A stretch of 64,000 bases of DNA from Blastococcus xanthinilyticus. GTDB lineage: Bacteria > Actinomycetota > Actinomycetes > Mycobacteriales > Geodermatophilaceae. Where the stretch lies: positions 62,001 to 126,000 of the forward strand of contig NZ_VNHW01000010.1 of NCBI RefSeq assembly GCF_008124835.1, in the 5' to 3' direction. Within the stretch, counting starts at the first letter, position 1; each line of letters begins with the position of its first letter. Below the pieces are notes generated by a model that saw only the letters and a list, made by a program, of their open reading frames with translations, ran no database searches and was not told the DNA's origin. A program made the position numbers and the translations under genes. Below are positions 1-64,000 of the stretch, one piece after another.

Positions 1-319
1 CGCGCAGGTCGGTCCACACCCCGGCGCCGTCGGGGCCCTCGCCCTGCCAGCGCATCCGCAGGGCGCCCTTCGCGGGCGGGGGCGTGCCCGCGCCGGTGGT
101 GAAGGTGCCGTACAGGCCGAGGTGGACGTGCAGGCTGTCGCCGCCGAACCGGGCGAACAGGTGCTTGCCGTAGGAGTAGACCTCGTCCAGCGGCCGGCCG
201 TCGAGCAGGGCGGCCCCGGCCTCGAACCGGCCCTGCGGGCTGGTGACGTGCACCGGACGGCCGGCGAACAGCAGCTGCTGCTCCCGCGCCAGGCGGAACA
301 GGGTGTGGCCCTCGGGCAT
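1..319 (-). CDS. Fpg/Nei-family DNA glycosylase (endonuclease VIII), 3' end cut by window edge
   Basis: The reverse strand begins MPEGHTLFRLA, the N-terminus of the Fpg/Nei family, in which the proline after the cleaved Met is the Schiff-base nucleophile and the following Glu is catalytic. The conserved YSYGKHLFARF lysine segment and the HVHLGLYG motif follow at about residues 49-75. Only 106 codons lie in the window; the helix-two-turn-helix and zinc-finger parts are beyond position 1. The family excises oxidised pyrimidines (Nei) or purines (Fpg) and nicks the abasic site. The MPEGHT start favours the actinobacterial Nei branch over Fpg (MPELPE). The start codon is fixed by the need for Pro2. 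Confidence 0.9.
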   Translation of the reverse strand, partial: MPEGHTLFRLAREQQLLFAGRPVHVTSPQGRFEAGAALLDGRPLDEVYSYGKHLFARFGGDSLHVHLGLYGTFTTGAGTPPPAKGALRMRWQGEGPDGAGVWTDLR

Positions 320-347
320 CCGCGCAGCCTAGGTGGCCGCGTCCGGC

Positions 348-668
348 TCAGTGGTCGGCGGTCTCCAGGCCGAAGTGCGGCCGGTCGGCCGGCGCGACCA
401 GGTCGGTCAGCTCGGGGTGCTGGAGGATGTAGCGCCGGATGAAGGAGCAGTAGGGCAGCACGGTGAGGCCGCGCTCCCGCGCGGCGGACAGCACCCCCGC
501 GACCAGCGCCGTCCCGATGCCCTGACCGCCGACGGCAGGATCCACCTCGGTGTGCGGCAGGGTCATCTGCCCGTTCTCGACGTGGTAGCTGGCCAGCCCC
601 ACGACGTGCTCGCCCTGCCGGACCTCGAAGCGGCCCCGCTCGGGGACGTCGACCACCGTGGTCTCCAT
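348..668 (-). CDS. Small GNAT-family N-acetyltransferase (YidJ/Gtn-like)
   Basis: This 106-residue protein begins METTVVDVPERGRFEV and carries the compact GNAT fold of the single-domain Gtn-type acetyltransferases. The acetyl-CoA loop is seen as VGGQGIGTALV at about residues 58-68, preceded by the beta-strand LPHTEVDP and followed by a C-terminal half with CSFIRRYILQHPEL. The start at 668 was preferred over longer in-frame starts because GGGAGG lies about 10 nt upstream. The substrate is unknown. It lies 28 bp upstream of the Nei-type gene on the same strand and could be cotranscribed with it, but nothing links them functionally. Confidence 0.8.
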   Translation of the reverse strand: METTVVDVPERGRFEVRQGEHVVGLASYHVENGQMTLPHTEVDPAVGGQGIGTALVAGVLSAARERGLTVLPYCSFIRRYILQHPELTDLVAPADRPHFGLETADH

Positions 669-851
669 GTCCTGCTCCACCTCCCGTGACCTCCGGCGCC
701 GGTGCCGGAGCTCGCCGTGTGTCCTCAGACCGTAACCCTTGGAAACGATCTCGTCGCTCTTCACTACCGACGAGTCGGGTGCTCCGGGGGTTCCGCGGGG
801 GACCCGTTAGCCTCTCCGACGTCGGTCCAGGCGCGGGATCCCGCGCCTGAG

Positions 852-924
852 GCCCCCGTAGCTCAGGGGATAGAGCATCGGTTTCCTAAACCGTGTGTCG
901 CAGGTTCGAATCCTGCCGGGGGCA
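852..924 (+). tRNA. tRNA-Arg (anticodon CCT)
   Basis: A 73-nt cloverleaf: acceptor GCCCCCG pairs with CGGGGGC, D-stem GCTC/GAGC, an anticodon arm whose 7-nt loop TTCCTAA at 883-889 gives anticodon CCT (885-887), and T-arm GCAGG-TTCGAAT-CCTGC. The discriminator base is A924 and the CCA end is not encoded. It reads AGG, a rare arginine codon in this GC-rich background. Confidence 0.97.
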
Positions 925-996
925 CTTTCCGCCGCGTGCTGCCCGCATGGCGGTGAGCGCCTGGTCCGTGCGGTCACGCCGCAGGCCGCGGTCCGG

Positions 997-1012
997 CCGT
1001 TCCCGGGAACGG
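997..1012. repeat. 16-bp perfect palindrome downstream of tRNA-Arg
   Basis: CCGTTCCCGGGAACGG is a perfect palindrome about 70 bp after the tRNA. It may be a terminator for the tRNA transcript or a protein-binding site. The rest of the 290-bp gap to the next gene shows no convincing gene; a 21-codon reading frame at 1153-1218 overlaps the next start but has no other support. Confidence 0.35.
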
Positions 1013-1214
1013 GACATCCCCCGGCGGCCCGCTGCGGACCGTGGCGGAGCGGGCCGGGGTCGTTCGGATCCACCGCCCGGAACGCCGGCCGGCGCCCCCG
1101 CGTTGACCCACGGGGTGACCACCTGCCCCGACTCCACTCGTCGAAGAGAGACATGAGCCCCGATCACAGTCCCCAGGCCGCGCATCCCCGCCCCGGTGAG
1201 GAGGTGCGTGGCCG

Positions 1215-2609
1215 GTGACCGAACTGCTCTCCCTCCTCCTGGGCGTGGCCGTCGTGCTGGCGATCACCGCTGTCACCGGGTACTTCGTCGCGCAGGAGTT
1301 CGCCTACATGGCGGTCGACCGCGCCACGCTGGCCGCCCGCGCCGAGGCCGGTGACGCGGTCGCCACGCGAGCCCTGGCGGTCACCCGCCGCACCTCGTTC
1401 ATGCTGTCGGGCGCGCAGCTGGGCATCACCGTCACGGGACTGCTGGTCGGCTACGTCGCCGAGCCGCTGATCGGTGAGTCCCTCGGGGCGTTGCTCGGGG
1501 GCGTCGGCATCCCGACCGGGGTGGGCGTGGCTGTCGGTGCGGTGGCCGCGCTGCTGTTCTCCACCGTCGTGCAGATGCTGTTCGGCGAGCTGTTCCCGAA
1601 GAACCTCGCCATCGCCCGGCCCGAGCCGGTCGCCCGCTGGCTGGCCGCCTCCACGACGCTGTACCTCAAGGTGTTCGGCTGGCTGATCTGGGTGTTCGAC
1701 CAGGCATCCAACCTGCTGCTGCGGGCGCTGAAGATCGAGCCGGTGCACGACGTGGAGCACGCCGCGACCGCCCGCGATCTGGAGCACATCGTCGAGGAGT
1801 CCCGGGAGAGCGGGGATCTGCCCGCGGAGCTGTCGATGCTGGTCGACCGGATCCTGGACTTCCCCGACCGCACCGTCGAGCACGCGATGATCCCGCGGCC
1901 CCGGGTCGGCACCGTGGCGACGACCGACACGCTCGGCCGGCTGCGCGAGCTGATGGCGTCGGGCCACTCCCGCTACCCGGTGCTCGACGTCGGGACCGGT
2001 GACGTGGCCGGCGTGGTGCATCTGGCCGATCTGCTCACCACGACCGAGCCCGACACCGCACCGGTGACCGCCATCGCGCGGGAGTGCCTGGTCGTGTCCA
2101 CGTACACCTCGCTGCCCGACGCGCTGCGCGAGCTCGCCGACAGCGGCAACCAGATGGCCTGCGTGATCGACGAGTACGGCGGGTTCGCCGGCGTGCTCAC
2201 CCTGGAGGACCTCGCCGAGGAGCTGGTCGGGGAGATCACCGACGAGCACGACGCCGAGCACCCCGAGTACGTCCCGGTGGAGGGCGACTCCGTGTGGGAG
2301 ATGCCCGGCGACGTGCACGTCGACGAGGTCGAACGCGCCCTGGCCGTGGACCTGCCGCGGGGGAACTACGAGACGATCGCCGGCCTGGTCATCACCGCCG
2401 CCGGCGAGTTGCCCGAGCCCGGTGCGACCCTGGTCATCGATCTGCCGGCCGACCCCGGCGACCTGGTGCACGCCGACGACCCGGAGCCGCGGCTGCTGCA
2501 CGTTCGGGTGCTCGCCGTGGACCGGCACGTGCCCTCGCGGGTGCGCCTCGAGCTCCCCGGCCGGGCGCGGCCCGACACGGCCACCGCCTCCGAGGAGGGC
2601 CCCCGATGA
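1215..2609 (+). CDS. Hemolysin C/CorC-family membrane protein with DUF21, CBS pair and CorC domain
   Basis: The 464-aa protein has the full HlyC/CorC architecture: an N-terminal DUF21 membrane domain with several hydrophobic helices (about 1-165) carrying the family motif GELFPKN near residue 124, a CBS pair (about 218-340, RYPVLDV and the second half ending IDEYGGFAGVLTLEDL), and a C-terminal CorC_HlyC domain (about 355-450). Members act in Mg2+/Co2+ homeostasis, the CBS pair sensing adenine nucleotides. The GTG start at 1215 follows GAGGAGG by about 10 nt. Its stop overlaps the next start (ATGA), so it forms a translationally coupled pair with a shorter paralogue, as is common in actinobacteria. 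Confidence 0.9.
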   Translation: MTELLSLLLGVAVVLAITAVTGYFVAQEFAYMAVDRATLAARAEAGDAVATRALAVTRRTSFMLSGAQLGITVTGLLVGYVAEPLIGESLGALLGGVGIPTGVGVAVGAVAALLFSTVVQMLFGELFPKNLAIARPEPVARWLAASTTLYLKVFGWLIWVFDQASNLLLRALKIEPVHDVEHAATARDLEHIVEESRESGDLPAELSMLVDRILDFPDRTVEHAMIPRPRVGTVATTDTLGRLRELMASGHSRYPVLDVGTGDVAGVVHLADLLTTTEPDTAPVTAIARECLVVSTYTSLPDALRELADSGNQMACVIDEYGGFAGVLTLEDLAEELVGEITDEHDAEHPEYVPVEGDSVWEMPGDVHVDEVERALAVDLPRGNYETIAGLVITAAGELPEPGATLVIDLPADPGDLVHADDPEPRLLHVRVLAVDRHVPSRVRLELPGRARPDTATASEEGPR

Positions 2610-3625
2610 GCGACGACCCGTGGGTGATCGTGGCGGCCACCGTGGTCATCGTCGCCCTGTCCGCGTTCTTCGTCGCCGTCGAGTTCGCCGCGCTGGCCGC
2701 CAAGCGGCACCGGCTGGAGGAGGCCGCGCCGACCAGCCGCTCGGCGCGGGCGGCGCTGCGCAACTCCTCGGAGCTGACGCTGCTGCTGGCCGGCTCGCAG
2801 CTGGGCATCACCGCGGCCACCCTGGCCCTCGGTGCCATCAGCAAGCCGGCTGTGCACCACTGGCTCACCCCGGTGTTCGAGTCCTGGGGGCTGCCGCTGG
2901 TCGCCGCCGACGTCGCCGGGTTCGTCCTCGCGCTGCTGATCGTGACGTTCATCCACCTGGTGGTGGGGGAGATGGCCCCGAAGTCGTGGGCGATCGCCCA
3001 CCCGGAGCGGTCGGCGACGCTGCTGGCGGCACCGATGCGGGCCTTCATGGCGGTGTTCCGGCCGTTGCTGCGCGCGCTGAACGCCGCCGCCAACACGCTG
3101 GTCCGCCGGGTCGGCGTGGAGCCGGCCGACGAGCTGGCCGTCGGGCACAGCCCCGAGACGCTGCGGCACCTGGTGGAGCACTCGGCGAACGTCGGGGCGC
3201 TGGACGCGCGGTTCTCCGCGCAGATCTCCGGCGCCCTGGAGCTGCAGCGGATGACCGTCAGAGAGCTGGTCACGCCGGGCGCGCCGCTGGCCGCGGTGCC
3301 CGCCGACGCCGCTGTCGATGTCGTCCGCGACGCCACCCGCCGCACCGGGCACCTGCGGATCCTGCTCGGCGACCGCGCCCGGCTGACCGGCGTGGTGCAC
3401 GTCCGCGACACCCTCACCGCGCCCGACGGGACGGCCGCGGCCGAGTTCGCCCGGCCGGTGTTCGCCGTCGAGGCCGACACCGCCGTGCATGCCGCGCTCA
3501 AGGCGATGCGGGAGAGCCGCAACCACCTGGCCGTCGTCACCGACGCCGGCGCCGTCCTCGGCGTCGTCACCCTGGCCGACGTGCTGCGTCGGCTGTTCCC
3601 GCAGCCGGCCCCGACCGACGCCTGA
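2606..3625 (+). CDS. DUF21/CBS-domain membrane protein, short paralogue lacking the CorC domain
   Basis: This 339-aa protein starts at the ATG overlapping the stop of the previous gene. It repeats the same DUF21 membrane domain (motif GEMAPKSWA) and CBS pair (ending NHLAVVTDAGAVLGVVTLADVL) but stops right after the second CBS motif, so it lacks the CorC_HlyC domain of its neighbour. The pair probably works as a hetero-oligomeric Mg2+-homeostasis protein; the truncated architecture is normal for the second member of such tandem pairs. Function beyond divalent-cation homeostasis is inference. Confidence 0.88.
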   Translation: MSDDPWVIVAATVVIVALSAFFVAVEFAALAAKRHRLEEAAPTSRSARAALRNSSELTLLLAGSQLGITAATLALGAISKPAVHHWLTPVFESWGLPLVAADVAGFVLALLIVTFIHLVVGEMAPKSWAIAHPERSATLLAAPMRAFMAVFRPLLRALNAAANTLVRRVGVEPADELAVGHSPETLRHLVEHSANVGALDARFSAQISGALELQRMTVRELVTPGAPLAAVPADAAVDVVRDATRRTGHLRILLGDRARLTGVVHVRDTLTAPDGTAAAEFARPVFAVEADTAVHAALKAMRESRNHLAVVTDAGAVLGVVTLADVLRRLFPQPAPTDA

Positions 3626-3631
3626 GGCCGG

Positions 3632-3677
3632 GCAGCGGTCCGGCCGGGCTCGTGAGAGGGCCCGGCCGCACCGCTGC
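3632..3677. terminator. Strong hairpin between convergent genes
   Basis: Arms GCAGCGGT and CGGCCGGGC pair with GCCCGGCCG and ACCGCTGC: 17 bp with a single C/C mismatch and a 10-nt loop. It lies 7 bp after the CBS gene and 24 bp before the end of the convergent DUF4396 gene, so it can serve both directions. There is no T-tract, which is usual in this GC range. Confidence 0.6.
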
Positions 3678-3700
3678 ACCACGTCGCCGCCCGGGCCGGC

Positions 3701-4240
3701 TCACCCGTGGGCGCGCCTCGTGTGCTCTCCGCCGTGGGTGCTCCCGGCCTCGTGGTCGCTCCCGTGGCCGCCGTGGAACTGGTGCACCACGGCGTGGCCC
3801 TTGCCGCGGCCGATCAGCCAGCGGTTGACCGGCACGGTGACGACGAAGGCGACGGCGAGCGCGAAGGCCAGCGCGCCCCAGAACAGCCAGCTGTCCAGAC
3901 CGGCCTCCATCGCGCCGGGCACCAGCAGCATGATCGCGTTGTCGACGACCTCCATGACCGTGATGGAGATCGTGTCGGCGGCCAGCGCGACCGGGACCGC
4001 GGCCCGCAGCGAGAGCCCCGAGCGCATCACCGGCCCGATGGTGAACGAGTAGCCGAACACGAACGCCAGCGCGACGGCGAGCACGATCGTCTGCACGTCC
4101 GACCAGCCCAGCGCGGTTCCGATGACCATGCCGAGCACCTCGCCGATCGCGCAGCCGGTGAGGCAGTGCAGGGTGGCGGAGATCGCCAGTCGGGTGAGGG
4201 CTGCGCCGGCAGGGCGGCCGTCGTGCGCAGAGTGGTCCAT
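3701..4240 (-). CDS. DUF4396 membrane protein with His-rich tail
   Basis: The 179-aa protein has about four hydrophobic helices (HCLTGCAIGEVLGMVIGTAL, then segments near residues 50-70, 80-105 and 118-140), the layout of DUF4396. The C-terminus is hydrophilic and His-rich (HAVVHQFHGGHG, then HEAGSTHGGEHTRRAHG), and the N-terminus also contains His, suggesting metal contact. The start is supported by GGGAGG 5 nt upstream. The gene is divergent from a CmtR-like metal sensor across an 83-bp gap, so it is a plausible target of that sensor and part of a metal-handling locus. No biochemical function is established for DUF4396. Confidence 0.75.
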   Translation of the reverse strand: MDHSAHDGRPAGAALTRLAISATLHCLTGCAIGEVLGMVIGTALGWSDVQTIVLAVALAFVFGYSFTIGPVMRSGLSLRAAVPVALAADTISITVMEVVDNAIMLLVPGAMEAGLDSWLFWGALAFALAVAFVVTVPVNRWLIGRGKGHAVVHQFHGGHGSDHEAGSTHGGEHTRRAHG

Positions 4241-4311
4241 CGGACCTCCCGGGGGGTGAGTGTGGTGGCGCGGGGAGCACGAGCCCGTGGTGCTTTATTC
4301 CAGTTCGGCGC

Positions 4312-4317
4312 TAACAT
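4312..4317 (+). promoter_or_regulatory. -10 element of a leaderless promoter for the ArsR-type gene
   Basis: TAACAT fits TAnnnT and ends 6 nt before the GTG start at 4324, placing the transcription start at the start codon. No Shine-Dalgarno precedes that GTG. A sensor autoregulating here would also cover the divergent DUF4396 promoter. Confidence 0.5.
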
Positions 4318-4323
4318 CGCCGC

Positions 4324-4695
4324 GTGACGATGAATGCGCCGGACGTGGACGTCCTCCCCGTCGACGAGACCGCTGCGCTCTCCGCGGCCGCGTGCCTGTT
4401 CCGCAGCCTGGGCGACCCGAGCCGCCTGGCGATCCTGCAGCACCTGGCCGCGACGGGGGAGCACCGCGTGCGCGAGCTCACCGAGCACCTGGGCCTGGCG
4501 CAGTCCACCGTCTCCAAGCACTGCCGCTGCCTGGCCGACTGCGGCCTGGTGCGGTCCCGGACCGAGGGGCGGGCGACTGTCTACTCGCTCGCCGGGCCGG
4601 AGGTGCTGGCGCTGCTCTCGGCCGCCGAGGGGCTGCTGGCCACCACCGGCGACGCGGTCGTCCTGTGCCCGGCGTACGGCGAGGCGACGCGGTGA
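4324..4695 (+). CDS. ArsR/SmtB-family metal sensor, CmtR-like
   Basis: The 123-aa winged-helix repressor has FRSLGDPSRLAILQHL, the recognition helix STVSKHCRCLADCGLV and the wing RTEGRATVYSL. Cysteines at about residues 67, 69 and 73 in the recognition helix and Cys115 near the C-terminus resemble the Cys57/Cys61/Cys102 set of mycobacterial CmtR, which senses Cd(II)/Pb(II): C69-x3-C73 has the same spacing, and Cys115 is 42 residues on against 41 in CmtR. The GTG start at 4324 fits a leaderless transcript; an ATG two codons later is an alternative. The stop overlaps the transporter start (GTGA), so sensor and exporter are coupled. Confidence 0.85.
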   Translation: MTMNAPDVDVLPVDETAALSAAACLFRSLGDPSRLAILQHLAATGEHRVRELTEHLGLAQSTVSKHCRCLADCGLVRSRTEGRATVYSLAGPEVLALLSAAEGLLATTGDAVVLCPAYGEATR

Positions 4696-5390
4696 CCGCC
4701 GTCCACGCGCACCCCGTCCTGCCGGAGGCGGAGCGTGCCCGGCTGGGCCGACGTGCCCGGGTCCTGGCCGGCGCGAGCCTCACCTACAACGCCGCCGAGG
4801 CGGTCGTCGCGATCGCCGCCGGCCTGGCCGCCGGATCGGTCGCCCTGATCGGGTTCGGCCTGGACTCCGTCATCGAGGTCTCCAGCGCCGGGATCATCCT
4901 GTGGCAGTTCGCCCACCGGCTCCCGGAGTCCCGGGAGCGGCAGGCGCAGCGGCTGATGGCGGTGGCGTTCGGGCTGCTCGCCGCCTACGTCGCCGTCGAG
5001 TCGGTGCGGGCGCTGGTCGTCGGCGCGGAGCCCGATGCCTCCCCGGTCGGCATCGCCCTGACTCTCGCCAGCCTGGTCGTCATGCCGTTCCTGTCCCGTG
5101 CGCAGCGGCGCACCGGGCGGGCGCTGGGCAGCGCCGCCGTCACCGCCGACGGCACCCAGACGGCGCTGTGCGCCTGGCTGAGCGCCGCGGTCGCCCTCGG
5201 CCTGGTGCTCAACGCGACCCTCGGCTGGAGCTGGGCCGACCCCGCCGCCGGCCTCGTCATCGCCGGCATCGCGGCGCGCGAGGCGGTGCAGGCCTGGCGG
5301 GGCGAGGGGTGCTGCGCGCCCGGCGGGCACGCCACCGCGGAGCCGGACGCCGACGGGTGCGGGGCCGGCTGCGCCGACGGGTGCTGCTGA
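4692..5390 (+). CDS. Cation transporter of the cation-diffusion-facilitator type with Cys-rich tail
   Basis: The 232-aa membrane protein has about six hydrophobic segments. The CDF-like metal-site region is GLDSVIEVSSAGIILW (residues about 55-70), and TADGTQTALCAWLS in the fifth helix corresponds to the second metal-site helix. It lacks the usual CDF cytoplasmic domain and instead ends in a Cys-rich tail (GEGCCAPGG, then DGCGAGCADGCC) suited to binding a soft metal. It starts by GTGA overlap with the CmtR-like sensor gene, so its likely role is export of the metal sensed (Cd, Pb or Zn). The metal is inferred from the sensor cysteines. Confidence 0.82.
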   Translation: MTAVHAHPVLPEAERARLGRRARVLAGASLTYNAAEAVVAIAAGLAAGSVALIGFGLDSVIEVSSAGIILWQFAHRLPESRERQAQRLMAVAFGLLAAYVAVESVRALVVGAEPDASPVGIALTLASLVVMPFLSRAQRRTGRALGSAAVTADGTQTALCAWLSAAVALGLVLNATLGWSWADPAAGLVIAGIAAREAVQAWRGEGCCAPGGHATAEPDADGCGAGCADGCC

Positions 5391-5478
5391 ATCCGCGAAA
5401 GTCCTGCTCAAGCAGTACGTCCTCCCGGTCGATGGAATGCAGGTCAGCTCGTCACCGAACGGAAGCGGAGCTACCAGC

Positions 5479-6177
5479 GTGTCCATCGCCATGGCAGGCG
5501 TCACCCGAGTCCTCGTCCTCGCCGACGCCCCGGTGCTGCGGCGCGGTCTGGCCGGCATGATCGGCGAGACGGCCGGCATGCAGGCCGTCGGCGCGCCCGG
5601 CGAGCCGCGGCGGGCCGTGACCCTGGCCGAGTCGGCGCGCCCCGACGCCGTGGTGGTCGAGCTCGGCTCCGGCCGCAGCGAGACGCTGAACGCCTGCCGC
5701 GACCTGCGCCGCCGGTTCCCGCGCATCTCGATCGTCGCCGTGGCCACCTCGGACGACCCGGCCGTGGTCAACGAGGCGCTGGCCGCCGGCATCCGCGGCT
5801 ACCTGCTCATGAACACCTCGGCCACGCTGCTCGGCTGGGCCGTGCTCGCCGCCCGCGCCGGCCGCACCGTCGTCGACCCGCAGATCCGCCGCGTCGAGGG
5901 GGGCACCGTTCCGGTGGTCCGCGAGCTCACGCCGGAGGTGCCGCTGACCCGGCGCGAGTCCGACGTCCTCGACGAGCTGGTCCTCGGCCAGTCGAACCGG
6001 AAGATCGGCGAGAACCTCTTCATCTCCGAGGACACCGTGAAGTCCCACGTCAAGGCGATCCTGCGCAAGCTCGGCGCCCGCGACCGGGCGCACGCGGTCT
6101 CCCTGGTGCTCAAGGCCCGCACCCCCGGCTGCACCTGCGGCGCGCACGACCTCACGGCCGCTCCGGCCCAGGTCTGA
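5479..6177 (+). CDS. LuxR/NarL-family regulator with an atypical receiver domain
   Basis: The C-terminal LuxR helix-turn-helix is clear (LTRRESDVLDELVLGQSNRK, then EDTVKSHVKAILRKLGARDR). The N-terminal domain has the NarL receiver fold (RVLVLADAPVLRRGLAGMI), but the acidic pair is Ala-Asp, the phospho-acceptor position reads AVVVELGSG (Glu61 instead of Asp) and the usual lysine is replaced in YLLMNTS. It is therefore probably a phosphorylation-independent pseudo-receiver. The C-terminal tail adds PGCTCGAH. The GTG start at 5479 is 8 nt after GGAG; an ATG at 5437 is possible. No histidine kinase gene is adjacent. Confidence 0.8.
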   Translation: MSIAMAGVTRVLVLADAPVLRRGLAGMIGETAGMQAVGAPGEPRRAVTLAESARPDAVVVELGSGRSETLNACRDLRRRFPRISIVAVATSDDPAVVNEALAAGIRGYLLMNTSATLLGWAVLAARAGRTVVDPQIRRVEGGTVPVVRELTPEVPLTRRESDVLDELVLGQSNRKIGENLFISEDTVKSHVKAILRKLGARDRAHAVSLVLKARTPGCTCGAHDLTAAPAQV

Positions 6178-6227
6178 CCAGGCCGCGGCCCGGCCCTCCG
6201 GCCGCCCGCGGGGTTACCGTGCAGGGC

Positions 6228-6593
6228 ATGGTCGGCGTCCTGGCGGCTGTGCTGCTGCTCCTGCTGCTGGCCGGGGTCGTCGTCTGGACGGTCTCGGTGC
6301 CGCAGCCACGGATCGCTGCCGGCCGGCTGCTGCCCGCGCGCGAACGCGCGTGGCGGGAGCGGGCGGTGGCCGCCGCCCGCTGGAGCGCGGCGCACGACGA
6401 GGTCGACGGCGTCACGCGGGTGCTGCTGCGTCGCGTCTGCCCGGGGCCGGACGGGCATCCGGAAGTGCTCGAGGAGCGGGTGTTCGACAGCTTTCCCGCG
6501 CAGGACCCGATGTGGGAGGCCCGCTTCACCGAGGCGATGGCCGGCGCCCGGTTCCGCTGCTCCTACCTCAACACCGAGGAGGGGCAGGCGTAG
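6228..6593 (+). CDS. Small membrane-anchored protein of unknown function
   Basis: The 121-aa product has one N-terminal membrane helix (VGVLAAVLLLLLLAGVVVWTV) followed by a soluble charged domain rich in Arg, Trp and Glu (WRERAVAAARWSAAHDEV, then VFDSFPAQDPMWEARFTEAM). I recognise no family. A TACCGT box at 6215-6220 lies 7 nt before the ATG, so a leaderless start at 6228 is preferred over the GTG at 6219. It lies between the LuxR gene and the SRPBCC gene on the same strand. Confidence 0.6.
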   Translation: MVGVLAAVLLLLLLAGVVVWTVSVPQPRIAAGRLLPARERAWRERAVAAARWSAAHDEVDGVTRVLLRRVCPGPDGHPEVLEERVFDSFPAQDPMWEARFTEAMAGARFRCSYLNTEEGQA

Positions 6594-6622
6594 CCGGCGC
6601 GGCGGGAGGCAGGATGGGCGGC

Positions 6623-7069
6623 ATGGGTCAGGTCGTCGCCACCACCGAACGGGTCCTTCGCGCACCGGCGGACGTCGTCCGCGCCGCGCTCGCCGACTAC
6701 GCCGTCACCCGGCCGCAGGTACTGCCCGAGCAGTACAGCGAGTACCGGGTGGACGCCGGCGGGCAGGGCGCCGGCACGCGGGTGCACTGGCGGCTGCAGG
6801 CCACCTCCAAGCGGGTGCGCGAGCAGGACGTCGTCGTCACCGAGACCCCGGACGGGGCGCTCGTGGAGACCGACACCAACTCCAGCATGGTCACCACCTG
6901 GACCGTCTCCGGCGCCGACGCGGGGGTGAGCACGGTGCGTGCCCGCACCACCTGGACCGGCGCCACCGGGATCGGCGGCTTCTTCGAGCGCACCTTCGCC
7001 CCGAAGGGCCTGGCCCGCATCCAGGACGCGCTGCTCACCCGCCTCGACGAGCGGCTCGCGGCCGGCTGA
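6623..7069 (+). CDS. SRPBCC-fold protein (polyketide cyclase/START-like)
   Basis: The 148-aa protein begins MGQVVATTERVLRAPADVVRAAL, the typical first strand and helix of the SRPBCC superfamily, and continues with antiparallel strands (TRVHWRLQATSKRVREQDVVV) and a C-terminal amphipathic helix (LARIQDALLTRLDERL). The fold binds hydrophobic ligands; no ligand can be assigned. An ATG at 6614, three codons upstream, is an alternative; GGGAGG lies at 6604-6609. Confidence 0.72.
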   Translation: MGQVVATTERVLRAPADVVRAALADYAVTRPQVLPEQYSEYRVDAGGQGAGTRVHWRLQATSKRVREQDVVVTETPDGALVETDTNSSMVTTWTVSGADAGVSTVRARTTWTGATGIGGFFERTFAPKGLARIQDALLTRLDERLAAG

Positions 7070-7117
7070 CCCGCCGGCCCGGCGGCGCGACCGCCGTCCG
7101 GCAGGGACCATGGGCGG

Positions 7118-7975
7118 GTGACCCTCGCACTACCCGCCGTCCCGGGGACGGCAGCCGCGCTCGACGCGCTGGCCGATCTGGTCGCCGACGGCGACGTGCT
7201 GGTCCTCTCCGGGGCCGGCCTGTCCACCGATTCGGGCATCCCGGACTACCGCGGGGCCACCGGCGCCCTGCGCCGGCACACCCCCATGACCTACCAGACC
7301 TTCACCCGCGACCCCCGTGGCCGGCACCGCTACTGGGCCCGCAGCTTCGTCGGGTGGCGGCAGATGCGCGCCGCGCGGCCCAACGACGGGCACCGCGCCG
7401 TCGCCGCGCTGCAGGACGCCGGGCTGCTCGCCGGGCTGATCACGCAGAACGTCGACGGGCTGCACCAGGCCGGCGGGGCCCGCGACGTCGTCGAGCTGCA
7501 CGGCGGCCTGGACCGCACCGTCTGCCTCGGCTGCGGGGACTACGCCGACCGAGCGGCGCTGGACGAGCGGCTGCGGGCGGCGAACCCGCACTTCGGCCCG
7601 CACGTGGACGAGATCAACCCCGACGGGGACGCCGAGCTGCCCGACGAGGTGCTCGACGGGTTCGTGATGGTGGGCTGCCTGGCCTGCGGCGCCGGGCCGC
7701 TCAAGCCCGACGTCGTGTTCTTCGGGGAGACGGTGCCCCGCGACCGCGTCGACCACTGCTTCTCCCTCGTCGAGGACGCCGGCAGCCTGCTGGTGCTGGG
7801 CTCCTCGCTGACCGTCATGAGCGGCTACCGGTTCGTGCTGCGGGCGGCCAAGCTCGGCGTCCCGGTCGCGATCGTCACCGTGGGGCCCACCCGCGGAGAC
7901 GCGAAGGCCGACGTCCGGGTCGACGCGCCGCTGGGCGACGTCCTCCCGGCGCTCGCGGCCCGCTTCGCGGGATGA
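7118..7975 (+). CDS. Sir2-family NAD-dependent protein deacylase
   Basis: The 285-aa sirtuin has all core motifs: SGAGLSTDSGIPDYRG (about 31-46, NAD site), TQNVDGLH (109-116), the catalytic His in ELHGG (His128), zinc cysteines in CLGCG and CLAC (Cys136/139/187/190), and PDVVFFGE (198-204). It removes acyl groups from lysines using NAD. The GAGLS-TDSGIPDYRG form and the spacing of the second Cys pair suggest a broad actinobacterial clade rather than CobB. The GTG start gives the full Rossmann fold. The stop overlaps the next start (ATGA). Confidence 0.92.
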   Translation: MTLALPAVPGTAAALDALADLVADGDVLVLSGAGLSTDSGIPDYRGATGALRRHTPMTYQTFTRDPRGRHRYWARSFVGWRQMRAARPNDGHRAVAALQDAGLLAGLITQNVDGLHQAGGARDVVELHGGLDRTVCLGCGDYADRAALDERLRAANPHFGPHVDEINPDGDAELPDEVLDGFVMVGCLACGAGPLKPDVVFFGETVPRDRVDHCFSLVEDAGSLLVLGSSLTVMSGYRFVLRAAKLGVPVAIVTVGPTRGDAKADVRVDAPLGDVLPALAARFAG

Positions 7976-8262
7976 CTCCGGAGCGCACCCCCGACGGGCG
8001 GTACGTCGTCGTCGACGGCCGGCGCTGGCGCACCGCGGACCCCGCGCTCCCGGACGACGTCCGCGCCCGGTTGCTGCACCACCTCGGCGTCGCGCGCTCG
8101 GCGGTGCGGAGCGCGCCGGACGACGCCGCGGTGGCCGCCGCCCGTGCCCGGGTGCAGCTGGCCAAGACCGGGCTGGGGGAGCGCGGCACCGCCTGGTGGG
8201 AGCAGTCGGACGCGGAACGACGGGACCGCTGGGAGACGGCGCTGCGCGCGCTGGGGGGTTGA
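7972..8262 (+). CDS. Conserved small hypothetical protein
   Basis: The 96-aa product begins MTPERTPDGRYVVVDGRRWR and contains DPALPDDVRARLLHHLGVARSA and GTAWWEQSDAERRDRWETAL. This small, Trp/Arg-rich protein type recurs in actinobacteria, sometimes labelled 'biopolymer transporter Tol'; I see no transport domain and no signal peptide, so I leave it unassigned. It is translationally coupled to the sirtuin gene by ATGA overlap. Confidence 0.72.
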   Translation: MTPERTPDGRYVVVDGRRWRTADPALPDDVRARLLHHLGVARSAVRSAPDDAAVAAARARVQLAKTGLGERGTAWWEQSDAERRDRWETALRALGG

Positions 8263-8293
8263 CCCCGCCCCGGACCGGGCAGGAACCGCCGCG

Positions 8294-9214
8294 ATGCAGA
8301 CCTTCGTGCCGGTGGCCGACTTCGAGGAGAGCGCGCGGCTGCTGGACTCCCCGCGGCTGGGCAAGCAGCGGGTCGAGACGCTGCAGATCCTGCGGGCGAT
8401 CGAGCTGCCCGACTACGGCTGGGCCAGCCACCCCGCGGTCGCGATGTGGCGCGGCCGGACGGCGGCGCTGGTCGGCTACGGGCTGGCGATGGTGCGGGTC
8501 TGGCGCGAGCGCGGGTTCGCCGACTCGACCGAGACGCTGATCGGGGAGTTCGCCCCCGACGTCGTGGGCGTGCCGCAGGCGGAGCTCGCCGCCGCCGGGC
8601 TGCTGCCGTCGTGGGTCGGCAACGAGGCGCTGCACCTCTCCCACCGGTCCAACCTGCTCGCCAAGGACCCGGAGTTCTACCGGGGCCGGTTCACCGAGCT
8701 GTTCGGCCCCGAACCCGACGACCTGCCCTACGTGTGGCCCGGCGCCGACGACGTGCCGCCCGCGCCGGAGCCTGCGGGCGCGCGCGTCTGGGTGGTGCGG
8801 CCGCGGGCGCACACCGAGCTCGGCGCGTGCCTGGCGGCGGGCGTGGTCGGCCTGGGTACCCAGTCGGGCATCGACGTCGACGCCACCGGGATGGAGCCCG
8901 CCGAGCTCCGGGCGCTGGCCAAGGAGATCTCCGGCCGCCGCCCGGCCAAGGACCTGCGCCAGCTCTCGGCCTTCCTCGACGAGATGGCGCCCGGTGACCC
9001 GGTCGCGCTGCCCATCGAGCACGGCGCCGGGCTGCTCCTCGGCGAGGTGGTGGGGGACTACCTCTTCCAGGGCCGGGAGCTGCTGCCGCACCGCCGTCCG
9101 GCCCGCTGGGACCGGGTGGTGCCGCGCTCGGCGGTCCGCCCGCCGGCGACGCTGCAGGATCCGCGGGCGCTGTTCCAGGTCATCCTCGACCCGGCGGTGC
9201 TGGCTCCCCGCTGA
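8294..9214 (+). CDS. MSMEG_6728-type glycosylase-like domain fused to an EVE/PUA-like domain
   Basis: The first ~130 of 306 residues match the MSMEG_6728 family, related to pyrimidine-dimer glycosylase/endonuclease V: MQTFVPVADFEESARLLDSP, LGKQRVETLQILRAIELPDY, GWASHPAVAMWRGR. The C-terminal half (about 165-300: VWVVRPRAHTELGACLAAGV, LRQLSAFLDEMAPGDPVALP, ALFQVI) looks like the EVE/PUA-like nucleic-acid-reading domain found at the N-terminus of Mrr-type nucleases. A Pro/Ala-rich linker (DVPPAPEPAGA) joins them. The fusion suggests recognition of modified or damaged bases, but activity is not demonstrated. The ATG at 8294 keeps the conserved MQTF start. The 3' end overlaps the convergent kinase gene by 35 bp. 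Confidence 0.75.
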   Translation: MQTFVPVADFEESARLLDSPRLGKQRVETLQILRAIELPDYGWASHPAVAMWRGRTAALVGYGLAMVRVWRERGFADSTETLIGEFAPDVVGVPQAELAAAGLLPSWVGNEALHLSHRSNLLAKDPEFYRGRFTELFGPEPDDLPYVWPGADDVPPAPEPAGARVWVVRPRAHTELGACLAAGVVGLGTQSGIDVDATGMEPAELRALAKEISGRRPAKDLRQLSAFLDEMAPGDPVALPIEHGAGLLLGEVVGDYLFQGRELLPHRRPARWDRVVPRSAVRPPATLQDPRALFQVILDPAVLAPR

Positions 9215-10046
9215 CCTCGGCCAGCCGCGCGTCGGCGGCGGACCGCAGGGCGGGGTGCCCGAGGGCGGCGACCCGGGTCCAGGCCGCGGCGTGCAGCCGG
9301 CGGAGCTCCAGCCACGGGGCCAGCTCCGCGTCGTCCGGGGCGCCGAGGGCATCCAGGGCGGCCCGGCCGTCCAGCCGGGAGGTGGCGCGCAGGCAGGCGA
9401 GATCCCACTCGCGCGGGCCGCTGCAGGTGTCCTCGAGGTCGGTCCAGCACCAGCCGCCGGGGGTGGCCAGCAGGTTGCCCGGATGGGCGTCGCCGTGCAG
9501 CACCTGCGCGGGGCCGGCGAGCCGGGGGAGCAGCCGCTCCAGGTGCCCGGCCACGGCGGCGAGCTGCCGTTCCGGCACGCCCCACCCCGCGCCCCGGCGG
9601 AGGAACGAGGCCAGGTCGTCCAGCGGGGTGGCCAGCGGCCGCCCGCCGACCGGCATGGCGCCGAGGACGCCGTGCAGGTCGGCGAGGGCGGCGGCGACCT
9701 CGGCCGGGCCGGGAGCCTCCGGGAGCACCTCGACGTGCGTCCAGAACGACAGCACCACGCCCTGGTGCCGGTGCGGCCCCGGCGGCAGGACCGCGCTCGG
9801 CGGGACGACGGCGGCCCCCGCCGCGGCCAGCGCGCCGGCCAGGGCGACCTCCCGGGCGGCGTGCCGCTCGGCGTCCGGGCGGAGCTCCCGGGTCAGCGTC
9901 AGCACGCGGGCGACCACCGGTGCCGGCCGCAGGTGCAGGACGACGTTGATGCCGTCCTGCAGCAGGTGCGGCTCGGTGGCCAGCCCGTGGGCGGCCGCGA
10001 CCGCCCGCGCGGCCGCCACGGCCATGCCGATCCGGGCGGCGCTCAC
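9180..10046 (-). CDS. Aminoglycoside-phosphotransferase-family small-molecule kinase
   Basis: The 288-aa protein has the APH/choline-kinase fold. The catalytic loop is HGDAHPGNLL (about 188-197), followed by the metal-binding WTDLEDTCSGPREWDLA, where Asp takes the DFG-like position. The N-lobe has VLHLRPAPVVARVLTLT with the expected strand pattern. The substrate cannot be predicted. The GTG start overlaps the stop of the upstream thioesterase gene (GTGA), so it is the last gene of a three-gene operon with a glyoxalase-like gene and a thioesterase. Confidence 0.82.
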   Translation of the reverse strand: MSAARIGMAVAAARAVAAAHGLATEPHLLQDGINVVLHLRPAPVVARVLTLTRELRPDAERHAAREVALAGALAAAGAAVVPPSAVLPPGPHRHQGVVLSFWTHVEVLPEAPGPAEVAAALADLHGVLGAMPVGGRPLATPLDDLASFLRRGAGWGVPERQLAAVAGHLERLLPRLAGPAQVLHGDAHPGNLLATPGGWCWTDLEDTCSGPREWDLACLRATSRLDGRAALDALGAPDDAELAPWLELRRLHAAAWTRVAALGHPALRSAADARLAEVSGEPAPPGRG

Positions 10047-10456
10047 GCCCCGGGCAGCGGCACGTTCTGCAGTCGCACCTGGCCGCGGGCGACGAGCTTG
10101 CCGTCCTCCCGCGTCAGGCTGACCTGCCACAGCTGCTGGGTGCGGCCCTGCTGGATCGGCTCGGCGACGACGTCCACCCGCCCGGCGGTGACGCTGCGCA
10201 GGAAGTCGGTGTTGTTGTTGACGCCGACGGCGAACTGGCCGCGCTCGCGCACCGCCGCGCTGGCCCCGATGCTCGCCGCGGACTCGATGATCGCGCAGTA
10301 GACGCCGCCGTGGACCACGCCCCACGGGGTGTGCTGGTCGGGCCCGAGCTCGGCCCGGCCGGTCACCCGGGTGCCGCTGGCCTCCACCGGGTCGAAGCCG
10401 GTCGCGGCGACGAACGGGCCGGCCGCGGCCCGCGCCACCGGGGGGAGGTCGCTCAC
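10043..10456 (-). CDS. PaaI-family hotdog thioesterase
   Basis: The 137-aa protein has the PaaI hotdog signature: TPWGVVHGGVYCAIIESAAS (residues about 43-62) and the partner strand VGVNNNTDFLRSVTAGRVDV. Family members hydrolyse aryl- or acyl-CoA thioesters. The GTG start at 10456 overlaps the stop of the upstream VOC gene; a second GTG at 10465 is possible. It is translationally coupled on both sides. Confidence 0.85.
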   Translation of the reverse strand: MSDLPPVARAAAGPFVAATGFDPVEASGTRVTGRAELGPDQHTPWGVVHGGVYCAIIESAASIGASAAVRERGQFAVGVNNNTDFLRSVTAGRVDVVAEPIQQGRTQQLWQVSLTREDGKLVARGQVRLQNVPLPGA

Positions 10457-10809
10457 GCGTCCCACACCAGGCAGAAGGGGTGGCCGACCGGGTCGGCGTA
10501 GACCCGGAAGTCGCCGCCGCCCCCGGGCAGCGGCCGGGCGCCCAGGGCCAGCGCCTTCGGCTCGGCCTCGCCGATGTCGGCGACCCGGATGTCGAGGTGG
10601 AACTGCTGCGGCCGCGCCGGGTCCGGCCAGTCCGGCGGCTGCAGGTCCGGTGCCTGCTGGAAGGCGATCCGGTACCCCGCGCCGGTCACCACCACCCAGT
10701 CGTCGCCGGGCTCGCCCTTCACCTCCATGCCGAGCAGGTCCGCGTAGAAGGTGGCGAGCGCGTGGGCGTCAGGGGCGTCGATGACGACGGAGTGCAGCTG
10801 ACCGATCAT
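10453..10809 (-). CDS. VOC-superfamily (glyoxalase/bleomycin-resistance-like) protein
   Basis: The 118-aa single-domain protein begins MIGQLHSVVIDAPDAHALATFYADLLGM, then QFHLDIRVADIGEAEPKALALGA and ends RVYADPVGHPFCLVW, a full VOC module. The DPVGHPFCLV ending is typical of actinobacterial glyoxalase-like proteins of unknown substrate. It is the first gene of the operon with the thioesterase and kinase. Confidence 0.85.
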   Translation of the reverse strand: MIGQLHSVVIDAPDAHALATFYADLLGMEVKGEPGDDWVVVTGAGYRIAFQQAPDLQPPDWPDPARPQQFHLDIRVADIGEAEPKALALGARPLPGGGGDFRVYADPVGHPFCLVWDA

Positions 10810-10946
10810 GGGCCCATCCTGGCTTCCGGGGACGGCGGAGGACAGCGGGAGCCCGGCCACCGGTCGCAGCGATCCGGCCCCCGGCTGCGGGCCCGGGGGC
10901 GCGTGGCCCAGGATCGGTCCGTGCCCGCCTGCTCCGGACCCGCCCG

Positions 10947-11627
10947 ATGACCGCCCCCACGCTGGGCTCGCTGCGCTGGCTGCCCGCCGCCGAGCGGCCC
11001 GACCTGCTGGCCGCGCCGGTCGCGGCCGCGCTGCCCGCACTGACCGCCGCCGCCTGGGTCGCCGAGATCGACGCCGACCTCGCCGACACCACCGCCTTCT
11101 CCGACGCCTACGCGGTGCCGCTCGCGGCGTCGGCCAACTGCGTGGTCGTCGCGGCCCGGCGGGCGGGGGAGACCACGCTGGCCGCGTGCGTCGTGCTGGC
11201 CACCACCCGCGCCGACGTCAACGGGCTGGTGCGCCGGCACCTCGGGGCCCGCAAGACCTCGTTCGCGCCGCAGGACGTCGCCGTCGCCGAGAGCGGCATG
11301 GCCTTCGGCGGGATCACCCCGGTCGGCCTGCCCGGGTCGTGGCCGCTGCTGGTCGACGCCGCCGTCGCCGCGGCCGACCTGGTCGTCGTGGGCTCGGGGA
11401 TCCGCGGCAGCAAGCTGGCGGTGCCGGGCACGGCGCTCGCGGCGCTGCCCGGCGCGCAGGTCCTCGACGGGCTGGGGCAGCCGCCGGCCGCGCCCGCCCC
11501 GCCCGCCGCGCCGCGCGAGCGGGCACCGGACGACAGCGACGTCGGCTGGGGGGAGCGGCCCTCCGACGTCTCCGACGACGACCGGCGCTACCTCGAGGAC
11601 CGCCCGCCGCACTGGGGGAGCGACTGA
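10947..11627 (+). CDS. YbaK/EbsC-type aminoacyl-tRNA deacylase-like protein with acidic tail
   Basis: The first ~175 of 226 residues match the YbaK/EbsC (Cys-tRNA(Pro)/Ala-tRNA deacylase-like) fold, with LAASANCVVVAARRAGETTL, FAPQDVAVAESGMAFGGITPVGLP and DLVVVGSGIRGSKLAVPG. The C-terminal ~45 residues are disordered, Pro/Ala-rich then acidic (DDSDVGWGERP, DDDRRYLEDRPPHWGSD); the ending is a motif I recognise from other actinobacterial proteins. It probably edits mischarged tRNA. The ATG at 10947 gives the full fold. Confidence 0.78.
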   Translation: MTAPTLGSLRWLPAAERPDLLAAPVAAALPALTAAAWVAEIDADLADTTAFSDAYAVPLAASANCVVVAARRAGETTLAACVVLATTRADVNGLVRRHLGARKTSFAPQDVAVAESGMAFGGITPVGLPGSWPLLVDAAVAAADLVVVGSGIRGSKLAVPGTALAALPGAQVLDGLGQPPAAPAPPAAPRERAPDDSDVGWGERPSDVSDDDRRYLEDRPPHWGSD

Positions 11628-11636
11628 GCGCGGAGC

Positions 11637-12062
11637 TCAGCGCGCCGGCGGGGTGGCCGGGCCCTCCGGGTCCAGCCCCTGCTGGGCGCGCAGCAGGTCG
11701 CGGATCTCGGTGAGGAGCTCCAGCTCGGTGGGGCCGACGGGGCCCGCCTCCTCGCCGCGGGCCCGGCGCTCGAACAGCCGGTGGATCGGCAGCACGACCA
11801 GGAAGTAGACGACCGTCGCGGTCAGCACGAAGGTGATGACGGTGCTGAGGAACGCCCCCCAGGTGAACTGCTGATCGTCCACCTCCAGCACGCCGCCCAG
11901 CTCGCCACCGCCGCCGAGCAACCCGATGAGGGGCCGCAGGAACGAGTCGGCGAACGAGGTGACCACGGCGGTGAACGCCGAGCCGATGACGACGGCCACC
12001 GCGAGGTCGACGACGTTGCCGCGGAACAGGAAGTCCTTGAAACCGTTCAGCACGCCGACCAT
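11637..12062 (-). CDS. mscL: Large-conductance mechanosensitive channel MscL
   Basis: The 141-aa protein is a standard MscL: N-terminal amphipathic MVGVLNGFKDFLFRGNVVDLAVAVVIGSAF (N-terminus plus pore helix TM1), a periplasmic loop with LGGVLEVDDQQFTWGAFLSTVI, TM2 VLTATVVYFLVVLPIHRLFER, and a C-terminal helical bundle (TELELLTEIRDLLRAQ). It opens on membrane tension to release solutes at osmotic downshock. Length and motifs match the family; the ATG at 12062 is the only suitable start. Confidence 0.96.
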   Translation of the reverse strand: MVGVLNGFKDFLFRGNVVDLAVAVVIGSAFTAVVTSFADSFLRPLIGLLGGGGELGGVLEVDDQQFTWGAFLSTVITFVLTATVVYFLVVLPIHRLFERRARGEEAGPVGPTELELLTEIRDLLRAQQGLDPEGPATPPAR

Positions 12063-12085
12063 CCAGCCACACCCGAGCCGGTTCC

Positions 12086-12715
12086 TCAGCCCGGGGGTGG
12101 CGGCAGGCTGACCGTCAGCGTCGCGGTGGCGGCCGCCGTCGCGAGCCGGGCCGCCGTCTCCGGGTCGACGGCGAGCAGCAGCAACCCGGCGCCCGGGGCG
12201 TCGCCGCCGTCCGCTCCCGGTGCCGCGAGGACCAGCGCGGCCGAGGCGACCCGCTCGGCGGTGCTCCCCTCGGCGCCGGCCGCCAGGACGTCGACCCGGT
12301 CCCCGGTGCGCACGAGGGCGGCGACCGCGAGGTCGGCCAGCCGCACGGGCGCCGCGACCTGGCCGGCCGGCAGCTGGTCGGTGAGCCCGGGGCCGACCAG
12401 CCGGGCGTCGGTCAGCGGTTCCCCCGCCCGGACCGGGCCGGCGAGGACCCGGCGCAGCAGCACGTCCGGGGTGCCCGCCACGCCGTCGGGCACCGCCGCC
12501 GCCGGGAGCCGGACCACGCGCAGGTGGTCGGCGCCCAGCGCGGTACCGGCCGGGAGGGGGACGGCGGCCACCACGACCGGGGAGCCCGGCGGCGGGCGTC
12601 CGGCCGGCGCCGTCCCGGGCCGCATCGCGAGCACCAGGGCCATTACGGCCAGTGCGGCGGCGACCGCCCGCCGGGCGGCGAGCAGCGGGAACCGGGGCCG
12701 GCGCAGGCGGGGCAT
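12086..12715 (-). CDS. SAF-domain protein, CpaB/RcpC-like
   Basis: The 209-aa protein has an N-terminal membrane anchor (RRAVAAALAVMALVLAMRPG) followed by a SAF domain (VVVAAVPLPAGTALGADHLRVVRLP) and an RcpC-like segment (LVRTGDRVDVLAAG). CpaB/RcpC proteins are periplasmic components of Flp/tad pilus systems, but no tad genes are nearby, and such orphan actinobacterial versions remain uncharacterised. It lies 23 bp upstream of mscL on the same strand. Confidence 0.75.
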   Translation of the reverse strand: MPRLRRPRFPLLAARRAVAAALAVMALVLAMRPGTAPAGRPPPGSPVVVAAVPLPAGTALGADHLRVVRLPAAAVPDGVAGTPDVLLRRVLAGPVRAGEPLTDARLVGPGLTDQLPAGQVAAPVRLADLAVAALVRTGDRVDVLAAGAEGSTAERVASAALVLAAPGADGGDAPGAGLLLLAVDPETAARLATAAATATLTVSLPPPPG

Positions 12716-12771
12716 GCGCCCACCGTGCCGGTGCGGGGAGGCCGGGTGGGCCGGCTACCCGGTGCTGTGGA

Positions 12772-12799
12772 CGGGCGCCGTCCCTGTGGACGGCGCCCG
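12772..12799 (-). terminator. 12-bp perfect hairpin downstream of the FmdB-like gene
   Basis: CGGGCGCCGTCC-CTGT-GGACGGCGCCCG folds into a perfect 12-bp stem with a 4-nt loop, 13 bp after the stop of the zinc-ribbon gene. No T-tract follows. Confidence 0.6.
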
Positions 12800-12811
12800 G
12801 CCGCGCGAGCG

Positions 12812-13144
12812 CTAGTTGGCGGCCTTGGCCGCGCTGCCGGAGGAGGACGCCGCCGGGGTGCTGGAGGAAGAGCCCGACGAGCTCTCCTTCGCCGGAGCCG
12901 GAGCCTTGTCCGACGACTTGTCGGCCGACGAGCTGCCGGCGCTCTCCGAGGCCGAGCTGCTCTTCCGGCTGTCGGTGCGGTAGAAGCCCGAGCCCTTGAA
13001 GACCACGCCCACCGACCCGTAGACCTTGCGCACCGGGGCGCCGCACTCCGGGCACTCGCTCACCGCCGCGTCGGTGAAGGACTGCACGACCTCGAACTGG
13101 TGCTTGCCCTCGGGGTTGGTGCAGGCGTACTGGTACGTGGGCAC
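12812..13144 (-). CDS. FmdB-family zinc-ribbon protein with Ser-rich tail
   Basis: The 110-aa protein starts VPTYQYACTNPEGKHQFEVVQ, then VSECPECGAPVRKVYGSVGVVFKGSGFYRTDSR: the FmdB putative regulatory zinc-ribbon. The first CxxC knuckle is incomplete (single Cys in YACTNPEGKH with His/Glu following), as is common in actinobacterial members; the second knuckle CPEC is intact. The last ~45 residues are low-complexity Ser/Ala/Lys. The GTG at 13144 is chosen because AGGGAGAG lies about 9 nt upstream and the family starts MPTYxYxC. Confidence 0.85.
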   Translation of the reverse strand: MPTYQYACTNPEGKHQFEVVQSFTDAAVSECPECGAPVRKVYGSVGVVFKGSGFYRTDSRKSSSASESAGSSSADKSSDKAPAPAKESSSGSSSSTPAASSSGSAAKAAN

Positions 13145-13353
13145 GACGTGGCTCTCCCTGGTCGAGCGGAGGTGGGTGCCGGGCTGGCACTCCCGCCCGG
13201 CGACTGCCAATGATGCGCCATGCATCGACCGTCGTCCACGTGCGGAGGCGAGTGTCCGGCCACCCCCTCCCCGTGCGGGTGACCGCGGAGCCGTGGTCCC
13301 GGCGCACTACGGTCGCGGCACGCACGTCCCCCGACGGATCCGCGAGGTGCCCC

Positions 13354-14136
13354 ATGCCCGACGCCACCGCCAGTGACCCTGCCGCCAGCGATGAGGTCTC
13401 CGTCCGGGTGTTCGGCGGACCGACCACGCTCATCGAGTACGGCGGCCTCCGGCTGCTCACCGACCCGACCTTCGACGGCCCCGGCGACTACCCCATCGGG
13501 CCCGGGCGCGTGCTGACCAAGACCGCCCCCTCCCCGGTCGGGCCCGCCGACGTCGGCCCGGTGGACGCGGTGCTGCTCTCCCACGACCAGCACCCCGACA
13601 ACCTGGACACCTCGGGCCGGGCGATGCTCGCCGACGTCCCGCTCGTCCTCACCACCGGCAGCGGCGCCGGCCGGCTGGGCGGTACCGCCCGCGGCCTCAC
13701 CCCCTGGAAGACCGTCGAGCTGCCGCGCCCCGACGGCGGCACCGTGACCGTGACGGCGACCCCGGCGCAGCACGGCCCCGAGGGCTGCGAGCCGGTCACC
13801 GGTGAGGTGATCGGCTTCCTCCTCACCGGCGCCGGCCTGCCGACGGTGCACGTCAGCGGCGACAACGCGTCGCTGGACGTGGTCCGGGAGATCGCCGCCC
13901 GCGTCGGCCCGGTCGACACCGCGGTGCTGTTCGCCGGGGCCGCCCGCACGGCGTTGTTCGACGGCGCGCTGCTCACCGTCGACGGCGCCCGGGCGGCCGA
14001 GGCCGCGGAGCTGCTCGGCGCCCGCCGCGTCGTCCCCGCCCACTGCGACAGCTGGGCGCACTTCACCGAGAGCCGCGACGACCTCGTGGCCGCCTTCACC
14101 GCCGCCGGGCTGGCCGACCGCCTCCAGCTGGGGTGA
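13354..14136 (+). CDS. MBL-fold metallo-hydrolase (UlaG-like) with altered metal motif
   Basis: The 260-aa protein follows the UlaG-type beta-lactamase fold: VRVFGGPTTLIEYGGLRLLTDPTFD, the metal loop LLSHDQHPDNLD, TPAQHGPEG, HVSGDNASLD, and PAHCDSWAHF near the end. In the related subfamily the loop usually reads SHDHHGDNLD, so the second His is Gln here; catalytic competence is uncertain. The ATG at 13354 is the only good start. It is divergent from the FmdB-like gene across about 210 bp. Confidence 0.8.
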   Translation: MPDATASDPAASDEVSVRVFGGPTTLIEYGGLRLLTDPTFDGPGDYPIGPGRVLTKTAPSPVGPADVGPVDAVLLSHDQHPDNLDTSGRAMLADVPLVLTTGSGAGRLGGTARGLTPWKTVELPRPDGGTVTVTATPAQHGPEGCEPVTGEVIGFLLTGAGLPTVHVSGDNASLDVVREIAARVGPVDTAVLFAGAARTALFDGALLTVDGARAAEAAELLGARRVVPAHCDSWAHFTESRDDLVAAFTAAGLADRLQLG

Positions 14137-14188
14137 ACCGCGGCGGACCCGCTCGACCAGCCGCGCGGGGCTTGGCACGATCGCGGTC

Positions 14189-14650
14189 GTGACCAGCGCA
14201 GCCGCCACCGACCAGCGGCTGCGCGACCTCGCCCGGCTGCGCCGGGTCCGTGACCGGATCGACCGCGAGTACGCCCAGCCGCTGGACGTCGAGGGCCTCG
14301 CCCGCGGCGCGCACATGTCCGCCGGTCACCTCAGCCGCGAGTTCCGGGCGGCCTTCGGGGAGTCCCCGTACGCCTACCTCATGACCCGGCGGATCGAGCG
14401 GGCGATGGCGCTGCTGCGCCGCGGCGACCTCACCGTCACCGAGGTCTGCTTCGCGGTCGGCTGCTCCTCGCTGGGCACGTTCAGCACCCGCTTCACCGAG
14501 CTGGTCGGCATGCCGCCCAGCGTCTACCGGCGGCAGGAGGGCCAGGCGACGGCGGGGATGCCGGCGTGCGTGGCCAAGCAGGTGACCAGACCGGTCAGGC
14601 TCCGTCATCGGTCAGGAATCGAGAAGCACCTCCCCGGGCGCCGTCCCTAG
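14189..14650 (+). CDS. AraC-family transcriptional regulator
   Basis: The 153-aa protein consists almost only of a double helix-turn-helix AraC domain: IDREYAQPLDVEGLARGAHMSAGHLSREFR and the second HTH DLTVTEVCFAVGCSSLGTFSTRFTELVGMPPSVYRR. There is no sensory N-terminal domain. In actinobacteria such stand-alone AraC proteins are commonly paired with a VOC gene that they regulate, and one follows 10 bp downstream. The GTG start at 14189 is by context. Confidence 0.85.
   Translation: MTSAAATDQRLRDLARLRRVRDRIDREYAQPLDVEGLARGAHMSAGHLSREFRAAFGESPYAYLMTRRIERAMALLRRGDLTVTEVCFAVGCSSLGTFSTRFTELVGMPPSVYRRQEGQATAGMPACVAKQVTRPVRLRHRSGIEKHLPGRRP
14611..14628 (+). promoter_or_regulatory. Candidate AraC binding site upstream of the VOC gene
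   Basis: GTCAGGAATCGAGAAGCA lies inside the end of the AraC coding region, 20 bp before the TAGCGT box at 14648-14653 of the VOC promoter. I recall a similar TCAGGA-n-TCGAGAAG element upstream of other AraC-linked VOC genes; that is memory, not a search result. Confidence 0.35.
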
Positions 14651-14660
14651 CGTGACCGGC

Positions 14661-15071
14661 ATGGACATCACCATCCACTCCAGCTTCCTGCCGCACACCG
14701 ACCCGGAGGCCTCGCTGGCCTTCTACCGGGACGTCCTCAGCTTCGAGGTCCGCCTCGACGTCGGCTACGAGGGGATGCGCTGGATCACCGTCGGCCCTCC
14801 CGGTCAGCCGGACACCGCCATCGTCCTGCACCCGCCGACCGCATCCCCGGGGCTCACCGACGACGACAAGCGCACGATCCAGGAGCTCATGGCCAAGGGC
14901 AGCTTCTTCGGCGTCAACCTCGCCAGCAAGGACCTCGACGCCACGTTCGCCACGCTGGAGCGCAGCGGCGCCGACATCGTCCAGGAGCCCACCGACCAGC
15001 CCTACGGCCTCCGCGACTGCGCCGTCCGCGACCCGGCGGGCAACATGATCCGCATCCAGCAGCTGGCCTGA
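14661..15071 (+). CDS. VOC-superfamily protein paired with AraC regulator
   Basis: The 136-aa protein begins [45 protein letters not shown], contains [29 protein letters not shown] and ends [17 protein letters not shown], a complete glyoxalase-like VOC module. The ATG at 14661 sits 7 nt after the TAGCGT box (14648-14653), suggesting a leaderless transcript; the GTG at 14652 is less likely. Function may be detoxification or antibiotic binding; the ligand is unknown. Confidence 0.87.
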
Positions 15072-15083
15072 CGCGCTCCGGTC

Positions 15084-15794
15084 TCACCCGCCGTCGCGCA
15101 CCCGGAGGTGCTCGGCCAGCGCACCGGCCGCGGCGAGCATCGCCCGCCCGCGGCCGGTGAGCCGCTGCCGCCAGGCCTCCAGCGACCCGGCGAGCGCCTC
15201 GGTGCCGCCGGCCGTGCGCACCTGGTGCAGCACCGTGGCGATGTGCTCGAGCGGGTGCCCGCCGCGCCGGAGCAGGTGGGCGAGGGAGGCGTCGCGGACG
15301 TCGTCGGCGGTGAACCGGCGCTGGCCGGTGCGCGGGTCGCGGCCGGGCGCCAGGATGCCGATCCGCTCCCACGTCCGCAGGGTCGCCGGCGAGACCCCCA
15401 GCCGGTGCGCCAGTGCGCCGATCGCGACGGCGCCGTCCCGGCGTGCCGAGGCGGGCGGCTGCACGAGCGCGCCGGCGGCGGCCGAGACGGCGTCGAGGGT
15501 CTCCCGGTCGCGCAGCAGCTGGGCGTGGCTGCGGTCGATCTCGCGCAGCGCAGCGTCCAGGTCGCCGGCGTTGACCGCCCGCATGACCTGCCCGCCGGTC
15601 GCGTGGCCGTGCGCGGCGACCAGCGCGAGGTAGGCGCGCAGCGCGGAGGCGTGCGCGGCCGAGTAGCTGCGGTAGCCGCTGGGAGTGCGCTCGGCCGGCG
15701 GGAGGAAGCCGTCGCGCTCGTAGTTGCGCACCGCCTGCGTCGAGATCCCGTGCTCCCGAGCGAGGTGCACCGGGCGCAACGGCGTACCGGCCAC
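15084..15794 (-). CDS. TioE-family MerR regulator with two helix-turn-helix domains
   Basis: The 236-aa protein has two MerR-type DNA-binding modules: [38 protein letters not shown] (about 10-45) and [37 protein letters not shown] (about 125-160). This tandem arrangement is the TioE family. The GTG at 15794 is chosen because AGGGAGGT lies 4 nt upstream; two ATGs further upstream lack such a site. It is divergent from the UvrA-like gene, a pairing I recall from other actinobacteria, and likely controls it in response to a DNA-binding drug. Confidence 0.85.
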
Positions 15795-15845
15795 CTGTAC
15801 CTCCCTTTGAGGGTCCATCGCCCTGCCCCCTTGCATCCGGAGAAG

Positions 15846-15876
15846 GAACGTTCAACGGGCCGTTCAGCGATACGGT
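15846..15876 (+). promoter_or_regulatory. Candidate promoter/operator between tioE-like and uvrA-like genes
   Basis: An inverted repeat GAACG-N10-CGTTC (15846-15865) lies directly upstream of a TACGGT -10 box (15871-15876), 40 bp before the UvrA-like start. A dyad placed just before the -10 box is what a MerR-type regulator would bind. Confidence 0.35.
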
Positions 15877-15915
15877 AGAACGCGCACCGTCGGCCCGCCC
15901 GAGACAGGAGATGCC

Positions 15916-18309
<2,394 letters not shown>

Positions 18310-18319
18310 GCGGCGCCGC

Positions 18320-18802
18320 TCAGCGCCCGGTGCGCTGCCGGTAGCGGGCGGCGCGCCGGGCGGCGGCGGCCCGCTTGCGCTCGCTCTCCCGCTGCTGGCG
18401 GCCCAGGCCCGCCTGGTCGCGGACCGCGGTCGCCGTCCCCGCCGGGTAGCCCGCCTTCACCACCCGGTTCTCCGTCGTCTCGGGCATGTAGGCCAGCGAG
18501 AAGATCATCCCGAGGAAGATCCCGCCGCCGGCGACCGCCAGTCGCAGCCCCAGCGGGGCGGGCAGGAAGATCACGACGAGCGCGATCGGCACGGCCAGCT
18601 GGACCAGCGTGCGGACGACGTGCCGGGCCCACCAGGTGCCGGTCGTCGTGTCGTGCAGCACCCAGCCGCGGTGCCGGGTCGGTAGCCCGCCGCCGAGGGC
18701 GTACCAGAACCACCGGTGCGGAGCCGGGCGGACGACGGGGTCGCCCGGCCCCGGGCGGTCGTCGGCCACGGCGCTCCCGTCGGTGGGGTTCACGCACGCC
18801 AT
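18320..18802 (-). CDS. DUF5313-family membrane protein
   Basis: The 160-aa protein has the DUF5313 pattern: PAPHRWFWYALGGGLPTRHRGWVLHDTT, then WARHVVRTLVQLAVPIALVVIFLPAPLGLRLAVAGGGIFLGMIF (two membrane helices, about residues 67-110) and a basic C-terminal helix (RESERKRAAAARRAARYRQR). Function is unknown. The ATG at 18802 or the GTG at 18793 could start it. It ends 10 bp from the UvrA-like gene, convergent with it. Confidence 0.7.
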   Translation of the reverse strand: MACVNPTDGSAVADDRPGPGDPVVRPAPHRWFWYALGGGLPTRHRGWVLHDTTTGTWWARHVVRTLVQLAVPIALVVIFLPAPLGLRLAVAGGGIFLGMIFSLAYMPETTENRVVKAGYPAGTATAVRDQAGLGRQQRESERKRAAAARRAARYRQRTGR

Positions 18803-18831
18803 GGTCCCAGCACCCGGGAGACCGGAGGCGG

Positions 18832-19560
18832 TCAGGACAGGTGTCGCAGGAAGGACCGCGGATCGACCAGGAACTGCCGCCAGCTCGCGACCAGCTCCAG
18901 CTCCGACCACTCGGCCTCGCGCAGACCCCAGGAGCCGACCTCGAGGATGCGTGCTCCGGGGAGGGCCGCGAGGAGCGGGGAGTGGGTGGCGATCAGCACC
19001 TGCGCGCCGCGGTCGACCAGCCCGGCCAGCTGCACGACCAGCGAGAGGGTGCCGGTGAACGACAACGCCGCGTCCGGCTCGTCCAGCAGGTAGAGACCCC
19101 CGGAGGACATGCGGCTGCCCACGATGGCGAGCAGGCCCTCGCCGTGGGACATCTCGTGGAAGAGCGGGTCGGGACCGCCGGTGGACTCCAGGTAGCTGTA
19201 CAGCCCGTGCAGGGTCTCGTCGCGGAGGAAGTAGGCCCAGCGATCGGCGCCGGGAGGGCGCTCGACGATGAGGTCCAGCGATCCGGGTTCGCTCCGCCGG
19301 GTGACCAGCCGGGTGTTCCGCGAGCCGCCCTCGGCGTTGATCCCCAGCGCGGCGGCGAGCACCTCGAGCACGGTCGACTTGCCGGAGCCGTTCTCACCGA
19401 CCAGCACGGTGGCGCCCGGCCCCAGCGCGAGACCTTCCCGGAGGATCTGCGCGATCGCCGGCACGGTCGCGGGCCAGACGTCGGGCGCCGGCGGTGGGGC
19501 ACCGGGGTCGGGCCGGAACCTGCGCACCGGTTGACTCGCCACGAACGCATCCTGGCTCAC
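18832..19560 (-). CDS. AAA-family ATPase (ABC-like, YefE/RecF-type fold)
   Basis: The 242-aa protein has Walker A LVGENGSGKST (about 53-63), the ABC-like signature EMSHGEGLLAIV, Walker B GLYLLDEPDAAL and the H-loop IATHSPLLAALPGA. This is the small stand-alone SMC/RecF-like ATPase type common in actinobacteria; partners and role are unknown. Two starts are possible: GTG at 19560, inside a repeated CGGTGAGCCAGGA sequence, or GTG at 19542, which has CCAGGA about 7 nt upstream. Unusual dyads lie just upstream. Confidence 0.82.
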   Translation of the reverse strand: MSQDAFVASQPVRRFRPDPGAPPPAPDVWPATVPAIAQILREGLALGPGATVLVGENGSGKSTVLEVLAAALGINAEGGSRNTRLVTRRSEPGSLDLIVERPPGADRWAYFLRDETLHGLYSYLESTGGPDPLFHEMSHGEGLLAIVGSRMSSGGLYLLDEPDAALSFTGTLSLVVQLAGLVDRGAQVLIATHSPLLAALPGARILEVGSWGLREAEWSELELVASWRQFLVDPRSFLRHLS

Positions 19561-19625
19561 CGTGCGTGGTCCTGGCTCACCGTCGACGGTGAGCCAGGAC
19601 CCTTGACGATCAGGTCACCTGATCA
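19550..19625. repeat. Palindromic and repeated elements upstream of the AAA ATPase gene
   Basis: A perfect 32-bp palindrome occupies 19569-19600 (each arm reads GTCCTGGCTCACCGTC from its own 5' end). The sequence TCCTGGCTCACCGT is repeated directly at 19550-19563 and 19570-19583 and occurs inverted at 19586-19599. A further dyad GATCAGGT-C-ACCTGATC lies at 19609-19625. The region separates the carboxyltransferase stop from the ATPase start, so it could be a terminator, an operator or both. Confidence 0.75.
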
Positions 19626-19641
19626 TCAGGGGCGACGGGCG

Positions 19642-21162
19642 TCAGCGGCCGAGGTGCCGGTAGCGGTGCAGCCGGGTGCGGAAGCGCTCGGTGTCGTCCC
19701 GGCCGAGCAGCCCGGCCAGCTCCTCGCCGAGCACCCGGCCCAGCCTGCGGCAGAACTCGACCGGCTCGTCGGCGGCGTCCGGGCGCTCGGGCACCACCCG
19801 GTCGACGATCCCGGCGCGCCACAGGTCGGTGCCCCGCACGCCCTGCGCGGCGGCCATCTCACCGGCCCGGTCGACGGTGCGGTGCACGATCGCCGAGGCG
19901 CCCTCCGGCGGGAGCGGGCCCAGCCAGCCGTTGGCCGCCGCGAGCACCCGGTCGGCCGGGACCAGCGCGAGCGCGCCGCCGCCGGTGCCCTGCCCCAGCA
20001 GCACCGAGAGCGTCGGCGCCCTGAGGACGACGAGGTCGTGCAGGCAGCGGGCGATCTCCCCGGCCAGGCCGCCCTCCTCGGCCTCCCGGGACAGCGCCGC
20101 CCCGGGGGTGTCGATCAGCGTCACCAGCGGCAGCCGCAGCTCCTCGGCCAGCCGCATGCCGCGCCGGGCCTCGCGCAGCGCCGCCGGGCCCAGCTGCGCC
20201 GACATCGACTGGCCGCGCCGGTCCTGGCCCAGCACGACGCACGGCGCGCCCCCGAACCGGGCCAGCGCGAGCAGCAGCCCCGGGTCCTTCTCGCCGGCGC
20301 CGGTGCCGGACAGCCCGACCACGTCGGTCGCCGCCGTCCGCAGCAGCCGCCGGACGCCGGGCCGGTCCTCCCGCCGCGACGCGGTGACCACGTCCCAGGC
20401 GCTGCGCCCGTCCTCCGGGTCGTCGGCGTCGCTGCCGTCCTCGGCCGTGGGCCGCTCGGCGCCGGCGACGTCGAGGTGCCAGGTCTGCCGGGCGGCGAGC
20501 ACCCGCAGCGCCCGGTCGGCGACCTCCGCGATCTCCTCGTGCGGGACGACGGCGTCGAGCAGGCCGTGCTCGGCGAGGTTCTCCGCCGTCTGGACGTCCT
20601 CGGGGAACGGCTCGCCGTACAGCGCCTCGAACACCCGCGGGCCGAGGAAGCCGATGGCGGCGCCCGGCTCCGCGATGGTCACGTGCCCGAGCGACCCCCA
20701 GGAGGCGAGCACCCCGCCGAAGGTGGGGTGCCGCAGGTACACCAGGTAGGGCAGGCCCGCCTCCTTGTGCCGGGCGATGGCCGCGGTGATGCCGATCATC
20801 TGCAGGAAGGCGACGGTGCCCTCCTGCATCCGGGTGCCGCCGGACACCGGCGCGGCCAGCAGCGGCAGCCCCTCGTCGGTGGCCCGCTCCACGGCGCCGA
20901 TCAGCCGCTCGGCCGCCGCCACCCCGATGGACCCGGCCAGGAAGCCGAACTCACCGGCGACGACGGCGACCCGGCGGCCGCGCAGCCGCCCCTCGCCGGT
21001 GATGACCGACTCGTCCTGCCGGCTGCGCTCCGCCGCGCGGGCCAGCTCGGCGGCGTACTCCGGTGCGACGTCGCGCGGCGGGATGGGCGAGTCCCACGAC
21101 TGCCACGACGCCGGGTCCAGGACAAGGTCGCGCAGCGTCCGGGCGTCCACCCGCGCGGTCAC
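19642..21162 (-). CDS. Acyl-CoA carboxyltransferase, fused AccD/AccA type
   Basis: The 506-aa protein joins an AccD-like half (GEGRLRGRRVAVVAGEFGFLAGSIG, APVSGGTRMQEGT) to an AccA-like half (GQDRRGQSMSAQLGPAALREARRGM, LIDTPGAALSREAEEGG, PEGASAIVHRTVDRA). It lacks the N-terminal four-cysteine zinc ribbon of AccD. Such enzymes move a carboxyl group between biotin and acetyl-CoA, or act in decarboxylation. No biotin carboxylase or biotin carrier gene is adjacent. The GTG start overlaps the upstream CoA-transferase stop (GTGA). With a MatC-like permease and a CoA transferase in the operon, a malonate-type catabolic role is inferred. Confidence 0.82.
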   Translation of the reverse strand: MTARVDARTLRDLVLDPASWQSWDSPIPPRDVAPEYAAELARAAERSRQDESVITGEGRLRGRRVAVVAGEFGFLAGSIGVAAAERLIGAVERATDEGLPLLAAPVSGGTRMQEGTVAFLQMIGITAAIARHKEAGLPYLVYLRHPTFGGVLASWGSLGHVTIAEPGAAIGFLGPRVFEALYGEPFPEDVQTAENLAEHGLLDAVVPHEEIAEVADRALRVLAARQTWHLDVAGAERPTAEDGSDADDPEDGRSAWDVVTASRREDRPGVRRLLRTAATDVVGLSGTGAGEKDPGLLLALARFGGAPCVVLGQDRRGQSMSAQLGPAALREARRGMRLAEELRLPLVTLIDTPGAALSREAEEGGLAGEIARCLHDLVVLRAPTLSVLLGQGTGGGALALVPADRVLAAANGWLGPLPPEGASAIVHRTVDRAGEMAAAQGVRGTDLWRAGIVDRVVPERPDAADEPVEFCRRLGRVLGEELAGLLGRDDTERFRTRLHRYRHLGR

Positions 21163-22346
21163 GGCTCGGACCCGCCCAGCCAGGCCCGGATCGTGTCGCC
21201 GTCGGCGCCCAGCACCGGGGGAGCGGTGTGCTCGCGCCGGGTCGTCTCGGTCTCGCCGTCCGGCCCGGCCGAGAAGAACCGGAGCGGCGGGCCGGGCAGC
21301 TGCACCCGCCCGAGGGTGGCGTGGTCGACGTCGACCAGCAGCCCCTGGGAGAGCGCCTGGTCCCAGCCGTAGACCTCGTCGATCGAGCGGACCTTGCCCG
21401 ACGGGATGCCCACCTTCCCGAGCCGGGCGAGCAGCTCCTCGGCGGGGATGTCGGCGAACGCGGCCTCGAGCAGCGCGATCACCTCCTGGCGGTGCTCCAC
21501 GCGGTCGCCGTTGGTCTCCATCCCGGGCGCCTCGGGGTCGAAGCCGAACTCGGCGCAGAGCTTCCGCCACAGCGAGTCGTTCGCGCAGGCCACCTGCACG
21601 CTGCCGCCCTTGCAGTGGAACAGCCCGTAGGGCGCGATCGAGGGGTGGTGGTTGCCCTGAGCGGCGCCGACCTTGCCGGCCACCGTCCACGCCGTCCCCT
21701 GGAAGGCGTGCACCCCGACGATCGCGGCGAGCAGCGAGGTGCGCACCACCTGGCCGCGGCCGGTCCGCTCCCGCTCCATGAGCGCGGCGAGCACCCCGTA
21801 GGCGCCGTACATGCCGGCCAGGAGGTCGCCGATCGGCACCCCCACCCGCTGGGGGTCGTCGGGCCCGGAGCCGGTGAGCGACATCAGCCCACCCTCGCCC
21901 TGGGCGATCTGGTCGTAGCCGGCCCGGCCGCCCTCGGGGCCGTCGTGGCCGAACCCGCTGATCGCCAGCGTGACCAGCCGCGGGTTGAGCCCGGCCAGCA
22001 CGTCGGTGCCGAAGCCGAGCCGGTCGAGCGTGCCGGGCCGGAAGTTCTCCAGCAGCACGTCGGCCCGCCGCAGCAGCTCGGTGAGCACCGCCGTGTCGGC
22101 CGCGTCCTTGAGGTCGAGGGTGATCGACTCCTTGTTCCGGTTCGTGGACAGGAAGTACGTCGACTCCCGCTCACCGGAGTCGGGCTGCACGAACGGCGGC
22201 CCCCAGCCGCGGGTGTCGTCCCCGCTGCCGGGGCTCTCCACCTTGATCACCCGGGCGCCGAGGTCGCCGAGCATCATCGCGGCGTGCGGACCGGCGAGGG
22301 CGCGGGTCAGGTCGACGACGAGGACGCCGTCCAGAGGTCCGGTCAT
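21159..22346 (-). CDS. CaiB/BaiF-family CoA transferase
   Basis: The 395-aa protein begins MTGPLDGVLVVDLTRALAGPHAAMMLGDLGARVIKVESPGSGDDTR, a standard class III CoA-transferase N-terminus. It continues with LSTNRNKESITLDLKD, where the Asp of this region forms the acyl-enzyme in the family, DVLLENFRPGTLDRLG and GYDQIAQGEGGLMSLTG. It transfers CoA between carboxylic acids. GAAGGGA lies about 11 nt before the ATG. It lies between a dicarboxylate permease and a carboxyltransferase, so it probably activates the imported acid. Confidence 0.92.
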   Translation of the reverse strand: MTGPLDGVLVVDLTRALAGPHAAMMLGDLGARVIKVESPGSGDDTRGWGPPFVQPDSGERESTYFLSTNRNKESITLDLKDAADTAVLTELLRRADVLLENFRPGTLDRLGFGTDVLAGLNPRLVTLAISGFGHDGPEGGRAGYDQIAQGEGGLMSLTGSGPDDPQRVGVPIGDLLAGMYGAYGVLAALMERERTGRGQVVRTSLLAAIVGVHAFQGTAWTVAGKVGAAQGNHHPSIAPYGLFHCKGGSVQVACANDSLWRKLCAEFGFDPEAPGMETNGDRVEHRQEVIALLEAAFADIPAEELLARLGKVGIPSGKVRSIDEVYGWDQALSQGLLVDVDHATLGRVQLPGPPLRFFSAGPDGETETTRREHTAPPVLGADGDTIRAWLGGSEP

Positions 22347-22363
22347 GGCGGGGTTCCCTTCGG

Positions 22364-23701
22364 TCACAGCCAGCCGGGGACGACGAACACCAGCCACGCG
22401 AGCAGCGGTCCGACGGCCACGACGATCCCGGCGTAGCCCAGGATCTGCTTGTAGAAGCGGTCACGGTCGATGCCGTGCGCGTTGGCCAGCACCAGCGCGC
22501 CGTTGGTGGAGAACGGGCTCACGTCGACGATCGTCGAGGCCACGGACAGCGCGACCACGACGCCCACGGCCCCGATCTCGCCGGCCAGCAGGAACGGCAC
22601 CGCGAGCGAGATGGCCACCCCGATGATCGCCGTCGACGACGCGAAGGCCGACACCACGCCGCCGATGTAGGCCAGCAGCAGGGCGATCAGCAGCGGTGCG
22701 CCGAGGCCGATGACCGCGTCACCGACGTAGTCGATCGTCCCGGCCTCCTCGAGGACGAAGACGAAGGTGAGCACGCCGGCGATCAGCAGGACCGTCGACC
22801 AGCTGATCTGGGTGACCGCGCCCTTGTGCTTCTGGGCGGAGAACAGCGCGAGGACGACGGCGACGGTGATCGCCACGAAGCCGATGTCCAGGTCGAAGAC
22901 CAGGGCCAGGACGGCGAGCACGAGCAGGCCGACCAGGGTGAGCACCTGCTCGAAGCCGACCGGCTCGGGCCGGTCGGGGTGCACGTGCTCGTCGTCGTCG
23001 CCCCCGACGCCCGGCCCGGGAGCGGCCCCGTGCCCGCGGACGACCGTGCCGTGGGCGTGCTCGCTGTGCGGCACCGGCTCGGCGCCGACCTTCCGGCCCA
23101 GCAGCTTCCGGCCGCCGAGCACGAAGAACAGCACGACGGCGATCGCGATGTTGAAGAACAGCGCGCCGAGGAACACCGCGAGCGGGCTGCCCTCGAGGTC
23201 GGAGCGCTCGACGATGTCGTTGACGGTGACGCCGTAGACGCTGATCGGCGAGAACCCGCCACCCTGCGCGCCGTGGATCACCATCATCCCCATCAGCAGC
23301 GGGCTGATGTCGTGCCGCGCGGCGAAGCTCAGCGCGATCGGGGCGATGATCGCCACGGCCGCCGGCGAGAGCGCGCCGATCGCCGTCAGCAGCGCGGTGA
23401 CGAAGAACATGATCCAGGGGATGGCGGCCACGTGACCGCCGACCATCCGCACCGCGCCGCGGACCAGCAGGTCGACCGTGCCGTTGTTCTGCGCGATGGC
23501 GAACAGGTAGGTGACGCCGATCAGCGTCAGGACCAGGCCGGCAGGGAAGCCCGCGAGGATGTCGTCGGTCGAGAGCCCGACCGACAGGGTGCCGACCACG
23601 AACGCGGCGACGAACGCCAGCGCGCCCATGTTGATCGGCAGGAGCGTGGCGATCGCGAAGATCACGACCAGGGCCAGGATGGTGACGATCTCGGGTGACA
23701 C
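22364..23701 (-). CDS. SLC13/MatC-like dicarboxylate permease
   Basis: The 445-aa protein has about 11-12 hydrophobic segments in two halves separated by a hydrophilic His/Asp-rich linker (about 218-250: VPHSEHAHGTVVRGHG, GGDDDEHVHPD). The N-terminus MSPEIVTILALVVIFAIATLLPINMGALAF and motifs such as GAQGGGFSPISVYGV and ASTIVDVSPFSTNGALVLANA match the MatC/DASS-type carboxylate transporters. The GTG start at 23701 follows AGGAG by 6 nt. As first gene of the operon it probably imports the substrate (malonate or a similar dicarboxylate) used by the next two genes. Confidence 0.85.
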   Translation of the reverse strand: MSPEIVTILALVVIFAIATLLPINMGALAFVAAFVVGTLSVGLSTDDILAGFPAGLVLTLIGVTYLFAIAQNNGTVDLLVRGAVRMVGGHVAAIPWIMFFVTALLTAIGALSPAAVAIIAPIALSFAARHDISPLLMGMMVIHGAQGGGFSPISVYGVTVNDIVERSDLEGSPLAVFLGALFFNIAIAVVLFFVLGGRKLLGRKVGAEPVPHSEHAHGTVVRGHGAAPGPGVGGDDDEHVHPDRPEPVGFEQVLTLVGLLVLAVLALVFDLDIGFVAITVAVVLALFSAQKHKGAVTQISWSTVLLIAGVLTFVFVLEEAGTIDYVGDAVIGLGAPLLIALLLAYIGGVVSAFASSTAIIGVAISLAVPFLLAGEIGAVGVVVALSVASTIVDVSPFSTNGALVLANAHGIDRDRFYKQILGYAGIVVAVGPLLAWLVFVVPGWL

Positions 23702-23737
23702 GCGAACTCCTGTCGTCGCCGGTGACGAGGCTGGCGA

Positions 23738-23752
23738 TCACTGTCCCAGTGA
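23738..23752. promoter_or_regulatory. Inverted repeat, candidate operator of the permease operon
   Basis: TCACTG-TCC-CAGTGA is a perfect 6-3-6 dyad, 37 bp upstream of the permease GTG and 82 bp upstream of galU. No regulator gene is adjacent, so the binding protein is unknown. Confidence 0.35.
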
Positions 23753-23822
23753 CCGGCCGGTAGCGCCTGCCCGGTCGGGTGACGTGGCCGCCCGACCGAC
23801 ACGCCCGTCCGCGGGGCCTGGC

Positions 23823-23828
23823 TAGGCT
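23823..23828 (+). promoter_or_regulatory. -10 element of leaderless galU promoter
   Basis: TAGGCT ends 6 nt before the galU ATG and there is no Shine-Dalgarno, so galU mRNA probably begins at the start codon. Confidence 0.5.
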
Positions 23829-23834
23829 GCCGCC

Positions 23835-24755
23835 ATGCCGATCACCAGCACCCGCCGGGCCCGGAAGGCGGTCATCCCCGTCGCAGGCATGGGCACCCGC
23901 TTCCTGCCGGCGACGAAGGCCGTGCCCAAGGAGCTGCTGCCGGTGGTGGACCGGCCGGCGCTCCAGTACATCGTCGAGGAGGCCGCCCGCGCGGGGCTGC
24001 CCGAGGTGCTGATGGTCACCGGCCGCAACAAGGCGGCCATCGAGGACTACTTCGACCGGACCCCCGAGCTCGAGGGCGCCCTGGAGAAGAAGGGCGACGC
24101 CGGCCGGCTGGCCGCGGTGCAGGAGTCCACCGACGTGGCCCAGGTGCACTTCGTCCGCCAGGGGGAGGCCCGCGGGCTCGGGCACGCGGTGCTGCAGGCG
24201 GCGGCCTTCGTCGGTGACGAGCCGTTCGCGGTGCTGCTCGGCGACGACCTCATCGACGCCCGGGACCACCTGCTGGAGCAGATGCTCGCGGTGCAGGCCC
24301 AGCACGGCGGGTCGGTCATCGCGCTGCTCGACGTGGGCCGGGAGAACATCGACAAGTACGGCGCCGTGGCCGTGGAGCCGACGGCCGACGGCGGGGACGT
24401 CGTGGCGGTCACCGGCCTGGTGGAGAAGCCGCCGGTCGACGAGGCGCCCAGCAGCCTGGCCATCATCGGCCGCTACGTGCTCGCCCCCGAGATCTTCGAC
24501 GTGCTGCGCGAGACCCCGCCCGGCCGCGGCGGGGAGATCCAGCTGACCGACGCCCTCGCCACGCTGGTCGAGCGGGGCGAGCCGGTCCACGGGGTCGTCT
24601 TCAGCGGCCGCCGCTACGACACCGGCGACAAGCTGGACTACCTCAAGGCCGTCGTCCGGCTGGCCTCCGAGCGCGACGACCTGGGGCCGTCGTTCACCGC
24701 GTTCCTGCGCGAGTTCGTGACCGAGCTGCCCGCCGAGGGCGCGTCGCCGTCCTGA
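23835..24755 (+). CDS. galU: UTP-glucose-1-phosphate uridylyltransferase GalU
   Basis: The 306-aa protein begins ITSTRRARKAVIPVAGMGTRFLPATKAVPKELLPVVDRPALQYIVEE, the full nucleotidyltransferase signature, followed by GEARGLGHAVLQAA, LLGDDLIDARDHLLEQML, GLVEKPPVDEAPSSLAIIGRYVL and GRRYDTGDKLDYLKAVV. It makes UDP-glucose for cell-wall and surface glycans. It starts the conserved block galU-glp-rimJ-sepX (Rv0993-Rv0996 in M. tuberculosis). The leaderless ATG fixes the start. Confidence 0.96.
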   Translation: MPITSTRRARKAVIPVAGMGTRFLPATKAVPKELLPVVDRPALQYIVEEAARAGLPEVLMVTGRNKAAIEDYFDRTPELEGALEKKGDAGRLAAVQESTDVAQVHFVRQGEARGLGHAVLQAAAFVGDEPFAVLLGDDLIDARDHLLEQMLAVQAQHGGSVIALLDVGRENIDKYGAVAVEPTADGGDVVAVTGLVEKPPVDEAPSSLAIIGRYVLAPEIFDVLRETPPGRGGEIQLTDALATLVERGEPVHGVVFSGRRYDTGDKLDYLKAVVRLASERDDLGPSFTAFLREFVTELPAEGASPS

Positions 24756-24780
24756 CCGGCGCCCCTGGGGGCACGATCGG

Positions 24781-24823
24781 ACCGCGGCGCGGCCCAGGTC
24801 CCTCCCGGGACCGGCCGCGCGGT
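24781..24823 (+). terminator. Branched GC hairpin between galU and glp
   Basis: An outer stem (ACCGCG...CGCGGT with CGGCC/GGCCG) encloses a perfect GGTCCC-TCCC-GGGACC stem-loop. It could attenuate readthrough from galU into glp. Confidence 0.35.
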
Positions 24824-24869
24824 GCAGGCCGGCGCCGGCACGTGGCCCGGCAGGACGACGGTGGTGGGG

Positions 24870-26300
24870 ATGTCCGGGCAGAGCGACGACGGCAACAACG
24901 GCGGCGGGGGCGCCCGGGTGCACCGGGACACCACGCAGGTGGACATGCCCATGGCGCCGCCCCGCCCCGCCGGGCCCCCGGCCCCGCCACCCCGGCCCGC
25001 ACCCCGGCCGGCCCCCGGCTCGGTCACCGGGCCCGTCCCGCTGCCCGCTGACGGCCGCTCGGACGCCTCCCCGCTGGTGCGGACGGTGGAGCGGCACCTG
25101 GACGAGATCCTGGCGGCGGTGCCGCAGCCGGACGCCATCGAGCTGGCCGTCCTCGACGCCCAGGGCCTGCTCTGCGCCGAGGACGTCGTCAGCCAGCGGG
25201 CGCTGCCGGCCTTCGACCAGGCGGCGCTGGACGGCTACGCGGCCCGCGCCGAGGACGTGGCTCCCGCCTCCGTGCGCGAGCCGGTGGCGCTCTCGGTGGT
25301 GGGGGAGAGCGTCGCGGGGATGGCCGCGCCGTCGTCCATCGGCCCGGGACTCGCGCTCAAGGTCGCCGCCGGGGCGATGCTCCCCGCCGGTGCCGACGTG
25401 GTGGTCCCCGCCGTCTGGACCGACCAGGGAGCGGTGCAGGTCGCGGTCCAGGCCGGGCCGCCGGCGGGCAGCTACGTCCGGCGGGCCGGCGACGACGTCG
25501 CCCCGGGCGACTCCGCGGTGCAGGTCGGCACCCCGATCGGCCCGGCGCAGATCAGCCTGCTGGCCGCCGTCGGGCGGGAACGGGTGCTCGTCCGGCCCCG
25601 GCCGCGCGTCGTCGTCCTGAGCGCCGGCACGGAACTGGTCGACGTCGCCGCCACGCCCGCGCCCGGCCAGGCGGTGGACGTGAACAGCTACGCCCTGGCC
25701 GCGGCCGCCCGCGACGCGGGCGCCGACGCCTACCGGTCGGGCATCCTGCCCGCCGACCGGCGGCGGATGGGCGAGGTGCTGGAGAGCCAGCTGCTGCGCA
25801 GCGACCTCGTGCTCGTCTCGGGCACCTTTGCCAGCGGCGGGTTCGACGTGGTGCAGGAGGCGCTGGCCGAGCTCGGCCCGATGCGCTTCCGCCAGGTGGC
25901 GATGCACCCCGGCCCGGCCCAGGGCTTCGGCCGGCTCGGCCGGGACCAGGTGCCGGTCATCTGCGTGCCCGGGGAGCCGGTGGCGGCGCTGGTCTCCTTC
26001 GAGGTGTTCGTGCGGCCGGCCATCCGGCTCATGCTCGGCAAGCGGCAGCTGTTCCGCCGCACCGTCCAGGCGATCGCCGGCCAGGAGCTGCTCTCCCCGC
26101 TGGGCTACCGCCAGTACCTGCACGGCACCGTCATGCGGCACCCCGACGGCGGGTACGTCGTCGAGCCGGTCGGCGAGGCGACCGATGCGCTGCTGGCCCG
26201 GATGGCGCGGGCCAACTGCCTGATCGTGATCGACGAGGACGTCACCGAGGTGGCCGCCGGCGGGCTGGTCACCGTCATGCCCCTGCTCCTCGGCGGCTGA
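24870..26300 (+). CDS. glp: Gephyrin/MoeA-like protein Glp (divisome-associated)
   Basis: The 476-aa protein has an extra disordered, Pro-rich N-terminus (about 1-60: MAPPRPAGPPAPPPRPAPRP) ahead of a complete MoeA fold: LCAEDVVSQRALPAFDQAALDGYA, VAAGAMLPAGADVVV, VLSAGTELVDV, VDVNSYALAAAARDAGADAY and VPVICVPGEPVAALVSFEVFV. The canonical MoeA loop SGGVSVGDYD is replaced by SGTFASGGFD, so classical molybdate insertion is doubtful. In Corynebacteriales the protein in this gene order (Glp) binds FtsZ and works with a membrane receptor encoded nearby; sepX follows here too. The ATG at 24870 is chosen over one at 24822 that overlaps the intergenic hairpin. Confidence 0.88.
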   Translation: MSGQSDDGNNGGGGARVHRDTTQVDMPMAPPRPAGPPAPPPRPAPRPAPGSVTGPVPLPADGRSDASPLVRTVERHLDEILAAVPQPDAIELAVLDAQGLLCAEDVVSQRALPAFDQAALDGYAARAEDVAPASVREPVALSVVGESVAGMAAPSSIGPGLALKVAAGAMLPAGADVVVPAVWTDQGAVQVAVQAGPPAGSYVRRAGDDVAPGDSAVQVGTPIGPAQISLLAAVGRERVLVRPRPRVVVLSAGTELVDVAATPAPGQAVDVNSYALAAAARDAGADAYRSGILPADRRRMGEVLESQLLRSDLVLVSGTFASGGFDVVQEALAELGPMRFRQVAMHPGPAQGFGRLGRDQVPVICVPGEPVAALVSFEVFVRPAIRLMLGKRQLFRRTVQAIAGQELLSPLGYRQYLHGTVMRHPDGGYVVEPVGEATDALLARMARANCLIVIDEDVTEVAAGGLVTVMPLLLGG

Positions 26301-26308
26301 CCGGCGCC

Positions 26309-26941
26309 GTGATCGATCCCGTGCCGCACCCCGGCTGGCCCGCGCGGCTGGCCTGGGGGCCGGTCGAACTGCACCCGCTGCGCCGGCGGGACGCGGTGGC
26401 GTGGAGCGAGCTCCGGCTGGCCGGCGAGAGCTGGCTGCGGCCGTGGGAGCCCACGTCGGCGGTGGCCTGGCGGGCGCGGCACACCCCGGCGGCCTACCGG
26501 GCCATGCGGCGGATGATGGCCGCCCGGGCGCGGCAGGGGACCTCGCTGCCCTTCGCCGTCCGCGTCGACGGCCGGCTGGCCGGCCAGGTCACCGTGGACA
26601 ACGTCGTCCGGGGCGCCCTGCGGTCGGGGTACCTGGGCTACTGGATCGACCCGGCCGTGGCCGGGCGCGGGCACGCCTCCCTGGCGGTCGCGCTGGTCTG
26701 CGACCACGCGTTCGGCCCGGCCGGGCTGCACCGGCTGCAGGCCGACATCCGCCCGGAGAACGGGCCCAGCCAGCGGCTCGTGGAGCGGCTGGGGTTCCAG
26801 CGGGAGGGCCTGCTGCGCCGCTACCTCGACATCGACGGCGACTGGCGCGACCACCTGAGCTACGCGCTGCTGGCCGAGGACCTGCCCCGGGGAGCGCTCG
26901 CCCGCTGGCAGCAGATGGCGCCGGGTCGACCCGTCGACTGA
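26309..26941 (+). CDS. rimJ: RimJ/RimL-type GNAT acetyltransferase
   Basis: The 210-aa protein begins GWPARLAWGPVELHPLRRRDAVAW, then GYLGYWIDPAVAGRGHASLAVALVCDHAFGPAGLHRLQADIRPENGPSQRLVERLGFQREGLLRRYLDIDGDWRDHLSYALLAEDL, with the Q/RxxGxG-type acetyl-CoA loop AGRGHA. It belongs to the Rv0995 position of the conserved cluster; family members N-terminally acetylate proteins such as ribosomal protein S5, but the substrate here is unproven. GTG start, 8 bp after glp. Confidence 0.9.
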   Translation: MIDPVPHPGWPARLAWGPVELHPLRRRDAVAWSELRLAGESWLRPWEPTSAVAWRARHTPAAYRAMRRMMAARARQGTSLPFAVRVDGRLAGQVTVDNVVRGALRSGYLGYWIDPAVAGRGHASLAVALVCDHAFGPAGLHRLQADIRPENGPSQRLVERLGFQREGLLRRYLDIDGDWRDHLSYALLAEDLPRGALARWQQMAPGRPVD

Positions 26942-27118
26942 TCGGCTCGCCGACATAGCACGCGCCCCGGTCCGGGTGCGGGTGCGCGGCGGGGACACGC
27001 CGTCCCGAGTCACACCGGTCCCACGACTCGCGCGACACTCCCGCGCGCCTCCCCGATCCGGGTGTCGCGGCTGCTTAATCTCGCCGGGCGAGTGACGGAT
27101 GTGACAGGTGGTGTTCGT

Positions 27119-27835
27119 ATGGGATCGGGCGTGCTCTTGGCCGCTCTGGTCGTGCTGTGGTTCGTCGTGCTGGTGCCCATGGTGGTGACCCGCGGCGACG
27201 CGCAGGACGGCCGGGTGGAGGCTGCCGACTCGGGGCGGACGTTGCAGCGGCGACGGACGGTGGACCCGGTGCGGCACGCCGAGACCGAGAAGGTGGCGGT
27301 CGACCGCGAGGTCCTGCGGACCACCGGTGAGCTGAAGGTGGACGTGCACGCGCTGCGGCGCCGGGCGCTGGGCACCCTCGTCGTGGCGACCCTGGCCGCG
27401 CTGGCGGGTGCGCTGCTGCTCACCCCGTGGCTGTGGATCGCCGAGGCGTTCTTCGCCCTCGCGACCGTGGGCTACGTGCTGGTGCTGCGCAAGGTCGCCC
27501 GCCGCGAGCGGCTGGCCGCCCGGCGCGCCGCCCGGGCCGCCGCCCGGCAGGCCATGCGCGCCCCCGCCCGTCCGGAGGCGCGTCCCGCCCCGGTCCAGCG
27601 GACCGCACCGCCGGCCGTGGCGCACGAGACGGTCGCGCAGGAGGCCCTGCCGCTGCTGCCGCATCCGAGCCTCCCGCTGGCCCCGGTGCACACCCTGCGT
27701 CCGGCCCGCACCGTGGCCGCGCGCGCCGCGGCGCCGGCCGGCTGGCAGAACAGCGCCGTGGTGGGCCTGGACGACGACGACATCGGCTTCGCCGACATCG
27801 ACGAGTACCAGCCGCCGCGCGTCGTCAACGGCTGA
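27119..27835 (+). CDS. sepX: Divisome membrane protein SepX/GlpR
   Basis: The 238-aa protein has a single N-terminal helix (GVLLAALVVLWFVVLVPMVV), a linker with RRRTVDPVRHAETEKVAVD, a central helical hairpin (LGTLVVATLAALAGALLLTPWLWIAEAFFALATVGYVLVL) and a long basic, Pro/Ala-rich tail ending FADIDEYQPPRVVNG. The layout and position after rimJ match SepX of Streptomyces (hyphal division) and GlpR of Corynebacteriales (receptor for Glp), i.e. Rv0996. The ATG at 27119 starts the first membrane helix correctly; a GTG at 27062 is less likely. A TAATCT box lies at 27077-27082 upstream. Confidence 0.88.
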   Translation: MGSGVLLAALVVLWFVVLVPMVVTRGDAQDGRVEAADSGRTLQRRRTVDPVRHAETEKVAVDREVLRTTGELKVDVHALRRRALGTLVVATLAALAGALLLTPWLWIAEAFFALATVGYVLVLRKVARRERLAARRAARAAARQAMRAPARPEARPAPVQRTAPPAVAHETVAQEALPLLPHPSLPLAPVHTLRPARTVAARAAAPAGWQNSAVVGLDDDDIGFADIDEYQPPRVVNG

Positions 27836-27911
27836 GCGGTTCGACACGCCCCCCGGCCCCGCCCCGGTGGTGGGGCCGGGGGAGCCGGGCGGTAGTCTTC
27901 CTCCAGCACTT

Positions 27912-27988
27912 GGGGCTGTGGCGCAGACCGGTAGCGCACCTCGTTCGCATCGAGGGGGTCAGGGGTTCAAATCCCCTCAGCTCCACCA
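27912..27988 (+). tRNA. tRNA-Ala (anticodon CGC), CCA encoded
   Basis: Acceptor GGGGCTG/CAGCTCC, D-stem GCGC/GCGC, anticodon stem CCTCG/CGAGG around loop TTCGCAT with anticodon CGC at 27946-27948, and T-arm AGGGG-TTCAAAT-CCCCT. The discriminator A27985 is followed by an encoded CCA, unlike the other two tRNAs in the window. Confidence 0.96.
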
Positions 27989-27998
27989 GGACAACGGC

Positions 27999-28034
27999 CG
28001 GCGCCGTCGGGGATCTCCATTCCCGGCGGCGCCG
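27999..28034 (+). terminator. Hairpin downstream of tRNA-Ala
   Basis: CGGCGCCGTCGGG(G)A pairs with TCCCGGCGGCGCCG around a 7-nt loop: 14 pairs with one bulge and one G-T. It lies 10 bp past the tRNA and would end the tRNA/sepX transcript. Confidence 0.55.
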
Positions 28035-28123
28035 TTCGCGTCGCGTCCGGCCCCGTCGGTGGGTGCCGGCCGCTACGCTGCCCCGGCGACACGGGGCACG
28101 GCGTCCCGGGCGGGAGGCGAGTG

Positions 28124-28768
28124 ATGTCTGAGGCACCGGTGGGCGCCGCGGCACCGTCCCGTCGCGCGCGCGGGCGCGGCAGCGACAGCGCCGCCACCCG
28201 GCAGCTGATCATCGACGTCGCCGCCCGGGAGTTCAGCGAGCGCGGGTACGCGGCCACGTCGCTGAGCGACATCGTCGCGGGCACCGGGATGACCAAGGGC
28301 GCGCTGTACTGGCACTTCGCCTCCAAGGAGAGCGTCGCGGTCGCCGTCGTCCGGCAGATGTTCGACACCTGGCCGGCGTTGCTGGGCGGTGTCCTCAGCG
28401 CGCACGACGACGCCCTCGACGCGCTCGTCGCCGTCACGTACGTGGCGGGGGAGCAGTTCGCCCAGGACCCGGTCACCCGGGCCTCCAAGCGGCTCATGTC
28501 CGAGCTGCCGGCGACGGCGATGGCCCAGCTGCCGCAGCCCTACGTCGGCTGGCAGCAGGCGCTCACCAAGCTGATCGCCGACGGCCAGGAGCGCGGGCAG
28601 ATCAACGCCGCGGTCGACGCGGCGAGCGTGGCGCAGGTGATCGTGGGCAGCTTCTTCGGCATGCAGCAGGTGTCGCAGGAGCTCAGCGCCCGGCGGGACC
28701 TGCCGGGGCGGCTGGACGGGTTCTGGGCGCTGGTCCTGCCGCAGCTGCGGCCCGCGCCGCCGGCCTGA
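28124..28768 (+). CDS. TetR-family butyrolactone-receptor-type regulator (ScbR/ArpA-like)
   Basis: The 214-aa repressor has the TetR HTH RQLIIDVAAREFSERGYAATSLSDIVAGTGMTKGALYWHFASKESVAVAVV (about 26-77), close to ScbR/ArpA gamma-butyrolactone receptors. The ligand-domain segment PQPYVGWQQALTKLIADGQERGQI contains the family-type Trp (Trp143). Convergent with it is an AfsA/ScbA-like gene, which strongly supports a signal-receptor role. GGGAGG lies 7 nt before the ATG; the GTG one codon earlier is possible. Confidence 0.85.
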   Translation: MSEAPVGAAAPSRRARGRGSDSAATRQLIIDVAAREFSERGYAATSLSDIVAGTGMTKGALYWHFASKESVAVAVVRQMFDTWPALLGGVLSAHDDALDALVAVTYVAGEQFAQDPVTRASKRLMSELPATAMAQLPQPYVGWQQALTKLIADGQERGQINAAVDAASVAQVIVGSFFGMQQVSQELSARRDLPGRLDGFWALVLPQLRPAPPA

Positions 28769-29657
28769 GCCCCGGCTCGCCACCCTCCTCGGCGAGGACT
28801 CTCGCCCGGGCAACCGGCTCCTCGCCCTGCCCGAGCCGGACGTCCACCGCAGGACCGCCCGCGTGCCGCACCGACCGGGTGCGCACCCACGTGTCCCGGT
28901 CCAGCTCGGCGAACCGGTCGAAGGTCACGTCGAGCCCGACCAGCGGGGCCCCGGCCCGGGCCGCCGCGGCCCGTAGCGCCGCGTCGATCAGCAGCATCCC
29001 GGGCAGGTGGTCGAGCTCGTGGTCGAAGAACGTGGGGTCGGTCAGGTCGACGGCGACCGGCGTCCGACCCCCCGCGGAGCGCCCGTCGTACCCCGGACCC
29101 CGGGGGTGCGGCACCAGCGGGCCGGCACCGGGGGGCGGCACGGCGCGCCCGGCGGCGCGCAGCCGGTCGTACACCCGCCGGGGTGTCCACGAGTAGTCCG
29201 CCTCGGCGCTGGCCCAGAGGCGGCCCTCGTGCCGGATCTCCACGGCGAGCACCGCCCCGGAGGGGCGGCCGCCCCGGAACCGGGGGCTCGGCTCCACGGT
29301 GGTGACCGTGCCGGCGGGCTCGGTGCCGGCCAGCTCGGCGACCGGCGCGGCCAGGCGCACGGACATGCGGTGGAAGATGAACTGCTCGCCGAGCGGGACG
29401 CCGAGGTGGGCGTGCGCGACGCACAGACCGGCCTGGCGGATCGTCTCGACCACGAGCAGCAGGTGCCCGACGGTGCCCGCCCGCCGGTCGTAGAGCCGGT
29501 GGCCGGCCGGCCACCGGGCCGCGACGGCGACGAGGCCGGGGCTCACCGGCGCCAGGTCCGTGACCAGCACCTCGCCGGCCGCCACCTTGTGCACCAGTCG
29601 CTGCTCCACGGCCCGCCACGGTCCCGGCCGCGTGGTGGTCTCAGGTGTCGGTGGCAT
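28683..29657 (-). CDS. AfsA/ScbA/BarX-type gamma-butyrolactone biosynthesis protein
   Basis: The 324-aa protein has two A-factor hotdog repeats: residues about 18-150 (RLVHKVAAGEVLVTDLAPVS, LLLVVETIRQAGLCVAH, LGVPLGEQFIFHRMSVRLAA) and about 195-290 (DLTDPTFFDHELDHLPGMLLIDAALRAA, VGLDVTFDRFAELDRDTWV). AfsA-type enzymes condense a beta-ketoacyl-ACP with dihydroxyacetone phosphate, the first step of butyrolactone autoinducer synthesis. The start has GGGGAG about 6 nt upstream. The low-complexity Ala/Pro tail overlaps the end of the convergent ScbR-like gene by 86 bp, so the true C-terminus is hard to judge. Confidence 0.85.
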   Translation of the reverse strand: MPPTPETTTRPGPWRAVEQRLVHKVAAGEVLVTDLAPVSPGLVAVAARWPAGHRLYDRRAGTVGHLLLVVETIRQAGLCVAHAHLGVPLGEQFIFHRMSVRLAAPVAELAGTEPAGTVTTVEPSPRFRGGRPSGAVLAVEIRHEGRLWASAEADYSWTPRRVYDRLRAAGRAVPPPGAGPLVPHPRGPGYDGRSAGGRTPVAVDLTDPTFFDHELDHLPGMLLIDAALRAAAARAGAPLVGLDVTFDRFAELDRDTWVRTRSVRHAGGPAVDVRLGQGEEPVARARVLAEEGGEPGLRPAARAAAAAGPAPRTRPAAPAGPAGR

Positions 29658-29827
29658 GCGCTCTCCCCGTGCGGACTGCGCCGGGCCGACGGATCGCCCA
29701 TCGAGAGCGTGCGGTACCGGTGCTGTGCACCCGAGTGTGGATCAGCCGTCGACCCGGTGGCGGCGTCCGTGACGTGCCGGGCCCGTTCCGGCGCCCATCG
29801 GCACCGGCGGACCCGCCTGCCCCACCG

Positions 29828-31363
29828 TCAGAACCAGGAGGGGAACCACATCCGCTGCAGCCACTCGGCGTGCGACAGCGGTTGCCCGGTGAGGACCGGC
29901 CAGAAGAAGACGAAGGTGGCGGCCACGATCCCGACGTAGCCGCACGCGGCCACCAGCCCGGCCTGCCGGCGGAGCGGCCCGGCGTCCCGGGGACCCACGA
30001 CGTCCTGCAGCACCAGCGCGACCGCCAGCACGAAGAAGGGCACGACCGGCGCCATGTAGAAGATGAACATGGTCCGGTCGAGGTTCACGAACCAGGTGAG
30101 CCAGCCGGCGGCGATCCCGACGGCGACCGGGACGGCGGCCGGGTCCCGCCGCGCGACGATCCGCCAGCAGAGCCACACCACGGCCGGCACGAACGCCAGC
30201 CAGAGGGTCGGCGTCCCCACCATGAGGATGTAGCGGACGACCTGCTCGCCCCGGTCGTCGACGATGCCCTGCGGGTTCCACATGAGGATGGGCCGCCCGT
30301 CGACCAGCCACGACCACGGGCCGGACTCCCAGGGGTGGGGGCTGGACAGGCCGCTGTGGAAGGTCAGCCACTGGGCGTGCTCGTGCCACAGGGAGCGCAG
30401 CGGGCCGGGGATCCACGGGAACGCCGTCCCGGGGTTCTGCTGCGCCCACGCCCGGCCCTGGGAGGTCTCGCCGAGGAACCAGCCGGTGAACGACGCCAGG
30501 TAGGTGAGCACCGGCAGGGCGGCGAGCGCCCACAGGGCTCCGGGCAGCCCGCGGCGGGCGGCCGTGCGGGTCGGGCGCGGCACCCCCGCCTCCCACCAGG
30601 CCGCTCGGTCCCAGAACAGCGCCAGGACGGCGAAGAAGGCCAGGAACCAGACCCCGCTCCACTTCACCGCGCAGGCGCAGCCGAACAGCACCCCCGCCGC
30701 GATCCGCCAGCCGCGCGGCCCGAGCCGGAAGCCGGCGCCCCCGACCTGCGGCGCGGCCCGCACCCGTGCCCGGACGACGTCGCGGTCCACCACCAGGCAG
30801 GCGACCGCGCCCAGGACGAAGACCTGCAGGAAGACGTCGAGCAGGCCGACGCGCGCGAGGGTGAACGCGAAGCCGTCCACCAGCAGGAGCACCCCGGCGA
30901 ACAGCCCGACCAGCGTCGAGCCGCTCAGCCGGCGGGCCAGCCGGAACAGCACGACGACGGCGATCGAACCGGCCACCGCCGAGGGGAAGCGCCAGCCGAA
31001 GGAGGTGTAGCCGAACACCTGCTCGCCGGCCGCGATCAGCCACTTGCCCAGCGGCGGGTGGACGATGAAGGAGTAGCCGCGGTTGTACTCGTGGCCCCAG
31101 GTCAGCAGCTCGCGGGCCTCGGGCGGGTAGTACGCCTCGTCGAAGACCAGGTCGCGCGGGTAGCCGATGCCCCACAGCCGCAGGGTGAGCGCCACCGCGC
31201 CCAGCACGGCGGCGACGATCCACGCCGTCCGCCGGTCGTCGGGCAGGTGTCGGACGGCGTCCACCCGGCGCCGCGGGGGAGCCGGCCGCCGTGGCCGCAG
31301 CAGCGGCGGGCGCCCGGGGGCCGGTGGGGAGGACCCTGCCCGCTCGGGTGCCACCACCGCCAT
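29828..31363 (-). CDS. pmt: Dolichyl-phosphate-mannose-protein mannosyltransferase (PMT family)
   Basis: The 511-aa protein is a GT39 membrane mannosyltransferase: catalytic first loop GYPRDLVFDEAYYPPEARELL with the Asp-Glu pair, HPPLGKWLIAAGEQVFG, FPSAVAGSIAV, and further helices ending SHAEWLQRMWFPSWF. About ten to eleven membrane helices are visible. It transfers mannose from polyprenyl phosphate to exported proteins. It is divergent from rsmI, as in M. tuberculosis Rv1002c/Rv1003. On the minus strand TACCCT (31370-31375) lies 6 nt before the ATG, so the transcript is probably leaderless. Confidence 0.92.
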   Translation of the reverse strand: MAVVAPERAGSSPPAPGRPPLLRPRRPAPPRRRVDAVRHLPDDRRTAWIVAAVLGAVALTLRLWGIGYPRDLVFDEAYYPPEARELLTWGHEYNRGYSFIVHPPLGKWLIAAGEQVFGYTSFGWRFPSAVAGSIAVVVLFRLARRLSGSTLVGLFAGVLLLVDGFAFTLARVGLLDVFLQVFVLGAVACLVVDRDVVRARVRAAPQVGGAGFRLGPRGWRIAAGVLFGCACAVKWSGVWFLAFFAVLALFWDRAAWWEAGVPRPTRTAARRGLPGALWALAALPVLTYLASFTGWFLGETSQGRAWAQQNPGTAFPWIPGPLRSLWHEHAQWLTFHSGLSSPHPWESGPWSWLVDGRPILMWNPQGIVDDRGEQVVRYILMVGTPTLWLAFVPAVVWLCWRIVARRDPAAVPVAVGIAAGWLTWFVNLDRTMFIFYMAPVVPFFVLAVALVLQDVVGPRDAGPLRRQAGLVAACGYVGIVAATFVFFWPVLTGQPLSHAEWLQRMWFPSWF

Positions 31364-31369
31364 GCCGCC

Positions 31370-31409
31370 AGGGTAGGGGCGCCGGTGCGGAGACCGGCCG
31401 TGACAGGCT
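31370..31409. promoter_or_regulatory. Divergent leaderless promoters of pmt and rsmI
   Basis: On the minus strand TACCCT at 31370-31375 lies 6 nt before the pmt ATG. On the plus strand TGACAGGCT (extended -10, hexamer CAGGCT 31404-31409) lies 7 nt before the rsmI GTG. Only 53 bp separate the two start codons. Confidence 0.4.
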
Positions 31410-31416
31410 CATCCGT

Positions 31417-32256
31417 GTGAGCGGACGGTTGGTGCTGGGTGGCGCGCCCCTCGGGCAGCCGGGCGACGTCGGCCCGCGGCTGCGCGCCGCGATGGCGTCG
31501 GCCGACGTCCTGGCGTGCGAGGACACCCGGCGGCTGCACCGCCTCGCCTCCGACCTCGAGGTCACGCTGACCGGCCGGGTGGTCACCTTCCACGAGTCGG
31601 TGGAGCGGGCCCGGCTGCCCGGGCTGCTCGAGGCGCTCGGCTCGGGGGCCACGGTGCTGCTGCTGACCGACGCCGGCATGCCGTCGGTCTCCGACCCCGG
31701 CTACACGCTGGTGCGGGCGGCGATCGACGCCGGCATCGACGTCACCTCGGTGCCGGGGCCGTCGGCGGTGACCACCGCGCTGGCGGTCTCCGGGCTGCCG
31801 GTGGACCGCTTCTGCTTCGAGGGCTTCCTGCCGCGCAAGGGGGGCGAGCGGCGGTCCCGCTTCGCCGGGCTGGCCGACGAGCGCCGCACGATGGTGTTCT
31901 TCGAGTCACCGCACCGGCTGGCCGACGCGCTCGCCGACGCGGCCGGCGCCTTCGGGGGCGAGCGGGAGGCCGCCGTCTGCCGGGAGCTCACGAAGACCTA
32001 CGAGGAGGTTCGCCGCGGCGGGCTGGCCGAGCTCGCGGCCTGGGCGGCCGAGGGGGTGCGCGGCGAGATCACCCTCGTGGTGGCCGGGGCGCCGGAGCGG
32101 GCGGTGGAGCTGACCGCCGGCGAGCTGGCCGCCGCCGTCGCCGTGGAGGAGGCCGCGGGCGCGACCCGCAAGGACGCCATCCGCGCCGTCGTCACCCGCA
32201 CCGGGCTGCCCCGGCGCACCGTCTACGACGCCGTCGTCGCCGCCAAGTCCACCTGA
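31417..32256 (+). CDS. rsmI: 16S rRNA (cytidine(1402)-2'-O)-methyltransferase RsmI
   Basis: The 279-aa protein matches RsmI: VLGGAPLGQPGDVGPRLRAAMASADVLACEDTRRL, VVTFHESVERARLPGLLEAL, VLLLTDAGMPSVSDPGY, VTSVPGPSAVTTALAVSGLPVDRFCFEGFLPRKGGERRSR, FFESPHRLADAL and ELTKTYEEVRRGGLAEL. It methylates the 2'-OH of C1402 in 16S rRNA. The N-terminus is unusual: the common PIGN motif of the first glycine-rich segment reads APLGQPGD. GTG start from the probable leaderless promoter. Confidence 0.93.
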   Translation: MSGRLVLGGAPLGQPGDVGPRLRAAMASADVLACEDTRRLHRLASDLEVTLTGRVVTFHESVERARLPGLLEALGSGATVLLLTDAGMPSVSDPGYTLVRAAIDAGIDVTSVPGPSAVTTALAVSGLPVDRFCFEGFLPRKGGERRSRFAGLADERRTMVFFESPHRLADALADAAGAFGGEREAAVCRELTKTYEEVRRGGLAELAAWAAEGVRGEITLVVAGAPERAVELTAGELAAAVAVEEAAGATRKDAIRAVVTRTGLPRRTVYDAVVAAKST

Positions 32257-32277
32257 CACCGGTCCCTAGCGCCTTCT

Positions 32278-32330
32278 GTGCACGAACGGTTGCCTCCGGC
32301 CAGCGGCGACCACCTTCTGTGCACGAATGG
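32278..32330 (+). repeat. Left flanking repeat unit of the DUF559 gene
   Basis: GTGCACGAACGGT (32278-32290) and GTGCACGAATGG (32319-32330) are spaced 41 bp start to start, with TCCGGC in the spacer. The same two-copy unit, with identical 41-bp spacing, lies on the other side of the gene. Confidence 0.85.
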
Positions 32331-32384
32331 CACGTTGTGGACGACGGCGGCCGGCTCCGGGCGCGGCCCGGGCAGCCTGCCGCG

Positions 32385-33257
32385 GTGCCCGTGCAGCCCC
32401 GCGTCCCAGATCGTCTGTGCGGCAGGTTCTTCCGCGGGAGCGCCGTCGTCCGTGCCGGGTGGCTGACCCGGCAGCAGCTGCGCGGGCCGGCGTGGCGCCG
32501 TCTCTTCCAGGACGTGTACGTCGACGCCCGGGTCCCGGACACGCACGGCCTCCGAGCCCGTGCCGCGGCCGCGGTGCTGCTCCCCGGCGCGGTCGTCACC
32601 GGGGCGAGCGCGGCCGTGCTGTGGGGAGTCGACCTGGCCGACGTCCGGGACGACGTGGAGGTCACCGTCCCGCCCGGGACGCACCCTCGACGGCATCCCG
32701 GTCTGGTCGTCCGGCGCTCGCCCCTCCCGGAGACGGACGTCGTGCTGCGCCACCACGTGCAGGTCACGACGCCGACGGCCACCGCGCTGCGGCTGGCCCG
32801 GGCGCTGCCCCGGGACGAGGCCGTGGTCGCGGTCGACCAGCTCGTCGCGGCCACCGAGCTGGATCTCCGGCGGCTCAGGGCGCGTGTCCGGCCACCCGGG
32901 TCTGCCCCCGCGCGGGTGCGGGCGGTGTGCGAGCTGGCGGACGGTCGTGCCGAGTCGCCCCAGGAGACCCGGCTGCGGCTGCTCCTGCACCGCGGCCGGC
33001 TGCCCGTCCCGGTGGCCCAGCTCGTCGTGCGGCACGGCGGCGAGTTCGTGGCGCGGGTCGACTTCGCCTGGCCGGACGTGAAGGTCGCCGTCGAGTACGA
33101 CGGCGCGTGGCACGGTGCACCGGGGGAGCTGGCCCGTGACCGGCGGAGGATCAACCGGCTGCAGGAGGCCGGCTGGCGGGTCCTCTACGTGACGGCCGCC
33201 GACATGCACCACCCGGAGCGGCTGCTGGCCCGGATCCGTGCCGCGCTGGCGCGGTGA
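32385..33257 (+). CDS. DUF559/Vsr-like nuclease-domain protein with AbiEi-type N-terminal domain
   Basis: The 290-aa protein has a winged-helix-like N-terminus of the type IV antitoxin (AbiEi) kind: AGWLTRQQLRGPAWRRLFQDVYVDARVPD, VVTGASAAVLWGVDL. It ends in a DUF559 PD-(D/E)xK-type domain (about 215-285): RVDFAWPDVKVAVEYDGAWHG, then RINRLQEAGWRVLYVTAADM. DUF559 relates to very-short-patch repair endonucleases, but this actinobacterial class has no known function. The start is uncertain: GTG at 32385 or 32391, with an in-frame GTG inside the flanking repeat at 32319. No Shine-Dalgarno is evident. Matched direct repeats border the gene. Confidence 0.75.
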   Translation: MPVQPRVPDRLCGRFFRGSAVVRAGWLTRQQLRGPAWRRLFQDVYVDARVPDTHGLRARAAAAVLLPGAVVTGASAAVLWGVDLADVRDDVEVTVPPGTHPRRHPGLVVRRSPLPETDVVLRHHVQVTTPTATALRLARALPRDEAVVAVDQLVAATELDLRRLRARVRPPGSAPARVRAVCELADGRAESPQETRLRLLLHRGRLPVPVAQLVVRHGGEFVARVDFAWPDVKVAVEYDGAWHGAPGELARDRRRINRLQEAGWRVLYVTAADMHHPERLLARIRAALAR

Positions 33258-33263
33258 GCGGCG

Positions 33264-33323
33264 CCGTTCGTGCACGAACGGTCGCGTCCGGCGCGCCGAG
33301 ACACCGCTCCGTGCACGAACGGT
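33264..33323 (+). repeat. Right flanking repeat unit of the DUF559 gene
   Basis: GTGCACGAACGGT occurs at 33270-33282 and 33311-33323, again 41 bp apart. The first copy sits in a perfect 18-bp palindrome CCGTTCGTGCACGAACGG (33264-33281), and TCCGGC recurs in the spacer. The unit fills most of the 70-bp gap between the DUF559 and corA stops. Confidence 0.85.
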
Positions 33324-33327
33324 GGGG

Positions 33328-34437
33328 TCAGAGCCAGCCGCTGCGCTTGAAGCCGGTGTAGAGGAGCGCGATGGAACCCAGGATCACCAGCACGATGAGC
33401 CAGAAGCCCCAGGCCGACGTGGACAGCGGGATGTACTCGAAGTTCATGCCGTAGATCCCGGCGATCGCGGTGGGGACGGCGATGATGCCGGCGTAGGCCG
33501 AGATCTTCCGCATGTCCTCGTTGTCGGCCATCGTCGCCCGGGCCAGGGACGCCTGGAGGATCGAGGTCAGCAGCTCGTCCATGCCGGACACCTGGTCGCG
33601 CACGCGGATCGCGTGGTCGTGCACGTCCCGGAAGTACGAGCGCATGGCGTCCGCTACCACCTCGACCGGCCGCTCGGCGAGCTTCTGCAGCGGCGCCTCC
33701 AGCGGGAGGACCGCCCGCCGCAGCCCCATGAGTTCCCGCTTGAGCTGGTACAGCCGGCCGATGTCGTCGGTGCGCTGGGGGCTGAAGACCGACGCCTCGA
33801 GCTCCTCGACGTCCTCCTCCACGGCGGCGACGACCTCGACGAAGGTGTCCACGACCAGGTCGGCCACCGCGTAGAGCACCGCGGCCGGGCCCAGGCACAG
33901 CAGCTCGCGCTGCTGCTCCAGCCGCTGCCGCAGCTCGGCCAGGCCACCGTGCTCGCCGTGCCGGACGGTGATGACGTGCCGCGGTCCGAGGAACACCATC
34001 ACCTCGCCGGTGTCGAGGACCTCGCTGGTCGCCGTCAGCTGGTCGTGCTCCACGTAGGTGGCGGTCTTCAGCACCATGAACAGCGCGTCGTCGTAGCTTT
34101 CGAGCTTGGGCCGCTGGTGGGCGTAGACGGCGTCCTCGACGGCGAGCGGGTGGAGGTCGTACTCGTCCGCGATCGCCTCGAGCTCGGCCTCGGTCGGCTC
34201 GTAGAGACCGAGCCAGACGTAGCCGCCGCGCTCCTCGGCCACCCGCAGCGCGTCCCCGGGTGAGACGGCTTCCTGCCGCCGGCCGTCGACGTAGACGGCG
34301 CAGTCCATGATGGCGCCCTGGCCGGGAGGTCCCGTGGCGGTGCGCGGCCGCCGGCCGGCCGGCCGCGGCCGCAGGGTCGGGGGTGCGTCGGGCGCCATCG
34401 GGAGCGGCGGAGCCGGTGGGGTGTCCCGGGTGGTCAT
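33328..34437 (-). CDS. corA: Magnesium/cobalt transporter CorA
   Basis: The 369-aa protein has a disordered Pro-rich N-terminus, the soluble CorA domain (GGYVWLGLYEPTEAELEAIADEYDLHPLAVEDA, HQRPKLESYDDALFMVLKTA), the long helix region, and two C-terminal membrane helices. The pore signature is IAGIYGMNFEYIP (GMN motif) at the end of TM1, followed by WGFWLIVLVILGSIALLYTGFKR. It forms a pentameric Mg2+ channel. GAGGAGGGG lies about 6 nt before the ATG at 34437. Confidence 0.94.
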   Translation of the reverse strand: MTTRDTPPAPPLPMAPDAPPTLRPRPAGRRPRTATGPPGQGAIMDCAVYVDGRRQEAVSPGDALRVAEERGGYVWLGLYEPTEAELEAIADEYDLHPLAVEDAVYAHQRPKLESYDDALFMVLKTATYVEHDQLTATSEVLDTGEVMVFLGPRHVITVRHGEHGGLAELRQRLEQQRELLCLGPAAVLYAVADLVVDTFVEVVAAVEEDVEELEASVFSPQRTDDIGRLYQLKRELMGLRRAVLPLEAPLQKLAERPVEVVADAMRSYFRDVHDHAIRVRDQVSGMDELLTSILQASLARATMADNEDMRKISAYAGIIAVPTAIAGIYGMNFEYIPLSTSAWGFWLIVLVILGSIALLYTGFKRSGWL

Positions 34438-34612
34438 CGCGGTCCCCTCCTCGGAGCTCGGTCGGCAGGACGCCGGTTGCAGCGTAGGCGCGCCCACCCG
34501 CGGCCGAGACGTGTCACCCGCGCGGGTGGAATCGCCGGCCCGGCTCTCCAGCAGCGGCCCGCGCCCGCCGTCCTGACCGGGGACAGCACCCACCGGTCAG
34601 GGAGTCAGCCCC

Positions 34613-35245
34613 GTGGCGAGCACGATCCTGGACGTCCGCGACACCCTCGCGCCGGCGCCCGCCCGCACCGCCCGCCGGGTGCCCGTGCCGGCGCTCGCGG
34701 CCGGCGTCCTCGCCGTCCTCGAGGCGGTCGGGCTGCTCGCCACCGGGCTGACGCAGGCCGGCGCCCTCCTGTCCCCGGCCACCCGGCCGGCGGCCGGGCT
34801 GCTCGTCGCTGGCGTGGTCGTCCTCGCCGGCTGGATCGTGCTCTGCGCCGGTGGCGGTGCGGCGCTGATCGACGGTGCCGGCCGCCGGCTGGTCGTGGCC
34901 ACCTCGTCGGTGGAGCTGCTGGTCGTCACCCTGCTCGGGGTCCTCGCCGTCGTGGCGCCGGCGCCGTCCTGGCTGGCCGCCGCGCCGCCGCTGCCCGTGC
35001 TGTTCGCCCTCGCCGTCGCGCTTCCGGTCGGCAAGCTGCTGCTGGCCGACGCGCCCTCGGCCCGCCGGTGGGTCCTGGCCGGGCCGCGGCCGCGGGTCCA
35101 GCGGCCCGATCCGGTGCGCCGCCACCGGGTGCTGTGCACCGTCACCCTGGGCGCGATCGCGCTCGGCCTGGTCGCCGTGACCGTGCTCGCCCCCGCCGAC
35201 GAGGCCGTCGGCACCCCGGCGTCCAGCGTCGTCTACCAGCCCTGA
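34613..35245 (+). CDS. Membrane protein of unknown function (five helices)
   Basis: The 210-aa product shows about five hydrophobic segments (residues about 22-45, 60-82, 92-118, 124-142, 175-195) with positively charged connecting loops, notably AGPRPRVQRPDPVRRHR before the last. It begins MASTILDVRDTLAPAPARTARR. I recognise no family. The start is a GTG with no strong Shine-Dalgarno. It is divergent from corA and 58 bp upstream of metG. Confidence 0.6.
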   Translation: MASTILDVRDTLAPAPARTARRVPVPALAAGVLAVLEAVGLLATGLTQAGALLSPATRPAAGLLVAGVVVLAGWIVLCAGGGAALIDGAGRRLVVATSSVELLVVTLLGVLAVVAPAPSWLAAAPPLPVLFALAVALPVGKLLLADAPSARRWVLAGPRPRVQRPDPVRRHRVLCTVTLGAIALGLVAVTVLAPADEAVGTPASSVVYQP

Positions 35246-35291
35246 ACCCCGGTTCCCCCGCCCGTGCGGGCGCCCGCTCGACGGGGCCGCC

Positions 35292-35297
35292 TAGGCT
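35292..35297 (+). promoter_or_regulatory. -10 element of leaderless metG promoter
   Basis: TAGGCT ends 6 nt before the metG GTG, the same box and spacing as at galU. No Shine-Dalgarno is present. Confidence 0.5.
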
Positions 35298-35303
35298 CAG
35301 GCC

Positions 35304-37103
35304 GTGAGTGATCGGCACATCCTGACCGCAGTCGCCTGGCCCTACGCGAACGGGCCGCGGCACATCGGCCACGTCTCCGGGTTCGGCGTCCCCTCCGACG
35401 TCTTCAGCCGGTACCACCGCATGGCCGGGGACGACGTCCTCATGGTCAGCGGGACCGACGAGCACGGCACCCCGATCACGGTCGCGGCCGACGCCGAGGG
35501 CATCACGCCCCGGCAGATCGCCGACCGCAACAACCGGATCATCGTGGGCGACCTGCAGTCCCTCGGGCTGAGCTACGACCTCTTCACCCGGACGACGACG
35601 GCCAACCACGCCGCGGTCAGCCAGGAGATCTTCCTGGGCCTGCTGAAGAACGGGTACGTCTTCCCGAAGACGACGCTCGGCGCGATCAGCCCGAGCACCG
35701 GCCGCACCCTGCCCGACCGCTACATCGAGGGCACCTGCCCCATCTGCGGTTACGACGGCGCCCGCGGCGACCAGTGCGACAACTGCGGCAACCAGCTCGA
35801 CCCGATCGACCTGATCAACCCGGTGAGCAAGATCAACGGCGAGACGCCGAAGTTCGTCGAGGAGGAGCACTACTTCCTCGACCTGCCGGCGTTCACCCGG
35901 GCGCTGGGCGACTGGCTCGGCACCCGGAAGAGCTGGCGCCCGAACGTCCTCAACTTCAGCGTCAACCTGCTCGAGGACCTCAAGCCGCGCAGCTACACCC
36001 GCGACATCGACTGGGGCGTGCCGGTGCCGCTGGACGGCTGGCGCGACCGGCCGGACAAGCGCATCTACGTCTGGTTCGACGCCGTCGTCGGCTACCTGTC
36101 GGCCTCGATCGAGTGGGCCCGCCGCTCCGGGGACCCGGACGCCTGGCGGCAGTGGTGGCAGGCGCCGGACGCGGGTGCCTACTACTTCATGGGCAAGGAC
36201 AACATCGTCTTCCACTCCGAGATCTGGCCCGCCCAGCTGCTCGGCTACAACGGCGCGGGCGACAAGGGCGGCACGCCGGGCTCCCTGGGCCGGCTCAACC
36301 TGCCCACCGAGGTGGTCTCCAGCGAGTTCCTGACGATGGAGGGGCGGAAGTTCTCCTCCTCCCGCAACGTGGTCATCTACGTGCGCGACTTCCTCGCCCG
36401 CTACGACGCGGACGCGCTGCGCTACTTCATCGCCGTCGCCGGGCCGGAGAACCAGGACACCGACTTCACCTGGGCGGAGTTCCTGCGCCGCAACAACGAC
36501 GAGCTGGTCGCGGGCTGGGGCAACCTGGTCAACCGGTCGGTGTCGATGGCGGCGAAGAACGTCGGCGCCGTGCCCACGCCCGGTGAGCTGACCGACGACG
36601 ACCGCGCGCTGCTGGCCACCACCTCCGGCGCGTTCGCCCCCGTGGGCGACCTGCTCTCCCGCAACCGGCAGAAGGCCGCGATCAACGAGGCCATGCGCGT
36701 CGTCGGCGAGGCGAACAAGTACCTGTCGGACCAGGCCCCGTGGAAGCTCAAGGAGGACCCGGCCCGCCGGGACACCGTCCTGCACACGGCGCTGCAGGCG
36801 ATCAAGGACTGCAACGCACTGCTGACCCCGTTCCTCCCGCACTCGTCCCAAACGGTGCACGAGCTGCTGGGCGGGACGGGGGTCTGGTCGGTCGCGCCGG
36901 AGATCCAGGAGGTCACCGACCTCGACGACGGCTCGCCGTACCCCGTCATCACCGGCGACTACGAGCAGGGGCAGGCCGTCTGGGCCTCCACGCCGCTGCC
37001 GGCCCCCGGAACGCCCCTGGCGCCGCCGAAGCCGATCTTCACCAAGCTGGACCCGTCGGTCGTCGACGAGGAGATCCGGCGACTGGAGGAGGGCGGGGAA
37101 TGA
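35304..37103 (+). CDS. metG: Methionyl-tRNA synthetase
   Basis: The 599-aa class I synthetase has the HIGH-type motif [16 protein letters not shown] (about 10-25), the zinc knuckle [18 protein letters not shown], the tryptophan-flap region, and the KMSKS-equivalent [15 protein letters not shown] (KFSSSR). The C-terminal anticodon-binding helical domain follows; the dimerising tRNA-binding extension is absent. It charges tRNA-Met. It starts the conserved metG-tatD-rpfB-rsmA-ispE run. GTG start from a probable leaderless promoter; the stop overlaps tatD (ATGA). Confidence 0.97.
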
Positions 37104-37987
37104 GCCGCTCGGCGTCGTCCCGCGCCAACCGGCGGGGCGAGCCGCCGCCGTCCCCGGAGCCGTTGCCGGCGCCCGCGCTCGACAGCCACACCCACCTGGA
37201 CATCGTCCTGGGCGAGCGGCCGGCCGACGGGGAGCACGGCGAGTGGGCGTCCGAGGCCGCCGTCGACGCGGAGATCGCCGCGGCGGAGGCGGTCGGCATA
37301 CCGCGGCTGGTCCAGGTCGGGGTCGACGTCGCCTCCTCGCGGTGGTCGGCCGACCTGGCGGCCCGGCACCCCAACGTGCTCGCCGCCGTCGCCCTGCACC
37401 CCAACGAGGCGGGGGAGGGCCGGGCCACCGACGACGCGCTCGCCGAGATCGACCGGCTCGCGGCGCTGCCGCGGGTGCGCGCGGTGGGGGAGACCGGGCT
37501 GGACCGGTTCCGCACCGGCCCCGAGGGCTGGGCGGCCCAGGAGGCCTCGTTCCGGGCGCACATCGGGATCGCCAAGGAGCGCGGGCTCGCGCTGGTCATC
37601 CACGACCGGGACGCCCACGAGGAGATCCTCCGGGTGCTGGAGGACGAGGGCGCCCCCGAGCACACCGTCTTCCACTGCTTCTCCGGGGACGCGGTGTTCG
37701 CGAAGGCGTGCGTGGAGCGGGGCTACGTGCTCTCCTTCGCCGGCACCCTGACCTTCGGCAACGCCGGGTACCTGCGGGAGGCCGCGGCGCTCACCCCGGT
37801 CGGCCAGCTGCTGGTGGAGACCGACGCGCCGTTCCTCACCCCGGTCCCGTACCGGGGCCGCCCGAACGCCTCCCGGCTGGTCCCGCACACCGTGCGCGCC
37901 CTGGCGGAGGTCACCGGCACCGACCTCACCGAGCTCTGCTCCGCGCTCACCGCCACGGCCGAACGGGTCTTCGGCCCCTGGAGCTGA
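37100..37987 (+). CDS. tatD: TatD-family metal-dependent hydrolase
   Basis: The 295-aa TIM-barrel hydrolase has the metal motif [13 protein letters not shown], the mid-barrel Glu [53 protein letters not shown], the late His FHCFSGD and the final Asp [22 protein letters not shown]. TatD proteins are 3'-5' exonucleases/DNases involved in DNA quality control. An extra ~25-residue basic/Pro N-terminus precedes the first motif. Translationally coupled to metG. Confidence 0.95.
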
Positions 37988-38069
37988 GTGCCCGCCGGCC
38001 GGAGGGCGCCGTTACCGGAGCGTGACCGGCGGCTGCCCCATGGTCGGAATTCAGGGGGACACTGACGGC

Positions 38070-38909
38070 GTGGGTCGTCTCATCGCCGTCGTGGTGTTCA
38101 TCGCGCTGCTGGTGCCCGGTGTGCTGCTGGCGCGAGCCTGGGGGCTCGCCTCCGGGCGGCGCGCCGTCGCCGGCGGTGGGGTCGAGCTGGTCGAGCCGAC
38201 GGCGCAGGGGACGGCGGCGCTGCGGCGCCAGGCCGCCCACGGCCGCCGCTGGCGCGGCCTGGGCCTGCTGCTCGGCGTCGTCGGGATCGTGGTGAGCGTG
38301 GTGCTCCTCGCCGAGGCGTCGGTCTTCCTCTGGCTCCCGCTGCTCGCGTTCGGGCTCCTGGCCGGCGTCCTGCTCGCCGAGGCGACCCGGCCGCGTCCTC
38401 GCTGGGCGCTGAGCGCGCCCCCGCGGCGCCCCCGGCAGGGGGAGCAGATCTCCGCCTGGCTGGTGTGGACGATGCGGCTGGTCGTCGTGGCCGAGCTGGT
38501 CACGGCCGGCGAGGCGTGGTCCTCGGGGGATCTCGGCCCGGCCGCGGGGTGGGCCGTCGTCGTCGCGCCGCTGGTGGCCTGGCTGCTGGCGGAGGTGGCG
38601 CTGCTGCGGGCGCTGCTGCGACCGCTGCCGGCGGAGGGTGCGGACGTGCCCGTCGACGAGGCGCTGCGCACCTGGACGGCGCACCTGGTGGTCGCGGCCG
38701 CCAGCGTGAGCGCCCTGCTGCCCTTCGGCACGCTGCTGCTGCGTGCCGGCCTGGGCCGCGGCGGGGAGGCCGGCGAGGGCTTCGACGTGCTGCCGGTGGC
38801 CCTCGTCGCCGGTGGCTTCTCCGCGCTGGCGGCCGGCCTCGCGGTGGCCGGGTTCCTGCTCACCTGGCTGCGGCCGGTGCGCTCGAACAGCCGGGCGCTC
38901 ACCGGCTGA
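38070..38909 (+). CDS. Polytopic membrane protein of unknown function
   Basis: The 279-aa protein has about seven hydrophobic segments, the first VGRLIAVVVFIALLVPGVLLARAW, and Arg-rich loops (RRQAAHGRRWRG, APPRRPRQGEQ). I recognise no family. The GTG at 38070 is chosen because GGGGGAC precedes it by about 9 nt and it starts at the first membrane helix; a GTG at 38022 would add 16 residues. It interrupts the usual tatD-rpfB adjacency. Confidence 0.6.
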   Translation: MGRLIAVVVFIALLVPGVLLARAWGLASGRRAVAGGGVELVEPTAQGTAALRRQAAHGRRWRGLGLLLGVVGIVVSVVLLAEASVFLWLPLLAFGLLAGVLLAEATRPRPRWALSAPPRRPRQGEQISAWLVWTMRLVVVAELVTAGEAWSSGDLGPAAGWAVVVAPLVAWLLAEVALLRALLRPLPAEGADVPVDEALRTWTAHLVVAAASVSALLPFGTLLLRAGLGRGGEAGEGFDVLPVALVAGGFSALAAGLAVAGFLLTWLRPVRSNSRALTG

Positions 38910-39089
38910 TCGCCGCCCGGCTGCCCCGTCCGGCCGGTTCCACGCGGTGGCGTTCGTCACGGGCCACGCCAGCGCCCGGTGGGCGTCCCTACCCCGGGAT
39001 CCCGGGGGTCTCCGGCACGTCCGTCACGGTCCGTGTCGGCGAGTCGACAGTCCGGAGGCGGTCGGCTCTGCTTGACTGCTGGCGCGCCG

Positions 39090-39117
39090 TTGCCAGGCGT
39101 GCGGTGTTCGTTATCGT
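39090..39117 (+). promoter_or_regulatory. SigA-type promoter of rpfB
   Basis: TTGCCA (39090-39095), a 16-bp spacer and TATCGT (39112-39117) form a good sigma-70-type promoter. It predicts a 5' leader of about 145 nt, rich in GC stems, before the rpfB GTG. The rest of the 360-bp gap (38910-39269) shows no gene, and I do not see a ydaO-type riboswitch. Confidence 0.5.
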
Positions 39118-39269
39118 GTCGTGACCGACAGCCGGGGTGGAGGACGACCCCGGGCGGCAGTCCGGCCGGGCCTCCCGGCGGCCGCCGCCCGAGTCCGCGC
39201 CGCGACCGGGCCGCTCCGTGCGGACCGGCCGCGCCTTCCTGCCCGGGTTCTGTGACAACTGGAAGTGTC

Positions 39270-40361
39270 GTGCGCCGTCCTCTGCAGCTCAGCCTCTTCG
39301 CCCTCGTCCTCCTCGGACTGGTGGGCGGCACGCTGGCCTTCTTCCTCGCCCAGAAGACCGTCCTGCTCACCGTCGACGGGCAGACCCGCGAGGTCGGCAC
39401 CTACGCCGGCACCGTCGGTGAGGTGCTCGAGGACGAGGAGCTGGCGCTCGCCGCGCACGACGTCGTCCTGCCGGCCGCCGACCAGCCGCTGTCCGACGGC
39501 GATGCCGTCGTCCTCAGCCGGGCACGCCCGCTGGAGCTGACCGTCGACGGCGTCTCCCGCGAGGTCTACGTCACCGCGCTCTCGGTCGACGAGGCACTCG
39601 AGCAGCTCGGCATGCGCGCCGACGGCCTGCAGGTGTCGGCCAGCCGCAGCGAGCGCCTGCCGCTCGAGGGGATGCAGCTGACGATCACCACGCCCAAGGA
39701 GGTCGTCCTCGTCGCCGACGGCCAGGAGCGGGTGGTCACCACGACCGCCGCCACGGCCGGTGACCTCCTCGCCGAGCAGGGCATCGCGCTGAGCGGGACC
39801 GACCGCATGAGCCTCCGGCCGACCCAGGCCCTGCTCAACCGGATGCGCCTCCAGGTGTTCCGGGTGCAGGTCACCGAGGTCGTCGAGAACGCCCCCATCG
39901 CGCACGGCCGGGTCGAGACCCCGGACGCCGCGGCGTTCCAGGGCGACGAGCAGGTCACGCAGCAGGGCGTCGACGGCGAGCAGGCCACCACCTTCCGCGT
40001 CACCGTCGTCGACGGCCGGGAGACCAGCCGCGAGCAGCTGGCCAGCACGGTCACCCGCGCGCCGGTCGACGAGCACGTGACGGTCGGCACCAAGGCCCGC
40101 CCCGTGAACAAGCCCGGCGCCGACGGCCTCAACTGGGCCGCCCTCGCCGCGTGCGAGTCCGGCGGGCGCCCCGACGCGGTGAGCGGCACCGGCAAGTACC
40201 ACGGGCTCTACCAGTTCTCGGTGGCCACCTGGCAGGCCGTCGGCGGCTCGGGCCTGCCCTCGGCCGCCTCGCCGGACGAGCAGACCTTCCGGGCGCAGCA
40301 GCTCTACAACCGCGCCGGCGCCGGGCAGTGGCCGCACTGCGGCCCCCGCCTGTTCGGCTGA
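39270..40361 (+). CDS. rpfB: Resuscitation-promoting factor RpfB
   Basis: The 363-aa protein has an N-terminal signal/anchor helix ([23 protein letters not shown]), three DUF348 ubiquitin-like repeats (starting near [26 protein letters not shown] and [13 protein letters not shown]), a G5 domain (about 190-270) and a C-terminal Rpf lysozyme-like domain ([43 protein letters not shown]) with the catalytic Glu in CESGG. It cleaves peptidoglycan to promote outgrowth. GGAAG lies 6 nt before the GTG at 39270; a GTG at 39252 is possible. Confidence 0.94.
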
Positions 40362-40401
40362 TCGGCACCCCCTGAGCACTCCACCCGGGCAGGCCGACGG
40401 G

Positions 40402-41238
40402 TTGCTGGGCCCGGCCGCGATCCGCGAGCTGGCCCAGCAGCTCGACCTCCGCCCGACCAAGACGCTCGGGCAGAACTTCCTGCACGACGCCAACACCATC
40501 CGCCGGATCGTGCGCACCGCCGGCGTGCGCCCCGACGACGTCGTGCTGGAGGTCGGTCCGGGCCTCGGCTCGCTGACCCTGGGGCTGCTGCCGGCGGCCG
40601 CGCGGGTCACGGCGGTGGAGATCGACCCGCGCCTGGCCGCCCTGCTGCCGGCGACCGTCGCCGCCCGGCGACCCGACCTGGCCGACCGGCTGGCCGTGGT
40701 GGAGGCCGACGCCCTGCGCGTGACCGAGCTGCCCGGTCCGCCGCCGACGGCGCTGGTGGCGAACCTGCCGTACAACGTCGCCGTCCCGGTGCTGCTGACG
40801 CTGCTGGAGCTGCTCCCGACCCTGGACCGGGCGATGATCCTGGTGCAGGCGGAGGTGGCCGAACGGCTCGCCGCGGCGCCCGGCGCACCGGCCTACGGCG
40901 TCCCGTCGGTGAAGGCCGCCTGGTACGGCGAGGTGCGCCGCGCCGGCAGCGTCGGCCGCCGGGTCTTCTGGCCCGAGCCCAACGTCGACTCGGGGCTGGT
41001 GGGGCTGGTCCGCCGCCCGCCCCCGCCGGGCGACCGGCAGGCGACCTTCGCCGTGGTCGACGCCGCCTTCGCCATGCGCCGCAAGGGGCTGCGCGCCGCC
41101 CTGGCGCGCTGGGCGGGCAGCCCGGCCGCCGCGGAGACGCGGCTGCGGGCGGCCGGGATCGATCCGGCTGCCCGGGGCGAGCAGCTCTCGGTCACCGACT
41201 TCGCCCGCCTGGCCGCCACCGAGCCGGTGCAGCCGTGA
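40402..41238 (+). CDS. rsmA: 16S rRNA dimethyladenosine transferase RsmA (KsgA)
   Basis: The 278-aa protein has [40 protein letters not shown], the SAM motif [33 protein letters not shown] and the catalytic [16 protein letters not shown]. It dimethylates A1518/A1519 of 16S rRNA. The start is uncertain: no ATG or GTG is available, so TTG at 40402 is given; an in-frame CTG at 40372 would give [13 protein letters not shown], fitting the LLGP start of actinobacterial homologues. The stop overlaps ispE (GTGA). Confidence 0.93.
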
Positions 41239-42167
41239 GCGCGGCGTCCGAGGTCGTGGTCCGCGCCCCGGCGAAGATCAACGTCCACCTCGGGGTGGGG
41301 CCGGTGCGCGCGGACGGCTTCCACGCCCTGCACACGGTGTACGTCGCCGTCTCGCTGTACGACACGGTGACCGCCCGGCCCGGGAAGGGCCTGTCCCTGA
41401 CCGTCTCGGGCGAGGGTGCCGGCGGCCGCGGCGCCGGGCTCGTCCCTGCCGACCGCACCAACCTGGTCTGGCGGGCGGCCGAGCTCCTCGCCGCCCACGC
41501 CGGGGTCCGGGCCGACGCCGACCTGCACGTCGCCAAGGAGATCCCGGTCGCCGCCGGGCTGGCCGGCGGCAGCGCGGACGCGGCGGCGACGCTGGTCGCC
41601 CTCGACGCGCTGTGGGGCACCCGGGCCGGCCGCGAGGACCTGCTGCACCTGGCCGCCCAGCTCGGCAGCGACGTCCCCTTCGGCCTCGTGGGCGGGACCG
41701 CGCTGGGCACCGGACGCGGGGAGCAGGTGTCCCCGGTGCTCGCCGGTGGCCGCTGGCACTGGGTGCTCGGCATCGCCGGGGAGGGGCTGTCGACGCCGCG
41801 GGTGTACGCGGAGCTCGACCGGCTCCGGGCGGCCGGCCAGGTGCCCGACGTGGCGGAGCCGGGGTCGGCCGACGCGGTCCTGACGGCGCTGCGCAGGGGC
41901 TCGGCCGACGAGCTCGGGGCGGTGCTGTCCAACGACCTCCAGGCGGCCGCGCTCAGCCTGCGGCCCGATCTGCGCCGGGCCGTGCGCGCCGCGCGGGAGG
42001 CCGGTGCGCGGGCGGCGCTGGTCAGCGGCTCGGGGCCGACCGTGGCGGCGCTCGCCGACGACGGGCGGGGCGCCGTCCGGCTGGCGGCCGAGCTCGCCGG
42101 GGCGGGCGTGTTCCGGACCGTCCGCGCCGTGACCGGCCCGGTGCCCGGCGCCCGCCCGGCGTCCTAG
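41235..42167 (+). CDS. ispE: 4-diphosphocytidyl-2-C-methyl-D-erythritol kinase IspE
   Basis: The 310-aa GHMP kinase has [37 protein letters not shown], the ATP-binding glycine loop [22 protein letters not shown] and the C-terminal [20 protein letters not shown]. It phosphorylates CDP-methylerythritol in the MEP isoprenoid pathway. The GTG start overlaps the rsmA stop; the 3' end overlaps the convergent desaturase by 4 bp (CTAG). Confidence 0.96.
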
Positions 42168-43156
42168 CTGCCGGCCGGCGCCGGGACGCGGCGCTTGGCG
42201 GCCAGCCGCACCGGGTCGGGCCACTTGACGTTCCAGGCCCAGCCGAGCTTCTCGAAGGCCCAGATGACGCGGGCGCTGATGTCGATCTGCCCGCGCAGCA
42301 CGCCGTGCCGGGCGCAGGTCGGGTCGGCGTGGTGCAGGTTGTGCCAGGACTCGCCCGCGCTGAGGATCGCCAGCGGCCAGAAGTTGGTCGCGCGGTCGCG
42401 GCCGGGGGAGACGAACGGGCGGTCGCCGACCACGTGGCAGACCGAGTTGATCGACCAGGTGACGTGGTGCAGCACCGCGATGCGCACCAGGCCGGCCCAG
42501 AAGAACGCCGACAGCGCGCCGGCCCAGCTCTGGGTCACCAGGCCACCGATGAGGGCCGGCAGGAAGAGGCTGGTCCCGGCCCAAACCACGAACATCCGGT
42601 CGGTGCGCACCAGGGCCGGGTCCTTCAGCAGGTCCGGCGCGTAGCGCTCCATGCTGGTCTTCCGCCGCTCGAACAGCCAGCCCAGGTGGGCGTGGAACAT
42701 CCCCTTGAGCACCGAGCGCAGGTCCGTGCCGTAGCGCCACGGCGAGTGCGGGTCGCCGTCGCGGTCGGAGAACGCGTGGTGCCGGCGGTGGTCGGCCACC
42801 CACTGCACGACCGGGCCCTGGATCGCCATCGAGCCGGCGACGGCCAGGCCCAGGCGCAGCGGCCGCTTCGCCTTGAAGGAGCCGTGGGTGAAGTAGCGGT
42901 GGTAGCCCACGGTCACGCCGAGCAGCGTGAAGAAGTAGAAGCCGATCGCGAGACCGACGTCGAGCCAGGACAGGCCCCAGCCCCACACCGCCGGGACCAC
43001 TGCCGCCAGGGCGACGAAGGGGACGATGACGATGACGTACAGCGTCACGATCTCCAGCACGCTCTTGCGCCGCCCGATCGCGTTGGCCGGCAACCCGGTG
43101 TGCGGTTCCGCCGGGCGCGGTGGAGCGGTGGGCCGGGTGCGAGCAGGAGCGGACAA
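42164..43156 (-). CDS. Membrane fatty-acid (acyl-CoA) desaturase
   Basis: The 330-aa protein has three histidine boxes of the delta-9 desaturase family: HRYFTHGSF, HRRHHAFSD and HNLHHADPT, with membrane helices between them (VLEIVTLYVIVIVPFVALAAVV, LAIGFYFFTLLGVTVGY, and others). It introduces a double bond into acyl chains using O2 and diiron. A TTG start at 43156 is preferred because GGAGG lies 4 nt upstream; a GTG at 43198 would add 14 residues and overlap that ribosome-binding site. It is an insertion in the ispE-glmU backbone. Confidence 0.9.
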   Translation of the reverse strand: MSAPARTRPTAPPRPAEPHTGLPANAIGRRKSVLEIVTLYVIVIVPFVALAAVVPAVWGWGLSWLDVGLAIGFYFFTLLGVTVGYHRYFTHGSFKAKRPLRLGLAVAGSMAIQGPVVQWVADHRRHHAFSDRDGDPHSPWRYGTDLRSVLKGMFHAHLGWLFERRKTSMERYAPDLLKDPALVRTDRMFVVWAGTSLFLPALIGGLVTQSWAGALSAFFWAGLVRIAVLHHVTWSINSVCHVVGDRPFVSPGRDRATNFWPLAILSAGESWHNLHHADPTCARHGVLRGQIDISARVIWAFEKLGWAWNVKWPDPVRLAAKRRVPAPAGS

Positions 43157-43366
43157 GGTGCCTCCGGGGCGACCGAGGTGGGGGGAGTGCCGGCCCACGT
43201 CGGACCCGGCTATCTGGTGCGCAACCTACGGCACCGCCGGGAGCGCGGCGACCGCAGCAGCGGCTGCGCAGGTGGTGGGCGGGTGCCCTCTCCCGGGCCG
43301 GGCCCTAGGCTCGCGGGCGGGCGCCGGTGCACACGGGCGCCCCCGGCGCCGGAACCGGCACCGGGG

Positions 43367-43439
43367 TGGGGGATGGGGTAATCGGCAGCCCGCCGGCCTT
43401 TGGAGCCGGGAAGTCTCGGTTCGAGTCCGAGTCCCCCAG
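43367..43439 (+). tRNA. tRNA-Gln (anticodon TTG)
   Basis: Acceptor TGGGGGA/TCCCCCA, anticodon stem CCGGC/GCCGG with loop CTTTGGA and anticodon TTG at 43400-43402, T-arm CTCGG-TTCGAGT-CCGAG, discriminator G43439; CCA is not fully encoded. A tRNA-Gln in front of glmU is a conserved actinobacterial arrangement. Confidence 0.96.
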
Positions 43440-43470
43440 CAGCTGTCGTCGTCGCCGACCGAGGAGATCC

Positions 43471-44970
43471 GTGACCCACCCGGCTTCCGAACCCGCCCCC
43501 GCCGTGGCCGCCGTCGTGGTGCTGGCCGCCGGCCAGGGCACCCGCATGCGCTCGTCGGTGCCCAAGGTGCTGCACGCCCTCGGCGGGCGCAGCATGCTCG
43601 GCCACGTCCTCGCCGCGGCCGCGCCGCTGCGGGCCGCGCACACCCTGGTGGTGGTCGGCTCCGGTCGCGAGCAGGTCCGGGCCCACCTCGCCGAGGTGGC
43701 CCCCGCGGCGCGCCCCGTGGTGCAGGAGGAGCAGCTCGGCTCCGGCCACGCCGCCGAGGTGGCGCTGGCCGCCGTGCCGGACCTCGAGGGCTCCGTCCTC
43801 GTCGTCAACGGGGACTCGCCGCTGCTGACCAGCCGCACGCTCACCGGGCTGGTGGCCGCCCACGACGCCGCCGGCAGCGTCTTCACCGTCCTCACCGCCG
43901 AGGTGGCCGACCCCACCGGCCTGGGCCGGATCGTCCGCGACGAGCACGGCGCGCCGCGGGCCATCGTCGAAGAGCGGGACGCGACCGACGAGCAGCGCGC
44001 CATCCGGGAGGTCAACGCCGGCGTCTACGTCGCCAACGCCGGCACCCTGCGCCGGGTCCTCGCCGGCCTCGGGACGTCGAACGCGCAGGGCGAGCAGTAC
44101 CTCACCGATGCGCTCGCGCCGCTGGTCGCCGGTGGTGCGCCGACGGCCGCCGTCCGAGCCGAGGACCCCGACGACGTCCTGGGCTGCAACGACCGCCGGG
44201 AGCTCGCCGTCCGACGCCGCACCCTCAACGACCGGGTGCTCGACGGCCTGATGCGCGACGGGGTCACCGTCGTGGACCCGGCGACCACGTGGGTCGACGT
44301 CACCGTGACCGTGGGGAACGACACCGTCCTGGAGCCGGGCACCCAGCTCCGCGGGACGACGACGGTCGCGCCCGGGGCGAGCGTCGGCCCGGACACCACG
44401 CTGGTCGACTGCGCCGTCGCCGCCGGCGCGACCGTGGTGCGCTCGCACTGCCTGGGCGCCGAGATCGGGCCGGAGGCGTCGGTGGGGCCGTTCAGCTACC
44501 TGCGCCCGGGCACCCGGCTCGCCCGGGGCGCCAAGGTCGGTGCCTTCGTCGAGACCAAGAACGCCGAGGTGGGGGAGGGGTCCAAGGTCCCGCACCTGTC
44601 CTACGTCGGCGACGCGACCATCGGCGCCGGGGCCAACATCGGGGCGGCCACGGTGTTCGTCAACTACGACGGCGTGACCAAGCACCGCACCACGATCGGC
44701 GACCAGGTCCGCATCGGGTCGGACACCATGCTCGTGGCGCCGGTGGTCGTCGGGGACGGCGCGTACACCGCCGCGGGATCGGTGATCACCTCCGACGTAC
44801 CCCCCGGGGCGATGGCCGTCGCGCGGGCGCCCCAGCGGAATGTGGCAGGCTGGGTCCGTCGCCGACGGCCCGGAACCGCCGCTGCGGAGGCCGCGGCAGC
44901 GGCCGAGAGCCGGGCCGAGGCACCACGCGAGGACCGGGACGAGCCCTCCCGTGCGAACTCCGACAGCTGA
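43471..44970 (+). CDS. glmU: Bifunctional GlcNAc-1-P uridyltransferase/GlcN-1-P acetyltransferase GlmU
   Basis: The 499-aa protein has the N-terminal pyrophosphorylase signature [39 protein letters not shown] and VNAGVYVAN, then the left-handed beta-helix acetyltransferase domain ([63 protein letters not shown]). It makes UDP-GlcNAc for peptidoglycan. A ~40-residue Ala/Glu-rich tail follows, normal in actinobacteria. GAGGAG lies 5 nt before the GTG. Confidence 0.97.
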
Positions 44971-44983
44971 GGACGCCAAGTCG

Positions 44984-45964
44984 ATGAGCGCCATCCGGCA
45001 GACCACCAACAAGAGCCTGATGCTCTTCTCCGGCCGGGCCTACCCCGCCCTGACCGAGGAGATCGCCGGGCACCTGGGCGTGACGCCGACGCCGACGTCG
45101 GCCTACGAGTTCGCCAACGGCGAGCTGTTCGTGCGGTTCGAGGAGTCGGTGCGCGGGTGCGACGCCTTCGTGGTGCAGAGCCACACCGCGCCGATCAACA
45201 CCTGGCTCATGGAGCAGCTGATCATGGTCGACGCGCTCAAGCGCGCGTCGGCCAAGCGGATCACGGTCGTGGCGCCGTTCTTCCCCTACGCCCGGCAGGA
45301 CAAGAAGCACCGCGGCCGCGAGCCCATCTCCGCCCGCCTGGTCGCCGACATGTACAAGACCGCCGGCGCCGACCGCCTCATGACCGTCGACCTGCACACC
45401 GCGCAGATCCAGGGCTTCTTCGACGGCCCGGTCGACCACCTCTTCGCCATGGACCTGCTGATCAACCACGTCAAGGAGCACTGGGCCGACCGGGACATCA
45501 CCGTCGTCTCCCCGGACTCCGGCCGGGTCCGGGTCTCGGAACGCTGGAGCGACAAGCTCGGCGGCACCCCGCTGGCCTTCATCCACAAGACCCGCGACCC
45601 GCTGGTCGCCAACGAGGTCGTGGCGAACCGGGTCGTCGGCGAGGTCGAGGGCCGGGTCTGCATCCTGGTGGACGACATGATCGACACCGGCGGCACGATC
45701 GTGAAGGCCGCGGAGACGTTGTTCGACGCAGGGGCCGCGGACGTGATCGTCGCCGCCACGCACGGCGTGCTGTCCGGTCCGGCGGCCGAGCGGCTGTCCA
45801 ACAGCAAGGTCAGCGAGGTGATCGTCACGAACACGCTGCCCATCGAGCCGGCCCGCCAGTTCGACAAGCTGACCGTCCTGTCGATCGCGCCGCTCGTCGC
45901 GCGGGCGATCAAGGCCGTCTTCGAGGACGACTCCGTCACCAGCCTGTTCGACGGGGCTTCGTAG
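44984..45964 (+). CDS. prs: Ribose-phosphate pyrophosphokinase
   Basis: The 326-aa protein has LMLFSGRAYPALTEEIAGHLGV, YEFANGELFVRFEESVRG, the catalytic KRITVVAPFFPYARQDKKHRGREPISARLVADM, TVDLHTAQIQGFFD and the PRPP loop ILVDDMIDTGGTI. It makes PRPP for nucleotide, His and Trp synthesis. The ATG follows the glmU stop by 13 bp with GAGGACG upstream. Adjacency to glmU is conserved. Confidence 0.97.
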   Translation: MSAIRQTTNKSLMLFSGRAYPALTEEIAGHLGVTPTPTSAYEFANGELFVRFEESVRGCDAFVVQSHTAPINTWLMEQLIMVDALKRASAKRITVVAPFFPYARQDKKHRGREPISARLVADMYKTAGADRLMTVDLHTAQIQGFFDGPVDHLFAMDLLINHVKEHWADRDITVVSPDSGRVRVSERWSDKLGGTPLAFIHKTRDPLVANEVVANRVVGEVEGRVCILVDDMIDTGGTIVKAAETLFDAGAADVIVAATHGVLSGPAAERLSNSKVSEVIVTNTLPIEPARQFDKLTVLSIAPLVARAIKAVFEDDSVTSLFDGAS

Positions 45965-46038
45965 GACTGTCGCCCTCCGGGCTCCGACCGCGGCCAGGAG
46001 GCGTTCCCGGCTTGCGCTGAGCCGTTGCCCGGCTCCGC

Positions 46039-46157
46039 CTCGGGGAGCCTCCGGCCCCCGCTCGGCGGACTGGCCTCGCGGGGCGCGTCACGTACCAGCG
46101 TCTTCGTCCTGCGTCCCGTCCGTCCTCGGGGGAGCCTCCGGCCCCCGCTCGGGCGGA
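46039..46157 (+). repeat. Duplicated intergenic element between prs and rplY
   Basis: CTCGGGGAGCCTCCGGCC with trailing CCCGCTCGGCGGA at 46039-46069 recurs almost exactly at 46125-46157 (one extra G in each G-run). The copies are 86 bp apart in the same orientation within a 354-bp gene-free gap, which otherwise holds only the rplY promoter and leader. Confidence 0.7.
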
Positions 46158-46186
46158 CCGCTGCGCGGCTGCCGGGGCGGAGCGGG

Positions 46187-46318
46187 TATCGTCTTCCCCT
46201 GTTGCCCGGCGAGGGAACGCTTCCGCGTTCCGTGATCGACGTGCGTGTGCCCCTCGGGGGTGCGGTGCGCCCGGTCGCCGGCACGCACGCAGACCCTCAT
46301 CGCTAGGAGCACACCACC
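46187..46318 (+). promoter_or_regulatory. rplY promoter -10 box and structured leader
   Basis: TATCGT at 46187-46192 is a likely -10 box, giving a leader of about 120 nt. The leader has a GAACGC-TTCC-GCGTTC hairpin and further GTGCG/CGCAC pairings, ending in TAGGAGC before the GTG. It may carry translational control, as for other ribosomal-protein leaders. Confidence 0.4.
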
Positions 46319-47032
46319 GTGGCTGACTTCCGCCTCGACGCCGAGTCCCGCACCGAGTTCGGCAAGGGCAGCGCCCGCCGTACCCGCCGCGCCGGCCGCG
46401 TCCCCGCCGTCCTCTACGGGCACGGCCAGGACGTCGTCCACCTGTCGCTGCCGGCCCGCGAGTTCGCCGCGGCCCTGCGCAACGGCGGCACCAACGTCCT
46501 GCTGACCATCGTCCTGGACGGCAAGGAGCAGCTGGCCCTGACCAAGGCGGTCCAGCGCGACCCGCTGACCCGCGTGCACGAGCACGTCGACCTGCTGCTG
46601 GTCCGGCGCGGCGAGAAGACCACCGTCGAGGTGCCGATCGTCATCGTCGGCCAGCCGGCGCCGGACGCCATCCCGAACCACCAGCTGAACACCGTCTCCA
46701 TCGAGGCCGACGCGACGCGTCTCCCCGACAGCATCGAGGTCGACGTCACCGGCCGCGAGGCCGGTCAGGGCATCACCGCCGGCGACCTGGCGCTGCCGGC
46801 CGGGTCCACGCTGATCACCGACCCGGAGGCGCTGGTCATCGGCTTCCTGGGCGCGCCCACCGCCGAGGCGCTCGAGGCCGAGCTCGCCGAGGCCGAGGCC
46901 GAGGCCGGGATCGAGCGCGAGGAGTCCGACGAGGCGGCCGAGGGTGCCGGCGAGGGCGACGTCGTGCCCGAGCCGCAGGACCAGGGCAGCGGCGAGTCGA
47001 TGGACGCCGCCGAGAACAGCAAGAACGACTGA
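46319..47032 (+). CDS. rplY: 50S ribosomal protein L25/general stress protein Ctc
   Basis: The 237-aa protein has the L25 5S-rRNA-binding domain (FRLDAESRTEFGKGSARRTRRAGRVPAVLYGHGQ, about 3-90) and the TL5/Ctc beta domain (VEVPIVIVGQPAPDAIPNHQLNTVSIEADATRLPDSIEVDVTG, about 100-190). An acidic tail rich in Glu, Ala and Asp (AEAEAGIEREESDEAAEGAG) follows. It binds 5S rRNA in the central protuberance. AGGAG lies about 9 nt before the GTG. Confidence 0.95.
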   Translation: MADFRLDAESRTEFGKGSARRTRRAGRVPAVLYGHGQDVVHLSLPAREFAAALRNGGTNVLLTIVLDGKEQLALTKAVQRDPLTRVHEHVDLLLVRRGEKTTVEVPIVIVGQPAPDAIPNHQLNTVSIEADATRLPDSIEVDVTGREAGQGITAGDLALPAGSTLITDPEALVIGFLGAPTAEALEAELAEAEAEAGIEREESDEAAEGAGEGDVVPEPQDQGSGESMDAAENSKND

Positions 47033-47041
47033 GGCACAGCA

Positions 47042-47689
47042 CTGACCGAGAGCACCGCCCGCAGGGGCGCCGGCACCGCCGGCGCCCCTGCGGCGTCCGC
47101 GCCCCACGAGGGCCCCTTCCTGGTGGTCGGCCTCGGCAACCCCGGGCCGGGGTACGCCGGCAACCGGCACAACGTGGGCGCGATGGTCCTCGAGGAGCTG
47201 GCCCGCCGTGCCGGGGTGCGGCTCGCCGCGGGCAAGGGCGCGCGCGCCCGGGCGCTCTCCGGTGAGGGCCGGCTGGCCGGGCGCCGGGTCGTCCTGGCCC
47301 AGCCGCTCACGTACATGAACGAGTCCGGCGGGCCGGTCCGCGGGCTGCTGGACTACCACAAGCTGGCCGCCGAGCAGCTGGTCGTCCTCCACGACGAGCT
47401 CGACATCCCCTTCTCGGCGGTCCGGCTCAAGCGCGGGGGCGGCGAGGGCGGCCACAACGGCCTGCGCTCCATCAGCCGCAGCGCCGGCACGAAGGACTAC
47501 CTGCGGGTGCGCGTCGGCATCGGCCGCCCGCCCGGCCGGCAGGACCCCGCGGACTTCGTCCTCAAGGACTTCTCCGGGACCGAGCGCAAGGAGCTGGAGC
47601 TGCTGGTCGTCGAGGCTGCGGACGCCGCCGAGACGCTGCTGGAGCTCGGCCTGGAGGCCGCCCAGAACCAGGTCCACCCCCGCACCTGA
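47042..47689 (+). CDS. pth: Peptidyl-tRNA hydrolase, probable CTG start
   Basis: The core protein reads [33 protein letters not shown] (catalytic His in RHNVG), [56 protein letters not shown] and [22 protein letters not shown], all Pth hallmarks. The only GTG (47123) would start at M-VGLGNPG and cut the first beta-strand. No ATG, GTG or TTG lies upstream before an in-frame stop, so CTG at 47042, with GAGG 7 nt upstream, is the most plausible start (215 aa with a Gly/Ala-rich extension). A strong hairpin lies within the extension. Confidence 0.85.
47059..47093 (+). terminator. 16-bp perfect hairpin after rplY, inside the extended pth reading frame
   Basis: Positions 47059-47074 pair perfectly with 47078-47093 around an ACC loop (core GGGGCGCCGGC/GCCGGCGCCCC), 27 bp after the rplY stop. 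It looks like an intrinsic terminator or attenuator limiting readthrough into pth. Confidence 0.6.
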
Positions 47690-47901
47690 CCCCGGGGCGC
47701 AGCACGCCCCGGAGCGACCGGGGCCGATGCCCGGTCCGTTCGGGTGAAGAGTGCCGCCGCGCGTTGACGCCGATCATAACGCTCTGTGAGTGTGGCTGGG
47801 CAAGTGCACCGGCGCGGGGTGCGAAAGGGCTGCTCAAAAGCCTGGACGCTGACCGTATGTACCAGCTTGGTCACGGTGTGTGATGTTGTTCGGGGGGACG
47901 C

Positions 47902-49401
47902 ATGCTTCTGGATCGCCAGCAGGCGAGCTCCGGCGAGGTGATCCTGCCGGGGCTTCCCGGTAGGGCTGACGCCGGTGCCCGTCCGCGCCCGCTCACCCGG
48001 CGCCCGGCGCCGTCCTGGGTACGCTCGTACACGGCCGCGCTGGTCATCGTCGAGACGCTGCTGGCCGGCGCCGCCGGCGCCGCGGTGCTCCTGGCCCGTG
48101 CCGACCAGATCACGCCGAGCACCCGGCTGTTCTGGGCCGCGCTGGTCCTCCTGGTCGCCTGGCCGGTGCTCCTCGGTGCCACCGGCGCCTACTCCGAGCG
48201 GGTGTACGGCACCGGCAGCGACGAGTACCGGCGGGTCGGCCGCGCCGGGTTCATGCTCGTGGCCCTCGCCGCGCTCGTCTCCTACGTGGGCGCGCTGGAC
48301 CTCAGCCGCTCCCTCGTGCTCGTCGCCCTGCCCGCCCTTGTCCTGGTGACCCTGCTGGGCCGTGTCGCCGCCCGCTGGCAGCTGCGCCACCTGCGCACCC
48401 GCGGTCTGTGCACCAAGCGCGTCGTCGTGGTGGGACGCGGTGGCTCGGTCCTCGAGCTGCGCCGCCTCCTCCAGCGGGAGCACTCTGCCGGCCTCGACGT
48501 TGTGGCTCTCTGCGTGCCGCCCGCGGACCGGTCGCGCGTGACCGACGCCGCCGATGTCCCGGTCGGGGGCCTCGACCAGGTCGTGGAGCTCGCCACCCGG
48601 CTGGGTGCCGACACCATCGCCGTGACCTCGGCCAGCGAGACCGCGGCCCAGTACCTGCGGCAGCTGTCGTGGCAGCTTGAGGGCAGCGGGATGGAGCTGC
48701 TCGTGGCCCCCGGCCTTATCGAGGTCGCCGGTCCGCGCCTGCACATCCGGCCCTTCGAGGGCCTGCCGCTCCTGGCGGTCGAGCAGCCGCGCTTCGAGGG
48801 CTGGCAGCGGATGGTCAAGGGTGCCTTCGACCGCACCACCGCCGCCCTGGCGATCGTGGTCCTGTCCCCCCTCCTGGTCGGCATCGCCCTGGCCGTGCGA
48901 CTGTCCAGCCCGGGGCCGGTGCTGTTCCGGCAGGAGCGGATCGGCATCAACGGCCGTTCGTTCACGATGCTGAAGTTCCGCAGCATGGTCGTCGACGCCG
49001 ACAACCGCGTCGACGAGCTGAGCGAGTCCAACATCTCCGACGGGCTGCTGTTCAAGCTGCGTCGGGACCCCCGGGTCACCCCGGTCGGCCGGTGGCTCCG
49101 TCGGCTGTCGCTCGACGAGCTGCCCCAGCTGCTCAACGTCATGGGCGGCACCATGTCGCTCGTGGGCCCGCGGCCGCCTCTGCCGCGTGAGGTCGCCCGC
49201 TACGACTCGTCGGTGAGCAGGCGGCTGCTCGTGAAGCCGGGCCTGACCGGTCTGTGGCAGATCTCCGGCCGAAGCGACCTGCCGTGGGAAGAGGCCGTGC
49301 GCCTGGACCTGCGCTACGTCGAGAACTGGTCGCTGGCGCTGGACACCAAGATCCTCTGGAAGACCTTCGCAGCGGTCACGCGCGCCCGCGGCGCCTACTG
49401 A
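47902..49401 (+). CDS. Polyprenyl-phosphate sugar-1-phosphate transferase (exopolysaccharide initiation)
   Basis: The 499-aa protein has an N-terminal membrane domain (about four helices, 40-155), a CoA-binding-like Rossmann domain (KRVVVVGRGGSVLELRRLL), another membrane helix (TTAALAIVVLSPLLVGIALAV) and the catalytic bacterial sugar transferase domain: SSPGPVLFRQERIGINGRSFTMLKFRSM, LPQLLNVMGGTMSLVGPRPPLP and PGLTGLWQISGRSDLPWEE. It loads the first sugar phosphate onto undecaprenyl phosphate. The 212-bp upstream gap holds a TTGACG at 47764 and several TA-rich spots but no promoter I can assign firmly. It opens the polysaccharide region. Confidence 0.92.
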   Translation: MLLDRQQASSGEVILPGLPGRADAGARPRPLTRRPAPSWVRSYTAALVIVETLLAGAAGAAVLLARADQITPSTRLFWAALVLLVAWPVLLGATGAYSERVYGTGSDEYRRVGRAGFMLVALAALVSYVGALDLSRSLVLVALPALVLVTLLGRVAARWQLRHLRTRGLCTKRVVVVGRGGSVLELRRLLQREHSAGLDVVALCVPPADRSRVTDAADVPVGGLDQVVELATRLGADTIAVTSASETAAQYLRQLSWQLEGSGMELLVAPGLIEVAGPRLHIRPFEGLPLLAVEQPRFEGWQRMVKGAFDRTTAALAIVVLSPLLVGIALAVRLSSPGPVLFRQERIGINGRSFTMLKFRSMVVDADNRVDELSESNISDGLLFKLRRDPRVTPVGRWLRRLSLDELPQLLNVMGGTMSLVGPRPPLPREVARYDSSVSRRLLVKPGLTGLWQISGRSDLPWEEAVRLDLRYVENWSLALDTKILWKTFAAVTRARGAY

Positions 49402-49424
49402 CGCGGCGCGACCCCGGACCGCCT

Positions 49425-49467
49425 GACGGCGGCGAGCCGGCTGCTACCGCAGCCGCTCGCCGCCGTC
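49425..49467. terminator. Bidirectional hairpin between convergent genes
   Basis: A 19-bp stem with a single bulged C (GACGGCGGCGAGC... pairing with ...GCTCGCCGCCGTC) and a TACC loop lies between the sugar transferase stop and the fused synthetase stop. A smaller GCCCC/GGGGC hairpin follows at 49477-49492. Confidence 0.65.
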
Positions 49468-49493
49468 GGGCGTTCGGCCCCTCTGCCGGGGCG

Positions 49494-52274
49494 TCAGCGC
49501 GGTTCGACGATCTCCGAGGGGACGCCCAGTGCGACCCCGCCCGGAGCCACGTCCCGGAGGACGAAGGAGCGCGCCCCGAGGAAGGCGCCGTTTCCGATCC
49601 GGACGGGCCCGAGCACCGTGGCGTGCGCGCCGAGGTACACGCCGTTCCCGATCACCGGCGCACCGGGAGTGGGGTAGGCGGCACCGACCGAGGCATACGG
49701 AGCCATGACAACGTCGTCTCCGAGTACCGCGTCGCGGACGACGATGATGCCGCGTCCGCCGTGGGCCAGGACGAGCCGGCGTCCGCAGGCCAGACCGCCC
49801 GGGAGCTCGCAGTTGAGCCCCAGGCGGGCGAAGGCGACCAGGGGCAGCGAGGCCACCCGGACCGTCGATGCCACGACCCCCGTGTGGCGCGTGCCGTAGT
49901 GGTTGAGCCGGAAGATGCCGGCCGCCAGGACGCTCAGCGCGCCTCCGCCGCGTCGGCGGTTCACCTGGGCGTCCTCGGCCATCCACTGCAGGAGCTCCCG
50001 GAAGGACGACGGGTGGGTCGGCGCCGCCGGGGCATCGGGGATCGCGTCCACGGCCGCGCCGGCCAGCCTTCCCAGCTCGCCGAGCGTCGGCCGGGGGACG
50101 AAGTCGCTGATGGCGACCTCGCGGCCGACCTCGGCGCGCAGCCGCTGGAGCAGGCTCATCACCTGCCGGGAGGTGCCCCCAAGGTCGAAGAAGTGGCTCT
50201 CCGGATCGGCGGCGGACAGCCCGAGGGTCTCGCGCCAGATCCGGGCCACCGCCGCCTGGACCTGGGGCCCGGGGACGTCGCCGCTGGTCCGCGGCGCCGG
50301 AACGGTCTCTGGCGCCAGCGGTACTGCCTCCGGGCCCGGCACCGCGTTCCGGATGGCGGTGAGGCTGGCGGGGTTCCGCAGCGCCGCCTCGTTGGCCACG
50401 GGGTCCCCGTTGACGGCGTCGCGCGCAGCCCGTTCGGAGCGCTTGCCGTTGTGCGTCAGCGGGAGCTCGGGAACGGCGACGACCAGCGAGGGCACGTGCG
50501 CCGCCGACGCCTTCCGGCGCAGCGTGCGCCGGATGTCCCGTTCCAGAGCGCCGTCGAGGCGGGCGCCGTCGGCGAGGACGATCAGGAGCACCATGCGGGA
50601 GGAGCCGGGGTGCACGGGATCGCGCTGCTCGACGGCCATGGCCTCCGTCACAGCGGTCACCTCGCGCAGGGCCGTGTAGATCTCCGCCGGGCCGATCCGG
50701 ATGCCGTTCACGTTCAGCACGCCGTCCGACCGGCCGTGCACGCGGGCCGAGCCGTCGGGATCGAAGTCCACCAGGTCACCGTGGGTCCACACGCGCGGAT
50801 GATCGGCGAAGTACGCGCCGTGGAACCGGCTGCCGTCGGGATCGCGGAGGAAGTGCACGGGACGCGACGGGAAGGGGCTGCGGCAGACGAGTTCGCCGAC
50901 GGAGCCGACCACCTCCGCGCCGGTCTCGTCGACGGCGACGACGTCCAGTCCGAGGCTGCGTGCCTGGCTGCGCCCGCGACGGACGGGCAGTTCCGGGTGC
51001 CCCAGGACGAAGCAGCCAATGATGTCGGTGCCGCCGGAGATGGACTGCAGGGGCTGCGGTCCCACCGCTTCGGCGACCCAGTCGAACTGCCAGTCGTGCA
51101 GCACGGCGCCGGTGGAGAGCACGGCCCTCAGCGCGTGGAGGTCGACGGCGTCGACGGGCCGGTAGTTCTCGTCTTGGCACATCTGCAGGTACGGCGGACT
51201 GGTGCCCAGGACCGCCACCTGGTGCTCGGCGGCCAGCTCCCACAGCGTGTGCGGCCCGGCGATCGGGCCGTCGTAGACGACGACGTGGGCGCCGACGGCC
51301 AGGGCGGACAGCTGCCAGTTCCACATCATCCACGCGGTGGTGGTGTGGAAGTACAGGGTCTCGCCGGCGCGGAGGTCCCCGTGCAGCCGGTGCTCCTTGA
51401 CGTGCTCCAGGAGCGTGCCGCCTGCCCCGTGGACCATCGCCTTGGGTGGGCCGGTGGTGCCCGACGAAAACATGACGAAGAGCGAGTGATCGAACGGCAG
51501 GCGGGGCCACTCCACCCGCGGGCCGTCGGCCGCCGCGGTGACGAGGTCGGCCCAGCGGTGCACGGGGAGGGCGGGGACGTCGGGCAGCGGGGCGTCGTCC
51601 AGGACGACCAGGCTCCGGACCGTGGGCAACCCTACGAGGAGGGCGCGCGTCGCCTCGTCGGGGTCGTCCATCGACGTGCGGTCCAGGACCAGCAGTGCCG
51701 GCTCCACCTGCTCGAAGCGGCCGAGGAGGGCTCCGGGGCCCATGTCGGGTGTCGACGTGGACAGCGTCGCCCCGAGGGCCGCCACCGACAGGGCCGCGAC
51801 GGCGGCGCCCGCGGTGTTCGGGGCGACAAGGACGGCGCGGTCCCCGACCGTCAGGCCGAGGCCGGCGAGTGCACCGGCGCCGTGCTCGACCGCCTCCCGG
51901 AGCTCGCGACGGGTATAGGTCTCCGATGGCCGGCCCGCGTGCGCGCCGGTGAGGGCAGGTGCATCGTCGTCGCCACCGTCGAGAGGCTGCAGCAGGGCCT
52001 CGGCGTAGTTCAGGCGGACGTCGGGGAAGAAGCGTGCGGTCTCGACGTCGGAGCCGGTGAGTACGCGCTCCGCGGACCCGGACCAGGGGAGTGCCGTCCA
52101 GTCGAGGAGGGTCCGCCAGAACAGGTCCGGGTGTCCGACGGAGAAGGCGTGGAGCGCTTCCGGGTCGCCCAGATCGAGGCCGGTGAGCTCCTCGCAGCGA
52201 CTCCGAAACCCGGCCAGCTGGGTGCCGGGCACCGGGTGACCGGTGCCCGTCGTCTCAGTGGTGGGCGTGGCCAT
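49494..52274 (-). CDS. Adenylation-carrier-acyltransferase fusion (AACS-like, PCP/ACP, left-handed beta-helix)
   Basis: The 926-aa protein has three parts. Residues ~20-640 are an ANL adenylating enzyme closest to acetoacetyl-CoA synthetase, with FSSGTTGPPKAMVHGAGG (269-286), ISGGTDIIGCF (412-422) and the A10 Lys in LTHNGKRSE (Lys611). Residues ~670-740 are a carrier domain with FFDLGGTSRQVMSLL; Ser702 is the predicted phosphopantetheine site. Residues ~755-926 are a serine-acetyltransferase-like hexapeptide domain (LVLAHGGRGIIV, VIGNGVYLGAHATVLGPVRIGNGAFLGA). It likely activates an acid, tethers it and transfers it to a sugar or amino-acid acceptor. Its start overlaps the PPTase gene end by 20 bp. 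Confidence 0.85.
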   Translation of the reverse strand: MATPTTETTGTGHPVPGTQLAGFRSRCEELTGLDLGDPEALHAFSVGHPDLFWRTLLDWTALPWSGSAERVLTGSDVETARFFPDVRLNYAEALLQPLDGGDDDAPALTGAHAGRPSETYTRRELREAVEHGAGALAGLGLTVGDRAVLVAPNTAGAAVAALSVAALGATLSTSTPDMGPGALLGRFEQVEPALLVLDRTSMDDPDEATRALLVGLPTVRSLVVLDDAPLPDVPALPVHRWADLVTAAADGPRVEWPRLPFDHSLFVMFSSGTTGPPKAMVHGAGGTLLEHVKEHRLHGDLRAGETLYFHTTTAWMMWNWQLSALAVGAHVVVYDGPIAGPHTLWELAAEHQVAVLGTSPPYLQMCQDENYRPVDAVDLHALRAVLSTGAVLHDWQFDWVAEAVGPQPLQSISGGTDIIGCFVLGHPELPVRRGRSQARSLGLDVVAVDETGAEVVGSVGELVCRSPFPSRPVHFLRDPDGSRFHGAYFADHPRVWTHGDLVDFDPDGSARVHGRSDGVLNVNGIRIGPAEIYTALREVTAVTEAMAVEQRDPVHPGSSRMVLLIVLADGARLDGALERDIRRTLRRKASAAHVPSLVVAVPELPLTHNGKRSERAARDAVNGDPVANEAALRNPASLTAIRNAVPGPEAVPLAPETVPAPRTSGDVPGPQVQAAVARIWRETLGLSAADPESHFFDLGGTSRQVMSLLQRLRAEVGREVAISDFVPRPTLGELGRLAGAAVDAIPDAPAAPTHPSSFRELLQWMAEDAQVNRRRGGGALSVLAAGIFRLNHYGTRHTGVVASTVRVASLPLVAFARLGLNCELPGGLACGRRLVLAHGGRGIIVVRDAVLGDDVVMAPYASVGAAYPTPGAPVIGNGVYLGAHATVLGPVRIGNGAFLGARSFVLRDVAPGGVALGVPSEIVEPR

Positions 52275-52986
52275 GGGAGCTCCGCTCTGGGGTGGGCGTG
52301 CCGAAGGGGTCCGTGCCGACGGGGAGCATCGCGATGCTCGCGACCGCACCGGGCGGGACGGGGACGTCGTGGACCCGCCAGCCGGCGACGAGGACGACGT
52401 CCTCGCCGATGCCTGCCTCGAGGTCCGCGACCGCGTCGGTCATTCCGGTGCCGATGCCCTTGAGCACCGCCTCCTTGCGAGTCCAGCAGCGGGTCGCGGC
52501 GGCGGCTCTGGCGCCGGGATCGAGCCACCGGAGCGCGTGCTGCTCCGCGGGGGAGAGCCAGTCCTCGTCGAGCACGTCGTCGTGCCACGGGGTGATCGCT
52601 TCGACGTCGATCCCCAGCCGCAGCCCGGCGGCGACGGCGATGAGTCCCACGTCACCGGTCCGGGAACAGGCGACGTCCACGCCGTCCACGTCGAGCTCCG
52701 GGCGGCCGTGGGAGCCCGACCGGAGGGGGACCGTCGCCGGGGGGACGGCGAGGACCTCGCCGACGAGTCGACGCAGCCCGGCGCGCAGCATCGCGCGGCG
52801 ACGGGCGACCGACGTCGTTCCCCGGTCGGCGTGCGCCCGTTCTGCAGGGGCGAGGAGCAGCCGTTCCCGTTCGAGCGCGCGGTCGTCGGCGGCCAGGGGG
52901 ACGACCCGTACTTCGGGCGAACGCAGGTGCGCGGGCGGTCGGGGACCACCCGCGGGAGCGCGACGTCCTCCGACGGTGACCGGCAT
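52255..52986 (-). CDS. Sfp-type 4'-phosphopantetheinyl transferase
   Basis: The 243-aa protein has the PPTase signatures RPELDVDGVDVACSRTGDVGLIAVA, GIDVEAITPWHDDVLDEDWLSPAEQHAL (GIDVE metal motif) and CWTRKEAVLKGIGTGM (WTRKEAVLK). It attaches phosphopantetheine to carrier domains. It overlaps and is coupled to the fused synthetase gene, whose carrier Ser702 is the obvious substrate. The ATG at 52986 has CGGAG upstream. Its C-terminus ends in a His-rich GHAHH. Confidence 0.88.
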   Translation of the reverse strand: MPVTVGGRRAPAGGPRPPAHLRSPEVRVVPLAADDRALERERLLLAPAERAHADRGTTSVARRRAMLRAGLRRLVGEVLAVPPATVPLRSGSHGRPELDVDGVDVACSRTGDVGLIAVAAGLRLGIDVEAITPWHDDVLDEDWLSPAEQHALRWLDPGARAAAATRCWTRKEAVLKGIGTGMTDAVADLEAGIGEDVVLVAGWRVHDVPVPPGAVASIAMLPVGTDPFGTPTPERSSHGHAHH

Positions 52987-53192
52987 GCTCCGAGGGTGTC
53001 ACCGCGGGCACCCCCGGGACGTCCCTCGAAGTGGCGAAAGTGCAGGTGGACCAGCCTGAGGGAGGACGTCGGGTCACTCGTCCGGGAAGCCGCCTCGCCG
53101 ACGCCCCGCGCCACTCGGACTAACCTCGGGGGCGGCCCCCGCCGCGATGGACGGTGCGCGCGGCCCGCAGAACCCTCAGGAGTGAATAGCCC

Positions 53193-56100
53193 GTGACCTT
53201 GCGCGGCGTGCTCGACGTCGTCCTCACCGACCCCGGCATGGCCCGCGTCGTCGCCGCCGCCGGGAACGCCGAGCTGTCGGTCACCGCGCCGCCGTCGGTG
53301 CAGCCGCTGGTGGCCGCCGCGCTGGCCCGCGGCGGCGACGTCCCGGTGCTGGTGGTCACGGCCGGTGAGCGGGACGCCGACGTCACCGCGGAGCTGCTGC
53401 GCTGCTTCCTCCCCGGCCGGCGGGTGGAGACCTTCCCCGCCTGGGAGACGCTGCCCCACGAGCGGCTGAGCCCGCGTGCCGACACCGTCGGCCGCCGGCT
53501 GGCCGTGCTGCGCGACCTCACGCACCCCGGCGAGAACGGCACCGTCGACGTGCTGGTGGCCCCCGTGCGCAGCGTGCTCCAGCCGCTCGCCCCGGGGCTG
53601 GGCGACCTCGTGCCGGTCGAGCTCAAGCCGGGCGACGCCGCCGACCTCGACGACATCGCCCGCGCGCTCTCCGACGCCGCCTACACCCGGGTCGAGCTGG
53701 TCGAGAAGCGCGGCGAGTTCGCCGTCCGCGGCGGGCTGCTCGACGTCTTCCCGCCGACCGAGCCGCACCCGGTGCGGGTCGAGTTCTGGGGCGACGAGGT
53801 CGACGAGCTGCGCTACTTCTCCGCCGCCGACCAGCGGTCCCTCGACGAGCGCCCCGACCGGCTGTGGGCGGCGCCGTGCCGGGAGCTGCTGCTCACCGAC
53901 GAGGTGCGCGCCCGCGCCGCCGCCCTCGGGGTCGAGCACCCCGGCCTGCTGGAGATCCTCGGCAAGCTGGCCGAGGGCATCGCGGTCGAGGGCATGGAGT
54001 CGCTGACGCCGGCGCTCATCGGGGACACCGGTGGGGAGGGTGGGGACAGTTCCGCCATGCAGCTGCTCACCGACCTGCTGCCGGCGGGCACGCACGTGCT
54101 GGTCTGCGACCCCGAGCGGGTGCGCAGCCGCTCGGTGGACCTCGTGCGCACCGCCGAGGAGTTCCTCGCCGCCTCCTGGGCCACCGCCGCCGAGGCGGGC
54201 GAGGCGCCGCTGGACCTCGGGGCGTCGACCTTCCGCGACCTCGCGGACGTCGAGGCCGCCGCCCGCGGCCGGGGCCTGCCGTGGTGGACGACGGGGTCGT
54301 TCACCGTCCAGTCCGAGGATGACGAGCACCAGGTCACCCTCGACGCCACGGTCGTCGACCGCTTCGCCGGCGACGTGCCCAAGGCGATCGAGACGATGCG
54401 GAGCTGGCACCGCGAGGGCTGGCGGGTCGTGGTCACCTTCGCCGGCCCGGGCCCCGCCCAGCGCGCCGCCGAGCAGTTCGCGCAGGCCGAGCTGGGCGCC
54501 GCCCTGGTCCCGGGCGTGGAAACCGCACCCGAGCCCCGGCTGACCTCGGTCACGCAGGGCAACCTCGAGGCCGGTTTCGCCTTCCCGGTCATCGGGCTGG
54601 CCCTGCTCACCGAGCACGACCTGACCGGTCAGCGCGGCACCTCGATGCGCGACGCGGTGAAGATGCCCGCTCGTCGGCGCAACGCCGTCGACCTGGTGCA
54701 GCTGCAGCCCGGCGATCTCGTCGTCCACGAGCAGCACGGGGTCGGCCGCTACATCGAGATGATCAGCCGCACCGTCAACGGTGGCCAGCGCGACTACCTG
54801 ATCGTCGAGTACGCGCCGTCGCGGCGGAACCAGCCGCCGGACCGGCTGTTCGTGCCCACCGACGCCCTCGACCAGTTGACCCGCTACGTCGGCGGGGAGG
54901 CCCCGGCGCTGTCCAAGCTCGGGGGCGCCGACTGGCAGAAGACCAAGAGCTCGGCCCGCAGGGCGGTCAAGCAGATCGCCGGCGAGCTCATCCGGCTGTA
55001 CTCGGCGCGCATGGCGACGACGGGCCACACCTTCGGCCCCGACACCGTCTGGCAGCGCGAGCTGGAGGACGCCTTCCCGTTCCAGGAGACGCCCGACCAG
55101 CTGGCCGCGATCGACGAGGTCAAGGCCGACATGGAGCAGTCGGTGCCGATGGACCGGATCATCTGCGGCGACGTCGGCTACGGGAAGACCGAGATCGCCG
55201 TCCGCGCCGCGTTCAAGGCGGTGCAGGACGGCAAGCAGGTCGCCGTCCTGGTGCCGACGACGCTGCTGGCCAACCAGCACTTCAAGACCTTCGCCGAGCG
55301 GTTCGCCCAGTTCCCGGTGACGGTGAAGGTGCTGTCCCGGTTCCAGTCCGACGCCGAGACCCGGCAGATCCTCGCCGAGCTCGCCGACGGTCGGATCGAC
55401 GTGCTCGTCGGCACCCACCGGCTGCTGCAGCCGACCACCCGGTGGAAGGACCTCGGGCTGGTCGTCGTCGACGAGGAGCAGCGCTTCGGCGTCGAGCACA
55501 AGGAGTACCTCAAGACGATGCGGACGGCGGTCGACGTGCTGTCGATGTCGGCCACCCCGATCCCGCGCACCCTGGAGATGAGCCTCACCGGCATCCGGGA
55601 GATGTCGACAATCCTCACCCCGCCCGAGGAGCGGCACCCGGTGCTCACCTACGTGGGCGCCTGGAACGACAAGCAGATGGCCGCCGCGATCCGCCGCGAG
55701 CTGCTGCGCGACGGGCAGGTCTTCGTCATCCACAACCGGGTGCAGTCGATCGACAAGGCGGCGGCGAAGATCCGCTCCCTGGTGCCCGAGGCCCGGATCG
55801 CCGTCGGGCACGGCCAGATGAAGGAGCACGAGCTCGAGCGGATCATGGTCGGCTTCTGGGAGAAGGAGTACGACGTCCTGGTCGCGACGACGATCGTCGA
55901 GTCGGGCCTGGACATCCCCAACGCCAACACCCTGATCGTCGACCGCGCGGACACCTTCGGGCTCTCCCAGCTGCACCAGATCCGCGGCCGGGTGGGCCGT
56001 GGGCGGGAGCGGGCCTACGCCTACTTCACCTACGACCCGACCCGCACGCTCACCGAGACCTCGGTCGACCGGCTGACCACCATCGCGAACAACACCGACC

Positions 56101-56738
56101 TCGGTGCCGGCATGGCGGTGGCGATGAAGGACCTGGAGATCCGCGGCTCGGGCAACCTGCTCGGCGGCGAGCAGTCCGGGCACATCGCCGGCGTCGGCTT
56201 CGACCTCTACGTCCGGCTGGTCGGCGAGGCGGTGGCCGACTACCGCGCGCAGGTCACCGGCGAGGAGGCGCCCGCCGAGCCGGTGGAGGTGCGGGTGGAC
56301 CTGCCGGTCGACGCGCACCTGCCGCACGACTACGTGCCGGGGGAGCGGCTGCGCATGGAGGCCTACCGGAAGGTGGCCTCGATCCAGGACGACGACGCCG
56401 CCCAGGCCGTCCTCGACGAGCTCACCGACCGGTACGGCGCCCCGCCGGCGCCGGTGCTCAACCTGCTGGCCGTCGCCCGGTTCCGGGTGGCCATGCGCGC
56501 GCTCGGCGTCAACGAGGTCTCGCTGACCGGGCGCAGCATCCGCATCGGCCCTGTGGACCTACCGGAGTCCAAGCAAATGCGGCTGGCCCGGATGGCCGAC
56601 GGCGCCTCCTACAAGGCGGCGGTGCGGACCCTCTCGCTCAAGGTGCCGGTCGGCCCGGACCGCCGCACCCCGCTGCGCGACGTTCCCCTGCTGGAGAATC
56701 TGCACTCGCTGCTGAAGGCCGTCCTCCAGCAGCCGTAG
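53193..56738 (+). CDS. mfd: Transcription-repair coupling factor Mfd
   Basis: The 1181-aa protein has the UvrB-like N-terminal module (WETLPHERLSPRADTVGRR, EKRGEFAVRGGLLDVFPPT), the RNAP-interaction domain (LVVHEQHGVGRYIEM, YLIVEYA), the RecG-like helicase core with Walker A DRIICGDVGYGKTEIAVRAAFKA, VDEEQRFGVEHKEYLK (DEEQ), SMSATPIPRTLEMSLTGIRE and QIRGRVGRGRERAYAYF, and the C-terminal TRCF domain. It releases stalled RNA polymerase and recruits UvrA. AGGAG precedes the GTG; a TAACCT box lies at 53121-53126. Confidence 0.97.
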   Translation: MTLRGVLDVVLTDPGMARVVAAAGNAELSVTAPPSVQPLVAAALARGGDVPVLVVTAGERDADVTAELLRCFLPGRRVETFPAWETLPHERLSPRADTVGRRLAVLRDLTHPGENGTVDVLVAPVRSVLQPLAPGLGDLVPVELKPGDAADLDDIARALSDAAYTRVELVEKRGEFAVRGGLLDVFPPTEPHPVRVEFWGDEVDELRYFSAADQRSLDERPDRLWAAPCRELLLTDEVRARAAALGVEHPGLLEILGKLAEGIAVEGMESLTPALIGDTGGEGGDSSAMQLLTDLLPAGTHVLVCDPERVRSRSVDLVRTAEEFLAASWATAAEAGEAPLDLGASTFRDLADVEAAARGRGLPWWTTGSFTVQSEDDEHQVTLDATVVDRFAGDVPKAIETMRSWHREGWRVVVTFAGPGPAQRAAEQFAQAELGAALVPGVETAPEPRLTSVTQGNLEAGFAFPVIGLALLTEHDLTGQRGTSMRDAVKMPARRRNAVDLVQLQPGDLVVHEQHGVGRYIEMISRTVNGGQRDYLIVEYAPSRRNQPPDRLFVPTDALDQLTRYVGGEAPALSKLGGADWQKTKSSARRAVKQIAGELIRLYSARMATTGHTFGPDTVWQRELEDAFPFQETPDQLAAIDEVKADMEQSVPMDRIICGDVGYGKTEIAVRAAFKAVQDGKQVAVLVPTTLLANQHFKTFAERFAQFPVTVKVLSRFQSDAETRQILAELADGRIDVLVGTHRLLQPTTRWKDLGLVVVDEEQRFGVEHKEYLKTMRTAVDVLSMSATPIPRTLEMSLTGIREMSTILTPPEERHPVLTYVGAWNDKQMAAAIRRELLRDGQVFVIHNRVQSIDKAAAKIRSLVPEARIAVGHGQMKEHELERIMVGFWEKEYDVLVATTIVESGLDIPNANTLIVDRADTFGLSQLHQIRGRVGRGRERAYAYFTYDPTRTLTETSVDRLTTIANNTDLGAGMAVAMKDLEIRGSGNLLGGEQSGHIAGVGFDLYVRLVGEAVADYRAQVTGEEAPAEPVEVRVDLPVDAHLPHDYVPGERLRMEAYRKVASIQDDDAAQAVLDELTDRYGAPPAPVLNLLAVARFRVAMRALGVNEVSLTGRSIRIGPVDLPESKQMRLARMADGASYKAAVRTLSLKVPVGPDRRTPLRDVPLLENLHSLLKAVLQQP

Positions 56739-56832
56739 TAGCACCCGTCTCCCGACCCCCTCGCCAGTCGTGCCGGTCGTTGGGGACCGGGGCTCCACGT
56801 CGAGCATCCCGCGTGTCCCTCGAATGCCTGAC

Positions 56833-56854
56833 ATGCCCTACCCGGAATGGGCAT
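56833..56854 (+). promoter_or_regulatory. Dyad in front of the phosphatase gene
   Basis: ATGCCC-N10-GGGCAT lies 52 bp before the phosphatase start in the 167-bp gap after mfd. It is a candidate operator for the second half of the polysaccharide region. Confidence 0.3.
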
Positions 56855-56905
56855 CGGATGCGCTGTTCCGTTCGCTGTGAGGAATCGGCCCGGAGAATGG
56901 ACGGC

Positions 56906-57517
56906 ATGGTGGCTACCGTTCCCTTCACCGTGCTCGTGGTGTGTACCGGGAACATCTGCCGTTCCCCGCTGGCGGAACGCGTCGGCCAGGCCCACCTGTC
57001 CCGGGTGCTCCCCGACCCCACGGTTCTCCGACTCGACAGTGCCGGTACCCGGGCCGTCGTCGGCTCGGGGATGGACCCCGCGAGCGCCCGTGTTCTGCGC
57101 GTCCTCGGCGGGGACCCCGCCGACTTTCGCGCCCAGCAGCTGACCGACGGCATCGTCGGCTCGGCCGACCTCACGCTGACGATGACCCGGTATCACCGCC
57201 AGAACGTCCTCGCGCGCGCCCCCCGCGCGCTCTCGCGCACTTTCACGCTCGTCGAGGCCGCTAGCCTGATCGACCTTCTCGGCCCGGACGTCAAACTTCC
57301 CGACGGCGATCCCGCCGACCGCGCCCGCGCCCTCGTGAAGCGCATGGCCAAGGCCCGGGCCCTGCGCCCGAGCAGCGCCGCGGACGACGTCGTGGATCCC
57401 ATCGGGCAGCCGGATGAAGTGCATGCCGCGGTGGGGGAGACCATCGCCGCCGCGACGCGTCCCGTCCTTGGCCGATTCGCCGCACTCCTCGGCGCAACGG
57501 CCGACTCGCGGACGTGA
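56906..57517 (+). CDS. Low-molecular-weight protein tyrosine phosphatase-like protein
   Basis: The 203-aa protein has the P-loop VVCTGNICRSPLAE (CX5R, Cys13/Arg19), DSAGTRAVVGSGMDPASARVL and a C-terminal DVVDPIGQP providing the general-acid Asp-Pro. It is ~50 residues longer than typical LMW-PTPs, with an insertion rich in Lys/Arg/Ala (RARALVKRMAKARALRPSSA). Such phosphatases dephosphorylate BY-kinases controlling capsule chain length; no BY-kinase gene is visible here. ATG at 56897 is an alternative. The stop overlaps the next start (GTGA). Confidence 0.85.
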   Translation: MVATVPFTVLVVCTGNICRSPLAERVGQAHLSRVLPDPTVLRLDSAGTRAVVGSGMDPASARVLRVLGGDPADFRAQQLTDGIVGSADLTLTMTRYHRQNVLARAPRALSRTFTLVEAASLIDLLGPDVKLPDGDPADRARALVKRMAKARALRPSSAADDVVDPIGQPDEVHAAVGETIAAATRPVLGRFAALLGATADSRT

Positions 57518-59034
57518 CCGCTCCTCCTGATCCGCCCGCGCCGGGTCGGCGCGCGCTGGGCCGACGGGGATTCGTCGTCGCCGCGCTCGCCGGCGGGACC
57601 GCGGTGGGCGCCGCGGCCGCCACGCAGCTCCCCGGCCTGCGCGGTTCTGAGGCGACCTCGATCGAGGCACCCACCGGCGTCACGGTGCTCGCCGGACCGG
57701 AAATCGACGTCTCCGGGACCGGGGACAGCACCGCCGCGCTGCAGGCCGCCATCGACGCCGCCCCCGAGGGTGCGCAGCTGTGGCTGCCCGGGGGGCTCTA
57801 CCTGGTCGACGGCATCACACTCCGGCACGGCCAGTTTCTCACCGGGCCGTCGGGACGCTCCTACACCGACCGGGCCGAGAGCGGAGCCCGGCTGCGGGCG
57901 CGCTCCGCCGACTCACCCGGACCGGTGCTGACCGTCGGCGAGCTCGGCGTCGTCACCGACATCGCCGTCGAGGGGGAGGGGCGGGCCCAGCCGGCAGTCC
58001 GGCCGGCCGGCATCGGCGTGGTCCTCGAGCGGGTCACCATGGCCGAGGCATCGGTCGGCTTCGACGCCACCTACGTCAGCGGCAGCATCCTCACCGAGTG
58101 CCAGATCCACCAGAACGGGATCGGCATCAAGGACATCGTCGACTCGATGGTGCAGAGCACGGTGATCAACGCCAACGCGGGCGACGGAATCTCGCTGGGC
58201 TCTGGCGCCAACGACAACACGTTCCTAGGCAACAAGATCGAGTGGAACGATGGCTGCGGCCTGCGGGCCTTCCAGACCGAGCACAACGTGCTCATCGGCG
58301 GAGTGATCGACCGCAACGGCAAGGCCGGCGTCCGGCTGGTCGAGTGCTCGCACGGCACGATCGTGGGCGCGGTGCTCCGCCGCAACGGCCGGCTCGCCGA
58401 GGGGATGCCGGACGACGACTGCCACCTCTTCCACGCCGGGTGCACGGCGCTCGTCGTCACAGGGCTCAGCACCAACTCCGGCAGGGACGACGGCGGGACG
58501 AAAGGCTACGACTCACCCGCTGTCGCCCTCCGTGCGGACGGCGGCACCGACGTCACGATCATCGGCAACGACCTCACCGGCTCCACGTCCGGAACCGCCA
58601 TCGCGACCCCCGCGCCGGGTCTCCGCGGGACGCAACTGCTCAACGCCGGCCCCGGCCTGCAGAGCGCCTCCGGGACCCAGGTGCGGATCGGCGCCGCGGA
58701 GATCGTGGTGGAGGGCGGGTCCACCGAGCCGGCCGAGTTCGCGGTGGACGCCGGCGACCCGGACGGCCCGGGGCGGGTCTATCGGCTGCTGCTGTCATCC
58801 CGGAGCGACGGGTCCGGCGTCCGCGGGGCCGCCGAGGCCCTGGTCCTGGTCAGCCGGGACGACGCCGGCTCCGAGGTCGCCCTGGCAGCGCCCGAGGACC
58901 GGATCGGCGCCGAGTTCGGGCCCACCGGACGGCTGCGCGTTACCGCCGACGTCACGGCCGACGGGCTGGTCCTGACTGTGGCGGTCACCAACACCGGTGC
59001 CGCCGCGGCGCGGATCCGGCTGGAACTCCTCTAA
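57514..59034 (+). CDS. Tat-exported right-handed beta-helix protein
   Basis: The 506-aa protein starts with a twin-arginine signal (RRALGRRGFVVAALAGGTAVGAAAATQLPG) and continues into a pectate-lyase-like beta-helix: GTGDSTAALQAAIDAAPEGAQLWLPGGLYLVDG, then repeats such as CQIHQNGIGIKDIVDSMVQSTVINANAGDGISLGSGANDNTFLGNKI and HNVLIGGVIDRNGKAGVRLVE. A beta-rich C-terminal domain (about 390-506) follows. It may cleave or modify the polysaccharide made by neighbours. Translationally coupled to the phosphatase gene. Confidence 0.82.
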   Translation: MTAPPDPPAPGRRALGRRGFVVAALAGGTAVGAAAATQLPGLRGSEATSIEAPTGVTVLAGPEIDVSGTGDSTAALQAAIDAAPEGAQLWLPGGLYLVDGITLRHGQFLTGPSGRSYTDRAESGARLRARSADSPGPVLTVGELGVVTDIAVEGEGRAQPAVRPAGIGVVLERVTMAEASVGFDATYVSGSILTECQIHQNGIGIKDIVDSMVQSTVINANAGDGISLGSGANDNTFLGNKIEWNDGCGLRAFQTEHNVLIGGVIDRNGKAGVRLVECSHGTIVGAVLRRNGRLAEGMPDDDCHLFHAGCTALVVTGLSTNSGRDDGGTKGYDSPAVALRADGGTDVTIIGNDLTGSTSGTAIATPAPGLRGTQLLNAGPGLQSASGTQVRIGAAEIVVEGGSTEPAEFAVDAGDPDGPGRVYRLLLSSRSDGSGVRGAAEALVLVSRDDAGSEVALAAPEDRIGAEFGPTGRLRVTADVTADGLVLTVAVTNTGAAAARIRLELL

Positions 59035-59126
59035 GGAAGGTCGCCCGACCTGCCGATGAGAGGAGGCCGGGCACAGCTCCGCCCGACTGCTGCACGCGAC
59101 GACCGGGAAGGACATCGCAGACCACC

Positions 59127-60518
59127 GTGCCCGCACCGCTGAACTCCTCGCACCCGGTGGATGCCCCGGCCGGCCCCGGCCCCGAGGTGACCGCGGGGGT
59201 CGAGGGCGGTCGCGGCAGGGGCGCTCGGATCCGGCGGCGGGCTTTGGGCGGCGCGGGGACGGCCGACCGGGCGAGCTGGTCCGAACGGGTCCTCTACGGA
59301 GCGCTGCTGGTGCTCGCCGTCACGGGCGTGGTCTCGCCCGGCGAGTACAACTACAACCTGCTGCCCGCCGGCTCGCTGCTCGAGCTGGCGCTGATTGGCT
59401 GCGCCGCGCTCCTGGCCGTCCGTCTCACGGCGGGTGCGTGGCCGATCCTGGTCCTCGGGGGCCTGTACGTCTTCGTGAAAACGCTGACCTGGTTCACCTA
59501 CAGCTCGGCGAGCGTCGTCGACTTCGTGCAGGCCTACAAGGCCTACATCTACCTCGTGGCGCTGGCGTTCTTCGTCGGGAAGAAGGTCTTCTCGGCCCGC
59601 CGCCTGGCGCACTTCACGACCGTGCTCGTCGGCGTCTTCCTGCTGAAGTACAGCTACTCCGTCGTCCTGGGCCTTGCGCAGCGGCCGGGCGTCTACATCG
59701 AGAACAACTTCGAGCTGATCCTGCTGATGGGCCTGGTCTACCTGGCCTGGCCACACCTCGGCGAACGCCGGAACTGGCTCTTCCTCGCTCTCGCAGCCAC
59801 CGTGCTGCTGTCCGGGTCCCGGAGCGCCGCGCTGGCGCTGCTCGTGGTCTACGTCTTCCTCTACGTCCGGACGAGCAACCGCACCTGGCCGTTGCACATC
59901 GCGGGTGTTGCGGCGGTCGGCTACGCCGTCTTCGAGGTCATCACCAGCCGGCTCAGCCAGGACGGTGGTCTGTCGAGCCTGGACCGGCTGAACTTCCTCC
60001 AGGTGTATCTGGACGACGTCGACAGCTGGCCGGTCTGGCAGTTCTTCACCGGGTCCGCCCCGCTGACGCCGCTGTCCTCCGGCGCGTGCGCCGACCTGTC
60101 GTACTACGCACCGCTGTTCAGCTCCACCGACCCCGGTATCTGTTACTCGGTCATCCTGCACTCGTTCGTGCTGCGCGCCCTGTTCGACCACGGGATCCTC
60201 GGCCTCGTCCTCCTGTACGCGCTCGTCTGGCTCGGCCTGCGCCGCTCCGGGGTCAGCGTCCGCGACGCGCTCGCGCTCCTGGCGCCCATCACCGCCAGTG
60301 CCTTCTCCGTCTCGGCCTTCAACAGCGTCTTCACCGCGATCCTGCTGGCCATCGCCATGGGCCTGGACCGCAGCGGTCCTCCGGTCGCGACGTCGCCGCG
60401 ACCGGAGCGCGGGCGCCGGCGTCGGTGGCCGGTCGATAAGGGAGAGGACCGTCGACGGCCGGGTGTATCCCGCCGCGCTGCTGCTGTCCGGCGTCGGGTC
60501 GTCCGCACCGTGCCGTAG
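59127..60518 (+). CDS. O-antigen ligase/Wzy-polymerase-like membrane protein
   Basis: The 463-aa protein has about ten hydrophobic helices (WSERVLYGALLVLAVTGVV, LLELALIGCAALLAVRL, ... ALLAPITASAFSVSAFNSVFTAILLAIAMG) and a large loop between late helices (SRLSQDGGLSSLDRLNFLQVYLDDVDSWPVWQFFTGSAP, with LHSFVLRALFDHGILGLVLLY), the layout of Wzy/WaaL proteins. The motif HSFVLRALFDHGILG is typical. It probably polymerises or ligates the glycan repeat. The C-terminus is a basic Arg-rich tail. The GTG at 59127 has only a weak Shine-Dalgarno. Confidence 0.82.
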   Translation: MPAPLNSSHPVDAPAGPGPEVTAGVEGGRGRGARIRRRALGGAGTADRASWSERVLYGALLVLAVTGVVSPGEYNYNLLPAGSLLELALIGCAALLAVRLTAGAWPILVLGGLYVFVKTLTWFTYSSASVVDFVQAYKAYIYLVALAFFVGKKVFSARRLAHFTTVLVGVFLLKYSYSVVLGLAQRPGVYIENNFELILLMGLVYLAWPHLGERRNWLFLALAATVLLSGSRSAALALLVVYVFLYVRTSNRTWPLHIAGVAAVGYAVFEVITSRLSQDGGLSSLDRLNFLQVYLDDVDSWPVWQFFTGSAPLTPLSSGACADLSYYAPLFSSTDPGICYSVILHSFVLRALFDHGILGLVLLYALVWLGLRRSGVSVRDALALLAPITASAFSVSAFNSVFTAILLAIAMGLDRSGPPVATSPRPERGRRRRWPVDKGEDRRRPGVSRRAAAVRRRVVRTVP

Positions 60519-60597
60519 GCCGCCGGCCTCCCGGCACAACGGGGCCCACCACCACGCGCGGTCGTCACGGCGGAGGACGCTCCCGTGAGGCGTACGC

Positions 60598-60648
60598 GAA
60601 CGAACGGAGGGGAGGACGGCGAGCAGCCGTCCTCCCCTCCGTTCGTTC
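60598..60648. terminator. 23-bp perfect hairpin between convergent genes
   Basis: Positions 60598-60620 pair perfectly with 60626-60648 around a GAGCA loop (outer GAACGAACGG/CCGTTCGTTC). It lies 80 bp after the Wzy-like stop and 10 bp before the PIG-L stop, so it ends transcription from both sides. Confidence 0.85.
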
Positions 60649-60657
60649 AGCGGTGTG

Positions 60658-63282
<2,625 letters not shown>

Positions 63283-63698
63283 GATGGTCCCCCTCGGTGC
63301 GTCTGAATCTCTCGGTAAGAGCACGGACAGTAAGTGGGCTGCTGCCCGATCTGGCCCTCTGCTGGGGTTCCTCCGTCTATGGAGTGAGGGCGAGGGGCCC
63401 ATTTCTTACTGAGAGTTACCGGATGGCTGCGCCACGCACCGGGAGAGTCGCGTGCGCCCGCCTACCCCGAAAAGTCCGGGTCAGTGCCGCTTGTCGCCCG
63501 TGAGAAGAGCGCGCCGAATGCGTCCGGGTACAGCGATTCGCCTGTCCGGGGGACGAGTCGACCTCCCCCATGGGGGTGATGAAGGGCTCTAAACCAGGGC
63601 TTTTCCGTCCGGAATCAACTTAGCTCTAGTCGCTTCTCGTGATGTGCGACTCGTCAATTCCCGGGTCGTAAGACTAACGCGACGACAAAGGATTCCCG
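63283..63698. promoter_or_regulatory. Divergent promoter region, 416 bp without a gene
   Basis: This gap separates the PIG-L gene from the right-edge acyltransferase. It is less GC-rich than its surroundings near the right end. It holds a perfect CCCCCATGGGGG palindrome (63565-63576), an imperfect far-spaced pair CTCTCGGTAA (63309) and TTACTGAGAG (63405), and TAAGACT at 63668 as a possible -10. No gene is seen in it. Confidence 0.4.
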
Positions 63699-64000
63699 AT
63701 GGCGGCGACACATCCGGCCTCACTCAAAGAACTCGTCGAGTGGATGGCTGAGGACATCAACGTGAACCGCCGTCGCGGCGGCCTGCTGAGTGTTGCCGCG
63801 GTCGTGGCATTTCGGCTGAACCAGTTCGGCGTGCGAGCGTCCGGGCCGGCCGCTGCCGTCGCCCGCATCGTCTCGCTGCCGGTGGTCGCCTTCGCCCGTC
63901 TCGGGATCGGGGTCGAGATTCCGGGCAGCCTGGCCTGCGGCCGCCGCTTGGTCCTCGCTCACGGTGGACGCGGCGTGATCTTCCACCCCGACGCACGCCT
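63699..64000 (+). CDS. Serine-acetyltransferase-like acyltransferase, cut by window edge
   Basis: The first 100 residues read MAATHPASLKELVEWMAEDINVNRRRGG, then FRLNQFGVRASGPAAAVARIVSLPVVAFARLGIGVEIPG and LACGRRLVLAHGGRGVIFHPDAR. This aligns closely with the C-terminal domain of the adenylation-carrier fusion (HPSSFRELLQWMAEDAQVNRRRGG, LACGRRLVLAHGGRGII), so it is a stand-alone paralogue. Such enzymes O-acetylate sugars or serine. AAAGGA lies about 7 nt before the ATG. The hexapeptide repeats should continue beyond position 64000. Confidence 0.85.
   Translation, partial: MAATHPASLKELVEWMAEDINVNRRRGGLLSVAAVVAFRLNQFGVRASGPAAAVARIVSLPVVAFARLGIGVEIPGSLACGRRLVLAHGGRGVIFHPDAR

Follow-up and report, generated by a model that had tools for sequence, protein, structure and literature searches.

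DUF559 genes bracketed by matched DNA dyads in Blastococcus and other actinomycetes: a candidate pairing of nuclease-like proteins with their own sites

Introduction

Why does a DUF559 gene of Blastococcus xanthinilyticus lie between two near-identical repeat units? The locus was found in a 64,000-nucleotide (64-kb) stretch of DNA, here called the window, to which unprefixed coordinates refer. The original prediction, made from the window alone, proposed a nuclease gene that moves, or is kept, with its own REP-like repeat, and named the local duplication of a transcription-related repeat as an alternative. Relatives of the window protein are common in the family (107 of 112 genomes at E 1e-20, with 1-9 matches per genome) and DUF559 is listed in Pfam as a family of unknown function, which is why a pairing between site and enzyme would matter.

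The reading preferred here is that gene and repeats form a REP/RAYT-like, nuclease-driven element built around an unrelated enzyme. As a whole, with its putative binding, cleavage, nuclease-driven copying, and mobility, it is held at a probability of roughly 60%. Its narrower core, a cognate pairing of the repeats with the DUF559 protein, is judged quite probable.

Organization of the window locus

The DUF559 gene occupies 32337..33257 on the + strand, with candidate GTG starts at 32337 and at 32319, the latter within the left repeat unit. It is preceded by rsmI, which encodes a 16S rRNA methyltransferase (31291..32256, + strand, start putative; Pfam TP_methylase, E 3.7e-31), and followed by the convergent corA (33328..34593, - strand; Pfam CorA, E 1.3e-54). 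With rsmI and corA as its neighbors, no DUF1814 nucleotidyltransferase toxin gene adjoins it in the window.

The left unit (32272..32330) sits 3′ of the rsmI stop codon, and the right unit (33264..33322) sits 3′ of the DUF559 stop codon, facing corA. Exact + strand copies of GTGCACGAAYGG are found at 32278-32289 and 32319-32330 on the left and at 33270-33281 and 33311-33322 on the right. These positions confirm the predicted 41-bp spacing of both pairs, and the distance of 992 bp between the two units, in the same orientation, is likewise exact. TCCGGC lies at 32295 and 33287, 17 bases from the start of its unit in each case, at equal places in the spacers as described. The perfect 18-bp palindrome reported at the first right copy is present at 33264-33281; it forms the first half-site of the right unit and yields a fifth GTGCACGAAYGG match on the minus strand. 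The extent given for the left repeat (32278-32330) and the start given for the right one (33270) hold, but the latter ends at 33322 and not at 33323. With one mismatch allowed, GTGCACGAAYGG has seven matches in the window versus 0.9 expected, a number that 0 of 100 shuffles reached.

The units had been described as two-copy direct repeats. The repeats are real, but each unit is a single 47-bp imperfect inverted repeat, or dyad, since GTGCAC is its own reverse complement and the arms that join the two cores largely complement each other. The 47-bp core, located by motif and hairpin search, reads GTGCAC-N35-GTGCAC at 32278-32324 on the left and lies at 33270-33316 on the right; outer arms extend the dyads to the full units.

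The DUF559 protein

The window protein scores 23.6 bits against a cut-off of 20.6 for Pfam DUF559, and its AlphaFold2 model has a pLDDT of 93.2. Prediction gives it two fused parts: an AbiEi-type DNA-binding module, residues 19-199 in the numbering of window:32346-33254 (32400..32942, + strand), and an EDxHD/Vsr-like nuclease domain at residues 204-303 (32955..33254, + strand). This domain assignment is by prediction: in predicted-structure comparison, the N-terminal two-thirds take the AbiEi fold, while the C-terminal domain matches the Vsr/EDxHD fold and carries its conserved acidic and His residues, with D239, E250, H256, and D265 invariant. PADLOC likewise returns AbiEi and Vsr-type matches.

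Among 40 proteins, Pfam recognizes only MTES_1575, DUF559, AbiEi_1, and AbiEi_4, and detects no Y1/HUH tyrosine transposase domain of the REP/RAYT or IS200/IS605 TnpA type. The strongest class-wide matches to MTES_1575, a related Vsr-like domain, fall in long open frames (~1200-2700 codons), separate from the small AbiEi-type genes.

Architecture of the dyads

A search of 244 flanks for hairpins of 30-75 bp with GTGC/TTGC..GCAC/GCAA ends returned 87, including 62 with a length of 47 bp and 19 of 48 bp; the left window unit (L123 U) belongs to the GTGC..GCAC set. The 62 distinct 47-mers show pairing in 73% of cells at positions 5-20, a value inflated by a search that fixed the ends and kept only hairpins with at least 11 of 15 outer pairs. 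As controls, re-dealing the 3′ arms gives 43% (maximum 48%), and sliding gives 22-33%. Pairing reaches 94-100% at positions 11-14, through several kinds of pair, and 50-76% at positions 7-10 and 15-19.

A second class of DUF559 gene, class B, is flanked by longer dyads, with 38 of 42 distinct units being 60 bp long (searched 42-77 bp) and pairing dropping after ~23 bp. Fixed length is established for these two classes only, as units of other classes range over about 55-65 bp within the family and 35-71 bp outside it. The unit ends are symmetric and read GTGCRC or GGCATAGG. Operators of AbiEi and Rv2827c, as outlined in the cited text, have a 23-3-23 or 23-13-23 geometry (PMC7319586), and lengths of 47/48 and 60 bp lie within 1-2 bp of them. 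The strict length and the spacing of two well-conserved blocks by about one turn of the helix suggest a pair of protein subunits bound to DNA.

The same dyads could instead be bidirectional terminators of rsmI, the DUF559 gene, and corA, which bracket the gene simply because every gene end has one. Units do lie directly behind stop codons, at a median of 9 bp for class B (34 of 39 within 30 bp) and 17 bp for the GTGCAC type (23 of 32 within 30 bp), and one copy in the window's own genome (C8:32408) resembles a strong hairpin. Moreover, 18 of 40 placed class-B units are located between convergent genes, a share that does not differ significantly from that of other gaps in the same loci (5 of 13, p 0.76). 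However, an RNA stem should favor G:T pairs, and G:T mismatches show no clear excess over A:C (67 versus 49 in the 47-mers; 37 versus 35 in class B). Pairing is also patchy with no continuous stem, and no T-run follows the window units. Terminators, furthermore, have no need to share sequence across a gene or to hold a length of 47 or 60 bp. Because the dyads are symmetric without a clear G:T excess, their sequences favor recognition as duplex DNA over an RNA terminator. The terminator explanation is thus considered quite unlikely, though units may have such a role secondarily. Rfam gives no match at gathering score over 31200-34600.

Matched dyads around other DUF559 genes

Bracketing by matched units extends well beyond the window. 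Upstream and downstream flanks are alike (score of at least 20) for 104 of 122 DUF559 genes in the family versus 43 of 185 control genes, with medians of 29 and 17. The controls are other genes within the unit loci, scored over equal flank windows, and the rarity of matched flanks among them also counts against terminators. The 122 genes comprise 30 loci returned automatically by the relatives search, 60 more chosen from the same list, 30 found by the class-B search, and 2 others, and thus form a non-random sample whose orthologs are not independent. Narrower windows, in which class-B genes were poorly placed, give 89 of 122 versus 25 of 187, the highest control being the pair around a hydrolase-like gene described below. 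All-pairs left-right scoring was rejected as a control within the family: only 6 of 122 own pairs exceeded the 95th percentile, as cross-pairs scored high because genes at the common rsmI-corA site share conserved neighboring coding sequence. Control genes were therefore used inside the family and cross-pairs outside it.

Outside the family, flanks match at a score of at least 20 for 28 of 38 DUF559 genes versus 31 of 1406 cross-pairs, and the gene's own partner flank ranks first in 26 of 38. This set derives from 40 loci, all but one with frames of ~280-470 aa, chosen from more than 140 listed class-wide matches; 38 were scorable after the exception, a long fusion with too short a downstream flank, and one badly chosen region were dropped. 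Flank matches below 20, for 18 of 122 genes in the family and 10 of 38 outside it, count against the preferred reading.

Dyad sequence varies with gene class and lineage, while the left and right units of one gene stay alike. Class repeats include GTGCRC ends, GTCGACT, CGAGATGCG, TGATCACC, GGCATAGG, and others. This class-specific match between left and right is what local duplication of a transcription-related repeat fails to explain, whereas the recurrence of bracketing by class-specific repeats, in and outside the family, supports the proposal that the nuclease gene stays with a REP-like repeat of its own. Similarity of units correlates weakly with similarity of proteins (rho 0.19, permutation maximum 0.135; 72 units, with an earlier placement of the class-B genes), and units are common only to very close proteins. 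Among the literature matches listed, titles and abstract openings give no account of DUF559 genes bracketed by cognate repeats.

The rsmI-corA junction across the genus

All 23 genus genomes have a corA ortholog, and rsmI adjoins it in every one. The junction holds a class-A gene, the class of the window, in forward orientation in 9 genomes and inverted in 4, and a class-B gene (inverted) in 8; one genome (G020) has a decayed DUF559 remnant, and one (G013) a single 47-bp unit and no gene. In one of the nine forward cases (G014, L229), the class-A matches fall in two separate frames, and the gene is probably broken. Since 13 of 23 genomes, including that of the window, carry the same gene class here in either orientation, the position is old, and the junction is an old hotspot and not a fresh insertion. 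A recent move of the gene into this site is therefore not supported, and insertion at a new place was dropped as a candidate event given the occupancy of the junction across the genus. An empty site with a single remaining unit, proposed as a check, does exist, in G013 only (1 of 23).

On a corA tree, the junction states need 7 changes, and 4 are required for class B; well-supported branches force at least 4 changes for class B and at least 2 for inverted class A. At this single junction, gene and sites have therefore been repeatedly swapped, turned, and lost. Homologous recombination through the two flanking genes could produce these states without a nuclease, and the possibility that the cassette swaps are plain recombination of this kind counts against the preferred reading. 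A wholly neutral history, in which the cassette is exchanged in this way, left-right likeness stems from ordinary gene conversion, and the nuclease has no role, agrees with these changes and with a junction that holds the cassette or its remains in 23 of 23 genomes. It leaves unexplained, however, the bracketing of many DUF559 classes away from this junction and beyond this family as well as the motif numbers that go with gene presence, and it is regarded as very unlikely.

Dispersed units

Both unit classes also occur away from DUF559 genes. With up to 2 mismatches allowed, the window's own genome has 8 copies of the pattern GTGCACGAA-N29-TTCGTGCAC and 0 of a control pattern. Some match is found in 23 of 112 family genomes, a figure that differs from the number with true units because it includes units whose arms differ (GTGCACGCAGCGCG.. 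in a second genus) and some isolated matches that lack arms like those of a unit. From 42 fetched loci with GTGCAC pairs at 41 bp (6 in the own genome, 36 in others), a pairing filter retains 50 units. Of these loci, 5 contain a DUF559 gene or a remnant of one and 37 do not, so GTGCAC units need no gene beside them. The original prediction had counted repeat pairs equally common without DUF559 genes as evidence against itself; to the letter, this is the pattern observed, but a dispersed REP-like family would look alike.

The own genome further contains two near-identical GTGCAC units that bracket an alpha/beta hydrolase-like gene, named by sequence appearance (L029:2971-3985, G000:C5). The left unit is present there and missing in four relatives with the same neighbor; on the other side of the gene, relatives are empty or have other hairpins. 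A target duplication was sought at this junction, and the one possible 7-bp repeat was too weak to retain.

The class-B core GGCATAGGARGCT occurs on the forward strand 20-29 times in five genomes with a class-B gene (G004, G005, G007, G009, and G021). Two more with the gene have 4 (G016) and 2 copies (G022), and G008, whose class-B gene has altered units (GGCATGGGAAGCG), has 0. Of 15 genomes without the gene, 11 have no copy of the core; the other four are the window's own genome with 16 copies, G020 with 2, and G011 and G012 with a single copy each. A reversed control pattern scores 0 in 23 of 23 genomes. Class-B units thus reach about 20-30 per genome, with motif copies ranging from 0 to about 30 among congeners. 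The own genome also has 18 class-B core places (contigs C1-C30) that appear as orphans, no close class-B DUF559 gene having been found there.

An all-against-all flank search returned mostly rsmI-corA, with two informative genome pairs. At one junction, G009 has a class-B unit and G007 none. Presence and absence of units at this junction and at that of the hydrolase-like gene shows gain or loss, mechanism aside. At another, units of different classes occupy the same gene junction, class B in G004 and the GTGCAC type in G022 (L342:501 and L101:4093), as if gene ends were shared landing places.

Placement also bears on whether the units are AbiEi-type operators only, bound by a repressor that autoregulates and controls a small regulon while its nuclease acts elsewhere, e.g., in phage defense. 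The AbiEi fold, the operator-like geometry, and the PADLOC matches would suit this explanation. So would 8 of the 50 GTGCAC-type units, which a simple custom gene caller places between divergent genes, the others being convergent (18), tandem (14), or inside a predicted gene (10). The downstream unit and most class-B units, however, are at gene ends and not promoters (1 of 40 placed between divergent genes), motif numbers vary widely among congeners, and orthologous junctions lack units. Operators alone are therefore considered an unlikely account.

A proposed mechanism and its relation to known systems

According to the preferred reading, both units would be double-stranded DNA recognition sites of the protein encoded between them, its AbiEi-type part recognizing the two half-sites of a dyad, ~20-23 bp each, symmetrically. 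The upstream site would probably also be autoregulatory, by analogy with AbiEi operons, and the downstream and dispersed solo sites would be where the nuclease is delivered and nicks or cuts. Repair could then copy units, and sometimes the entire unit-gene-unit cassette, between sites, which would keep left and right alike and would allow the gene to be inverted or deleted between near-palindromic sites. Solo units would spread by copying, mostly to gene ends. Uncut sites in the host genome require a putative restraint, a need that counts against this mechanism. So do the differing unit lengths of other classes, the weak correlation between unit and protein similarity, the orphan class-B units of the own genome, the less tidy placement of GTGCAC-type units, the units of this type in G017 and G022 for which no cognate gene was found, and the want of an established target duplication.

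Matched bracketing together with scattered solo sites suggests that these genes form a family, selfish or bound to particular sites, that has received little notice. A bolder formulation is advanced only tentatively and is somewhat doubtful: a new selfish element spanning the actinomycete class, in which an AbiEi module steers an EDxHD homing-type nuclease to 47-60-bp dyads, and which lives between its own sites, multiplies solo sites as miniature elements, and shifts specificity by converting both flanks in step. It would amount to REP/RAYT invented a second time, with an unrelated nuclease as the starting point.

In IS200/IS605 elements, the enzyme gene lies between two ends with secondary structure (cf. 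PMC6006769). The DUF559 locus resembles them in having an enzyme gene between two structured ends, and it differs in its lack of a HUH enzyme, its old shared position, and its symmetric dyads. REP groups are described, in the cited passages, as short dispersed extragenic palindromes that are each specific to a particular cognate enzyme (PMC3116915). Here too, dispersed extragenic palindromes flank an enzyme gene, although 10 of the 50 GTGCAC-type units fall inside predicted genes, and the enzyme is of the AbiEi plus EDxHD/Vsr-like kind and not a Y1/HUH transposase. REPs usually exceed 100 per genome (PMC2817692) and bear a GTAG or CGTC end tag (PMC3733652), according to the portions of these papers cited. 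In contrast, the present dyads are long, of fixed length in two classes, number about 2-30 per genome, and lack the tag at their ends.

I-Bth0305I, an EDxHD homing endonuclease, binds a long, near-60-bp target as a dimer, per the cited description (PMC3943268). The DUF559 protein is predicted to share its nuclease fold, and the dyads are of similar, long-target size. Unlike the gene of such an endonuclease, this one has a complete unit on each side and would not interrupt its target, if the units are targets; no intron or intein was seen at the locus, the DNA-binding part is of the AbiEi type, and many solo sites exist in the host. Type IV AbiE toxin-antitoxin systems are similar in the AbiEi fold, predicted here, and close in site geometry, with binding putative; the added nuclease domain, the missing adjoining toxin gene in the window, the second operator-like site downstream, and the copies elsewhere set the DUF559 locus apart.

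Should the flanking dyads prove to be targets, the recognition site of each nuclease could be read from the DNA beside its gene, and many natural nuclease-site pairs would therefore be directly testable. Rapid change of DNA specificity could then be traced site by site, and scattered palindromes would gain a source. If the preferred reading is true, the arrangement of cognate enzyme and palindrome known from REP/RAYT arose more than once.

Divergent units and tandem arrays

GTGCAC-type units in G017 and G022 are unlike those at the rsmI-corA gene of the same genomes, and a cognate gene for them was not found in either. G017 also contains a tandem array of four GTGCAC cores with a strict 41-bp period and three identical spacers (L098:4073-4201, G017:C1). 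An array of class-B cores, with a period of 42 bp, is present in G007 (G007:C1:2725341-2725479).
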